DNA of 48,856 bases from Gammaproteobacteria bacterium (GTDB lineage Bacteria > Pseudomonadota > Gammaproteobacteria > DSM-19610): positions 1-48,856 of the forward strand of contig JAPHQV010000051.1 of assembly GCA_026197075.1 (NCBI GenBank), read 5' to 3'. The notes below the pieces were generated by a model that was not told the DNA's origin, made no database searches, and worked only from the letters and a program-made list of their open reading frames with translations. The position numbers and the translations under genes were made by a program. Positions 1-48,856 of this stretch are shown here, in pieces. Each line of letters begins with the position of its first letter. Positions within the stretch are counted from its first letter, which is position 1.

Positions 1-1
1 C

Positions 2-253
2 GATTACCGCGAACTGGTCGAGACGGCAAACATGACGCGCAGTATGAGCCGCAAGGGTAATCCGCTCGACAATGCGGCCGTGGAGTCGTTCTTCCACACC
101 CTGAAAGCGGAGCTGGTACATCACAGATTATTCGATACAGACATCGAGGCAGTTGCACACATTGTTGAATATATTGAGTTCTATAACCGGGACCGACTCC
201 ACTCGGGAATCGGCTACCAATCGCCGATTAAATATGAAAAGCTGTGCGCGTAA
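2..253 (+). CDS. IS3-family transposase, C-terminal fragment (OrfB integrase core), cut by window edge
   Basis: The reading frame is open from the first bases of the window, so the gene starts outside it. About 83 residues are visible and carry the end of an rve/DDE integrase core: SRKGNPLDNAAVESFF, where the Glu is the expected third acidic residue of the DDE triad, then the FYNRDRLHSGIGYQSP motif typical of IS3-group OrfB proteins. The protein would catalyse cut-and-paste/circle transposition of its element. It ends about 27 bp before a probable terminal inverted repeat. Whether the complete element is intact cannot be seen. Confidence 0.9.
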   Translation, partial: DYRELVETANMTRSMSRKGNPLDNAAVESFFHTLKAELVHHRLFDTDIEAVAHIVEYIEFYNRDRLHSGIGYQSPIKYEKLCA

Positions 254-254
254 A

Positions 255-280
255 GTGTCCACGAAAGTGGTGCTAGTTCA
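255..280 (+). repeat. Probable right terminal repeat of the IS3-type element
   Basis: Directly after the transposase stop, the sequence from GTGTCCACGAAAGTGG to TAGTTCA has the look of an IS3-group right end (terminal CA, read outward). The matching left end lies outside the window, so the exact boundary and any target duplication cannot be confirmed. The DsrC-like gene starts about 80 bp further on. Confidence 0.55.
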
Positions 281-362
281 TTGCCTAGACTGATCACCGT
301 CATCCCGGAGCGGATACACGCACCGCTCGCAGGGTCATGTCAAAGTACCAGGAGGAATCAGA

Positions 363-728
363 ATGAGCCAACACCAGACCATTCACACCGACCCCGAGAA
401 CAGCAGCCCACGTATGGCCGACCGCCGGCAGGATATCGAGGAATGGAGTCGCGAGCGTTCGGAGGCCATTGCCAGTGAGGAAGGGGTGGACATGACCGAA
501 GAGCACTGGAAGGTGGTCACCTTTCTGCGTCGGCACTACCTGGAACATGGCCTGGCGGACAATGCCCGCGAACTCGCCGAGGAACTGGACCAGGAATTCG
601 CCGAACAGGGCGGGCGCCGCCATCTGCGCCGCCTGTTCCCCGAAGGACCCGTCAGCCAGGGCAGTCGCATCGCCTGCCTGCCGGTGCCACCCTATAACGA
701 GGATGCCTCATTCGGCACGGCATTCTGA
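363..728 (+). CDS. DsrC/TusE-family sulfur-relay-like protein lacking the redox cysteines
   Basis: A 121-residue protein preceded by a strong ribosome site (AGGAGG, 7 bases before ATG). Residues 28-110 follow the DsrC/TusE fold signature: WSRERSEAIASEEG, then MTEEHWKVVTFLRRHY, and LFPEGP near residue 91. DsrC proteins carry sulfur on two C-terminal cysteines. Here the upstream cysteine position is Ser101 (QGSRIA where DsrC has QACKIA), the terminal Cys is absent, and the tail is replaced by a short unrelated extension. The only cysteine is Cys105. It therefore probably does not work as a trisulfide carrier; a regulatory or decayed role, like other cysteine-less DsrC paralogues, is an inference. 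The IS end just upstream may have replaced its promoter. Confidence 0.85.
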   Translation: MSQHQTIHTDPENSSPRMADRRQDIEEWSRERSEAIASEEGVDMTEEHWKVVTFLRRHYLEHGLADNARELAEELDQEFAEQGGRRHLRRLFPEGPVSQGSRIACLPVPPYNEDASFGTAF

Positions 729-1195
729 AGAGAGGGTTTCGATATCACATGATGCCCGCCGACACAGGCCAGGGTGATTTCCCGGCGGTGGCTTATTCAT
801 GGTCGCCATGGACTGTGTGGGCGGAATTTCTAGGCACTCGTCGTTTATTATTCCATGTACCGCCATATTCACCGCATGGCACAGGCCATTTCCGGAGCTT
901 CGAACAGGTGGAAACCGCACAGGCAGAACCATGGCAGACGCGCAAGGACGAGATCACCGGATGACCGCCCTATGGATGGCGCCAGCACCATTACAGGAAA
1001 GGGAAAGTATTATTTTCACGAGCACGACCTAATTGGGAGAAATCCCGGCGTCACCCTGAAGATCCTTGGCATAATCCCCCCTTATAGTCTTTTGCTTCCT
1101 CGCCCTGAAACTTTCTTAGGCTAACGATAACGACTATCGTGAACGGGTAATATTGTGCCATTTAATGAAATCATTGTATTAGAAAAGGTCTTATC
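729..1195. other. Intergenic stretch without a convincing gene
   Basis: No frame here has a credible start, ribosome site and family resemblance. Close to the downstream nitroreductase there is a short inverted repeat, ACGATA (1124-1129) and TATCGT (1135-1140) around a 5-base spacer, which could be an operator for the nitroreductase gene. Confidence 0.4.
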
Positions 1196-1861
1196 ATGAA
1201 TGTAGCGGAAGCCTTACAGACAAGAAAATCAGTGCGCGCCTTTCTTGACAGGGACGTCGAAGAGGACAGGATCAAAACCATTCTGGACGCAGCCCGCCAT
1301 GCGCCCTCGGGAGCAAATACCCAGCCTTGGCAGGTTGCAGTTGTCAGCGGAAAGACCAAGCTAGAATTGCAGACAAAAATCGAAAGCTCTTTTCGAAAGG
1401 GCGATAAAGGAAGAGCAGATTACACCTACTATCCTGAGAACTGGGTAGAGCCATACAAGTCCCGGCGCAAAGCCTGTGGCCTGCAACTGTATTCAACATT
1501 GAACATCGCTCGTGAGGATAAGTCGCGCCAGTTAGAACAGTGGACAGCAAATTACCGGGCATTCGATGCGCCGGTGATGCTTTTATTCTTCATGGATGGT
1601 CACATGCAAACGGGTTCGTTTATCGATTATGGCATGTTCTTACAGTCGATCATGCTGCTCGCTGTGGAACAGGGTCTGGCAACCTGTCCGCAGGCCGCAC
1701 TGGCCGATTATTCCGCACTCATCAAAACTGTTCTCGGGTATCCGCCAGACCACATTTTGCTATGCGGCATGTCGTTGGGGTATGAAGATAAAGCGGCACT
1801 GGTGAACAGTTATCGCACACCACGTGAGGAAGCGGACTCATTTACAAGGTATTTCAGATAA
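1196..1861 (+). CDS. Nitroreductase-family flavoprotein
   Basis: A 221-residue protein of the FMN-dependent nitroreductase superfamily, which reduces nitroaromatics, quinones or enones with NAD(P)H. Family marks are the N-terminal RKSVRAFLDRDV (FMN-phosphate contact), APSGANTQPWQ at residues 36-46, and the C-terminal GMSLGYED segment. The length matches the PnbA/NfsB-like branch. It stands alone, on the same strand as the DsrC-like gene but 467 bp away, with a small inverted repeat about 60 bp upstream. The substrate cannot be told from sequence. It is not closely similar to the second nitroreductase in this window at 30029-30658. Confidence 0.9.
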   Translation: MNVAEALQTRKSVRAFLDRDVEEDRIKTILDAARHAPSGANTQPWQVAVVSGKTKLELQTKIESSFRKGDKGRADYTYYPENWVEPYKSRRKACGLQLYSTLNIAREDKSRQLEQWTANYRAFDAPVMLLFFMDGHMQTGSFIDYGMFLQSIMLLAVEQGLATCPQAALADYSALIKTVLGYPPDHILLCGMSLGYEDKAALVNSYRTPREEADSFTRYFR

Positions 1862-1892
1862 CAACTTCAGCTTCTGTCACTATAAATATGCT

Positions 1893-1945
1893 GTCGCGAA
1901 GCCCTAGGACCCGGTCAAGCCCATTCTGGAAGGCTTCGCGCCGAT
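1893..1945. repeat. Inverted repeat downstream of nitroreductase (possible terminator)
   Basis: CGCGAAGCC and GGCTTCGCG form complementary arms separated by about 35 bases. There is no U-run after it, so it is only a weak terminator candidate. A second GC-rich palindromic stretch around CCGGAAACCGG follows near 1960-1985. Confidence 0.3.
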
Positions 1946-2048
1946 CTGCAATCCGGTTCCCGTTTCCGGACCGGAAACCGGTTCAAGTCACCGCCCGCAT
2001 GGCCGTTATGCTTCCGACTGGAACTTTCTTTTCCAACAAGGGGGGAAC

Positions 2049-2768
2049 ATGCAAGCACTGACCCGTTTTACCGCCGTCATCACCCTGATGACGCTGCTCG
2101 CCGGCTGCGGGGCCACCAAGATGGCCGTCCGACCGGAGGCTACCCGCCAGGTGCAGACAGTGGCTCTGATCAAGATCAGCGAACCGGATGCCTACGTGGC
2201 AAACGATTTCGGGAATCCCGGAATGATGTTCGGGGCCATCGGCGGCGCCGTGGCCGGCAGTTCCTCGGCCAACGCCGGCAAGAACCTCGACCAGATCGTC
2301 AAGGAGGCCCGCTATGACGCCGGCGATCATTTCACGAACCTTCTGCGCAAACGCCTGGCCGCGGCCGGCTACCGGGTGAACTTGATCGAGGTCCCGCGCG
2401 AGAAGAAAGTGAAGCTTCTGGAAGACTATAGCAGCGTGGATACCGGCGGTGCGGATGCCGTGCTCGACCTCGCCATCGAGAGCATCGGCTATGCGACAGA
2501 ACATCCCATGTTCTCCCGCCACTGGCGGCCCGCCTCCCAGATCCTGGTGGCCTTGGTGGATAGCCGCTCCGGTGAAAAGCTGTACTCGGACAAGTTCATG
2601 TACGGCTACCACAACCCGCTCATGTCGGGCACCGACATCGAGGCCCCCACGACCTATCACTTCAAGGACAAGGATGCCCTGTTCGCGGACAGCGACAAGC
2701 TGGTCTCTGGCATCCGCCATAGTGTCGAAGCGGTCACGCAGGAGATCGAGAAGAACCTGCAAAAATAG
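2049..2768 (+). CDS. Predicted lipoprotein of unknown function
   Basis: A 239-residue protein beginning with a type II signal peptide; the lipobox LLAGC places the acylated cysteine at residue 20. A glycine-rich stretch, GAIGGAVAG (about residues 59-67), resembles the glycine-zipper segments of some envelope lipoproteins. The remainder looks like a soluble alpha/beta domain. AAGGGGGG upstream of the ATG serves as ribosome site. Neither neighbour suggests a pathway. I do not recognise a named family, so function is unknown; an outer-envelope location is inferred from the lipobox. Confidence 0.8.
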   Translation: MQALTRFTAVITLMTLLAGCGATKMAVRPEATRQVQTVALIKISEPDAYVANDFGNPGMMFGAIGGAVAGSSSANAGKNLDQIVKEARYDAGDHFTNLLRKRLAAAGYRVNLIEVPREKKVKLLEDYSSVDTGGADAVLDLAIESIGYATEHPMFSRHWRPASQILVALVDSRSGEKLYSDKFMYGYHNPLMSGTDIEAPTTYHFKDKDALFADSDKLVSGIRHSVEAVTQEIEKNLQK

Positions 2769-2932
2769 CTCCGGACCTTTTCCATCGGACGGATGTCATG
2801 CTTCCGGTCGCGAAGCGTGGCATCCGTCGTCTGTATCAGAAGCGCATCTGATCGGCGAGCTGGCGGGCCCGGGCATAGTCGTTCTACCGCGCCACCGGCC
2901 AGGGTGAGCGGCAAGCAGCGATACCAGCGGAA

Positions 2933-3463
2933 TCAGTCCGCATCCAGGATGCGGCGGCGGATACTCTGCTCTTCCGCGCCGCTGAGCAGTCCCTCGTCAT
3001 GCAGTTCCTGAATCACCCGCAGCTGACGCAGGCGGCGCTGGGAAGGAGACTCTGCCGCCGCATCCAGTGTGGATGCGGCAGAAGGGCGTACAGCCTTCGG
3101 ACGGGTAAGGGGCGGTTCCGGGGCCGGCACGGCGGGTGCAACGGCTGCCGCAGACGCCCCACAGTCCAGCCGCGCCAGAATGCCCTGCTCGATATCGCTG
3201 CGGGTCACTCGCCGATGGTAGTCAGTACAGCCGTCCTTGCGCAGGATGATCACGCCATAGAGGTCGACATCTTCCGGTGGATAGCTGTTGGGATAGATGT
3301 CGCGCTCGGACAGGGTCAGAGGCGTGGTGCCGGCCCGGCCGCTTATGGTGAATACCCGGGCGCCATCCGGTTCGGAATCGATGCGGAAGCGCTCCACCGC
3401 GGTCACGATCGGCACCTGACCGCCGAGAGTCAGCGCCACCAGTCCAACAGCCACGCGGCGCAT
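2933..3463 (-). CDS. Exported protein with PEGA-like N-terminal region and SHOCT-like C-terminus
   Basis: About 176 residues when started at the ATG four bases after the stop of the Cyc2-like gene; an in-frame ATG at 3481 overlaps that gene. The N-terminus (MRRVAVGLVALTLGG) is a signal peptide. Then comes a beta-rich part with SEPDGARVF and GTTPLTLSE, which resembles PEGA-type surface domains, a Pro/Ala-rich linker, and a final helical hairpin (LRVIQELHDEGLLSGAEE) like SHOCT modules. It is translationally coupled or nearly so to the Cyc2-like gene, so the two probably act together in the envelope. Exact role unknown. Confidence 0.75.
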   Translation of the reverse strand: MRRVAVGLVALTLGGQVPIVTAVERFRIDSEPDGARVFTISGRAGTTPLTLSERDIYPNSYPPEDVDLYGVIILRKDGCTDYHRRVTRSDIEQGILARLDCGASAAAVAPAVPAPEPPLTRPKAVRPSAASTLDAAAESPSQRRLRQLRVIQELHDEGLLSGAEEQSIRRRILDAD

Positions 3464-3467
3464 CAGC

Positions 3468-4754
3468 TCAGAAGGCCGCATCGAATCCGAACAGGAAGTA
3501 ATGCTCCTGACTGAGATGGCCGGTCCAGTACTGACCGGTCTGCTCATCTTTGTCCAGCAAGTCCACGTTCAATTCCGCGATGCCCTTGACGTTTCGCATG
3601 AAATAGTAGGACGAGGTCAGAGTCAGGCTGTTGATGCTGATGCCTTCGTAGATGGTGTCGGTATTGTCCAAGTCGTCGGCATCGGCATAGTTGTATAGCA
3701 GGGACCAGGCCCAGCGCTCGTTGGGAATATAGTCTATGCCGGCAAAACCGCCGGTCCATTCATAGTCCCGATCCGGACCGCCGTCGATGAAGCGGTCCCA
3801 GCGATTGTGCAGTAACTGAGTGTACCAGTGCAGTTTTTGTCCGATGGCGCCCGAGGCGTCCAGCCCCCAGACCTCCTTATCACGGTTGTACAGCCCCTCC
3901 TCCAGACCGGCCGGGCCGGTCACGCTGCGCTGTTTACCGCTCAGGCCGAACAGGCCGACATTGATCGGACCGATATCGATGCCCAGGCGGCCAAAGGCAG
4001 TCTTGCTGTTGTCATTGTCAAACATGTTGTCGGGTCGGTTCAGGCCGGGGCTGTTGAGATCGAAGCTGCTGCTCACCCCGTTGCCGTTGACCAGGCCGAA
4101 CGAGGCCTCGACCGGGCCGAAGTCACGACCGAACAGCACGCCGCGATCATAGGTGATGCCGGCCAGACGGTAGGCCATGTAGTCCTGGAATGGCAGCCTC
4201 ACCTCGCGCGGGAACATCAGGTCCGAGATCTGAAACTGGCCCAGCATCAGGCTGGTGCCCGACCCGAAGATATCGTCGTGCTGAAACCAGGCATCCTCCA
4301 CGATCACCTCGCCGTTACCACCCTTCTCTGCGAAGATGGCGTAAAAATAATAGGTGATGTGATCGCTGAGTGGGGCGCTGGAGAGCAGCTTGATGAGATA
4401 GGGCGACTGGAAGTCGGTGGTGGCCGAGCGGCTGCTGCCATCCAGCGGATTGATGTTGTCTGCCTGGCGCGCCTGCATGTAGGCCTGGGCACGCACCGCC
4501 AGCGGCAGTTCCTTTGGCAGCGCCAGGCGTTCGTCGCCGCCCGACAGGGTGCCGTCCTTCCAGTTGGGCAGGCGCATGTTGTTGGCCGCGAAGTGCTCGC
4601 CAAACTGGTTCAGCTTGGGGAAGGCAGAATGGCAGGCAGCGCAACTCATCTCGTACTTGCGGGCGAAGGCGGGCATGGCACTCGCATCACTGAAAACCAC
4701 GCCGAGCAGCAGTACGCCCGTTCCAGTGATGAAACGATGGATACGTGTTGTCAT
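3468..4754 (-). CDS. Cyc2-like monohaem cytochrome c / outer-membrane porin fusion
   Basis: 428 residues from an ATG with a clear GGAGGGG site 5 bases upstream. An N-terminal signal peptide (about residues 1-26) is followed by one haem-c motif, CAACH at residues 38-42, inside the context PAFARKYEMSCAACHSAFPKL, then roughly 370 residues of alternating aromatic/polar strands ending in FGFDAAF, as in an outer-membrane beta-barrel with a C-terminal Phe. This architecture, a single haem fused to a porin, is that of Cyc2, the outer-membrane iron oxidase of Fe(II)-oxidising bacteria, and of its uncharacterised relatives. Iron oxidation is a possibility, not shown; related fusions occur in organisms not known to oxidise iron. 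It forms a two-gene unit with the small exported protein downstream. Confidence 0.8.
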   Translation of the reverse strand: MTTRIHRFITGTGVLLLGVVFSDASAMPAFARKYEMSCAACHSAFPKLNQFGEHFAANNMRLPNWKDGTLSGGDERLALPKELPLAVRAQAYMQARQADNINPLDGSSRSATTDFQSPYLIKLLSSAPLSDHITYYFYAIFAEKGGNGEVIVEDAWFQHDDIFGSGTSLMLGQFQISDLMFPREVRLPFQDYMAYRLAGITYDRGVLFGRDFGPVEASFGLVNGNGVSSSFDLNSPGLNRPDNMFDNDNSKTAFGRLGIDIGPINVGLFGLSGKQRSVTGPAGLEEGLYNRDKEVWGLDASGAIGQKLHWYTQLLHNRWDRFIDGGPDRDYEWTGGFAGIDYIPNERWAWSLLYNYADADDLDNTDTIYEGISINSLTLTSSYYFMRNVKGIAELNVDLLDKDEQTGQYWTGHLSQEHYFLFGFDAAF

Positions 4755-4853
4755 TACCCCTCCAGACACTGAAATCATGTGCAGCGACACTCGTAACTAA
4801 AGACCATGCTGTCAGCCCTGTCAATATTCGGACGGGCGAAGCTTGAAACCTGA

Positions 4854-5006
4854 TTATCCTGAATCAGCCATGGCCTTTATGCTGACCGTGCAACAGGCGG
4901 CAACTGCTCCGAGCGCAACCGCAGGTATAATCTCCCGCAAGACCGCCTCACCGGCCACAGCATCAATCTCATCCCGCACCAGCTGGACAGTATCCTGGCA
5001 GGGCAT
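4854..5006 (-). CDS. Possible small protein (50 aa)
   Basis: A short frame on the minus strand starting [19 protein letters not shown] and ending KAMADSG. It has a weak ribosome site (GAAGG) and sits in the gap between two divergent genes. It could be a genuine small protein or chance. No family recognised. Confidence 0.25.
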
Positions 5007-5192
5007 ACCTGTCACCTTCGACCCGTCTTGATTTATTTACATTCTACCGTTGCTATTTTGTTGATTATAATGCCAAATATAATTAAACTTCTTAACTGAT
5101 GAGGAATGGCCGATAGCTTGAGGGCAGCGGCCCGTCTCCCGGGCATTCGCCATTCACAGGGCAAGCAACAGGCACCTCACATATTTGGCGAC

Positions 5193-6458
5193 ATGAACGA
5201 GTACGAACTCAAAACCAGCATCGATGGCTTGATAATCGGCATGTACGTGACCCGCCTGGATCGGCCATGGCTGGAAACACCGTTTCCTATCGAGGGTGTC
5301 AAGATCGAATCGGCCGATGACATCGAGTTGATGCGCCGCTATGCCAGCTATGTCTATATCGACACCTCCAAGGGCCCCTCTCCACCGCCGGAATTCTGGA
5401 TCACCGGCGGGCGCAACGATTTCAAATTGAAGGCGACGACGCCGGAGGCAGTGACCGTAAATTACAAAAATCGCGACGATGAATACGCGAAACTGCAAAA
5501 ATGTTTTTACGAAATCAAGATCACGCTGGAGCAGGAACTCGGCCATGCCAGAGAAATCAAGGAACAACTCGACAGAAACCTGAAGAAGGTCATGAACGAC
5601 CTGCGCAAGGGGAAATCTCTGGACATCGTCACCGTGAAACAAGGTGTCGAGGCGACAGTCAATAGCATCCTGCGCAATCCATCCGCCTTTTCGCTGCTCC
5701 TACAACTGGAAAAGGCCGATGAATACGCCTATGCGCACTCGTTGGGAACTTCAGTCTGGTGCGCGCAGTTCGGCCGCCACCTGGGGCTGGAACGCAGCGA
5801 GATTGTCAATCTTGCCCTGGGGGGCATGTTGCTGGATGTCGGAAAGGTAAAACTGCCTACTTCTCTGCTGCATAAACGCGAAGTCATCTCAGTCGAGGAA
5901 AACACGCTTATCCATCAACATGTGGATCACAGCCTGCGGATACTTGCCGCCACCAAAGCAATCCATCCGGAGGTTATGCGGATGGTGGCAACCCACCATG
6001 AGCGCGCCGACGGTTCCGGTTATCCAGAAGGCTTGCGCAACGAGGAGATTCCGATTTACGGTCGCATCGCCGGAATTGTCGACAGTTATGACGCAATGAC
6101 CACCAAACGACCGCATACCGATAAAATTTACACCCCGCACGAAGCGATCAACGAACTGTATCTCTGTCGCGGGACCTGTTTCCAGGCGGAACTGGTCGAA
6201 CAGTTCATTCAGACGGTCGGGCTCTATCCGACCGGTTCGCTGGTTGAATTCGAAAGCGGCGAAGTGGGCATCGTGGTGGAAGTAAACGACCTCAAGCGGC
6301 TATTCCCGACGGTGATGCTGATCCTCGACAAAGACAAACATCCCCTGCCCGAATTCCAGACGCTGAATCTCTCCGAAGGGGACCGGCCGGACATAAAGAT
6401 CGCCAGGGCCCTGCCGCATGCCGCATACGGCATCAAAATGGACCAATTGTTCCTGTAG
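5193..6458 (+). CDS. DUF3391 + degenerate HD-GYP domain protein (c-di-GMP related)
   Basis: Started at the ATG giving MNEYELKTS (421 aa), because the DUF3391 domain begins there (GMYVTRLDRPWLETPF); an upstream ATG at 5106 would add 29 unlike residues. DUF3391 covers about residues 1-130, a charged helical linker follows, and the HD-GYP domain fills the rest. HD-GYP enzymes hydrolyse c-di-GMP using two or three metals. The HHERADGSGYP block and RIAGIVDSYDAMTTKRP are intact, but the name-giving HD pair reads LD (GGMLLDVGKVKLP, where LLHDIGK is usual). Loss of that metal ligand suggests reduced or absent hydrolysis and perhaps a sensing role. It converges with the EAL protein, the stops being 2 bp apart. 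Confidence 0.88.
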   Translation: MNEYELKTSIDGLIIGMYVTRLDRPWLETPFPIEGVKIESADDIELMRRYASYVYIDTSKGPSPPPEFWITGGRNDFKLKATTPEAVTVNYKNRDDEYAKLQKCFYEIKITLEQELGHAREIKEQLDRNLKKVMNDLRKGKSLDIVTVKQGVEATVNSILRNPSAFSLLLQLEKADEYAYAHSLGTSVWCAQFGRHLGLERSEIVNLALGGMLLDVGKVKLPTSLLHKREVISVEENTLIHQHVDHSLRILAATKAIHPEVMRMVATHHERADGSGYPEGLRNEEIPIYGRIAGIVDSYDAMTTKRPHTDKIYTPHEAINELYLCRGTCFQAELVEQFIQTVGLYPTGSLVEFESGEVGIVVEVNDLKRLFPTVMLILDKDKHPLPEFQTLNLSEGDRPDIKIARALPHAAYGIKMDQLFL

Positions 6459-6460
6459 AT

Positions 6461-7756
6461 TCAATACTTCGCGCCGGCGTAGCTCTCAAGCCAGTCCTTC
6501 AATTGCTCATGTGGCATCGGCCGGGCAAAGTAATAGCCTTGCGCGATATCGCATTTCAATTTTTTCAGGTATTGCGCCACTGCCGCATCTTCCACGCCTT
6601 CTGCAACCACCTCCATGTCGAAGGCATGGGCGAGTTCGACGATCAGCCGTACGAGATCCTGACTGGACTTGCTTTCAACCACATTCGCAACGAATGACTG
6701 GTCGATCTTCAATTCATCCACGGGCAGCTTCTCGAAATAGGATAGCGAGGAATAACCCGTCCCGAAGTCATCTATCGAGATGCTGATATCCATGTCTCTC
6801 AATTCGTTCATGATGGCCATGCTCTTCTCCGGCTCGATCACCAGGGAACGTTCCACGATTTCCAGCGTAAGCAGGATATTGTCGCTGCCCCACAGGCTGA
6901 GTGCATTGGAGAGAATGCCTTTCAGGTCCGGCATGAGGATGAAATCGGGCGGGATATTGACCGAAATCGACAAGGGCCCCCATTTCTCCGTCCATTCCGC
7001 CCCTTGCCGCAGTGCGGTGTTGAAGATCCAGTTGGTAATGGGCTTTATGTGCCCCATACGTTCCGCAATTGGGATGAAGAAATTCGGCGGTATAAAACCG
7101 CGACTCGAATGATTCCAACGCAACAGTGCCTCGACACCGACCACGCCACCGGAGTCGAGCGCGATCTTAGGCTGGTAATAAATCAGGAACTCGTCGTTAT
7201 TCAAGGCGTCATCAAGCGCCAGCTCGATATCCCAGTGCTCGGACAGTATTTCGTCTTCGAGCGTTTGCGAAACACCGATTTTCTGGTTCTTTTCCTTGGC
7301 ACCATGCAGGACGGATTCGCATTCCTTGAGCAGGAACATCGGGTTCGACGCATGCAACGGACACAGGCTAATGCCGATCGTGACATCGACGTGGATCTTC
7401 TGTTCCCCGAGCACGAAGGGCGCTTGCAACAGACGCAGGATCTTATGGGCGGCAAGCTCGGCATGCCCCACATTCATGACCCCATCCAGGATCAGGGCGA
7501 AGCGGTTGTCACCGATACGTGCGACGAAGTCCTGATCGCGGATTACATTGTCGAGCAACAGCGCGACCTTCTTCAGAATCTCATCCCCCGCTGGGTATCC
7601 GAAGATGTTGTTGATTCTGAAAAAGCGGTTGATATCGACGATCAACAACGCCAATTTGGATTTATAGGTATTCGAATCCTCGACCTGACCGGACAAAAGC
7701 TTCAGGAATGCCTTCCTGTCGAGCAAGCCTGTCAGTTCATCTTTCGTAGTGGGCAC
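6461..7756 (-). CDS. GGDEF-EAL protein with degenerate GGDEF and intact EAL (c-di-GMP phosphodiesterase)
   Basis: 431 residues. Residues 5-165 are a GGDEF domain whose signature is GDNRF (82-86), so cyclase activity is not expected. Residues 175-425 form an EAL domain with the key residues visible: EAL at 209-211, SVNIPP, TLEIVER, DDFGTGYSS at 329-337, Lys350 and AEGVED at 385-390. It should hydrolyse c-di-GMP to pGpG. The start is a GTG directly at the beginning of the GGDEF domain, with a stop codon just upstream in frame and no good ribosome site, so no sensory domain is encoded; either it is naturally short or an N-terminal part has been lost. It converges on the HD-GYP-like gene. Confidence 0.88.
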   Translation of the reverse strand: MPTTKDELTGLLDRKAFLKLLSGQVEDSNTYKSKLALLIVDINRFFRINNIFGYPAGDEILKKVALLLDNVIRDQDFVARIGDNRFALILDGVMNVGHAELAAHKILRLLQAPFVLGEQKIHVDVTIGISLCPLHASNPMFLLKECESVLHGAKEKNQKIGVSQTLEDEILSEHWDIELALDDALNNDEFLIYYQPKIALDSGGVVGVEALLRWNHSSRGFIPPNFFIPIAERMGHIKPITNWIFNTALRQGAEWTEKWGPLSISVNIPPDFILMPDLKGILSNALSLWGSDNILLTLEIVERSLVIEPEKSMAIMNELRDMDISISIDDFGTGYSSLSYFEKLPVDELKIDQSFVANVVESKSSQDLVRLIVELAHAFDMEVVAEGVEDAAVAQYLKKLKCDIAQGYYFARPMPHEQLKDWLESYAGAKY

Positions 7757-7973
7757 AGTAAGGCATCATTTCTGGGGAGTCGCCGTTGATGGTAGCACTC
7801 AGCGTTACGCCGAAACCAGACTTTTGATCCATGGTGTAAAATGCATCCAGTGGATGGGCATCGCGCAGCTCACGGCGGGAAACCGTTGCAGGATCATTGA
7901 CACCATTCGGGTCGGTTATTGCCGGCAACCGCTCGTGGGATGTCCTTTGCGGTTTTTCCGTTTGCCGGCCGGA

Positions 7974-8390
7974 CTAATCGTCCTCGGGCACGCCCTGCCA
8001 CAACATTTCGTAACCCACCTCGTAGGTATCGTTGCAGAATTCCGCAAGGGCAGAAAATTTTTCCTTGAACTTCTTGTCCGCGTGTGACTTTTCGTGTTGA
8101 TCGAATGACTGCCAGAACGTCACGATGACAATGTCACCCATGTTCTGTTGCACCCGCTTGGCCTTGCTGCTGTCATCGACCCCGACGGTTCCTTCTTTCG
8201 AGACGAAACCGGAATTTCGGTAGACCTGACCGGCGATGAAACCGCCGCGCTCGTCCCCGTACTTGTTCTTCACGACATTGCACATTTCGCCGAGAGCCCC
8301 CTCGACGTCTTCGACGGTGACGCCCTCTTTGAGATCCACAACGTTGAACAACATGACACAGCCAAACGGAATTTCTATCGGATGAAACAT
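7974..8390 (-). CDS. Small cytoplasmic protein, possible dimeric alpha/beta-barrel family
   Basis: About 138 residues from the ATG at 8390, which has GAGGTG four bases upstream; a longer frame to 8462 lacks a site. The pattern MLFNVVDLKEG, then IVIVTFWQSFDQHEKSH, then KFKEKFSALAEFC resembles ABM/dimeric alpha-beta-barrel proteins, in which a central strand followed by a His-containing helix lines a small cavity. There is no signal peptide. The assignment is by general pattern only and the function is unknown. It lies upstream of and on the same strand as the EAL gene, 217 bp away. Confidence 0.65.
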   Translation of the reverse strand: MFHPIEIPFGCVMLFNVVDLKEGVTVEDVEGALGEMCNVVKNKYGDERGGFIAGQVYRNSGFVSKEGTVGVDDSSKAKRVQQNMGDIVIVTFWQSFDQHEKSHADKKFKEKFSALAEFCNDTYEVGYEMLWQGVPEDD

Positions 8391-8546
8391 TTTACACCTC
8401 GTGATGTGCGGTTCGTAAAACCCAAGTCTACTTTGCAGCGGGGGAGCACGCAAAGACTGCACACGTACAGTGTTTCCAATACCACCATAGCGGTTCCGCG
8501 CCGGTGATGCCAGGCATTGAGTCGAAAGTCCGGTGCAGTGTGACGG

Positions 8547-9296
8547 CTACTTCACGAGCGACTCTCCGTAAGCCCGGCTGATGCGTAACAGGCGATCGGC
8601 CCTGATATCAACGCGCAAGGCCACAACCTCGATGTCGGGATCAACCAGATAAAACGCGGCAAATCGATGGTGACCATCGATGATATCGTTGTCCCCTGAT
8701 ATCACCAGTGGCTTTTCATGTATCACGCTGCCCCGCCCGGGCAGCCCATGCTTGCGGTATTTCTTGATCACTTTTTTGAAAAAGATTTCGGCCTGTATGG
8801 GCGTCAGCTCGCTCACCGCAACCCTCACGAGCTCGGCTTTGACCTTGTCGTCGTGCCGGGCGCCGTTGCGCAGTCCCGAAGTTCGCCACCGCTCAGCAAG
8901 CGCCTGGTGGTCGAATTGTGTGGGGTGCCTTCCCGTCAGACTTACGATGTGCTCATTGTGTGGTGGATGAATATCCAGGTGCCCATCAAGCAACGCACGT
9001 TGCAGCCTCTTCACCTCGCGCCAATGGATTACGGGCATGTGCCGCCGTTCGCGTTCGCCGTGCATGCTGATGAGCGATTGCAGGTTCGCGTAGCGTGTTT
9101 CGAACCCCGGTACCTGCTCGCACAAGTCATAACCCAGTTTCTGGTTGGCATACGCCAGCGCCACTTCGACCGGGGTTGCGCTGATCCCGCGCCGCTTGAG
9201 TTTCCGGGACAGCTCTTGCCCTGCAGCTTCCAGGTGGGTCAGCCGCTTCTCCAGCCTCTTGATCCGCTTCAACAATTTTTTATATTTCTTAGGCAT
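8547..9296 (-). CDS. Orphan ParB-like nuclease-domain protein with basic coiled-coil N-terminus
   Basis: 249 residues with GAGAGG upstream of ATG. Residues 1-35 are strongly basic and helical (MPKKYKKLLKRIKRLEKRL), a likely coiled coil or nucleic-acid contact. The C-terminal part has the ParB/sulfiredoxin-like strand-turn KPLVISGDNDIIDGHHRFAA with the conserved DGHHR. In this superfamily the motif binds a nucleotide or metal (CTP in true ParB proteins). The HTH and dimer domains of chromosome-partition ParB are absent, and no parA or parS is nearby, so a partition role is unlikely. Function unknown. A palindrome containing TATAAT lies about 60 bp upstream. Confidence 0.7.
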   Translation of the reverse strand: MPKKYKKLLKRIKRLEKRLTHLEAAGQELSRKLKRRGISATPVEVALAYANQKLGYDLCEQVPGFETRYANLQSLISMHGERERRHMPVIHWREVKRLQRALLDGHLDIHPPHNEHIVSLTGRHPTQFDHQALAERWRTSGLRNGARHDDKVKAELVRVAVSELTPIQAEIFFKKVIKKYRKHGLPGRGSVIHEKPLVISGDNDIIDGHHRFAAFYLVDPDIEVVALRVDIRADRLLRISRAYGESLVK

Positions 9297-9741
9297 TCAC
9301 AGGGCCTCTCCGTGCGCGCGTCCCGTTTACTTGATCATGAATTGTTGCCGAGTATGGCGTAATTATACGCCTGAATCACGCCAATGCCGTAGACCACGCG
9401 TGACATACCCCGCAAGGGTGATTGCAGATGGCTGGGGAAGGTCGTGACGAGTCTGGCATCAGTTTTTTACGCTGTCATTCATCGTCCGGGCCGATAACCA
9501 GTATGCTTCCTGCCATACAAGCATACCCATTGATTGCCAGTTCCTACCCGGGTGTTGACGCCTATTGGCACCAAGGCAACCGCATTATCGCTACGCGGAA
9601 CAGAAGCATGCCCAGGAAGCCTGAATATCCTCGGTGAAATTAGGGGCAATACCCCTGTGACGGATACATTATCCATCTTCAGTCTTGACGCCACCGCGAA
9701 GCCTTGTTTATGTTCCCCTATACAAATGCGAAGGATCATGC
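9297..9741. other. Intergenic region with palindrome GGCGTA-atta-TACGCC
   Basis: No credible gene. A perfect 6+6 inverted repeat at 9356-9371 includes TATAAT on the minus strand and lies about 60 bp before the ParB-like gene, so it may be a promoter with an overlapping operator. I saw nothing else of note before the SulP start. Confidence 0.4.
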
Positions 9742-12030
9742 TTGAAACCTGAGGAAAAACCGCGGAACGGAGTACCCGGGTTGCGCCACTGGCGCTACGA
9801 CCTCTTGGCGGGGCTGCAAGTCGCCCTGGTCTCGTTGCCACTTTCCCTGGGTATCGCGGTCGCATCAGGCGCACCGCCGGTCACCGGCCTCATCTCGTCC
9901 ATCATCGCCGGCCTGGTGTTTCCCTTCCTCGGTGGTGCCTACGTCACCATCAGCGGTCCCGCCGCCGGCCTGGCCCCTGCCCTGTTGGCCGGTATGCTGC
10001 TGCTCGGCGATGGCGACCTGGCCGCGGGCTATCCCCTGGTGCTGGTGGCGATCTTCCTCACCGGTGTGGTAATGATCCTGCTGAGCTGGTTGCGCGCCGG
10101 GAAGCTGGTGGCGATGTTCCTGCCCGTCACGGTGGTGGAGGCCATGCTGGCCGCCATCGGCATCATGATTATCATCAAGCAGATCCCCGCCTTGCTGGGC
10201 GATTTCGCCTCGCCCGCAAAATCCATGCTCGTGTCCATCGCCAGGCTGCCTGAAAGCTTACAGCGCGTGGAAGCGGACGTGCTGGTCATCGGCACCTTGT
10301 GCTTGTTCCTGATGTTCTACCTCAACCGAACACGCCGTGCCTGGATGCGGCGCATTCCGCCGCCTTTATCGGTGTGTGCCGTGGGCATCCTGCTGGGTTA
10401 TCTGTTCGGACTCGATGCTGCCTACCTTATCGCCATGCCTGACAAAATCCTCGATGGCGGCATTACCCTGCCGGCCTTCGACGTGGTGCTGTCTAAGCCC
10501 GACCTGTGGGTGAGCATCATCGTAGTGGTCATCACGCTGACCCTGATCGACAGCATCGAATCCCTGGCCACCATCAGCGCGGTGGACAAGATCGATCCCT
10601 ACCGCCGCAAGTCCCGGCCGAACGTCACCCTGCGTGCCATGGGGGTATCCAATCTGTTTTCCAGTCTGGCCGGCGGGCTCACCATCATCCCCGGTGGCAT
10701 CAAGAGCCGTGCCAACATCGATGCCGGCGGACGCACCCTCTGGGCCAATTTCTTCAACGCCATGTTCCTGATCGTCTTCCTGTTCTTTGCGAAAGAGCTG
10801 ATCAGCCGCATTCCGCTCGCCGCTATCGGCGCCGTGATCGTGTACGTCGGTTGGCGCCTGTGCGAGGTGAAGGTATTTTCCAAGGTGGCATCGATCGGCC
10901 GCGACCAATTGCTGGTCTTCCTGATCACCATACTGGCTGTGCTGGCCACTGACTTGCTGATGGGGATCCTCACCGGCGTGGCGGCCCAGTTGGTCATCCA
11001 TGCTTACCTGCTGACACCTTCCATCCGCATGGTGCTCACAGGGCGTATCTCGGCCCGGCAGTTTTTCCTCACGGCCGCCCGCGCGATGGCGGACATGTTC
11101 CGAAGCCCCGTGATCCAGGCCAAGGAACTGGAGGAGCAGGGGCACCGCCAGATGCATTTCTCGCTCACCTCGCTGACCGGCTTCAACCTGCTACCCTTGG
11201 ACCGTGCCTTGGCACGGGTGCCACCACAGGCGGGCATCACCCTCGCCCTCAGCGAATCGGGACATATCGTCGACCGCACTACAATGGAATACCTGCACCA
11301 GTTGCGCGAGGAATCGGTGCAGGCTGACCGTCCCTTCCGCATCGAGGGCCTCGACCACTTCCATCCCTTCGCCTCTCATCCCTTTGCCACCCGTATGCAG
11401 GACATGCGCCTGATACGTGAACAGGCGCGGCACACGGCCCGCGAAGGCGAGATGGCGCAGCTGGCGGAACACCTGGGCCTAAAGTTCGCGCCTGAAACCG
11501 TGGCCACCCTCAACCATCATGACTTCGTCTACCTGCGGCGCGGCGCCAATCGCCAGGAATGTAATGTCATGACGGGGGCGCACCACGGCTTCCATGTGAA
11601 GATCTTCGACTACAATCATACCGCCGCGCCCGAATACTACGTGGAACATCGCCACACCCTGGTGATGCTGCGTCACAATGACGGCCGCGTCATGGAATTG
11701 CCCAGCCTCGCCATTACACCAGGGCAGTACCTGGAGCGTTATCTTCTGGCGGAATACCGCGAGGCGGAGGGCTGTGGCCTGGATGCGCGTTTTCGTACGG
11801 CCTGTCGCGTCTATTCCGAAGATACCACGCACATACGCAGTCTGCTGCAGGGCGAGGTGGCGCGTGAACTGCTGGCCAACATGGGCTTCTACCTGGAAAT
11901 CCGTGACAGCATGTTGCTGGCCTTCCATCCCGATCATGAGTTCGAATCGCCGCAGGCCATCGAGGAACTGCTCGATCGCGCCGAGCGCCTGATGACGCAC
12001 CTTGAGCAGGCCGTCGCACAAAGCGGATAG
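9742..12030 (+). CDS. SulP-family anion permease with C-terminal extension
   Basis: 762 residues from a TTG start placed 6 bases after GAAGGA; the ATG at 9739 is out of frame. The first ~430 residues are the SulP membrane domain: LLAGLQVALVSLPLSLGIA, GAYVTISGPAAGLAPALLAG and the helices leading to RIPLAAIGAVIVYVGW. SulP proteins move sulfate, bicarbonate or other anions. A STAS-like segment follows (about 465-560, with ITLALSESGHIVDRTTMEYL). Another ~200 residues come after it, rich in His and acidic residues (HHGFHVKIFDYNHTAAPEYYVEHRH) and not part of the standard family. Substrate not predictable; bicarbonate or sulfate would suit the lifestyle suggested elsewhere in the window. Confidence 0.88.
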   Translation: MKPEEKPRNGVPGLRHWRYDLLAGLQVALVSLPLSLGIAVASGAPPVTGLISSIIAGLVFPFLGGAYVTISGPAAGLAPALLAGMLLLGDGDLAAGYPLVLVAIFLTGVVMILLSWLRAGKLVAMFLPVTVVEAMLAAIGIMIIIKQIPALLGDFASPAKSMLVSIARLPESLQRVEADVLVIGTLCLFLMFYLNRTRRAWMRRIPPPLSVCAVGILLGYLFGLDAAYLIAMPDKILDGGITLPAFDVVLSKPDLWVSIIVVVITLTLIDSIESLATISAVDKIDPYRRKSRPNVTLRAMGVSNLFSSLAGGLTIIPGGIKSRANIDAGGRTLWANFFNAMFLIVFLFFAKELISRIPLAAIGAVIVYVGWRLCEVKVFSKVASIGRDQLLVFLITILAVLATDLLMGILTGVAAQLVIHAYLLTPSIRMVLTGRISARQFFLTAARAMADMFRSPVIQAKELEEQGHRQMHFSLTSLTGFNLLPLDRALARVPPQAGITLALSESGHIVDRTTMEYLHQLREESVQADRPFRIEGLDHFHPFASHPFATRMQDMRLIREQARHTAREGEMAQLAEHLGLKFAPETVATLNHHDFVYLRRGANRQECNVMTGAHHGFHVKIFDYNHTAAPEYYVEHRHTLVMLRHNDGRVMELPSLAITPGQYLERYLLAEYREAEGCGLDARFRTACRVYSEDTTHIRSLLQGEVARELLANMGFYLEIRDSMLLAFHPDHEFESPQAIEELLDRAERLMTHLEQAVAQSG

Positions 12031-12037
12031 AAGCGGA

Positions 12038-12250
12038 TAGGGTCAGGTCTCACATTCACTCACACATGCCGCTCATGCGTCTCACGGCTCTGCTGACTGT
12101 CATGTAGTGAACGCCAAAGTGATCAGCGATTTCTCTCATCTTATAAGCACCAGATATTGGTAGTTGCTTCATCGCTATCCAGGCAACACGTACGACTATA
12201 CAAAACCCAAAGCTCCTTAGCCAGATGTTGGAATGTTAGACCTGACCCTA
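12038..12250. mobile_element. 213-bp RAYT-derived element with 20-bp terminal inverted repeats
   Basis: The ends TAGGGTCAGGTCTCACATTC (12038-12057) and its complement at 12231-12250 match at 19 of 20 positions. Between them, on the minus strand, is only the 3' end of a transposase gene (see the next entry). This looks like a non-autonomous, MITE-like derivative of an IS200/RAYT-type element. It sits between the SulP stop and the rhodanese stop, so it may also serve both as a hairpin terminator. Confidence 0.7.
12056..12172 (-). pseudogene. C-terminal remnant of a REP-associated tyrosine (Y1) transposase
   Basis: The frame reads ISGAYKMREIADHFGVHYMT then VSRAVRRMS, the helix-turn-helix tail found at the C-terminus of many RAYT/IS200-like transposases. 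The catalytic HUH domain (about 150-200 residues) is missing; only about 60 bp separate the remnant from the end of the element. It cannot encode a working transposase. Confidence 0.65.
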
Positions 12251-12255
12251 CCCCC

Positions 12256-12960
12256 TCAGCCCTCCGGCACCACCACTGTCAGCCCGAAGATCTGCCACAG
12301 TTGCATGCCCCCACGGTAGTAGTAGATCTTCTCGGCCGGGTAGCCAAGCGCCAGCAGCGACTTGATCGCGCGCGGCGACTGGTCGCACCAGGGGCCGTTG
12401 CACCACAGCACGAGTTTCTTCGCATCGGAGAAATCCCAAATCAACCCGTCCGGGGATGCCAGTCCGACGGACCAGGCCCAGGAGGCGAGCTTGTCCTTCC
12501 AGGAATCCTTAGCGGGGCCCGAGACGACGCCGAGACGCTTCATCAGATCGATGACCGCGACCGACTGCGGGTCCTCGGCGAATTCGGTGAACGGGATATT
12601 CACCGATCCGGGGATGGTGCCCTTCTGGTACCAGGATGGCGTGCGCGCATCGATCACCAGCCCGTTGCCGGCCTGGACTTCCTTCTGGAGGAATTCCAGC
12701 AGCTCGACCTCTCCGATGGTTTCCACACCCGGGGCGACCGACATGGGATGGATGCAGAACGGCGGGCATTTGCGCGAGGTCTTCGCGAAACCGCCGTCGA
12801 TGACATTCTCCTCGTCCTGGATGCGTTGGATTCGCACCGTCTTGTCGCCGGTCATCAGATCGACGTAGACGATGTCCTCGGTGATCCGCACCGGCAGGTC
12901 TTCGGCAACTGCCGCGCCGCAACCCAGAACCACCAGCATACTCGCAACCGCTGTCTTCAT
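12256..12960 (-). CDS. Exported rhodanese-domain protein with CPPFC motif
   Basis: 234 residues from the ATG giving MKTAVASM, 8 bases after GAGG; ATG and GTG codons 6-9 bases upstream are poorer choices. A signal peptide ending near AVAED predicts export to the periplasm. A segment KCPPFCIHPM (Cys65, Cys69) precedes the rhodanese domain (about 85-230), whose active-site strand is LVLWCNGPWCDQSP with Cys187 at the catalytic position. Rhodanese domains carry persulfide sulfur. The extra cysteine pair suggests redox chemistry or metal binding. It shares orientation with the small exported gene upstream (22 bp gap) and probably forms an operon with it. Sulfur handling in the periplasm is the likely role. 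Confidence 0.88.
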   Translation of the reverse strand: MKTAVASMLVVLGCGAAVAEDLPVRITEDIVYVDLMTGDKTVRIQRIQDEENVIDGGFAKTSRKCPPFCIHPMSVAPGVETIGEVELLEFLQKEVQAGNGLVIDARTPSWYQKGTIPGSVNIPFTEFAEDPQSVAVIDLMKRLGVVSGPAKDSWKDKLASWAWSVGLASPDGLIWDFSDAKKLVLWCNGPWCDQSPRAIKSLLALGYPAEKIYYYRGGMQLWQIFGLTVVVPEG

Positions 12961-12982
12961 GATCATCACCTCGCCTCAGGTA

Positions 12983-13369
12983 TCACAAGTGTTTCGCGAT
13001 GGCGCGCCGAATCTCCATGATGCGGCCGTCGCGCTGATAACGGGCATACACCGCGGCTTTCTGCTCCGCAGAGAGCTTGTCGTAGAGCATGTAGGTGCCG
13101 ACGAAATGCGCCTTCAAAGCCGCGTCGAACTGCTCGGTGGACATGCCCGGCCCCAGCATCGCCCGCGTCGTGTTCTCGTCGCTGATGCCGCCGGTGGAAG
13201 ATTGCGCCTTCGCGTCCATCTGCTCAGCGGTCTTAATCAGTTCGAGGACCTGGGCCTCTTCCTCGAGCATGTCGAGATAGGGGTCGCTGGCGTGCGCCGG
13301 CAGGACCGGTACCACCAGAAACAGACAGATCCCGGCCAGTGCCGTGCACAGTCTTCGGCGTGTTTGCAT
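12983..13369 (-). CDS. Small exported protein of unknown family
   Basis: 128 residues from the ATG preceded by GAGGTGG at 3 bases; the frame continues upstream without a better start. The signal peptide runs to PAHAS (about residue 29). The mature part is helical: DPYLDMLEEEAQVLELIKTA, a linker, then MSTEQFDAALKAHFVGTYMLYDKL and a basic end (MEIRRAIAKHL). It lies just upstream of the exported rhodanese in the same direction. A truncated second copy of its 5' end and promoter region sits at about 17480-17769. No named family recognised; the linkage with rhodanese suggests a periplasmic sulfur or redox role, as inference. Confidence 0.8.
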   Translation of the reverse strand: MQTRRRLCTALAGICLFLVVPVLPAHASDPYLDMLEEEAQVLELIKTAEQMDAKAQSSTGGISDENTTRAMLGPGMSTEQFDAALKAHFVGTYMLYDKLSAEQKAAVYARYQRDGRIMEIRRAIAKHL

Positions 13370-13518
13370 ATGCCACCTCATCAGCAACGACGGATGCCCG
13401 CGGTCTAATAGATGCATCCCGTTTGAATGTTTATTCGAACCCAATAGCGGCACAAAAAGTAGTGGCTTTAGGCAGAGCGGTGAGTCCGATTCGGAAATGT
13501 CCGACGTGCTGATCCATG
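13221..13518 (-). repeat. Duplicated segment, copy A (5' part and upstream region of the small exported gene)
   Basis: This stretch aligns, with scattered mismatches and a 6-base gap, to 17480-17769. Shared landmarks include CTCTTCCTCGAGCATGTCGAG, ATAGATGCATCCCGTTTGAA and TAGTGGCTTTAGG. The two copies flank the 4Fe-4S protein and the TonB receptor. Confidence 0.85.
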
Positions 13519-13588
13519 TCAATTTTCATGACGCGGCCGGCAGCGGCACAGTGCGCGCGGGTCAGTGGCTGGTCCGTCCCACTAATAC

Positions 13589-13681
13589 TCAACAAGACCA
13601 TTTCATAGCCAAAAATCTCGCGCGAAGCGCGAAGCACAGCACGATACAGACAGGTATCACCATCAAACCAGTGGTTACCAT
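13589..13681 (-). CDS. Possible 30-aa single-pass membrane peptide
   Basis: The frame MVTTGLMVIPVCIVLCFALR, then ARFLAMKWSC, would give one hydrophobic helix with a positively charged end. It lies 75 bp downstream of the 4Fe-4S membrane protein on the same strand, which is where small accessory subunits of membrane redox proteins are often found. The ribosome site is poor, so this may be chance. Confidence 0.25.
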   Translation of the reverse strand: MVTTGLMVIPVCIVLCFALRARFLAMKWSC

Positions 13682-13756
13682 GGTCCGACCCCGGGCTTTA
13701 AGCCACCCTGTACTTTAAACGGCCGCCATGAACGGACGTGCAGAAGATTGTTTGAA

Positions 13757-15178
13757 TCAGTGCTGGTGTGCGGGCCCGTAGGTCGCCAGCGCCCATACCT
13801 TGAAGGCGTAGATGCCGACATAGAGCAGGACGGGCATGCTTGCCCAGACCCAGACCCGCAGGCGTGTGATTGAGCCGGGCACCAGCAGGCAGGAACGCTT
13901 CCAGATCGTCGCCAGCGACCATGCCATCCCGAAATAGGCGATCAGGCCCAGATACCCCAGCCAGGGATCACTGCGCGTGGCCAGTGGCTCCAGGGACATG
14001 GATCCGCCCATCAATGCGGAAAGCTCGTTGAGCAGGACATGGGCGTCGGTGGTGAGAAAACGGGTGATGGCGTGCGGCATGAGGCCGAGGATGGCAGCCG
14101 GGGCCATGCCGTAGGCCAGCGTCTGGCGCGATACAAGATAATCGACGCCGGCCACGGATGCGGCACGCCGATATCCGACCCATGCGGCAAGCAGGGTCGC
14201 TGCAACCGCGAGGCCGAACCCCAGGAGACGACCCATATCGAAATTCCCGGGTGATATCCCCAGTGCCGCATTCAGCCACCCACCGACGACATTCCATGGC
14301 AGGCTGTCCCGCAGGCCGGAGTGCTGCATGCCATGCAACATCTGGACGGCCACCCCGGCGACGGCGAGCACCATCAGCAGGACCCAGTAATCAGAGGAAG
14401 CAGCGCGCTTGACGGGTTTGAACAGCGCCACTCCCGGTGGCTGGATCTGCACCCGCACGCTGTCACAGGCCTGCACACAATCCATGCAGAGCGTACACTG
14501 CTGCATGTTGTTATTAGCTTCGAAGCGGAAAGGTGACAGCTTGTAGCGACAGGCCTTGGCACATTCGAAGCCGCGACAAGTCGCGCAGTCCTCCGTACGG
14601 GTGGTGATCTGTGTCGCGCCGAGTTTTCCGTGCACGGCCAGCAGCCTGCCGAGGGGGCACAGATGCTTGCAGTACGCCATGCCGGAAAAGACATAAAAGC
14701 TGGTCAAGGCGAATACCGTGAAGCCGAGGAAATACCATGCGGTCGCGACCGTCGACCGGGACAGGAGTCCCGGCATGGTGTAATGGATGAACCAGTAGCC
14801 GAATATCAATATCAACAGGCCGATCCCGCCACCGCGCAGGGTCTTGGGAAAACGACGTTGCAGGCCGACGCGGGAGAGCCAACGGCCGATGAAGCCGTGT
14901 GGGCAGATGGCACAGAAAAGGTTTCCGAGCGTGGGGGTCACCAGTACGGTCAGCAATGGCCAGAACAGGCCCCAGAACAGCAACAGGGTAAGTCCTTTCC
15001 GGTCATCCGGGTGCGTCAGTCCATGAATGATCCCCAGGACCAGCAGGGCAAGGACTGCCAGACGCACGATGGTCAAGGGCCAGGGGTTGCGCAGCAGGCC
15101 GCCCAGGCCCGGTACCGCGGTGATATCCCGGCGCCAGCGGGTGGGTACGCGGTTGCCAGCTTCCTCGGCCACTCCCAT
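13757..15178 (-). CDS. Membrane-bound 4Fe-4S ferredoxin (NapH/NosR C-terminal-like)
   Basis: 473 residues from the ATG with AAGGAG upstream; GTG starts at 15196-15220 are alternatives. Several membrane helices carry two CxxxCP motifs, FCAICPHG and CKHLCPLG, as in the NapH/NosR/CcoG group. They are followed by a ferredoxin region with CATCRGFECAKAC and CTLCMDCVQACD, enough for two [4Fe-4S] clusters, then a C-terminal membrane block. Such proteins pass electrons across or along the inner membrane. The gene starts shortly after the stop of the TonB receptor, so they are probably co-transcribed, and electron supply to reduce an imported metal complex is a reasonable guess. No nos or nap genes are nearby. 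Confidence 0.85.
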   Translation of the reverse strand: MGVAEEAGNRVPTRWRRDITAVPGLGGLLRNPWPLTIVRLAVLALLVLGIIHGLTHPDDRKGLTLLLFWGLFWPLLTVLVTPTLGNLFCAICPHGFIGRWLSRVGLQRRFPKTLRGGGIGLLILIFGYWFIHYTMPGLLSRSTVATAWYFLGFTVFALTSFYVFSGMAYCKHLCPLGRLLAVHGKLGATQITTRTEDCATCRGFECAKACRYKLSPFRFEANNNMQQCTLCMDCVQACDSVRVQIQPPGVALFKPVKRAASSDYWVLLMVLAVAGVAVQMLHGMQHSGLRDSLPWNVVGGWLNAALGISPGNFDMGRLLGFGLAVAATLLAAWVGYRRAASVAGVDYLVSRQTLAYGMAPAAILGLMPHAITRFLTTDAHVLLNELSALMGGSMSLEPLATRSDPWLGYLGLIAYFGMAWSLATIWKRSCLLVPGSITRLRVWVWASMPVLLYVGIYAFKVWALATYGPAHQH

Positions 15179-15254
15179 GACGAGTCTGTGCTCCTTCACC
15201 ACAGCCCCTCGGAAATCCACTTGCTTATCCGATCATCACGATGCCGCATGCCGG

Positions 15255-17144
15255 TCACATCGTCCCCTTGATACCCACGTAGAAGTAACGGGCACCCGGA
15301 TCATCGGGCGTGCCACGGAATGCCATGTTGTCGGGCATGTCCCTGTCGAACAGGTTGTCCACCCCACCGAAGAAGCTGAGTGCCGGCGAGAGCTTGTAGT
15401 CGACATGGAGGCTGGCCGTGGTGAAACTGCTGTCATAGGAATCGGCATAGGGCACGGGATCGGCGGCCCAGAAGTCCTTCACATGACGAATCCTGAAGTC
15501 CATGTCCGCTTTTCCGATGCGCCGGCCGACGCCGATGCGGGCCTGCCAGCGCGGACGATCCGCCAGGCGCTCGTCACTGACGGAATCCCTCGCGTCGAGG
15601 TACTCGAGCCCGAAATGGACACGGCTGTCGCTCGTTGGCTTGAAATCCATGCGCAGCTCTGCGCCGCTGATTTCCGCCTTGTCCAGATTCTGGTAGACCA
15701 CTTCCGCAAGGCCGCCCACCAGGTTGCCAGTGGCCTGCGAGGTGATGAGATCCGTCAGTTTCGAGTCATGGACGATGAATTCCACCTGTCCTTTGTCGAA
15801 GTAATGGGTCACGGCACCTTCCGTGGTTCTCGATTCCTCAGGCTCGAGGTTCTCGTTGCCGCGAATAAGGTAGCGGCCACGCACCATGTCCTGCATATAG
15901 AGGTTCAGCAAGGTGGGTGCCTTGAACCCGGTACCCTGGCTGATGCGAAAGGCCCACTTACCGGGTCGCCAGGCCAATGTCGCACGGGGGTTGAAGGCAT
16001 CACCGAAATCGCTGTAGTCATCGTAACGGCCGCCCACTGTCAGTTCGACCCTATCGGAGATGGCCCACTGATCCTGTGCATAGAAATGGCTTATCTCTCG
16101 ATCAACCGGCCTGGATAGCGTGCTGATCTCGACATCGTCGAGACGATAGCCGACGCCGACGTTGGTGAAATGGTTCTCGACCGCCTCCCATGCATAGGAC
16201 AGCTCGGATTGATACTGGTCAAAATCGGTGGTTTCATCCTCCGTCGTGCCACGATTAACGGTTGCGCTGCTGGTACCGTAGCCGAGGTTGAGGTCGAGCG
16301 TCCCGTCGCCCACTGTGCTGGAATAATTGCCACCAACAAAATAACGGGTCTCGCGCTCGAATCGATCATAGGGGTTATCGAACCTGTCCAGGCCAGTGCC
16401 TTCATCATCCTGTTCCACGTATTCCAGCACGAGACCGACCTTCGCGCCGGAGTCTAGCTTGAAACGGCCTCCGTAGTTGAGAAAGAGCCGGTTTTCCTCG
16501 CGCAGATCCGTCTCGATGCTGTCACCGTCAAGGCGAAAGGGCTCGCGATATTTTGCCTCCATACCGATACGATGCGTGCCCCGGGCGCTTGCCCAACTGC
16601 GCGACAGGTGGAGCAAGGCGGTTTCCCTCTGGCCATCATCCGTGGCACCCAGCGTGAGCTTTGCCCGCGTCTCCGGGCGGTCGCCGGCATGGCGCGTTAT
16701 GATGTTGATAACGCCACCAAGAGCATCCGAGCCATACAGCGCCGACATGGGTCCCCGGACGATCTCGATGCGTTCGATATCCTCCAGTGAAATATTGTTG
16801 ACGTTACTGCCCGCGTATTTTTCGGTGCGGCGCATGCCATCCACCAGTATCAGGGTATGGTCGGAGTCGAAACCGCGCAGATTGATTGTTGCACTGCTAC
16901 CGGTATCGCGGATCACCATGCCATTCGCGAATTGCAGGACCTCGGCAATGCTACGGCCGGAGAAGCTCTCGATGGCATTCCTGGAAATAACCTGCACGGA
17001 TGCATTTACATCCTCCACCGGTTGCTCGATCCGTGTCGCGGAAACGATGACTTCCGATAGGACACCGGTCTGGCCATGGGCCATTGGTGTTATGGCAAGG
17101 AGGATGGAGACAAGTTTCGTCTTTTGAAAAGTTGGATTCTTCAT
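15255..17144 (-). CDS. TonB-dependent outer-membrane receptor
   Basis: 629 residues from the ATG giving MKNPTFQKTK. Signal peptide to about residue 25 (PMAHGQ); TonB-box-like SEVIVSATR; plug domain with RGFDSDHTLILVDG and IERIEIVRGPMSALYGSDAL GG; then a 22-strand-type barrel including GNENLEPEESRTTEGA and ending in YFYVGIKGTM. The size and motifs fit the FepA/CirA/BtuB group, which imports siderophores, haem or cobalamin with energy from TonB-ExbBD. The ligand cannot be read from sequence. It lies upstream of the 4Fe-4S membrane protein in an apparent operon, and both are enclosed by the duplicated segment. Confidence 0.9.
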   Translation of the reverse strand: MKNPTFQKTKLVSILLAITPMAHGQTGVLSEVIVSATRIEQPVEDVNASVQVISRNAIESFSGRSIAEVLQFANGMVIRDTGSSATINLRGFDSDHTLILVDGMRRTEKYAGSNVNNISLEDIERIEIVRGPMSALYGSDALGGVINIITRHAGDRPETRAKLTLGATDDGQRETALLHLSRSWASARGTHRIGMEAKYREPFRLDGDSIETDLREENRLFLNYGGRFKLDSGAKVGLVLEYVEQDDEGTGLDRFDNPYDRFERETRYFVGGNYSSTVGDGTLDLNLGYGTSSATVNRGTTEDETTDFDQYQSELSYAWEAVENHFTNVGVGYRLDDVEISTLSRPVDREISHFYAQDQWAISDRVELTVGGRYDDYSDFGDAFNPRATLAWRPGKWAFRISQGTGFKAPTLLNLYMQDMVRGRYLIRGNENLEPEESRTTEGAVTHYFDKGQVEFIVHDSKLTDLITSQATGNLVGGLAEVVYQNLDKAEISGAELRMDFKPTSDSRVHFGLEYLDARDSVSDERLADRPRWQARIGVGRRIGKADMDFRIRHVKDFWAADPVPYADSYDSSFTTASLHVDYKLSPALSFFGGVDNLFDRDMPDNMAFRGTPDDPGARYFYVGIKGTM

Positions 17145-17479
17145 GTGCACTTTATTCTCATGTATGGATTGGCGCAGGAGCTGTACAGCAGGCGGCCATT
17201 GAGCTCATGACGAAATGGTCATGGTTCGCTGTAGATGGTCACGGCGATCTGTCGATTACCGCCCCGGTCACCCATTATGAGATTGCAATTCCCGGGCCAC
17301 TCTTCTCGCCCTAGTATTGCTGGCCTTCCCCACCCTGCTGCGCGGTCTATTGTGTGATTTGCCGCACATGGCAGGGCCATATGCCCCTTATAACTCGATC
17401 AAGGTACTGCAAGGCCCTGTACCTGAATCCCTACGGCAGTACCACCAGCTCCAATGCTTGCACGATAGCCGCGCCGAAC
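17145..17479. other. Upstream region of the TonB receptor
   Basis: No gene is seen. This should hold the promoter and control region of the receptor operon. I compared it by eye with cobalamin-riboswitch consensus blocks and with Fur-box patterns and found no convincing match. Confidence 0.35.
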
Positions 17480-17769
17480 TGCTCGGCGGTCTTCATCAGT
17501 TCGAGGCCTCTTCCTCGAGCATGTCGAGATTGAGGTCGCCGGCGTGCGCCGGCAGGACCGGCACCCCAAGAAGCAGACAGATCCCGGTCAGTGCAGTACA
17601 CGGTCTTCGGCGTGTTCGAATATTCCACCTCATCAGGAACGACTAATTCGCCACGGGCAAATAGATGCATCCCGTTTGAATGTTTATTCGAATCCGATAA
17701 CGGAACAAAAAATAGTGGCTTTAGGGGCACGGGGAGTGCGCGAAGGGAAAATGTCCGGCGTACTGATCA
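17480..17769 (-). pseudogene. Duplicated segment, copy B: dead copy of the small exported gene
   Basis: Matches 13221-13518. The start codon of the intact copy (catATGcaaacacg) is changed (tATTcgaacacg), a 6-base gap removes codons in the helical part, and after the AEQ-like segment (LMKTAEQFGAA) the similarity stops, so only the first third of the gene is represented. It cannot produce the protein from the original start. Downstream of it on the minus strand there is no rhodanese. Confidence 0.8.
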
Positions 17770-17805
17770 AGGAACGTTGTAACAGTATTTGCCGGTGCTG
17801 TTGAA

Positions 17806-18411
17806 TCAATCCGTGGTGGTTAGTCGACGTATTCGGCTGGCATGCATGCCGACGGCGATCAAGAATCCCCCCACTGCGCCGTAGAGATGCGCCTCAGCCA
17901 CCACCGGCACACCGATTAGGGTTTGAGTGGCGCTCGCGGGGCCGAAGCCATGCTCATAGGCGAGTTTCGAACCCAGCATCGCAAGCGCGGCCAGTTGCAC
18001 CCGCTCGCCGGCCAAGACCGCGCGCAATGCGTAATAGGCGAACACACCGTGCAGAACGCCGGAGAAACCAAGGTACCAGACGAGCTCCGGATGCAGCAGC
18101 AACAGCGCGGCACTCACCCACAGCGTCAGCACACCGGTCACCGTGATCAAGGAGGAAGCCGTCGCTTCGCGACGGTAGATCGCCGCAATGATCGCCAATC
18201 CCGCCATATTGAGCGCCCAATGCGCGAAGTTGGCATGCGCGAAGTGCGCCGTCAGCAGGTGCCACCATTGTCCGGAGAGGAGAGATTCGCGTTGGTAGAG
18301 CCAGGCATCATTGCCGGAAACCGTCAACAACGTGGCGAAGAGTGAGACCGCGGATACACCGATGCAGACGAGTGCCAGCCGCAGGCCGGCGCGGTGCGCC
18401 GGTATCAGCAT
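17806..18411 (-). CDS. rrtA: Rhombosortase (rhomboid-family intramembrane serine protease)
   Basis: 201 residues, mostly hydrophobic, with the rhomboid pattern WWHLLTAHFAHANFAHWALN, the catalytic GFSGVLHG (Ser117) and a later His175 (EAHLYGAVGG). Length and motif layout fit rhombosortases, which cleave GlyGly-CTERM sorting signals of exported proteins in the inner membrane. The gene lies directly downstream of a protein that carries such a signal internally (GGGGGALGWMPLLGLALFGL then RRR), on the same strand with a 42-bp gap, the classical arrangement of a dedicated protease with its substrate. A general rhomboid protease is the alternative but is less likely given the neighbour. Confidence 0.88.
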   Translation of the reverse strand: MLIPAHRAGLRLALVCIGVSAVSLFATLLTVSGNDAWLYQRESLLSGQWWHLLTAHFAHANFAHWALNMAGLAIIAAIYRREATASSLITVTGVLTLWVSAALLLLHPELVWYLGFSGVLHGVFAYYALRAVLAGERVQLAALAMLGSKLAYEHGFGPASATQTLIGVPVVAEAHLYGAVGGFLIAVGMHASRIRRLTTTD

Positions 18412-18452
18412 TTTGTGCCATGGAAACGAGTGACGGCCACCTGGCGCATCGC

Positions 18453-20528
18453 TCAGTGATTAAAGATCAGCCCAACAGAATAGACATTTGCTTTATTGTC
18501 GCTGTCAAGGCGGTACTGGTCCCAGCCCAGGCGCGCGGACCAGTGCTCGGAGAAACGGGCCTCCGCACCCAGACCGAACACGGCGTCGGTGCCGCGCCGC
18601 GTGGAGCTCGCAACGGTGTTGTCTGCATTGAGCAGTTCATATTCGGATTTCCACCGCCACAGTCCGGCCCGAGCGAACACGGCGTAACGTTCGGCGAAGG
18701 GATAACGCGCCACCGCGGCCAGTTCGAAGCCCGTACCCGAGATCGGCACGCTTTCATGCACGTCATAGATGTTCACTGGGCCGGTGCCACGCAACCGCGT
18801 GACGATTTCGCCGAGGTCCGTGTAACCGCCTTCAAGTGCCAGGTGGTCGTTGAAGCCATAGCCTCCGAAGACGCGCCAGGCGTTGCGCGTGGCGTCGCTC
18901 ACCTCCGGTGTGCCGACAATACCGCGTGCCGCCAGATCCGCCGTGACCTTGCCGAGATTGACATCGGTGTCCGCGCGACCGAACTGCGCGCCGAAATACA
19001 GACCGGCTTCGGATGCCGATGCGGTGCCGGCGATCGATGCCAGGAGGACCATGCGCGCAAGCATCCCGAGCCGACGGCGCAAGCCGAACAGCGCCAGTCC
19101 GAGGAGCGGCATCCAGCCGAGCGCTCCTCCTCCGCCGCCGCTGGTCACCACCACATCGCCGGCGGGTGTGAATGTCGCCGTCACCGCGCAGGCAGCGCTG
19201 ATCACGCCCGTGGTATATGTACTGCCGGTCAGCGTACCGCCGCAGCCGATGACGCTCTCGATGGCATAGCCGGGATTCGGGGTGACCGTGAAACTGGTTG
19301 TGCCGCCCTGCGTCACCGTGGCATTGCCGGGCGAGATCGAACCGTTCACGCCGGCGCTGGTGCTGACCGTGTGGGTGAGTTCGAACGTCGCCGTGCACGC
19401 CCTGGCCGCGCTGACCATGACCACTGCATTCGCAGAGGTGCCGAAACAATCACCGCTCCAGCCGGTGAACACCGAGCCGGAATCCTCCGTGGCGATCAGC
19501 GTGACCTGCGCGTTCACGGGATAGGCCACATCGCAGATGGCGCCGCAGTTGAGCTGCGTCGCCTGCGACGGCAGCGAACTGGACGTGACCGTGCCCGCGC
19601 CGCTGCCGGCGGTGGACGCGCTCACCTGGAAACCGTCGTTATCGAAATAGATCTGTGCGTTGTCGATGTAATGGTTGTTCGTGGAGCCACCCGTGGAGCC
19701 CGAAAAACCCAGCTTGAAGGTCGCGGGGATCGCCACCTGGCCTGTCAGCGTGTCGATACGAACGGCATTGTGCAACGTGGTCCAGGTCCCGCCATTGTCG
19801 GTGCTAAAGCGCACCGTCACGCATGTGCCGCCGTCGGCGCAGCCGTTGGCGCCGTCACCCCGGCGCACCAGGATGTCGGCCTTGCGCCAGCCGCCGCCGA
19901 GGTTGGCGTCCACGGCACCGCCGAGGTAGCGATAGCCGGTGAGGTTGTTGCCGGAGCCCAGCAGCGCGAAATTATTGGGAATGGGAGCGCCCCCGTTCGC
20001 GGCGGTGCCGTTGGCGTCGCCGAATTCATTGTTGGCGTTGCCGAACAGATCGAAGCCAACGGCGAAGTAGCCGTTCGGTACGCCGGGGATCGTGAAATAA
20101 TTTGTGCCGTAGCCGAGCGTGCCGCCGGACTTGCCGGGCGTCACGTTCTGCTCCGTGCCGTCGACCAGGAAGAAGGCGAGACCGTCAGCGCCGGAGCCAC
20201 CCGCCATGTAGTAGTCGAACACGATCTGTACACCGAGTGATGAGCTGAACGCCTGGTCGTAGACCAATGTGCCGCTCTGGTTTCCGAGGGCTTGCGTGAG
20301 CCGCGCGACCTCGCCGTTGGTCGCGTCAGCCTGGGTAGTGGTGAAGAAATCCGCGTCGCCCTGGACACTCCAGCTGCCGATCGAATTACCGCTCGCGCCA
20401 GTGAAGTCCTGATCCTCGACCAGGGTGGCGGCTTGCGTCAGCCCACTCAGCAGACCAAACAGTGTGGCGGCGAGGATGCGGGTAGTCGCGGAAGGCTGGC
20501 AGGGCGAGCGCAGGCAAGTTGTTGTCAT
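18453..20528 (-). CDS. Lectin-like secreted protein with internal GlyGly-CTERM fused to an outer-membrane beta-barrel
   Basis: 691 residues with GGAG 7 bases before ATG. Order of parts: signal peptide (1-33, ending TQAA); an L-type-lectin-like domain (about 35-300; DGLAFFLVDG, GGTLGYG, GYFAVGFDLFGN); two bacterial repeat domains (about 300-455; VFTGWSGDC, TATFEL, TATFTPAG); a GlyGly-CTERM signal at 464-486 (GGGGG, hydrophobic stretch, RRR); then immediately a second signal-like segment (MLARMVLLASIAGTASASEA, 489-508); and a ~180-residue OmpA-type barrel (GLYFGAQFGRADTD to VYSVGLIFN). GlyGly-CTERM signals normally end a protein. Here the frame runs on, so the gene looks like two proteins joined. 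Cleavage by the neighbouring rhombosortase and by signal peptidase could release both. The alternatives are loss of a stop codon or a sequence error. Confidence 0.85.
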   Translation of the reverse strand: MTTTCLRSPCQPSATTRILAATLFGLLSGLTQAATLVEDQDFTGASGNSIGSWSVQGDADFFTTTQADATNGEVARLTQALGNQSGTLVYDQAFSSSLGVQIVFDYYMAGGSGADGLAFFLVDGTEQNVTPGKSGGTLGYGTNYFTIPGVPNGYFAVGFDLFGNANNEFGDANGTAANGGAPIPNNFALLGSGNNLTGYRYLGGAVDANLGGGWRKADILVRRGDGANGCADGGTCVTVRFSTDNGGTWTTLHNAVRIDTLTGQVAIPATFKLGFSGSTGGSTNNHYIDNAQIYFDNDGFQVSASTAGSGAGTVTSSSLPSQATQLNCGAICDVAYPVNAQVTLIATEDSGSVFTGWSGDCFGTSANAVVMVSAARACTATFELTHTVSTSAGVNGSISPGNATVTQGGTTSFTVTPNPGYAIESVIGCGGTLTGSTYTTGVISAACAVTATFTPAGDVVVTSGGGGGALGWMPLLGLALFGLRRRLGMLARMVLLASIAGTASASEAGLYFGAQFGRADTDVNLGKVTADLAARGIVGTPEVSDATRNAWRVFGGYGFNDHLALEGGYTDLGEIVTRLRGTGPVNIYDVHESVPISGTGFELAAVARYPFAERYAVFARAGLWRWKSEYELLNADNTVASSTRRGTDAVFGLGAEARFSEHWSARLGWDQYRLDSDNKANVYSVGLIFNH

Positions 20529-20763
20529 TCATTGTCTCCGGTAGGAAGTTGGCGAAGCATAAGCGCCACATTCCTGGCTGGTCAACTCGGAATTCGCTCT
20601 CGCTGCACATTTCCACACGCCATGCCTTGCCCTACCCGTCGAGTTGCGGTCGGCGCTGACACAGATCGATGCGCTCGGTTCGACGGAGTTCCTGTCCAGT
20701 GCCAGGGTACAGTGAGAAACCGGCTATATTGCCGACGGTATCGCCGAAACGACCAGCATCCCT

Positions 20764-21020
20764 GTCCCGGGCGGCTATCCTGACCGTCAGTGGTGCATGT
20801 TCCATGTCCTTGCGATGCTGTATTTCTATACAGTTTATCGCTTAGATGCGGGATCATGAAACCTCAGTTGTGATGCCGGACAGTGCCAGACATTGCCAGC
20901 CAGTGCCGGTCACTCCCGACTCTATTGTCAATAAGCGATTTTATCTTTTTATGTATGGCTTATTTTCCTGCTAATCGGTAATACCATGAAAAATACCATG
21001 CTCAGAAATTTCTTCAAAAA
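20764..21020 (-). repeat. guaA-3'-end-like repeat, copy 1 (putative att site)
   Basis: The core near 20908-20928 reads on the minus strand AATAGAGTCGGGAGTGACCG, resembling the guaA terminal codons and stop (GATCGAGTGGGAATAACTGG). The side below 20908 carries 10-bp-spaced TGCCAG units and matches copies 2 and 4. The side above 20928 matches copies 2 and 3 down to the ATGAAAAATACCATGCTCAG end. Confidence 0.75.
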
Positions 21021-21096
21021 ACTGGATTCTTCGTCACCCTATAACTTCAATGCCGCCTGTAAATCTTCGTGCTCAAATGCACTGGCCAATCCCACG

Positions 21097-21324
21097 CTAT
21101 TCACTGACTACGATCCTCGATACCAGTTTTTGCGTAATCGGCACGATCACTATGCTGACCGGAAACGCGACCAGCATGGATATTCCCCAGGCTCTGGGCC
21201 ATTGCGTTATCACATCAATGAAGGCCGCTAACTCTATCGACAGCATGGCCAGGGACATCACGCCTGACATCAACAGCGACATGAGAAATGAAAACGTGTG
21301 AAACTGGAATTTTCGCGGAATCAT
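21097..21324 (-). CDS. DUF2798 small membrane protein
   Basis: 75 residues with AGGAG before ATG. It begins MIPRKFQFHTFSFLMSLLMSG and has two hydrophobic helices with RAWGISMLVAFPVSIVIVP between and within them, the usual DUF2798 pattern. An inner-membrane location is expected; the biochemical role of the family is unknown. It lies 26 bp after the FMN reductase on the same strand and is probably the last gene of the pirin-FMN reductase operon. Confidence 0.85.
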   Translation of the reverse strand: MIPRKFQFHTFSFLMSLLMSGVMSLAMLSIELAAFIDVITQWPRAWGISMLVAFPVSIVIVPITQKLVSRIVVSE

Positions 21325-21350
21325 TTTGGAATCTCCTGCTTGGCTGTAAT

Positions 21351-21881
21351 TCAGACCTGTCGCAGCGGTGACAATGCTTCTTCCAACTGCGCAACCAACT
21401 CCAGGTTTGTGAGTACACCTTCGCCCCGGTCAAAGTTCTTGAAGAACTCAGGGACAGACAAAGAGGCTATCACCTTGCCCGCAAAAAAGTGTGCGGATTC
21501 AATGGCAAGAGATAACACGCTTTTCGCACCACTCGCCCCCGGGGATGTCGACAGCATGATGACCGGCCTGCCCTGATAAACTTCCCGGTTTTTTCGTGAA
21601 GCCCAGTCAAACAGGTTTTTGTAGGCCACGGTATAGTTGCCGTTGTGTTCCGCGTAGGAGATCACCAGCGCATCTGCTTCCGCGATTTTATCGAGAAAGC
21701 GGGACGCTGCTTCGGGTATGCCATGGGCCTCCTCGAGATCGCTGTTGTAGATGGGCATTTCATAGTCATTGATATCGATAATTTCGACATCGCTATCAGG
21801 CAGTAGTGTAGAAGCATAGCGAATTAAATCCTTGTTTATCGACTTGCGGCTATTGCTTGCTGCGAATGCTAAAACTTTCAT
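21351..21881 (-). CDS. NADPH-dependent FMN reductase-family protein
   Basis: 176 residues, with AGGAGG upstream of ATG. The N-terminal strand and phosphate-binding loop (MKVLAFAASNSRKSINKDL) and the EHNGNYTVAYKNLFDW segment (usual form EYNGS.p..LKn..DW) identify the flavodoxin-fold FMN reductase group, with SPGASGAKSVL later. Members reduce FMN, quinones, chromate or azo dyes with NADPH. The operon with a pirin and a divergent LysR regulator suggests defence against quinones or other electrophiles. The substrate is not certain. Confidence 0.9.
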   Translation of the reverse strand: MKVLAFAASNSRKSINKDLIRYASTLLPDSDVEIIDINDYEMPIYNSDLEEAHGIPEAASRFLDKIAEADALVISYAEHNGNYTVAYKNLFDWASRKNREVYQGRPVIMLSTSPGASGAKSVLSLAIESAHFFAGKVIASLSVPEFFKNFDRGEGVLTNLELVAQLEEALSPLRQV

Positions 21882-21906
21882 GTTATCCTCCTGTAAAGAG
21901 CGTCAT

Positions 21907-22824
21907 TCAATTTTGGGGTGGTGATTCGAGGCGGCCGAGTTTGCCGGCCGCATGGTCCGCTTCGACCTGTGCTATTTCAGCCTCGTTGTTCATCACGAGG
22001 GGGCCCTTCTGGACGAAGGCTTCCCTAACGGGCAGGGCGGCAAATAGCGCAAAGTGTGCGCCTGAATCTGCAACATTCGTAAACTCAATCGTATTGGTGG
22101 CGGATCCGGAGGTTGCTTCGATAGCGATGGATTCGCCTGCTCGCAGTCTTACTTTCTCACCGGCAACAATGACTTCGATCCCGCCTTCTACTGCATATAC
22201 CCAGCTGTTCTCTCCAGCCCGCAATTCGTGGGCAAAGGTGGACCCGGCAGCAATCCTGCCGTCGAGAATGGTCATGGGCAGCGCGGGTGATACCTGGCCC
22301 GTAATGCCGTTGCTATCACCGAGTACGATGCGAACGCGATTGCCATCGGTTTCCAGGATGGGCATGTCCTGCGCTTTCACACGCAGTGATTCAGGCGCAT
22401 CCTGTTTCATCCGCGCGGGCAGGTTCACAAATACCTGCAAGCCGTGAGTTCTTGCGCCGGCCCTGGGCGCCTCATCGTGAACAGCACCGGAGCCGGCCTT
22501 CAACCAGTACAGGTCGCCGGGCATCAAATCGAAATCGTTGCCAAGTGAATCCCGGTTGTGAAATTTACCCTCGCTGTCTTCAAAAAGTATGGACACAGCG
22601 GAGAGGCCGACGTGGGGGTGTGCACCAAAGGTCGATTCACTCATGCGGTAGTGATCGACCATTACCAGTGGGTCCATCGCACCGGAGAAATCGCGCTCCC
22701 GAAAAGAGCGCGCGGTAAATCCCGTGCCGATCTCGAGCTGGTGGCCACTTTGTGGGGCTGTGACAGATGCGGCCGGATTAACGTTGAATTCCGGTTTTTC
22801 GGCTAAAGAGGTTGCTGCGCTCAT
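21907..22824 (-). CDS. Pirin-family cupin protein
   Basis: 305 residues of the bicupin pirin family. The metal-binding region reads FGAHPHVGLSAVSILFEDSE with later HNRD and AVHDEAP, giving the expected three His plus Glu ligands in the N-terminal cupin. The C-terminal cupin has ENSWVYAVEGGIEV. Some pirins oxidise quercetin-type flavonoids; others bind regulators. It is the first gene of the minus-strand operon with the FMN reductase and DUF2798, and diverges from a LysR gene over a 143-bp region containing a palindromic LysR-type site. Confidence 0.9.
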   Translation of the reverse strand: MSAATSLAEKPEFNVNPAASVTAPQSGHQLEIGTGFTARSFRERDFSGAMDPLVMVDHYRMSESTFGAHPHVGLSAVSILFEDSEGKFHNRDSLGNDFDLMPGDLYWLKAGSGAVHDEAPRAGARTHGLQVFVNLPARMKQDAPESLRVKAQDMPILETDGNRVRIVLGDSNGITGQVSPALPMTILDGRIAAGSTFAHELRAGENSWVYAVEGGIEVIVAGEKVRLRAGESIAIEATSGSATNTIEFTNVADSGAHFALFAALPVREAFVQKGPLVMNNEAEIAQVEADHAAGKLGRLESPPQN

Positions 22825-22923
22825 TGTTCGATCTCCTGGTTTGGCTACGTCGTAGGTACGATTTTGATATTACCGATGGAACGATAAGCGCGTGTAGATA
22901 CAAAAAATGAAACTTTCGTTCTA

Positions 22924-22938
22924 TAATTGGAACAATTA
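22924..22938. promoter_or_regulatory. Palindromic LysR-type site TAATTG-gaa-CAATTA
   Basis: A perfect 6+6 inverted repeat centred about 37 bp before the LysR start, in the divergent region between pirin and LysR. This is where LysR regulators bind to control themselves and the divergent operon. Confidence 0.6.
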
Positions 22939-22967
22939 GTGCCTGAATCGGGATAGCGCCAGATGCC

Positions 22968-23882
22968 ATGATTGACCTTAATGATTATTTCTACTTCGTT
23001 CACGTGGTTGAAAAACAGGGCTTTTCTCCCGCTGCGAGAGCCCTCGATATGCCCAAGTCACGTTTGAGTCGACACGTCACCAGGCTGGAAGAAAGGCTTG
23101 ATACCCGGTTGATACAACGCACCTCGCGGCAGTTTAAAGTCACTGAAGCCGGCCAGGTCTTTTACCAGCATGCCAGGGCGCTGATCGAGGAAATGGAGGA
23201 GGCCGAAGCGGCGATACAAAGCCGCAAGGAGTCATTAAGCGGGCGCGTCACCATGAGTTGCTCGGTAGGTGTTGCCCAGTTTGCGATCAAGGACCTGGTG
23301 TTTGATTTCCTGGAAAAACACCCAAAGGTGGAACTGGTTCAACAGGTAACCAACCAGGCAATCGACCTCGTTTCCTCGGGCATCGATATGGCCATCCGTG
23401 GCCATACCGAAGCGCTGCCTGATTCGGCTCTTATTCAGCGACACCTGGCTAATGTGTCATGGCACCTGTTCGCGAGTCCTGAGTACCTGGCTCGAACCGG
23501 CACGCCGGAGTCGCCCTATGATTTACTTAAAAGACAAAGCTTGAAGGTGGGCTGGCAGCCTGTAACCGGACACTGGAGCCTGGAGCATACGGACGGATTA
23601 AAAACCACCATACCCTTTAGTCCGCAACTTTGCAGCGATGACATGGCCACTTTGAAGCAGGCAGCGGCGAAGGGGCTGGGCATTGTGAGCTTACCCAGCT
23701 ACATCTGCAGGGATGAACTTAAGGACGGATCGCTGGTGCGTGTCCTGCCCGACTGGATCGCTGGAAATGCGCAGTTGAGTCTGCTGATGCCTTCACGCCG
23801 TGGACAATCGCCTGCTGTTCGTGTGCTGGCGGACTATCTGCTGGATAACTTGAAGGATCGGATTGGTGATCGGCCGGGTTAG
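22968..23882 (+). CDS. LysR-family transcriptional regulator
   Basis: 304 residues. The N-terminal winged HTH is clear: FYFVHVVEKQGFSPAARALD then MPKSRLSRHVTRLEERL and RTSRQFKVTEAG, followed by a periplasmic-binding-like effector domain (SGRVTMSCSVGV, VSSGIDMAIRGHTEALPDS). This belongs to the branch that controls divergently transcribed oxidoreductase operons. It most likely regulates the adjacent pirin-FMN reductase-DUF2798 operon. The effector is unknown, possibly an aromatic or quinone. Confidence 0.92.
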   Translation: MIDLNDYFYFVHVVEKQGFSPAARALDMPKSRLSRHVTRLEERLDTRLIQRTSRQFKVTEAGQVFYQHARALIEEMEEAEAAIQSRKESLSGRVTMSCSVGVAQFAIKDLVFDFLEKHPKVELVQQVTNQAIDLVSSGIDMAIRGHTEALPDSALIQRHLANVSWHLFASPEYLARTGTPESPYDLLKRQSLKVGWQPVTGHWSLEHTDGLKTTIPFSPQLCSDDMATLKQAAAKGLGIVSLPSYICRDELKDGSLVRVLPDWIAGNAQLSLLMPSRRGQSPAVRVLADYLLDNLKDRIGDRPG

Positions 23883-23949
23883 CATGAATCCGCATCGAAT
23901 AGGTGCGTCAGTTTCCTTGTGCTTGAGGCATCCATTCTGGATACGCTAT

Positions 23950-24936
23950 TTACGAGTGAGCAGATTCATTTAACGCCTGGTAGTCTTTCCTGACTTCCAA
24001 CGGGCTCTTGCCGATGACTTTTTTGAAGGCGCGCGAGAAGGCCGCTTCTGACTGGTAGCCAATATCCAGTGCGATGGAAAGCACCGTGTCTTTCGTCAGT
24101 TGCAGACTGGAATACGCCAGCGACATACGCCACTCGGCCAGGTAGTCCATGGGTGTATTACCGACCAGTTTCTTGAATTGCGTGGCGAAGCTGGTTCTGG
24201 ACATGCCAACAGCGGTTGCCAGCTCTTCCAGCGACCAGTGCCTGTCGGGTTGATCGTGTATCAGCTTGAGTGATTTCCCGATACGGTCATCCTCGAGCGC
24301 AGTCAGCCAGCCGGTTTGTGAATCGTCCAGCCCGGACAGGTACTGACGCATGGCGGCTATCACGAGTATATCGGCGAGCCGGGAAATGACCGCTTCTGCG
24401 CCCACCGAGACCGACTGCGACTCCGACTTGAGCAGCTCTGCTACGCTGGTAACAATGCTGACGGAATCCTCTGAATCGGGATGGATCTTGATAAAGGGCG
24501 GCAGGATCCCGAGCAGTTTGATCGCAAGTGGGTGCTGGAATAACATGGCGCCACACACCATCCTGCCGGCCTCACCACCACCACCGAAATCCAGCGTTTC
24601 GTAGCGCTCGGTGACACTTTCGATGGGCAACTCGGTTAGCGGTGTTATGGTTTTGCATTCACCATCGGACAAGACATGCCCTTCACCCCCGGGGAACAGC
24701 ACGAAGCCGCCCTCTTCCAGGCTGAACACAGAATCCTTCACGCGAAACTCTGCCGTGCCCTCGAGCACGATGTGATACATCATGCAGTTAGGCATCGGAG
24801 GCATGGCAATACCCCAGGGACGCGTCAGCCTCGAGCGGGTGTAAAACGCGCTTTCCATTCTCAAGCTGTCGAGCAGCTTGCCAACAGGATGATCTGTGAT
24901 CTGTGTAGCTGCCCTTTTTTTGTAATCAAACGACAT
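23950..24936 (-). CDS. AraC-family regulator with cupin_6 N-terminal domain
   Basis: 328 residues. The N-terminal 200 form an effector-binding cupin (CMMYHIVLEGTAEFRVKDSV, FVLFPGGEGHVLSDG). The C-terminal 100 carry two HTH motifs of the AraC type: WSLEELATAVGMSRTSFATQF and TVLSIALDIGYQSEAAFSRA, the latter with the usual F.R.FK..G.SP.E.R end. Cupin_6 AraC proteins often control neighbouring oxidoreductase genes. The DUF1772-NmrA pair behind a strong terminator is the nearest candidate target. Confidence 0.92.
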   Translation of the reverse strand: MSFDYKKRAATQITDHPVGKLLDSLRMESAFYTRSRLTRPWGIAMPPMPNCMMYHIVLEGTAEFRVKDSVFSLEEGGFVLFPGGEGHVLSDGECKTITPLTELPIESVTERYETLDFGGGGEAGRMVCGAMLFQHPLAIKLLGILPPFIKIHPDSEDSVSIVTSVAELLKSESQSVSVGAEAVISRLADILVIAAMRQYLSGLDDSQTGWLTALEDDRIGKSLKLIHDQPDRHWSLEELATAVGMSRTSFATQFKKLVGNTPMDYLAEWRMSLAYSSLQLTKDTVLSIALDIGYQSEAAFSRAFKKVIGKSPLEVRKDYQALNESAHS

Positions 24937-25023
24937 GCCTGGCCTCTTGTGCGTCTGATTGCGCGAAAAAAACTATAACCCGCTTCGTATTCAAATGGCG
25001 AACCGTTTGTCCTCTCTATCCGG

Positions 25024-25055
25024 ATAAAAAACCCGGTTTTTGCCGGGTTTTTTAT
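25024..25055 (-). terminator. Strong bidirectional hairpin terminator
   Basis: A perfect 13-bp stem (ATAAAAAACCCGG with CCGGGTTTTTTAT) around a 6-base loop, with T-runs on both strands. It ends the NmrA-DUF1772 transcript and isolates the AraC gene from it. Confidence 0.92.
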
Positions 25056-25077
25056 CATTGCATCCAATGTTCAAGGC

Positions 25078-25509
25078 TCAGACAACCAGCAGCAATCCCG
25101 AACTTGTTGCAGCCACTGTTCGCACATGATTCCAGAACACCCACTTGTCGAGGTAGCGCTGCCAGACCTGCTCACGCTCCGCGCCCGCATCTTGCAGCTG
25201 GTTATTCAACGGCACATTTCTGACCATGGTCACCAGGGTCGTCCCCACCAGGAACACGAGGCCACTGATGAACAAAAAACCCTCGGCAACGATGACGAGA
25301 TACAGAGAGCCCAGTCCGGATATCCAGAACACCGCCATGAACACCGGGTTGAGAATGACCTTATTGATCTCGACCATGACATCTGCACCTGATTCAAACT
25401 TGACGAGTGATGCCATGACAGTATTCGAGAATATGAAATACAGCCCGACCATGATTATCATCGAGAGCTGGATCAATGACTCGATGAATTGCAGGATTTG
25501 AATACCCAT
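25078..25509 (-). CDS. DUF1772 (anthrone oxygenase-like) membrane protein
   Basis: 143 residues with four hydrophobic helices and the family hallmark in the second half: NVPLNNQLQDAG, then a WQRYLDKWVFWNHVRT segment (W..Y...W..WNH.R). DUF1772 includes anthrone oxygenases of polyketide pathways and many uncharacterised bacterial proteins. It starts 2 bases after the stop of the NmrA gene, so the two are translated from one transcript, and a terminator follows. Confidence 0.88.
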   Translation of the reverse strand: MGIQILQFIESLIQLSMIIMVGLYFIFSNTVMASLVKFESGADVMVEINKVILNPVFMAVFWISGLGSLYLVIVAEGFLFISGLVFLVGTTLVTMVRNVPLNNQLQDAGAEREQVWQRYLDKWVFWNHVRTVAATSSGLLLVV

Positions 25510-25511
25510 GA

Positions 25512-26339
25512 TCAGGCCGCCTCGGTGAAGAACTGCATATTTTTTTGAATATATTCATCGAAGCTCGTTGCAGGGCGACCTAGCGCACGCTCTACACCGT
25601 CGGTTGTCGATTCACTGCGACCGTCGAGCACCTCGCCGAACAAATAGGTCAGTGTTTCGATAACACCCTGCGGCACACCATCCCTAACCAGTCGAGATTC
25701 AAACTCGGCGATACTGATCGACTCGAAGTTAACTTTCCTGTTCAGGTGCTTGCTGAATCTGGCGGCGATATCGGCAAAGCTGATCAATTGGGGCCCGGTA
25801 ACTTCATACAGCTGCCCACTGTGCCTGTCGTCGGTCAGCGACGCGATAACAACTTCAGCGATATCGTCGATATCAATGAACGGCTCAGTAATATCTGTGA
25901 CAGGCAGGGCGATGTTGCCATCCATGATGAACTGGCGAAACAGACCCTCGCTGAAGTTCTGGTCGAACCAGGAGGCGCGAACGACCGTCCAGCTGATACC
26001 TGATTGTATGATGATGTTTTCACATACCTGGGCTGCAGGTTCACTGCGACCGGAAAGCAAAGTAATGTGTTTGACACCCTTCATCTTTGCCAGGGCGCAG
26101 AACCTGGAGATATCTTCAGGTGCTTTGGGTATGGCCAGGTCAGGGTAGTAAGTCAGGTAAACAACATCGATGCCATTGAGCGCTGCTGACCAGCTTGTCG
26201 GATCATCCCAGTCGAAATGCACTTCGCCGTTGCGGCTCGCACCTTTGGGTTTGAAACCAAGCGCCTTCAAACCCGTCATAACGCGTGAACCGGTCTTACC
26301 GGTAGAACCGATGATCAAGTGCTGTGTTGCTGAATTCAT
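25512..26339 (-). CDS. NmrA-like NAD(P)-binding Rossmann protein
   Basis: 275 residues from the ATG giving MNSATQHLIIGSTGKTGSRV, with AGGA upstream. An in-frame upstream extension to 26657 runs through the island repeat and is not likely protein. The glycine-rich motif GSTGKTG is the NmrA/atypical SDR type, with VYLTYYPDL and WTVVRASWFDQNF as expected. Such proteins sense NADP redox state or reduce quinones (QorB-like). First gene of a two-gene operon with DUF1772. Confidence 0.9.
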   Translation of the reverse strand: MNSATQHLIIGSTGKTGSRVMTGLKALGFKPKGASRNGEVHFDWDDPTSWSAALNGIDVVYLTYYPDLAIPKAPEDISRFCALAKMKGVKHITLLSGRSEPAAQVCENIIIQSGISWTVVRASWFDQNFSEGLFRQFIMDGNIALPVTDITEPFIDIDDIAEVVIASLTDDRHSGQLYEVTGPQLISFADIAARFSKHLNRKVNFESISIAEFESRLVRDGVPQGVIETLTYLFGEVLDGRSESTTDGVERALGRPATSFDEYIQKNMQFFTEAA

Positions 26340-26573
26340 AATACTGTCCTCGTGTATTTGTTGATTTGACAAGGTCAGTGTAGTGGCGTGCGGACGGGAT
26401 AGATTTGCCGTGCGTTCGAGATGCTTTGCACATCGTACAGGCGTTCGACGGGCAACGGAGGATGGCGGGGGCGTATTTGAATAGCCGAGGGCTGGCCCCG
26501 AAGGGGTGGAGGGCAGGATGCCCGGAATCAACCCGTGCTCGGGACGGTGGCGCAGGTAATGACCCGCATACTC

Positions 26574-26820
26574 GTCCCGGCTGGCCATCCTGGCCGCCGC
26601 AGCGTGGGGCATGATCCGCGTCCTTGCGATTCTGTGTTTTAACAGCCTATCGCTCAACTGCGGAATCTTGAAGCCTCAGCTGTGATGCCAGCGAGCGCCA
26701 GACATTGCCAGCCAGTTCCGGTCACCCCCACTCGGTTGTAAACGAGCAGTTTTTTTATTGAAACAATGGCTTAGTTGTTGACGCACGCGGTAATGCCATG
26801 AACAACACCATGCTCAGAAT
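26574..26820 (-). repeat. guaA-3'-end-like repeat, copy 2 (putative att site)
   Basis: Core at 26720-26739, on the minus strand ACCGAGTGGGGGTGACCGGA. Similar to copy 1 on both sides: TCCTTGCGAT, CTGTGATGCCAG and GACATTGCCAGCCAGT on the lower-coordinate side, and CACCATGCTCAGAAT at the other end. It separates the DUF1772-NmrA cassette from the VapBC cassette. Confidence 0.75.
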
Positions 26821-26898
26821 CGCTGCTAATCGCCTTGTAAATTACCACGAGAACGCTTTCACGTTGCACAGCCAGCCTGGTTGACTTACCAGACCTAT

Positions 26899-26922
26899 TG
26901 GCATATGCTTTGGCATATGCCA
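26899..26922. promoter_or_regulatory. VapBC operator: TGGCATATGC-tttg-GCATATGCCA
   Basis: A perfect 10+10 inverted repeat with a 4-base spacer, about 22 bp before the antitoxin start. VapB proteins with an AbrB-type fold bind such palindromes, usually with VapC, to repress their own operon. Confidence 0.8.
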
Positions 26923-26943
26923 TTTGAACCAGAGGATACTCTA

Positions 26944-27186
26944 ATGTCATCTACTGAACGCCATGTACGACTCTTTCGCAACGGGCGCAACCAGGCACTA
27001 CGCATCCCTCGCGAGTTTGAGCTGGAAGGCGAGGAAGCACTCATCCACAAGGAGGGTGACCGACTGATCGTGGAGCCGATCCGTAAAGGCAGGCTGCTGG
27101 CGCTGCTAGCCTCCCTGCCCCCCCTGACTGAACCCTTCCCCGATATCGATGATGACTTGCCTCCCCTGGATGATGTAACGCTATGA
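26944..27186 (+). CDS. vapB: VapB-type antitoxin (AbrB/MazE fold)
   Basis: 80 residues from the ATG giving MSSTERHVRLFRNGRNQALR, with GAGGA upstream. FRNGRNQALRIPREFELEGEE is the swapped-hairpin DNA-binding domain of VapB antitoxins; the Pro/Asp-rich tail (PFPDIDDDLPPLDDV) is the toxin-wrapping segment. It neutralises the VapC ribonuclease encoded next to it (4-bp ATGA overlap) and represses the operon through the palindrome upstream. The pair is the only content of the ~1-kb interval between repeat copies 2 and 3. Confidence 0.93.
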   Translation: MSSTERHVRLFRNGRNQALRIPREFELEGEEALIHKEGDRLIVEPIRKGRLLALLASLPPLTEPFPDIDDDLPPLDDVTL

Positions 27187-27596
27187 GTGGATCGCTCGCG
27201 TATTTACTGGATACCAACATCCTGTCCGATCTGGTTCGCCATCCGCAAGGCGTGGTAGCAGCACAGATCACAAAGGCAGGCGAGGATACCGTCTGCACCA
27301 GCGTCATTGTCTCCGCTGAACTCCGCTATGGTGCGATCAAGTCAAACTCTGCAAAACTGGCAGAACGCATTGACATAATCCTATCGGCACTGGAAATCCT
27401 GCCACTGGAAACACCCGCCGATCATCAGTACGCAGCATTACGCCATCACCTCACACGCGAGGGAACACTCATCGGGCCAAACGATCTACTGATTGCTGCA
27501 CATGCTCTCGCAAATGACCTTACAATTGTAACCGCCAATGTCGGCGAATTCTCACGGGTCCCGGGACTGAAAGTGGAGAACTGGCTACAGAATTAA
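27183..27596 (+). CDS. vapC: VapC-type PIN-domain toxin ribonuclease
   Basis: 137 residues. PIN-domain acidic residues are in place: YLLDTNILSDLV near the start, SAELRYG in the middle, GPNDLLIAAHAL and TANVGEFSRVPGL at the end. VapC enzymes cleave RNA, often initiator tRNA or rRNA, and stop growth when VapB is lost. The start overlaps the vapB stop by ATGA. All motifs are intact, so it should be active. In this setting it may stabilise the island. Confidence 0.93.
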   Translation: MSGSLAYLLDTNILSDLVRHPQGVVAAQITKAGEDTVCTSVIVSAELRYGAIKSNSAKLAERIDIILSALEILPLETPADHQYAALRHHLTREGTLIGPNDLLIAAHALANDLTIVTANVGEFSRVPGLKVENWLQN

Positions 27597-27732
27597 CCAA
27601 CGACACCAGACCTAACTGCGGGGATTAATCCTCGTTACTTCAGCAGCAAACGAATCGTTAGTACGAATTCTGGGAAAATCGAGTCCACTCTCGATTCGCC
27701 GCAAATAACGCTTGGATCTTAATACCTGCTGC

Positions 27733-27890
27733 TGCCTGTCAGTGCCAGACAGTGCCAGACAGTGCCCCCCAGTACTGGCTACTCCCACTCTATTATCAAT
27801 AAGCTTTTTTATCTTTTATATTCAATTGCTTATTTTCCTGCTAAACGGGAATACCATGAAAAATACCATGCTCAGAAAATCCTTCAAAAT
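27733..27890 (-). repeat. guaA-3'-end-like repeat, copy 3 (putative att site)
   Basis: Core at 27777-27796, on the minus strand ATAATAGAGTGGGAGTAGCC, closest to the guaA end itself. It has three tandem CAGTGCCAGA-type decamers on the lower side. The upper side is near-identical to copy 1 (TATTTTCCTGCTAA, ATACCATGAAAAATACCATG). Confidence 0.75.
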
Positions 27891-27930
27891 ATTCGAAAAA
27901 AATGCCGATTGAACACTGATACACAGCACC

Positions 27931-28257
27931 TTAGGCCACCTTCCGGGCTTTGACTTCCAGGTGAATGCCCTCCTGCTCCTGCAGATATTGAATCACCGCA
28001 AACAGGTTACTCGCCTGGGGATTGCCTTTTGGCCCGAACATGCGCATGAGGCTCTTGCTCGACTTGTCGAAGACCTGGGAGAGTTCCTCGAACCCGATCG
28101 TCGCATTGATATAGTCACGCAGCACTGCCTTGCCGGTATCGACATCACCAGCAAGCAGGCACTCGACCCCTTCCTGCAGCAGGGCCTTGCGAAACGCCGG
28201 ATCCCGTTGGGCACGTGCCTGTATGGTGTCCTTAAAATCTTTCGTCAAAGCCATCAT
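27931..28257 (-). CDS. Addiction-module antidote protein (HTH, HigA-like)
   Basis: 108 residues with GAGG four bases before ATG. The form is that of the small antitoxins paired with HigB/RelE-type toxins: N-terminal helices with [20 protein letters not shown] and an [23 protein letters not shown], then [17 protein letters not shown]. The HTH binds operator DNA and the rest binds the toxin. Its ATG overlaps the toxin-gene stop (ATGA). The toxin gene upstream carries a frameshift, so this may now be an orphan antitoxin. Confidence 0.88.
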
Positions 28258-28497
28258 GTCACCTCTTGCCGTTTCCGTCGCTTATAGTCGCGCCAGTTAG
28301 CTTTCGCGGCAGTGATATCGGCGTCCTGCCGCTTCTTGGTACCGCCCGCGAGCAATATCACCAACCGGTCGCCGTCCTTGCCAAAATAGATCCGATAACC
28401 GGGACCGAAAATCTATCCGGAACTCATAGACGCCGGCACCCACACCTTTCACATTAGAGAAGTTACCCTGCTCCATCCGATGGACTGCTGTTGCCAC
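28254..28497 (-). pseudogene. RelE/HigB-type toxin gene with a one-base frameshift and no clear 5' end
   Basis: The first frame reads ATAVHRMEQGNFSNVKGVGA, then GVYEFRIDF; after that, the family sequence continues in another frame: [41 protein letters not shown]. Removing one T from the TTTT run at about 28410 joins them into the usual [17 protein letters not shown] lies a few codons before the visible start, so the N-terminal ~30 residues are also not recoverable in frame. Toxins of this family cleave mRNA on the ribosome. The gene precedes its antitoxin, as is usual for this type. Confidence 0.82.
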
Positions 28498-28747
28498 CTT
28501 AACCGCAGCGGACTACGAACATGTCGGACCTGTCCAACACCAGATGCGCAGATACCGCTCTAACTACAGCGGTCTAACTCTACAGACAGTTCAACTGTCA
28601 CCGTGGGCTGTGCGGAACGCGCAACGCCTCCATCGATCGGTGCAAAACATCCTTCGCAGATTGTAGGAACAACACAGCCCAGTTTATGGTTCATCACGGT
28701 TTTTTTGAAGAAGGTGGATTGGCTGATGGTGTTTTAGTGGAACGCGT
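28498..28747. other. Intergenic stretch between toxin remnant and kinase gene
   Basis: About 250 bp without a credible gene. It may hold decayed 5' sequence of the toxin gene. I saw nothing else here. Confidence 0.3.
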
Positions 28748-29263
28748 TTATTTCATATCGGTATCAACAAAGCTGTTTAGGTCATAAATGGTCCGAATTA
28801 CATGCAAAGACTTGTTGTTCGATATTTCTTCTAATTTTCGCATAAAACCCTCATTCCAAAATTTAGGGCAAAGTCTTAATGTTTTATAGCTTTGCATCGT
28901 TCCTTTTAAAACTGAACTACCCTCAGGCCATCCTTCAGGCTTGATAAACATTCCTTTTAGTAAACGCTTTGTCACAAACCAATAACTGAAAATATATGGA
29001 AGATCTATATAGATCAAGGTATCAGCTGCATCCAGCCGATTATAAAATGACTCCATTGGGCCGAATCCATCAATGATCCAGCTATCTGAAGAGAGTATCT
29101 TTTCATGCTCACTATCATAGGTTTTTCGGTCAACCATTTCACCGTTGCTTTTGTACACAATGGAATCTAATGGATACAACTTGATACCCGTAACTGATGC
29201 CAGATTTTTGCTTAAAGTGGATTTACCACTTCCAGGTTTACCGAATACCGCTATTTTGTTCAT
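28748..29263 (-). CDS. P-loop kinase-like protein (FlaR/adenylate-kinase-related family)
   Basis: 171 residues from the ATG giving MNKIAVFGKPGSGKSTLSKN, 20 bp after the DUF4386 stop. The Walker A motif GKPGSGKST is at residues 8-16; LDSIVYKSNGE and WIIDGFGPMESFYNRLDAAD match the small nucleotide-kinase-like family often labelled DNA topology modulation protein (FlaR). The actual substrate of the family is unknown. The gene is much richer in A and T than its neighbours (many AAA, ATA and TTT codons), which points to separate acquisition. Confidence 0.85.
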   Translation of the reverse strand: MNKIAVFGKPGSGKSTLSKNLASVTGIKLYPLDSIVYKSNGEMVDRKTYDSEHEKILSSDSWIIDGFGPMESFYNRLDAADTLIYIDLPYIFSYWFVTKRLLKGMFIKPEGWPEGSSVLKGTMQSYKTLRLCPKFWNEGFMRKLEEISNNKSLHVIRTIYDLNSFVDTDMK

Positions 29264-29283
29264 GCTACTTCCAGTAATCGAGA

Positions 29284-30000
29284 CTAAGCCAACTGCCCGG
29301 CATATTTGTCTTCTACAAATTTGCCGAACAACAACCATAGACAGAACGCCAGTTCTGCCAACAATGGAACCAGGTAGGCCGGTTCGACGAAAGTATGGTA
29401 TTCAACGGCAAATAATCTTGTATAGCTGCCAATTACATAGATAACAGCCGCTATGACCAGACCATGCCCAAGCGGCCTCGGGCAGAATCCTGATCTGATG
29501 ACCAGCACACCGAGTGCAATATTGGCGATACCGAAGAATATAAGCCCAAGGTCATAGCCGTAAGCATGCATGTCGATGAGCAGCGATAGCATGAAATAGG
29601 TCTGAGCATCCGGCTGCGCGTTGCCAGTAAGCAGAAGATACGTCGCATAATAGAACAATAGGCTCATTCCGATGATGACTGCCTGGACCAGGCGGAACAC
29701 CATGGCGAACAAGGCCAATGTCTTATCGACCTGCCTGAACAGCAGGTAAAGCACGATGGCGATCGCCACATCACAGAGCAGCATGATCGAATCTGCGAGG
29801 AAGCCAGTCTTGAACAAGGCGCTGTATGCGAGGATGTTTGCCGCTGTCACGCTTATATCCATGTCGTCGTACAAACTGCCCCGGATAAACAATTCGCTAC
29901 CGATACCACATGCGATGATGACCAGGTAGAGCAACCCGGCTGCCCTACCCAGCAGTCTTATGTCATGATCTGTCTGCATAACTTGATCTCGTGTTTTCAT
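29284..30000 (-). CDS. DUF4386 membrane protein
   Basis: 238 residues from the ATG giving MKTRDQVMQT with GGAAGAG upstream. Six hydrophobic helices with the family landmarks AAGLLYLVIIACGIGSEL, FRLVQAVIIGMSLL and HAYGYDLGLIFFGIANIALG. DUF4386 proteins are inner-membrane proteins of unknown function. It lies 28 bp after the nitroreductase and belongs to the long minus-strand operon. Confidence 0.88.
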   Translation of the reverse strand: MKTRDQVMQTDHDIRLLGRAAGLLYLVIIACGIGSELFIRGSLYDDMDISVTAANILAYSALFKTGFLADSIMLLCDVAIAIVLYLLFRQVDKTLALFAMVFRLVQAVIIGMSLLFYYATYLLLTGNAQPDAQTYFMLSLLIDMHAYGYDLGLIFFGIANIALGVLVIRSGFCPRPLGHGLVIAAVIYVIGSYTRLFAVEYHTFVEPAYLVPLLAELAFCLWLLFGKFVEDKYAGQLA

Positions 30001-30028
30001 CACATCTCTTCCACCCCTGCTCACATCC

Positions 30029-30658
30029 CTAAACGGTTATCACCATCTCCGCACTACCGTAGCGGACTTTAGGCAGGAAAGCATTTTCATCCTCCGGGTC
30101 GCGCACACCCAGCGCACAGATAACCGATGACTCCAGCGAACGTTCATGCAATCCCAGCACCCTGTCAACGCCTTCGCTTTCGAAGCCGGTCATAGGACAG
30201 GTGTCGATCTTCATCACCGCGGCCGCAGTCAACAGGGTACCCAGGGCAATATAGACCTGTTCATGCGCCCACTCCCTTCTGCGTTGCTCACTCATGTTTC
30301 TGATAACTTCCTTCATATGCGTACTGATGCTGTCGAGTACATCCTTTGGTAGATCACGAACCCCCATCAAGGTATCCATATATCTGTCGACCGTGGCATC
30401 ACCGATATCAGTCTGCGCCGCAAGTACGACAAGGTGCGAACAGTTGACCACCTTATCCTGCCCCATGGCATATTCGTACAGTCTCTTGCGAGTATCTATG
30501 CCATCGACCACGATCATACGCCAGGGTTGTAGACCGTACGCACTCGCACTCAGGCGTGTCGCTGTCAGCAGCTCGTTTACCTTATTTTCTTCGATCCGTT
30601 CTGTTGTGAACTTCCTGACGGCATAACGCCAGTTGAGCGCTTCGGTAATATTCATCAT
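30029..30658 (-). CDS. NfsB-like nitroreductase
   Basis: 209 residues starting MMNITEALNWRYAVRKF, with AGAGGA upstream. RYAVRKFT, LSASAYGLQPWRMIVV (FMN pocket), ALGTLLTAAAVMKIDTCPMTG and CALGVRDPEDENAFLPKVR are typical of NfsB/dihydropteridine reductase-type nitroreductases. It uses NAD(P)H to reduce nitroaromatics, quinones or enals. It follows the EamA transporter in the operon and fits a detoxification or catabolic module. Confidence 0.9.
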   Translation of the reverse strand: MMNITEALNWRYAVRKFTTERIEENKVNELLTATRLSASAYGLQPWRMIVVDGIDTRKRLYEYAMGQDKVVNCSHLVVLAAQTDIGDATVDRYMDTLMGVRDLPKDVLDSISTHMKEVIRNMSEQRRREWAHEQVYIALGTLLTAAAVMKIDTCPMTGFESEGVDRVLGLHERSLESSVICALGVRDPEDENAFLPKVRYGSAEMVITV

Positions 30659-30690
30659 CTTGTCCTCTCGGGTGTATAGGGTTTAGTTCA

Positions 30691-31626
30691 TTACTGTGCC
30701 GACACGGCTAGTGCCGCCTGCCTGGACTGCTCCATCGACCGGATGACCGTGGTCATGAGAACGCCGACAAAGATCAGGCCCATGCTGACCAGATCATTAC
30801 CGTCGTAGCTTTCACTCCACAACATGATCCCCGCGAGCATGGTTACTACGGATATGACATATCCCATCTGGCTCAGATATACCGGCCCACCTTCGCGCAG
30901 AAGGTAGAACGTGCTCAGGTAGGAGGCACCTGCAAACAGTGATAACAGTGCCAGCGCGAGTACTGCGTCGCGATTAGCTAGCATACTGATATCGAGATTT
31001 CCGGTTGCGGCATTGATCAGCAGTAACGCCAGTCCCTGTACCGTTAACATGCCGATAGCCAGCTGCGTGGCGTCACTTCCTTGCGGCCAGTAGTGGCTTC
31101 GATACAGGTTGCTGGCGGCAAGCGACGCAGGGATACCGAGGCCGAGTAATGTATATCGCCAGTCGCCATCATGCGCCATGCCGGGTTCCGATATCCCGTT
31201 CGGCATCACCAGCAAGGTGACACCGATCAGCCCGAGTACCAGGCCGATCAGTTTTACCGGGTGTCCCTGCTCCAGTTTCAGCACTCTTGCGATGCCATAG
31301 GTGATGACCGGCGACAAGGCTGTCAGCAGGCCGACCGTACCGACCTGCAATTCGCGCATGACGATGAAGGCGAGCACGTATGGCAGGCTGATCCCCAGCA
31401 AACCGCCAACCAGGTAATACTGCAGGTGTTGCCAGTCCCATACCGGGAGACGACGCGAAGACCCAGCGCTGAACCGGGACACAGCCAATACCACCAGCGC
31501 ACCACCGGTCATCTGCCAGAACAGGATATACATCGGGGCCAACTGTTCGTTACCGGCCTGCTTGCCGGTAACGAAGACACCGGCGGCCAGCGTACCCGAC
31601 AGTAGCAACAGCAGAAGCGCTTTCAT
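30691..31626 (-). CDS. EamA/DMT-family transporter
   Basis: 311 residues with ten hydrophobic helices in two EamA repeats: the first has FVTGKQAGNEQLAPMYILFW and the second LALLSLFAGASYLSTFYLLR. DMT exporters of this group move amino acids or small metabolites out of the cell. Its ATG overlaps the stop of the VOC gene (ATGA), so expression is coupled. The cargo is unknown; it might be a product of the cyclase/VOC/nitroreductase enzymes. Confidence 0.9.
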   Translation of the reverse strand: MKALLLLLLSGTLAAGVFVTGKQAGNEQLAPMYILFWQMTGGALVVLAVSRFSAGSSRRLPVWDWQHLQYYLVGGLLGISLPYVLAFIVMRELQVGTVGLLTALSPVITYGIARVLKLEQGHPVKLIGLVLGLIGVTLLVMPNGISEPGMAHDGDWRYTLLGLGIPASLAASNLYRSHYWPQGSDATQLAIGMLTVQGLALLLINAATGNLDISMLANRDAVLALALLSLFAGASYLSTFYLLREGGPVYLSQMGYVISVVTMLAGIMLWSESYDGNDLVSMGLIFVGVLMTTVIRSMEQSRQAALAVSAQ

Positions 31627-32054
31627 CGTCCTGCCTCCCCGTCGTATCGCGATCCCAGATCTGCAGGTAGCTGGGTAAGCTCGATGACATTACGGTCAGG
31701 ATCACGGAAAAAGATCGAGGTCTTTCCGTCACCGAATGTCACCGGACCTTCTGTCACCGTGATACCGGCAGCCTCAAGATCCCGCAGCGTGACGTCGATG
31801 TCCGCCACCTGCAGGGCGATGTGGGTATACCCCGGATACCGCGGCGCCTGGTCCATCAGTATGTTGTCGGTCATCGGTGCATCAGCAGAATCCAGCAGGT
31901 TGATCTCCGTACCTGCCGCATTGCGCAACACCACCACGTGTTCCTGGCGGTCATCACGGATGACACCGAACCCGAACTGCTGATAGAAAGCGACTGTGCG
32001 TGCGAACTCATGCACCCGTACACCGACATGGTCGAGCCTGTTTACCGCGATCAT
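31623..32054 (-). CDS. VOC (glyoxalase/bleomycin-resistance) family protein
   Basis: 143 residues. RLDHVGVRVHEFARTVAFYQ starts the first beta-alpha-beta module with a His ligand; PGYTHIALQVADIDVTLRDL gives the second; SIFFRDPDRNVIELTQ supplies the C-terminal Glu ligand. VOC proteins bind a divalent metal and act as lyases, isomerases, dioxygenases or resistance proteins. It overlaps both neighbours by ATGA, so it belongs to the cyclase operon. Reaction unknown. Confidence 0.9.
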   Translation of the reverse strand: MIAVNRLDHVGVRVHEFARTVAFYQQFGFGVIRDDRQEHVVVLRNAAGTEINLLDSADAPMTDNILMDQAPRYPGYTHIALQVADIDVTLRDLEAAGITVTEGPVTFGDGKTSIFFRDPDRNVIELTQLPADLGSRYDGEAGR

Positions 32055-33118
32055 GATTCACCTCCCGCATTATCACGAGCGCCACGTACCGGCAGGGCGA
32101 TCGGGCGAATGGGTGCGGCATCCGATCCACGCAGTTTCAGCGAGCCGCCGATGAAGGCGAACTCGTATACCCGGTCACGCGACAACGCTTCCAGGTACAC
32201 CAGTTCCATGATCGGTGCGCCCTGCTCGGCCAGCAGGTAACTATGCACCGGCACATAGTTGTTCTCGACCTCGGAAGGAAAAGCCTCAAAACTGAGGTTG
32301 TCGGCGCCGACGATCATGGCGCCGCTTTCCTCGACCAGGAAACGCGCCGCCGCCATACCTATACCGGGCGGATTGGCCATGTAGGACGAGGCGTCTGCAT
32401 AGTCCTGCATGCGACCGGTGCGGATCAGCACGACATCGCCCTGCTCGAGTGTCGTGCCCTGTTTATCCAGTGCATCGACGAGATCATCACGCGTCACGCG
32501 ATAACCGGCTGGCAGCATATCGACACCCTTCGCCTGGGCCACATCGATCAACACACCGCGTGCGATGATGGGAGGGATGTTTTCTGCACCAGCGACGGTC
32601 CAACCACGATCACCGAGGTGCTCCTCGGCACGAAAGCCGTTCCATATCTCGCCGTTGAGACCAAAATGATTGAGTGCGTCGATATGAGTGCCCATGTGGG
32701 TGTATAGCGAGATCGCCGCGCCGGTATAGCTAACGTGCTCGTTCATCGCTTTACCCAGGCCCAGCGGATCGTCGATGACCGTGCCGTGTGGCGTATGGGT
32801 CATCCAGATACGGTAGTGCGGATCACCCGCTGCCTGCCAGCTAGGCATACCGATGAAATACTCGACCGACAGGTCGTAGCTTGTTCCGCCTGTGATACGC
32901 GCCAGAATGGCCTGCTGCGATGCGGGGGTCATCAGATTCAGGCGGCCGATCTCGTCAGCCGAACCCCACGGACTCTTACCCACAGTGCGGCCGGAAACTG
33001 GCTGCAGATTGTCTGTCTGGGCGATAGTTTGCTGGACCGCTCCGGCCGCACTCATCACTGTCGTGGCCATCAGGATGGCCCGTGCCATCTTGCCTGGTGT
33101 GCGATTCTGTCTGTTCAT
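32051..33118 (-). CDS. Exported cyclase-family (kynurenine-formamidase-like) hydrolase
   Basis: 355 residues with an N-terminal signal peptide (RAILMATTVMSAAGAVQQTI, ending near residue 34). The metal-binding motif HMGTHIDALNHF is the hallmark of the PF04199 cyclase family. PWGSADEIGRLNLMTP near the mature start matches the branch that includes isatin hydrolase and related amidohydrolases. Start of the six-gene operon cyclase-VOC-EamA-nitroreductase-DUF4386-kinase, divergent from LysR. It probably hydrolyses a cyclic or formylated aromatic; the substrate is unknown. Confidence 0.9.
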   Translation of the reverse strand: MNRQNRTPGKMARAILMATTVMSAAGAVQQTIAQTDNLQPVSGRTVGKSPWGSADEIGRLNLMTPASQQAILARITGGTSYDLSVEYFIGMPSWQAAGDPHYRIWMTHTPHGTVIDDPLGLGKAMNEHVSYTGAAISLYTHMGTHIDALNHFGLNGEIWNGFRAEEHLGDRGWTVAGAENIPPIIARGVLIDVAQAKGVDMLPAGYRVTRDDLVDALDKQGTTLEQGDVVLIRTGRMQDYADASSYMANPPGIGMAAARFLVEESGAMIVGADNLSFEAFPSEVENNYVPVHSYLLAEQGAPIMELVYLEALSRDRVYEFAFIGGSLKLRGSDAAPIRPIALPVRGARDNAGGES

Positions 33119-33210
33119 GCCTGTTCTCCTGTTTACCGATTAATTGAATTCCGGCTGCGTCGGTAGGACCTTCCGCCTTGAGAACAAGCATAATGATCAA
33201 TTTAAGTTTG

Positions 33211-33241
33211 ATAATTGTCTAATTATGAACAATACTGTTCA
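33211..33241. promoter_or_regulatory. Two adjacent palindromes, likely LysR binding sites
   Basis: ATAATT-gtct-AATTAT (33211-33226) directly abuts TGAACA-atac-TGTTCA (33226-33241). Both are perfect and lie 36-66 bp before the LysR start, in the divergent region with the cyclase operon. Two neighbouring sites suit the recognition and activation sites of LysR regulators. Confidence 0.65.
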
Positions 33242-33276
33242 CATATATTTACTAATAAGCATGTGATCGGGGTGTT

Positions 33277-34188
33277 ATGCAGAACCTGACAGACATCGCG
33301 GTATTCGTGCAGGTGGTGGACAGCGGCAGCTTCACCGCGGCTGCCGAGCGGCTTGAACTGACACGTTCGGTGGTCAGCAAATACATCAGCCGCCTCGAAG
33401 ACCGGCTCAAGGTACGCCTGCTCAACCGCACCACACGGCGGCTCAGCCTGACTGAGGCCGGACAGATTTTCTACGAACGTTCACAGTTCGGACTGGGCGA
33501 GATCGAGGCCGCTGAGGCTGAAGTCGCGAAGCTGCAGGCGACACCGCGTGGCAGGTTGAAGATCAACGCCCCGATGTCCTTCGGTATCCTGCATATCGCA
33601 CCGGCGATGGCGGAATTCCAGAGGCAAAACCCCGAGGTGCAGCTGGACATGAACCTCGACGACCGCCAGATCGACCTCGTCGAGGAGGGCTATGATGTTG
33701 CTATCCGTATTGCCGAGCTACCGGATTCGAGCATGGTGGCAACGCCGCTTGCGCCCTGCCATCATGTCGTCTGTGCTTCGTCCGACTACGTTGAAAGCCA
33801 CGGCGCACCCCGTACACCGGACGAACTGCGCAAACACAACATCCTATCCTACCGTTATCAGGATTCGCCCAATGAATGGCGCTTCCTGTCGCCGGATGGC
33901 CGTTACAGCTCGGTACCCGTCACCGGCAGCATCGAGATGAACAACAGCCTGGCATTGAGGCAGGCAGTACTAAGCGGCGCGGGCATCATGCTGACACCTA
34001 CCTTTATCGTCGGTGAAGACATCGCTGCCGGTAGACTGGTGAAACTGTTACCTGAGTATCGCGCAAAGGAAGTGACCATCTATGCGGTGTATACAGGTCG
34101 GCGTCACCTAACACCGAAGGTGCGTGCGTTCATCGACTATATGAAAAAACGGCTTTCCGATCCGCCGTACTGGGACAAAGGCATCTGA
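33277..34188 (+). CDS. LysR-family transcriptional regulator
   Basis: 303 residues. The N-terminal HTH reads FVQVVDSGSFTAAAERLELT then RSVVSKYISRLEDRL and RTTRRLSLTEAG; the effector domain has LKINAPMSFGILH and VEEGYDVAIRIAELPDSSM. It is similar in type to the regulator at 22968. It faces the cyclase operon across a palindromic control region and most likely regulates it. It is the last gene before the guaA junction. Confidence 0.92.
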   Translation: MQNLTDIAVFVQVVDSGSFTAAAERLELTRSVVSKYISRLEDRLKVRLLNRTTRRLSLTEAGQIFYERSQFGLGEIEAAEAEVAKLQATPRGRLKINAPMSFGILHIAPAMAEFQRQNPEVQLDMNLDDRQIDLVEEGYDVAIRIAELPDSSMVATPLAPCHHVVCASSDYVESHGAPRTPDELRKHNILSYRYQDSPNEWRFLSPDGRYSSVPVTGSIEMNNSLALRQAVLSGAGIMLTPTFIVGEDIAAGRLVKLLPEYRAKEVTIYAVYTGRRHLTPKVRAFIDYMKKRLSDPPYWDKGI

Positions 34189-34394
34189 TGGCAGGCGCAA
34201 GCAGACCAATATGGCGATGACAGGATATTCAAGCATCGCGTAATTTGCTGAGGTATCGACACCGTACATGCTTATGTGCTTACAGACCTGCCTGAGATCA
34301 TCGGCAGTTAGAAAATAAAAGGGTGCGGTAACAAATGAGAACTATTGCGATGTGTAATGATTCTTGATTGTCACCGACTCCTTCTGTTCATAGT

Positions 34395-34490
34395 TCAACG
34401 GCAGGATCTTGATGTCTCAGCCGATATGCCAGTCGTTGCCAACCAGTGCCTGACATTACCCGTGAGTGCCAGTTATTCCCACTCGATCGT
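34395..34490 (-). repeat. guaA 3' end with island-like flank (repeat copy 4, putative attL)
   Basis: The guaA stop and last codons (GATCGAGTGGGAATAACTGG on the minus strand) form the core. The sequence below it (GGATCTTGATGTCTCAGCCG, then TGCCAG units) matches the corresponding side of copies 1 and 2. The side above is the guaA gene itself. Confidence 0.75.
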
Positions 34491-36056
34491 CCCCGGCGGC
34501 TTTCCGGTGATGTCGTACACCACGCGCGAGATGCCCTTCACCTCGTTGACGATGCGGCGAGACACCAGGTCCAGGAACTCGTAGGGCAGGTGCGCCCAGC
34601 GCGCCGTCATGAAGTCGATGGTCTCGACGGCACGCAAGGCGACCACGTAGTCGTAGCGGCGGCCGTCACCGGTGACGCCCACGGACTTCACCGGCAGGAA
34701 AACGGCGAAGGCCTGGCTGGTCTTGTCGTAGAGGTCGTGGCGGCGCAGTTCCTCGATGAAGATATGGTCGGCCAGGCGCAGGATATCGGCGTAGGGCTTC
34801 TTCACCTCACCGAGGATGCGCACGCCCAGGCCCGGGCCCGGGAAGGGATGGCGGTAGACCATGTCGAAGGGCAGTCCCAGTTCCACGCCCAGCTTGCGCA
34901 CCTCGTCCTTGAACAGCTCGCGCAGCGGTTCCAGCAGCTTGAGCTTCATGTGCTCGGGCAGGCCGCCGACGTTGTGATGGGACTTGATCAGGTGCGCCTT
35001 GCCGGTCTTGGCTCCGGCGGACTCGATCACGTCCGGGTAGATGGTGCCCTGGGCCAGCCAGGTGGCGTTCTTCAGCCTGGCGGCCTCTTCCTCGAACACC
35101 TCGATGAACATATTGCCGATGATCTTGCGCTTGCGCTCCGGGTCATCCACGCCTTCCAGGGCATCCAGGAAACGCTTTTCGGCATCGACGCGGATCACCT
35201 TCACGCCCATGTGTTCGGCGAAGGTGGCCATGACCTGGTCGCCTTCCTGATAGCGCAGCAGGCCGTTGTCCACGAACACGCAGGTGAGCTGGTCACCGAT
35301 GGCCTTATGCAGCAGGGCCGCCACCACCGAGGAATCCACGCCGCCGGACAGGCCCAGCAGCACCTCTTCGTCGCCCACCTGCTCGCGCACGGCCTGGATG
35401 CTTTCCTCGACGATGTTGCCAGGCGTCCACAGGGTCTCGCAGCCGCAGATGTCGCGCACGAAGCGCTGCAGGATGCGGCCACCCTGGTTGGTGTGGGTCA
35501 CCTCGGGATGGAACTGCACAGCGTAGTAACCGCGTTCGTCGTCGGCCATGCCGGCGATGGGCGCGCTGTCGGTGCTGGCCATCACCTTGAAGCCCGGCGG
35601 CAGATCAATGACGCGATCCCCGTGGCTCATCCACACGTCCAGCAGGCCGTAGCCCTCGGGGCTGGCATGGTCCTCGATGTCGGTCAGCAGGCGGCTGTGG
35701 CCGCGCGCGCGCACCTGGGCGTAGCCGTATTCATGGTGGTCGGCGTTCTCGACCTTGCCACCCAGCTGCATGGCCATGGTCTGCATGCCATAGCAGATAC
35801 CCAGCACCGGCACGCCCAGTTCGAACACCGCCTGCGGCGCACGCGGGGTGAACTCCGTCGTCACCGTTTCCGGGCCGCCGGATAAAATGATGCCCTTGGG
35901 CTTGAAGGTGCGCAGTTCCGCGTCGTCCATGTCAAAGGGATGGATCTCGCAGTACAGGCCGATCTCGCGCACCCGGCGGGCGATGAGCTGGGTGTACTGG
36001 GAGCCGAAGTCGAGGATCAGGAGACGGTGGGCGTGGATGTCGGCGTGGGTGGTCAC
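34473..36056 (-). CDS. guaA: GMP synthase (glutamine-hydrolysing)
   Basis: 527 residues from the GTG giving [20 protein letters not shown]; the frame extends to 36101 without support. Glutamine amidotransferase half: catalytic nucleophile in [10 protein letters not shown] and His in [15 protein letters not shown]-pyrophosphatase half: [15 protein letters not shown], then the dimerisation domain ending in PGTIEWE. It converts XMP to GMP, using glutamine and ATP. Together with guaB upstream it forms the standard purine pair, although a REP-type repeat lies between them. Its 3' end is the anchor of the repeat array. Confidence 0.97.
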
Positions 36057-36103
36057 GATAGCAGGCTCAATGTGAAAGTGGCGGTCGGAATCGATTGGCA
36101 CCC

Positions 36104-36155
36104 GTAGGAGCGGCCTTCGGCCGCGAACCGGTTCGCGGCCAGAGGCCGCTCCTAC
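36104..36155. repeat. REP-type inverted repeat between guaB and guaA
   Basis: GTAGGAGCGGCCTTCGGCCG and its complement near 36135-36155 form a long hairpin around GAACCGGTTC. The same family occurs at 41470-41541 and is common in gammaproteobacteria. Confidence 0.85.
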
Positions 36156-36166
36156 ATGGGGTCAGG

Positions 36167-37669
<1,503 letters not shown>

Positions 37670-37754
37670 TTATAGGTTTTGGCCACCGGGGGGTAAAGGA
37701 GCCCCGGAAATGAGGGCGTTTTCCCGCCGCGCCGGAATCCGCTATCCTGCCGCC

Positions 37755-39125
37755 ATGGCCAGCCCCCCCGACAGCCGCCCGGAACGGGATATCTTCAGCG
37801 TTTCCCGCCTCAACCGCGAGGCGCGTGCCGTGCTGGAGGGCAATTTCCCCCTGTTGTGGGTGGAAGGCGAGATCTCCAACCTGTCCCGCCCCGCCTCCGG
37901 ACACTGGTACTTCAGCCTCAAGGACAGCCAGGCCCAGGTGCGCGCGGCCATGTTCCGCAACCGCAACCAGCTGCTGCGCTTCAAGCCGGCGGACGGCACC
38001 CAGGTGCTGGTGCGGGCGCGCATCAGCCTCTACGAGGCCCGGGGCGACTACCAGCTGATCGTCGAGCACATGGAGGAGGCCGGCGACGGCGCCCTGCAGC
38101 GCGCCTTCGAGGAACTCAAGCAGCGCCTGGCCCAGGAAGGTCTGTTCGACCCGGCCCACAAGCGCCCACTGCCCGTCCTGCCGCGCCGTATCGGGGTCAT
38201 CACCTCCCCCACCGGGGCCGCCATCCGCGACATCCTCAGCGTGCTGGGGCGGCGTTTCCCCGCCATCCCGGTACTGATATACCCGGTGCCGGTGCAGGGC
38301 GAGGGCGCCGGGGCACGCATCGCCGCCGCCCTGCGCCGCGCCGGCGCGCGGGGCGAGTGCGACGTGCTGATCCTGGCCCGCGGCGGCGGCTCCCTGGAGG
38401 ACCTGTGGGCCTTCAACGAGGAGGCGGTGGCGCGGGCCCTGTACGACAGCCCCATCCCGGTGGTGAGCGGGGTGGGCCACGAGGTGGACGTCACCATCGC
38501 CGATTTCGCCGCCGACCTGCGTGCCCCCACCCCTTCGGCGGCGGCGGAGGCCGTCAGCCCCGACGGCCAGGCCTGGCTGCAACAGCTGTTGCGCCTGGAC
38601 GGCCGCCTGCTCGCCCTGCTGCGCCAGCACCAGCGCCAGGCCCTCCAGGGCCTGGAGGGCCTGGGGCGACGCCTGCAGGCCCAGCACCCCGGCCAGCGCC
38701 TGCGCCAGCGTGCCCAGCGCCTGGACGAACTGGACCAGCGCCTGCGCCGTGGCCTTGACCGGCGCCTGGCCCGGACCCGCGCCGATCTGGCGCAGTGGCA
38801 GGCCCGGCTGCGCGGGGTGGCCCCCGCCCCGCGCCTGGCGCGCCTGGCCGGGCAGCATGCCGAACTGAAAAGGCGCCTGCGCGCCGCCCTGGAACATCAG
38901 CTGAAGGAGCGCCGCCAGGCCCTCAAGGGGCTGGCGCGCGCCCTGGAGGCCGTCAGCCCCCTGGCCACCCTGGCGCGTGGCTACAGCATCACGAGTCGGG
39001 TGCGCGACGGCATCCTGCTACGTGAAGCCAGCGAAGTGAATATCGGTGAGGAAATTGAAACCCGGCTGGCCGACGGCGCCCTGATCAGTGTCGTGCAACA
39101 CAAGGCGGCCAGGCGCCCGCGATGA
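37755..39125 (+). CDS. xseA: Exodeoxyribonuclease VII large subunit
   Basis: 456 residues from the ATG giving MASPPDSRPERDIFSVSRLN. The N-terminal OB fold (LLWVEGEISNLSRPASGHWY) is followed by the nuclease domain (RIGVITSPTGAAIRDILSVL, LILARGGGSLEDLWAFNEE, VVSGVGHEVDVTIADFAADL), then a long Arg/Gln/Leu-rich coiled coil and a C-terminal segment SPLATLARGYSITSR. With XseB it degrades single-stranded DNA. Very GC-rich in the coiled-coil part. Divergent from guaB. Confidence 0.96.
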   Translation: MASPPDSRPERDIFSVSRLNREARAVLEGNFPLLWVEGEISNLSRPASGHWYFSLKDSQAQVRAAMFRNRNQLLRFKPADGTQVLVRARISLYEARGDYQLIVEHMEEAGDGALQRAFEELKQRLAQEGLFDPAHKRPLPVLPRRIGVITSPTGAAIRDILSVLGRRFPAIPVLIYPVPVQGEGAGARIAAALRRAGARGECDVLILARGGGSLEDLWAFNEEAVARALYDSPIPVVSGVGHEVDVTIADFAADLRAPTPSAAAEAVSPDGQAWLQQLLRLDGRLLALLRQHQRQALQGLEGLGRRLQAQHPGQRLRQRAQRLDELDQRLRRGLDRRLARTRADLAQWQARLRGVAPAPRLARLAGQHAELKRRLRAALEHQLKERRQALKGLARALEAVSPLATLARGYSITSRVRDGILLREASEVNIGEEIETRLADGALISVVQHKAARRPR

Positions 39126-39138
39126 CCGACCGGCCTCG

Positions 39139-39429
39139 TCAATTCCGCAGATCTACCGGCGAGGTGAACATCAGCAAGCCGTAGTCGCGATCGTAGGCCT
39201 CCTTCAGGCGCGCGACGATCCGGTCGCACAAGGCCTGGTCGCCGACCACCTCCAGGCGGATGTTGCTGTCCTTGCGCCAGTTCCCCCTGCGCAGGCCGTG
39301 GTGGCCGCGCCCGCGCACGTCGCTGACGGTGTAGCCCAGTGCTCCGAGCGCGCCGATTTCATCGATAAGGGTATCCTCGAGCACGGACTCGCTGATGATG
39401 GTGAGCAGAAACATTGGCTGGTCAGACAT
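39139..39429 (-). CDS. PII-like regulatory protein, SbtB-type partner
   Basis: 96 residues. MFLLTIISESVLEDTLIDEI and the ferredoxin-like fold pattern with a loop SDVRGRGHHGLRRGNW (the T-loop position) resemble PII-like proteins. It starts 4 bp after the stop of an SbtA-type bicarbonate permease, the arrangement of SbtA-SbtB pairs, in which the PII-like protein binds adenine nucleotides and controls the transporter. The exact ligand here is inferred. Confidence 0.8.
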   Translation of the reverse strand: MSDQPMFLLTIISESVLEDTLIDEIGALGALGYTVSDVRGRGHHGLRRGNWRKDSNIRLEVVGDQALCDRIVARLKEAYDRDYGLLMFTSPVDLRN

Positions 39430-39433
39430 GAGG

Positions 39434-40378
39434 TCACATCCCGATGCCGTGGGCGTAGCGTGCCATCCAATAATAGATCGGAATCCCGAAGAAGATATTG
39501 AACGGGAAGGTCACGCCCAGCGATGCACCAATCGACAGGGCCGGGTTCGCCTCTGGCACGGCGATGCGCATCGCCGCCGGCGCGGCGATATACGACGCAC
39601 TGGCATAGAGCGTGGACAGCAACAGGGTGCCGCCCACCGACAGCCCGAGCATGACACCGACCAGGGTGCCGCCGAGCGCGGCGATCAGCGGCATCACCAC
39701 GCCGAAAGCGACCAGGAAGGCCCCGTAGCTGCGCACATCCGCGAGACGACCCGCCGCAACCAGGCCCATTTCGAGCAGGAACAGTGCCAGTATGCCCTTG
39801 AACAGGTCGAAGAACAGCTTGTCGAGCGGCTCTATGCCCCCGGGGCCGGCGATGTAGCCGATGATCAGGCCGCCGGTGAGCAGGTAGATGCTCTTGCCGA
39901 AAAACACCTCGTGCAACAGGCGCCCCCAGCTCACCTTCCCCTGTCCATATCGCGCCAGCAGGATGCCGATCACCAGCGCCGGCATCTCCAGCAGCACCAG
40001 GAACACCACCATGTAGCCTTCGTAGTCCTGCAATTCCTGGCCGAGGAAGGTGACACCGACGGAGAAGGTCACCACGCTCACGGAGCCATAATGAGCAGCG
40101 ATCGAGGCGGAATCGGCGCGGCCCAGATGACCCAGGGAGCGCAGCAGCGGAAAGGCGACCAGCGGAATGACGCACGCCGCCGCGACGATGATCAGGCCAT
40201 CGAGCAGCACCGCCGCGAGCGGGTAGCTCGCCAGCTTGACGCCACCCTGCAGACCGATGGCCAACAGCAGATAGATGCTCAAGGCATCGTAGATGCTGCC
40301 GGGAATCTTCAGATCGGAGCGCAGCAGGCCGGCCAGCACGCCGAGCAGGAAGAACAGCACCACGGGTTCGAAGCTCAT
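39434..40378 (-). CDS. sbtA: Sodium-dependent bicarbonate permease, SbtA family
   Basis: 314 residues from the ATG giving MSFEPVVLFFLLGVLAGLLR, with GAGGTGA upstream. About ten hydrophobic helices in two inverted repeats, with YGSVSVVTFSVGVTFL and ASASYIAAPAAMRIAVPEAN as family landmarks. SbtA imports bicarbonate with sodium for carbon concentration in cyanobacteria and many autotrophic proteobacteria. Paired with a PII-like gene downstream. It supports an autotrophic lifestyle, although no carboxysome or Rubisco gene is in the window. Confidence 0.9.
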   Translation of the reverse strand: MSFEPVVLFFLLGVLAGLLRSDLKIPGSIYDALSIYLLLAIGLQGGVKLASYPLAAVLLDGLIIVAAACVIPLVAFPLLRSLGHLGRADSASIAAHYGSVSVVTFSVGVTFLGQELQDYEGYMVVFLVLLEMPALVIGILLARYGQGKVSWGRLLHEVFFGKSIYLLTGGLIIGYIAGPGGIEPLDKLFFDLFKGILALFLLEMGLVAAGRLADVRSYGAFLVAFGVVMPLIAALGGTLVGVMLGLSVGGTLLLSTLYASASYIAAPAAMRIAVPEANPALSIGASLGVTFPFNIFFGIPIYYWMARYAHGIGM

Positions 40379-40605
40379 CAGCTCACCTCGCTCGGTTGCG
40401 GGGGCGATCGTGGATCCGGCCACGGGATCGGAACTCCATGGCATCGATCCGGGTCTGATGTTCTTGACTATAGGCAGGTCGTTTCTTGAATAAAAGTAAA
40501 TCTTCTATATACACTCCATTAACCACGGCTAATGGCAGAATACCTCCTGGCGGTTCGATACTGGTTTTTCCGGCGCCCCGGCGCTTCGGCACATAAGGTC
40601 ACATC

Positions 40606-41445
40606 ATGCGGCGCATCCTGACCACCTTACTCCTCTGCCTGATCCTGGCCCCCGCGGTCGCCCTGGAACTGCCGCGGCTTTCCGCCGTACCCGGCGGGAT
40701 CGCGCTGGTGCCCCTGCCGGCCAGCCCGCAACGGCCCCAGGTGCAGTTCCAGAACAAGCCGGTGCTGGTCATCGAGCGCGAGGGCCAGTGGCTGGCGCTG
40801 GTGGGCATACCCCTCGGCAGCGCGTCCGGCCAGGCGGAGTTGCAGGTCAGCACCCGGGATGGCCCGCGCCAGACGCTGGCCTTCGCCATCGAGGACAAGG
40901 CCTACGAGACCCAGCACATCACGCTGACCGACACGCGCCGGGTAACCCCCAGCGCCGAGGACCTGGAGCGCATCGCCCGGGAGCGCACACGCATCCAGGC
41001 GGCCTTGCGCCACTTCTCCGATGACATGCCCGACAGCCTGCGAATGGCGCTGCCCCTGGAAGGACGCGAGAGCAGCCCCTTCGGCCTGCGCCGCTTCTTC
41101 AACGAGCAGCCGCGCAATCCCCACAGCGGCCTGGACATCGCCGCACCCGAAGGCACACCCATCCAGGCACCCGCCGGCGGGCTGGTCATCGATACGGGGG
41201 AGTATTTCTTCAACGGCAACACGGTATTTCTCGATCACGGCCAGGGGCTGGTGACCATGTACTGTCACCTGCACGAGATCCACGTGGAGGAAGGGCAGCG
41301 GGTGCAGGCGGGCGAGATCCTCGGCACCGTGGGCAAGACCGGACGCGCCACGGGACCCCACCTGCACTGGGGTGTGAGCCTCAACGACGCACGGGTGGAT
41401 CCGAAGCTGTTTCTGCGTGAAGAGCAGGTGTCGGTGCAGGAATAG
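40606..41445 (+). CDS. Exported M23-family peptidase (LytM domain)
   Basis: 279 residues with a signal peptide (MRRILTTLLLCLILAPAVAL). The middle is a beta-domain; the LytM domain starts around 150 with SSPFGLRRFFNEQPRNPHSG and contains the zinc ligands HSGLDIAAP (HxxxD) and GPHLHWGV (HxH). An active-site set this complete predicts endopeptidase activity on peptidoglycan crosslinks in the periplasm. It stands alone between the SbtA pair and a REP repeat. Confidence 0.92.
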   Translation: MRRILTTLLLCLILAPAVALELPRLSAVPGGIALVPLPASPQRPQVQFQNKPVLVIEREGQWLALVGIPLGSASGQAELQVSTRDGPRQTLAFAIEDKAYETQHITLTDTRRVTPSAEDLERIARERTRIQAALRHFSDDMPDSLRMALPLEGRESSPFGLRRFFNEQPRNPHSGLDIAAPEGTPIQAPAGGLVIDTGEYFFNGNTVFLDHGQGLVTMYCHLHEIHVEEGQRVQAGEILGTVGKTGRATGPHLHWGVSLNDARVDPKLFLREEQVSVQE

Positions 41446-41469
41446 CAGGGCAGATGCGGGAACCGTCCT

Positions 41470-41541
41470 GTAGGAGCGGCCTCTGGCCGCGAACCGGCCG
41501 TGGAATGCGTCAAACCCTTCGCGGCCAGAGGCCGCTCCTAC
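41470..41541. repeat. REP-type inverted repeat pair (REPIN-like)
   Basis: GTAGGAGCGGCCTCTGGCCG at the left and its complement at the right enclose a ~25-bp non-palindromic spacer. The sequence family is the same as at 36104-36155. Confidence 0.85.
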
Positions 41542-43028
41542 GGGGAAGAGGACGCTACCGGCTCGCCCTGGCGCAGGGGTTCCAGGTGCAGGTGTTTTTC
41601 CTCGGCACCGGCCTCCAGCAGGGCTTCGTGCAGGGCGGGCAGCAGTTCCTGGCGCCCGGCCGCGTAGATCTCCATGCCCGCCAGGTCCACGCCATCACGG
41701 CGCAGGGCATCCATGAACAGGTCCACGCGCCGGGCCACCTCCCCGCCACCCTTCAGGGGGTGATACTCGAAGATATCCAGGGCATCGGCCCAGGAACGGC
41801 ACAGGTTGTCGAGGTATTGCCCGGCCTCGCCACTGTCCAGCCAGTAGAGTTCGATGGACTCCACCAGGTCCAGGGCGATGGCCTGTTCGATGAGCGCCTT
41901 GATGGGTGCGAAGCCCCCGTCGCAGGCCAGCATCAGCAAGGGTCGCGAGGCATCCTGGCCAAGCACGAAGCGGCCGCGCGGACCGACCACCATGATGCTG
42001 TCCCCCATGTTGAGCTCGCCCAGGGTGCCGGTGGCCGGATCTCCCGCCGCATGGGGGATGTGCAGCTCCAGTTTGCTGGCATCGCAGGGACAGCTGGCGA
42101 GGGAGAATTCGCCACCGCGACCCGCACCGGTCTCCAGCCATACATACTGGCCGGAGCGGAATTCCAGCCGCTGTCCCGGCTGAGGGCGCAACTCCACCAG
42201 GTTCATGGCGGAACCGCAGCTCCGCAGGCGGCGCACGCGGGTGTCGAGTCGCTGCTCCTGGATCTCCTCGTCAGGGTGCCGCTCGACCGCCTCGAGGACC
42301 ACGTCGGTCACGGCGGTATGGCAGCAGAGCAGCAGCTCGCCCCGTTCCCGTTGCGCCTCGTTGAGTTCGTACAGCGGTGTTCGTGTCTGGCGCACCTCGC
42401 CGGAAACCAGTCGCCCGCGGCAACGCCCGCAGCTGCCGTCGGAACAGCCATAGCGCAGGGACAGGCCGGCGCTCAGGCCGGCGTCCAGCAGGTCCGCCGC
42501 GCCTTCCACGAAATAATCATGCCCGCTGGGCAGCACACGCACATGGGCCGCCAGGATGCGCAGGAAGGTTTCCTTGTCGAGCAGTTCGCGGGGATAGCCG
42601 TGCTGGTCCTCGTCGCCTTCCAGGACCTGCACGAACCAGGATCGGAAGGCCGCCACCTCGGCGCCCCCCTGCAGGCCGGCGACCGCTTGCTTGATCTGTT
42701 CCATCAGGTGGTTGTAGCGATGGATTTCCGTCTTGGCGGCGGCCAGTTCCTGGCCCAGCAGACTGACGCGCCGCGCCAGGGTATGCACATCCAGGGCCTC
42801 GGACTCGTGGCGCATGGCCTTGGCGAAGGCCTCTTCCATGAAGCGCTCCACGCGCTCGATCATGGTGTTGTCTTCCATCTGCGTGCCGGGATAGGCGCGC
42901 AGCAATTCCTCCACGTCCAGTTCGCCCTCGAAGGTGGACAGTTCACCTGCGCGGATCCGTTTCTGCAAGGTGCCGCGCTTGACGCCCACCAGTCGCGCCG
43001 CCTTGGAAAGGGTGATGTAGCGGGCCAC
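41538..43028 (-). CDS. HTH - [2Fe-2S] ferredoxin - flavin reductase fusion protein
   Basis: 496 residues. Residues 1-45 are an excisionase/MerR-like HTH (ITLSKAARLVGVKRGTLQKR); 55-125 are helical and probably coiled coil; 155-245 are a plant-type [2Fe-2S] ferredoxin with Cys195, Cys200 and Cys203 (GCSDGSCGRC) and the fourth Cys in LLLCCHTA; 250-490 are a ferredoxin-reductase-like module (SGQYVWLE, EFSLAS for FAD; ACDGGFAPIKALIEQA for NAD(P)). Ferredoxin-reductase fusions are common in oxygenase systems, but an N-terminal DNA-binding-like domain is unusual and suggests redox-controlled regulation or DNA/membrane tethering. No oxygenase is adjacent. Role unknown. Confidence 0.85.
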   Translation of the reverse strand: MARYITLSKAARLVGVKRGTLQKRIRAGELSTFEGELDVEELLRAYPGTQMEDNTMIERVERFMEEAFAKAMRHESEALDVHTLARRVSLLGQELAAAKTEIHRYNHLMEQIKQAVAGLQGGAEVAAFRSWFVQVLEGDEDQHGYPRELLDKETFLRILAAHVRVLPSGHDYFVEGAADLLDAGLSAGLSLRYGCSDGSCGRCRGRLVSGEVRQTRTPLYELNEAQRERGELLLCCHTAVTDVVLEAVERHPDEEIQEQRLDTRVRRLRSCGSAMNLVELRPQPGQRLEFRSGQYVWLETGAGRGGEFSLASCPCDASKLELHIPHAAGDPATGTLGELNMGDSIMVVGPRGRFVLGQDASRPLLMLACDGGFAPIKALIEQAIALDLVESIELYWLDSGEAGQYLDNLCRSWADALDIFEYHPLKGGGEVARRVDLFMDALRRDGVDLAGMEIYAAGRQELLPALHEALLEAGAEEKHLHLEPLRQGEPVASSSP

Positions 43029-43071
43029 GTCTCCTCCTAGCCTCGGTTGTCGCCCTGATTATAGGCCCGCA

Positions 43072-43791
43072 TCAATCGAATTGTTCGAAATCCGGCAGCG
43101 GCGGATTACCGTCATGGATACGATTCCAGCGATACTGGCGATAGGCCTCGCGGGTATACAGGTAGGGATCGAGGGCACCGGCATCGCGCACCCGGGTGGC
43201 ATCCAGCAATTGAACACGGGTATCGACGAGACGCAGGGCGAGGGCGGAATTGCGCTCACGCACCTCCTCGTGCTGGCTGACCAGGTCCATCTGGTTGTCC
43301 AGCAGGCGACCGCTGGTATCCCGCACCGTGCTCGGACCCATCAGGGGCAGTACCAGGTACCAGCCTTCACCGAAACCCCAGACACCGAAGGTCTGGCCGA
43401 AATCCTCATGGTGTTTGCGATGGCCCATGGAAGTGGCCACATCGAACAATCCGACGACACCGAAGGTGGTATTGAAGAAGAAGCGGGCGCTGTCGGAGGC
43501 GGCCTGCCGGGCCTTGCCCTGCAGGGCGCCGTTCACGATGACGATGGGTTCTTCCAGGTTCTGGAAGAAATTGTGCACGCCCTTCTGCACCGGCTTTGGC
43601 GTCACCCGCTGGTAGCCTTCGGCGACGGGCTTGAGCACGTATTGGTCCACCTTGTCATTGAACTTGTAGATGACGCGATTGACGGGCTCCAGGGGATCCG
43701 CGATCTCCTTGTGCGGCGGGCGCTGGGCGCAGCCCCCCGCCAGCAGCAGGGCCGGGACCAGGGTCAGGGTCACAACTTCCTTGCGGATCAT
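43072..43791 (-). CDS. mlaA: MlaA-family (VacJ) outer-membrane lipoprotein
   Basis: 239 residues with a lipobox LLLAGGC near residue 20. DPLEPVNRVIYKFNDKVDQY, FFNTTFGVVGLFDVATSMG, FGQTFGVWGFGEGWYLVLPL and PSTVRDTSGRLLDN are the conserved MlaA blocks. MlaA extracts misplaced phospholipid from the outer leaflet of the outer membrane and passes it to MlaC. The other mla genes are not in this window. Confidence 0.95.
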   Translation of the reverse strand: MIRKEVVTLTLVPALLLAGGCAQRPPHKEIADPLEPVNRVIYKFNDKVDQYVLKPVAEGYQRVTPKPVQKGVHNFFQNLEEPIVIVNGALQGKARQAASDSARFFFNTTFGVVGLFDVATSMGHRKHHEDFGQTFGVWGFGEGWYLVLPLMGPSTVRDTSGRLLDNQMDLVSQHEEVRERNSALALRLVDTRVQLLDATRVRDAGALDPYLYTREAYRQYRWNRIHDGNPPLPDFEQFD

Positions 43792-43900
43792 CCTTAGCTC
43801 CTCGTGCAGTCAATGTCATTTACGACCAGCATAGCCATGTCATGCCGTGCCGGCCATCAGGCCATTTTCTATCGGCCCCGGGCGCGAAAATTTGAATCCC

Positions 43901-45298
43901 CTAGCGTTTACGCACGTGTTTCATCATTCGTTTGCGCCTGTATTCCTGACGCGGTGTCAGAGTGTTGCGGCGTCCCTCGTAGGGATTGCTGCCCGTCTTG
44001 AGTTCCAGTCGCACCGGCGTGCCCTGCAGGCGGAAGGCCTTGCGGAACACATTGACCAGGTAACGGTGATAGGACTGGGGCAGATGCTCGGTCTGGTTGC
44101 CATGAATCACGATCACCGGGGGATTACGCCCGCCCTGGTGCGCGTAGCGCAGCTTGACGCGCCGGCCGCGTACCAGCGGTGGCTGGTGGTCGAACACCGC
44201 CTTCTCCAGCACCCGCGTCAGTTCCGGGGTGGAGATGTCGCGATAGGCCGCGTCATAGGCGCGCTGCACGGAACCATAGAGATCGCCCACCCCGGTACCG
44301 TGCAAGGCGGAGATGAAGTGAAACTCGGCGAAATCCAGGAACGGCAGCTTCAGGTCGATTTCCCGCTTGAGCCAGTCCTTCTGGCCCGATTCCAGGCCGT
44401 CCCACTTGTTGACCGCCACCACCAGGGCACGACCCTTTTCCAACACGTGACCCGCCAGGGTGGCATCCTGCTCGATAATGCCGCCTTCCCGGGCATCCAG
44501 CACCAGCACCACCACATTGGCCGCGTCGATGGCCTGCAGGGTTTTGATGATACTGAACTTCTCGACGGCTTCGCTGACGCGGCTGCGGCGCCGCACACCG
44601 GCGGTGTCGATCAGGGTATAGCGCACGCCGTTACGCTCGAAGGGAATGAAGATGCTGTCGCGGGTGGTGCCCGGTTCATCGAAGGCGATCACCCGCTCTT
44701 CGCCGAGGATGCGATTGACCAGGGTGGATTTGCCCACGTTGGGCCGGCCGACGATGGCGACCTGGATACCGGCTGCCTCATCCGCGCCCGGTGCCTCCTC
44801 TGCGGCTTCCGGTAACGCCGCCAGCACTGTGTCCATCAGGGCGGTGACGCCGCGTCCCTGGCTGGCGGAAATGGCATGGGGTTCGCCCAATCCGAGGCGA
44901 AAGAATTCCGTGCGCGCCACATCCGGGTCCACGGCATCGGTCTTGTTGACCACCAGGTGCACCGCCTTGCCACTGCGGCGCAACCGCTCCGCCACCCGTT
45001 CGTCGCTGCTGTTCAGGCCGGCGCGGCCATCCACCAGCAGCAGCACCACATCGGCCTCCTCCACCGCCTGCCACACCTGGCGGGCCATGGCGCTGTCCAC
45101 GCCCTCGGGGTCGTCGGCAAGGCCGCCGGTATCCACCACCAGGTAGGGACGCGGGCCGATCTTGCCATCGCCGTACTGACGGTCGCGGGTGAGCCCGGGC
45201 AGGTCCGCCACCAGCGCATCACGGGTGCGGGTCAGGCGGTTGAAGAGTGTGGACTTGCCCACATTGGGGCGGCCCACCAGGGCGATTACGGGAAGCAT
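43901..45298 (-). CDS. der: Ribosome-assembly GTPase Der (EngA)
   Basis: 465 residues from the ATG giving [20 protein letters not shown]. Two consecutive GTPase domains with GRPNVGKST in both, NKTD and NKWD for guanine recognition, DLPGLTRD and DEPGTTRDS switch regions, and a C-terminal KH-like domain that contacts the 50S subunit, ending in [11 protein letters not shown]. Essential for large-subunit maturation. It follows bamB on the same strand, the usual order in gammaproteobacteria. Confidence 0.97.
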
Positions 45299-45355
45299 GA
45301 GGGTCTCGATGTCATGGAGCAAACCGGCACGGACCGGGAGTCATAGGTAACCGGA

Positions 45356-46504
45356 TCAACGATCCGGGGATTGCACCTGCAAAACCGTGAGCAGGCCGCC
45401 CTTGCCGAGCACATACAACCGCTCGCCCACCGCTTGCAGGCGAGCGATGCCACGACTATCCGTGCGCAGGCGACCCACCAGGTCGCCGTCGATGCGCGAC
45501 AGCAGGTGTACATAGCCTTCGTAATCACCTACCGCCACCAGGTCACCGAAGGGCACCGGGGCGGTCAGGTCGCGCAGGCGCAGGGCGTCCTGCTTCCACA
45601 GGGAGGCGCCATCGCGGCGATCGAGGCCCCAGACCTGGCTCTGGTCGTCGGTTACGTACAGCTGGCTGAAATCCACACCCAGACCGGCATAGGCGGACAT
45701 CTCCCGGCGCCAGTCGATCTGGCCGGCGCGCATGTCCACCGCCGCCACCTGGCCCTGAAAGCTGACCGCATAGGCGGTCAAGCCATCGATGACCGGATCG
45801 GCGTCCAGGTCCACCATGCGTTCCAATTCGGAACGGCCACGGGGTTCGGCAATGGCCAGTTCCCAAGCGGTGCGCCCCTGCTCCACGCCCAGCAACGCCA
45901 ATCGGCCATTGGCAAAACCCGCCAGCACGGCACCGCCGGCCAGGGCCGGGGTGCTGCTGCCGCGCAAGGTCAGTGCCGGCATGGTCCGGTCAAATACCCA
46001 ACGTCGCTCGCCACTGGCCGCGTTCAGCCCGGTCAGGGTGCCATCGACACTTTGCACCACCACCACACCCCGGTCGATGCGTGGTACCGCCAGCACCTCG
46101 CTGGCAACCCGCGCCCGCCAGACTTCGGTCCCGTCACGCATGTCCAGCGCCAGCACCTCGCCGTCACTGGTACCCATGACCACCAGGCCTTCCCCGGCAT
46201 CGACACCGGCGGAGATGGGTGCCCGGGTATTCACATCCCAGAGCGGTTCACCCTTTTCCCTGTCCAGTGCGTACACGCGCCCCTTGCGATCGGCAACATA
46301 CACCTGGTTACCCACGAAGGCGGGTCTCAGGCTCACGAATTGCTTATCGTGGCCACTGCCGGCACGCCGTTCCCATACCGTCTCCAGCTTCACCCGCTGT
46401 TCGATGCCGGTGAGCGGCGTCGGTGGTTCGCTGGTGTCCTTGCCACGCAAGGCGCAACCGCCCAGCAACATCAACAACACGAAGTACCAGAGCCCGTGTT
46501 TCAT
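45356..46504 (-). CDS. bamB: Outer-membrane assembly lipoprotein BamB
   Basis: 382 residues with a lipobox MLLGGCAL (Cys near 17). The rest is an eight-bladed PQQ-type propeller with repeats such as VYVADRKGRVYALDREKGEP LW, LALDMRDGTEVWRA and LTGLNAASGERRWVF. BamB supports BamA in inserting beta-barrel proteins. The start overlaps the yfgM stop by ATGA, so the two are translationally coupled. Confidence 0.96.
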   Translation of the reverse strand: MKHGLWYFVLLMLLGGCALRGKDTSEPPTPLTGIEQRVKLETVWERRAGSGHDKQFVSLRPAFVGNQVYVADRKGRVYALDREKGEPLWDVNTRAPISAGVDAGEGLVVMGTSDGEVLALDMRDGTEVWRARVASEVLAVPRIDRGVVVVQSVDGTLTGLNAASGERRWVFDRTMPALTLRGSSTPALAGGAVLAGFANGRLALLGVEQGRTAWELAIAEPRGRSELERMVDLDADPVIDGLTAYAVSFQGQVAAVDMRAGQIDWRREMSAYAGLGVDFSQLYVTDDQSQVWGLDRRDGASLWKQDALRLRDLTAPVPFGDLVAVGDYEGYVHLLSRIDGDLVGRLRTDSRGIARLQAVGERLYVLGKGGLLTVLQVQSPDR

Positions 46505-47130
46505 AGTACGTCGTCCAGCTTGATGCGCAGCAGCGGCCGGGTGGGGGCATCCTCATCCAGCTGATCCAGGGCGACACGATAGGCGTCACGGGCCGCAGCC
46601 CGGTCGCCCCGGGCAAGGGCGATATCCCCGCGCAGCTCGGCATACAGGGGCGCGTACGCTCCCGTAGCCGGTGCCTGGGCGAGTTGCGCCTCGGCGGCGC
46701 TGAAATCCTCCATGGCCACCAGCAGGCGCACCAGGCGCAGGCGGGCGCTGTGACGAAGCGCCTCGGTCTTGCCACGCTCCAGCGCCCACTGCAACTGGGC
46801 GCGCGCCGCCTCCAGTTCGCCCTGTTCGATCTGCAGCCGGGCCATGCCCAGGGCGGCCAGTGCCGCGTAGGGACTGTTACTGTGCTCGCTCACCAAGGCG
46901 TCGCCGGCCTGGCTGACCTGCTCGGCATCGCTGCGCTCCAGTCCGTTCATGAACTGTACGTAGAGATGAGAGGCGGATTCCTGCTGGCGATCCTGGTAAC
47001 TGAACCAGGCACGGCTGCCGAAGATCACCGCCAGGCCCAGCAACAGGCCGGTGATGACCGAGCTGCCGTTTTCCTTCCACCAAGTCTTGAAGGCCTCGAT
47101 TTGTTCTTTTTCCGATTCGTATGCTTCCAC
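46501..47130 (-). CDS. yfgM: YfgM-family TPR membrane protein
   Basis: 209 residues. A short cytoplasmic N-terminus (YESEKEQIEAFKTWWKENGS), one membrane helix (VITGLLLGLAVIFGSRAWF) and a periplasmic TPR domain (ALAALGMARLQIEQGELEAA, LRLVRLLVAMEDFSAAEAQL). YfgM works as an ancillary SecYEG/PpiD partner for exported proteins. Encoded between hisS and bamB as in most gammaproteobacteria. Confidence 0.95.
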   Translation of the reverse strand: MEAYESEKEQIEAFKTWWKENGSSVITGLLLGLAVIFGSRAWFSYQDRQQESASHLYVQFMNGLERSDAEQVSQAGDALVSEHSNSPYAALAALGMARLQIEQGELEAARAQLQWALERGKTEALRHSARLRLVRLLVAMEDFSAAEAQLAQAPATGAYAPLYAELRGDIALARGDRAAARDAYRVALDQLDEDAPTRPLLRIKLDDVL

Positions 47131-47242
47131 GTATGCAATCCCCAGTGCTGTTCAATCTTCCTGTCGAAATGAAACCCGACCTGCAAAAATCCTGCTGTTC
47201 CGCTGCCGCGATCTGTCGGGCCGGACGCCGACAGGAGGCCTT

Positions 47243-48514
47243 CTACAGCGGCAGCAGCGCCGCCAGTCGCCCGGGCAGGTCCACCTCGGCCACCATTTCC
47301 TGTTCTCCGCCGCGCAAGGGCTTGAGGCCCACCTCGCCCGCGTCCAGTTCACTGTCGCCGAGGACCAGCGCCAGTTGTGCGCCACTCTTGTCCGCGCGCT
47401 TGAACTGGTTCTTGAAGCTGCCGCCACCGCCGTTGAGCAGCACGCGCAGTCCGGGCAAGGCATCGCGCAACCGGTCCGCCAGAATGAGGCCATGGGCCTC
47501 GGCACGCTCGCCGACCGTGACCAGGTAGACCTGGGGTGCGACGGAAGGGAACGCCACGCCGGATTCTTCCAGCAGCGCGATCAGGCGCTCGATGCCCATG
47601 GCGAAACCCACCGCCGGGGTGGAACGACCACCCAGGTATTCCACCAGGCCGTCATAACGACCGCCGGCACAGACCGTGCCCTGGGCACCCAGACGGGTGG
47701 TCACCCATTCAAACACTGTCCGGCCATAGTAATCCAGCCCCCGCACCAGTCGCGGGTTGAGTTCGTAGGCCAGGCCGGCGCCATCCAGCAGGGCGCACAG
47801 GCGCGTGAAGTGCTGCTTCGATTCCTCATCGAGGTAATCACTCAGGCGCGGCGCCGCTTCGATCAGGGCCTGCATGTCCGGGTTCTTGCTGTCGAGGATG
47901 CGCAGCGGATTGCTCTCCAGGCGCCGCAGGCTGTCCTCGTCCAGGCTCCCGCGATGCTGTTCCAGGTAGGTCACCAGGGCCGCGCGGTAGTGGCCGCGCG
48001 CTTCCAGCGTGCCCAGGGAATTGAGCTGCAGGGTCACATCGCGCAGTCCGAGTTCGCGCCACATGCGCGCCGTCATGAGGATCAGTTCCGCGTCGATGTC
48101 GGGGCCGGTCATGCCGAATACCTCGACACCAACCTGGTGAAATTGGCGGTAGCGGCCCTTCTGGGGCCGCTCATGGCGGAACATGGGACCCATATACCAG
48201 AGCCGCTGCTGCTGGTTGTAGAGCAGACCCTGCTCGATGCCGGCGCGCACGCAGCCCGCCGTGCCTTCCGGGCGCAGCGTCAGGCTGTCGCCATTGCGAT
48301 CCGCGAAGGTATACATCTCTTTCTCGACGATGTCGGTGACCTCGCCGATGGAACGCTGGAACAGCTCGGTCTTCTCCAGGATGGGCAGGCGGATCTCCTG
48401 GTACCCATAGGCATGCAGCACGGTACGCACCCGGTCTTCCAGGTACTGCCATGCGGGGGTCTGGTCCGGCAGGATGTCGTTCATCCCGCGGATGGCTTGA
48501 ATGCTGTTCGCCAT
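47243..48514 (-). CDS. hisS: Histidyl-tRNA synthetase
   Basis: 423 residues, the usual length. It starts [20 protein letters not shown]. Class II motifs: motif 2 around [20 protein letters not shown], histidine-specific [13 protein letters not shown] and motif 3 [15 protein letters not shown]. The C-terminal anticodon-binding domain has [13 protein letters not shown]. It charges tRNA-His. First of the hisS-yfgM-bamB-der series in this window. Confidence 0.97.
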
Positions 48515-48552
48515 AGTGTGCTTGTGTCGCTCAGGTGGGCAGGTGAAGTGCC

Positions 48553-48856
48553 CTACTCCAGACGCAGGCGTGCCACCGCGCCCCGGGAATGGGCCGAGGT
48601 GTCGATCGCCTGCCCGTCATATTCCAGGTCCACGCCCGCGGCATTCCCCAGCAACAAGCGGAAGGGTGGCGTGCCGGTCAGGACTTCGCGGCGTCCCGGA
48701 GACATCAGGCCGTACAACAGGCGCCCTTCCCGGTCCTGGATTTCCACCCAGCTCTCCTCGCGGAAGTTCAGCACCAGGCGTGCCTCCCGGGACGTGGGTC
48801 CGGAGCGAGGCTCAAGATCCGGAGACGGTTCCGGCTCGGATTCGGGCGCCACGGCC
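48553..48856 (-). CDS. RodZ-like protein, C-terminal domain only (cut by window edge)
   Basis: About 100 residues are visible: an acidic, Pro-rich linker then [34 protein letters not shown] and [20 protein letters not shown], the DUF4115 periplasmic domain of RodZ, which links cell shape proteins to the membrane. The N-terminal HTH and membrane helix lie outside the window. In many relatives ispG sits between rodZ and hisS; here hisS follows directly. Confidence 0.85.

Follow-up and report, generated by a model that had tools for sequence, protein, structure and literature searches.

The minus-strand gene at positions 18453-20528 of the window, by which we mean the whole 48,856-nucleotide stretch of gammaproteobacterial DNA analysed here, carries a GlyGly-CTERM sorting tag in the middle of its product, followed in the same frame by a second signal segment and an OmpA-type outer-membrane beta-barrel. 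The fusion is probably a genuine precursor, because this arrangement is shared by 16 or more bacterial families. We think it likely that its product is a polyprotein giving rise to a surface pair, from which a rhombosortase would free the surface protein and signal peptidase I the barrel, the processing itself being inferred. The open reading frame is single and uninterrupted (691 aa), without a stop or frame change, and runs in the order signal peptide, L-type-lectin-like domain, InlB-type repeats, GlyGly-CTERM, second hydrophobic segment and barrel. These parts, and the neighbouring rhombosortase gene, are located as follows.

20430..20528, minus strand: N-terminal signal peptide, residues 1-33, read from the sequence as a hydrophobic core followed by small residues, with a predicted cut between TQA and AT
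19629..20429, minus strand: L-type-lectin-like passenger domain, residues 34-300 (Pfam below cut-off, PDB lectins, related locus L031)
19164..19628, minus strand: InlB-type (Flg_new_2) repeats, residues 301-455, in two stretches (Pfam PF18998, 1.2e-12)
19071..19139, minus strand: internal GlyGly-CTERM, residues 464-486 (TIGR03501), consisting of GGGGG, a hydrophobic helix and RRR
19014..19070, minus strand: second internal signal segment LGMLARMVLLASIAGTASA, residues 487-505 (hydropathy and an AxA test with 19 relatives)
18456..19013, minus strand: OmpA-type outer-membrane beta-barrel, residues 506-691 (Pfam; profile match to solved OmpA)
17806..18411, minus strand: rhombosortase gene (TIGR03902), 41 bp downstream of the fusion gene and on the same strand

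The GC content at codon position 3 was 0.81 in the lectin part, 0.85 in the repeats, 0.77 from the GlyGly element to the second signal and 0.73 in the barrel. The junction reads as coding because this high third-position GC persists throughout the gene. An earlier note on this DNA had described an internal GlyGly-CTERM, a second signal and an OmpA-type barrel in one frame, and this is borne out by the open frame, the tag match (TIGR03501, 16.5 bits) and the Pfam barrel. The junction sequence given in that note corresponds to residues 484-508, RRRLGMLARMVLLASIAGTASASEA, and departs from it only in omitting L487-G488. A 632-aa plus-strand ORF at 18342-20240 was set aside as an antisense reading of the GC-rich fusion gene.

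The passenger domain was matched by the Pfam families Lectin_L-type_dom (2.3e-8, 34.6 bits, cut-off 78.3) and Lectin_legB (2.1e-5, 24.6 bits, cut-off 26.3), in both cases under the gathering score, and PDB lectins matched it weakly (E 0.003). Since the L-type lectin gathering score is unmet, we call the domain lectin-like only. Its closest lectin relative, at 60% identity, is the protein of locus L031, which runs off its contig before the junction; no barrel was found elsewhere in the L031 genome. A frame change near query residues 116-127 interrupts this relative (L031:4001-5495), which has extra InlB-type repeats where the contig ends. The barrel is better defined. Over residues ~493-691, the Pfam families OMP_b-brl (3.9e-16, 60.2 bits) and OmpA_membrane (5.3e-15, 56.1 bits) exceeded their gathering scores of 28.7 and 21, respectively, and the barrel family profile matched the solved OmpA structure 2k0l (E 3.7e-11). 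An AlphaFold2 model of residues 455-691 alone had a pLDDT of 39.6 and a pTM of 0.22, values too low to rest any conclusion about structure on.

The GlyGly-CTERM element, residues 464-486, reads GGGGGALGWMPLLGLALFGLRRR. Its TIGR03501 match, at 19071-19133, meets the curated cut-off of 15.5 bits, by a small excess; as a 60-aa fragment the element scored 14.7 bits. GlyGly-CTERM proteins carry the element at the extreme C-terminus, which is not the case here, as 205 residues follow the Arg cluster. We therefore class the protein as a GlyGly-CTERM variant and not as an ordinary member. Membership of MYXO-CTERM (TIGR03901) was rejected, with 18.3 bits for the fragment against a cut-off of 20 and no invariant Cys in the motif.

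The rhombosortase encoded at 17806-18411 on the minus strand scored 137.6 bits with TIGR03902 (cut-off 84), and from its sequence retains the active-site motifs GFSG and AHLYGA. Two rhombosortases over the cut-off are encoded in the window genome, a draft of 59 contigs, one of them being that located 41 bp from the fusion gene. Exactly two GlyGly-CTERM matches over the cut-off were found in this genome, each adjoining its own rhombosortase, so that one candidate substrate lies beside each enzyme. The sensitivity of this genome-wide search is limited, because the tags of several relatives score below the TIGR03501 cut-off as fragments. The type II secretin GspD is present (576 bits). The second rhombosortase overlaps the gene of a rhombotarget lipoprotein (TIGR04179, 288.5 bits; G000:C34:258138-259650, L175:2639-4151), the two forming a separate dedicated pair. 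Like the fusion, this lipoprotein is encoded beside its own rhombosortase, but it has a conventional C-terminal tag, a lipoprotein signal and no barrel. The window genome also encodes a paralogue of the barrel as a separate 181-aa protein that starts with a signal peptide (G000:C27:41701-42237, L002). Downstream of the rhombosortase gene and on the same strand lies a BtuB-like TonB-dependent receptor gene (window 15255-17150, minus strand; TIGR01779, 219 bits, under the cut-off).

We scanned 369 genomes from across the Gammaproteobacteria for single frames that combine a GlyGly-type element, a second signal and an outer-membrane barrel. Thirteen genomes from 12 families, the window genome included, had such a fusion, and a wider search added seven, giving 20 genomes in 16 families. 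The 19 further genomes come from 15 families other than that of the window genome, and include the single-contig chromosomes G589 and G569. In addition to these 20, the same in-frame layout was found on two Pseudoalteromonas replicons, those of Pseudoalteromonas sp. CF6-2 (WP_237115682.1, 2867 aa, one RefSeq protein) and P. piscicida 2515 (a 4002-aa frame). The homologues with the same fusion that the earlier note had called for thus exist. A rhombosortase over the cut-off was present in 13/13 fusion genomes of the first search, compared to 128/369 overall (hypergeometric 7e-7, uncorrected for kinship, the 13 spanning 12 families), and in 7/7 of the wider search, which makes 20/20. Outside the Gammaproteobacteria no such layout was seen, with only the stronger matches inspected. 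The fusion gene was not found in the 19 genomes of the same genus or family that were searched, which leaves the window copy isolated and untraceable in close relatives. Most related loci matched only the InlB-type repeats, and the three that were checked (L037, L032 and L075) had no barrel match. The initial criterion for a fused gene, a barrel more than 170 aa from the start of the frame, took in non-fusions; L124, L182, L183, L187, L199 and L200 were rejected on inspection as other layouts or a masked stretch, and L128 as a split pair. In L182, L187 and L199, which belong to other classes of the phylum, apparent SPOR-type domains identified by eye precede a related barrel, without a GlyGly tag.

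The passengers of the fusions vary, and include lectin, DUF11, Big/Ig/Calx-beta, tandem-95 repeat and choice-of-anchor U types. The C-terminal parts range from a bare barrel to a barrel with TSP3 and/or OmpA_C (G317, G369 and G589); in G171 (L154:2986-6621) two FecR domains lie between the second signal and the barrel, and in G079 Ig-like domains accompany the barrel, the domains of G079 and G369 having been identified by eye. The junction is the constant element across these combinations. In L149, L150, L212 and L216 it is a choice-of-anchor U domain that precedes the internal GlyGly element.

Seven loci have a separate gene, ending in GlyGly-CTERM, directly before a barrel gene. Five of these pairs (G028, G283, G654, G696 and G172) share a 4-nt ATGA stop/start overlap, one has a short gap of about 15 nt (G369, contig C350), and in one the genes lie about 80 nt or more apart (G314). 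The upstream genes end exactly after the GlyGly element, and an ordinary signal peptide precedes the same barrel in the downstream genes. Of the unfused barrels, about 54 in number, seven belong to such pairs, whereas a tail of this kind occurs in at most 2.8% of ORFs (binomial 8e-4), a control that is loose as it includes chance frames and the pairs themselves. The earlier note had held that its reading would be refuted if relatives had two separate genes and the window copy were a lone stop-loss. They do exist, yet they look like the fused module in two-gene form, with the ATGA overlap at the matching point, where a one-base change would yield a fusion. A split in the barrel tree (SH-aLRT 91) places all 14 sampled GlyGly fusions together with the seven split pairs on one side (32 rows), and the 42 rows on the other side are all stand-alone except for one mislabelled masked sequence. 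Support for the deep branches of this tree is weak (13 of 71 starred), and the profile used for the search had itself been made from fusions. The differing passengers and C-terminal modules suggest, but do not prove, that the fusion arose more than once. In G297 (L176:3817-5774), a barrel-plus-OmpA gene is convergent with a rhombosortase gene about 40 bp away, and is unfused.

The split pairs also lend support to a different reading of the fused genes, namely a leaky two-gene operon in which translation from within the frame, at ATG 489 or ATG 493, supplies part or most of the barrel. Both codons exist at the junction of the window fusion, and MLARMVLLASIAGTASASEA is a plausible short signal peptide. 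As ATG 489 could begin it, the barrel of the window fusion might still be translated separately, and a Shine-Dalgarno-like sequence lies near a possible internal start in G287, G185 and G144. However, neither ATG of the window is preceded by a Shine-Dalgarno sequence, and the junction of G171 contains no ATG, GTG or TTG. The sole start codon at the junctions of G097, G369 and G091 sits inside the hydrophobic core, so that four fusions in all have no start codon from which the barrel could be made with a signal peptide of its own. Ribosomes would in any case read through the open upstream frame. We regard internal initiation as an unlikely account of these genes.

A protein that is not processed, or is cut only once, has to be considered as well. 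Packed against each other, the two hydrophobic segments could form an inner-membrane hairpin holding the lectin part and a periplasmic barrel-like domain, or the rhombosortase alone could cut and leave the barrel tethered, and no processing has been demonstrated that would rule this out. The end of the second segment counts against it. In the window fusion it reads ASA, with small residues at -3/-1 and a predicted, as yet unobserved, signal peptidase I cut between ASA and S. An AxA motif is found within the expected stretch in 16/20 fusions, the other four reading VVA, AYS, VNA and SQA, compared to 68/399 (17%) internal helices of multi-spanning ORFs used as controls (binomial 1e-9). Further evidence against it is the ordinary signal peptide before the same barrel in the split homologues. 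Nor is a tethered OmpA-type barrel known to be able to reach the outer membrane. We therefore judge a hairpin or tethered protein quite improbable.

That the fusion is an assembly artefact or recent stop-loss confined to the window genome, a possibility the earlier note had kept open as a missed stop, may seem conceivable for a 59-contig draft and for genes that a 1-nt change at the ATGA overlap would join, but is largely refuted, and hardly credible, because 19 further genomes hold the fusion, single-contig chromosomes included, and the Pseudoalteromonas fusion is one RefSeq protein. It is equally hard to credit that the GlyGly helix is a chance glycine-rich membrane segment without a sorting function: its score is barely over the cut-off and several relatives fall under it as fragments, but a rhombosortase is adjacent in the window and present in all fusion genomes, and the split relatives end right after the same element.

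The polyprotein that we favour would be processed as follows. One chain is translated, as the open frame of the window shows and as is forced in the four relatives without a usable internal start. From topology rules and known GlyGly-CTERM biology, the N-terminal signal is expected to direct the lectin part into the Sec pathway, with transfer halted by the GlyGly helix and the Arg cluster left in the cytoplasm. The second hydrophobic segment would then re-enter the membrane as an internal signal and export the barrel, which signal peptidase I would release by cutting at ASA; both steps are inferred from the conservation of AxA. By analogy with VesB, the neighbouring rhombosortase would cut within the glycine run; the released lectin part would probably receive a phosphoethanolamine lipid and reach the surface by type II secretion, while BAM presumably folds the barrel into the outer membrane. 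The two products may remain 1:1 partners, with the lectin adhesin held by its own barrel as in TraA/TraB; this partnership rests on gene association and analogy, and is the least certain step. The lectin part, earlier described as secreted, is thus better described as probably lipid-anchored at the surface, by analogy with VesB. The earlier proposal of a two-product polyprotein is favoured by the comparative evidence (recurrence, rhombosortase, AxA), but cleavage into two proteins has not been shown: no experiment demonstrates a cut at either site, and both are inferred from sequence. That rhombosortase tolerates a further helix beyond the Arg cluster is likewise an assumption of this reading, without experimental data.

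The known part of this scheme comes from VesB of Vibrio cholerae. The rhombosortase RssP cuts VesB after a glycine at the start of the helix, the new C-terminus gains glycerophosphoethanolamine, and the T2SS carries VesB to the surface (PMC6219818, PMC11389362). The VesB tag lies at the extreme C-terminus with nothing after it, whereas that of the window fusion is internal. The tag is reported to act as an independent motif, there too at the C-terminus (PMC13393428), and published accounts of rhombosortase concern only tags that form the very end of the protein (PMC3237569, PMC11389362). The passages of the rhombosortase literature that were searched, which exclude most subscription papers, make no mention of an internal GlyGly-CTERM or a fused barrel.

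The closest parallels are found in Myxococcus xanthus. In MXAN_5598, an internal MYXO-CTERM before a barrel was remarked on in passing in 2025, and the authors suggest that genes were fused and that the N-terminal part is processed (PMC11980579). As in the window fusion, a large adhesin region is followed by a mid-protein sorting tag and then an outer-membrane beta-barrel (and an OmpA domain). MXAN_5598 differs in having MYXO-CTERM with its Cys and a myxosortase, a glutamate protease, in place of GlyGly-CTERM and rhombosortase; it is also a single case, and a second cut freeing the barrel is not discussed in the accessible text (PMC11980579). The traA gene shares four bases with traB, which lies downstream of it (PMC3325183), and the products of the two genes form 1:1 complexes, TraB consisting of signal peptide, barrel, TSP3 and OmpA (PMC12045341). 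TraA, like the lectin part, is a surface protein with a lectin-like domain and a C-terminal sorting tag (PMC3325183, PMC12045341). The fusions and split pairs therefore share the plan of TraA/TraB with a different sorting system. TraA/TraB differ in being two genes with another tag and sortase and a function in membrane exchange, and the likeness of the barrel to TraB rests on architecture.

An internal tag before a barrel has this one precedent, MXAN_5598, and the GlyGly layout is, as far as genome comparison can tell, far more widespread than recognised. GlyGly-CTERM-type tags have been described and searched for as protein ends, and annotation consequently misses or mislabels such fusions; the CF6-2 protein is named only 'Ig-like domain-containing protein' in RefSeq for this reason. 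It may equally be true or untrue that these genes encode a widespread but so far overlooked class of envelope polyproteins in Gram-negative bacteria. Each would be cut by an intramembrane sorting protease and by signal peptidase I to yield a lipid-anchored surface adhesin and its dedicated outer-membrane barrel at a fixed 1:1 ratio, a rhombosortase counterpart of TraAB that would have arisen several times from ATGA-coupled pairs. If the processing is real, rhombosortase would need no free C-terminus, the fused barrel would identify the outer-membrane partner of a rhombosortase substrate, and the question of how such surface proteins are retained and put to use once sorted would become directly testable.
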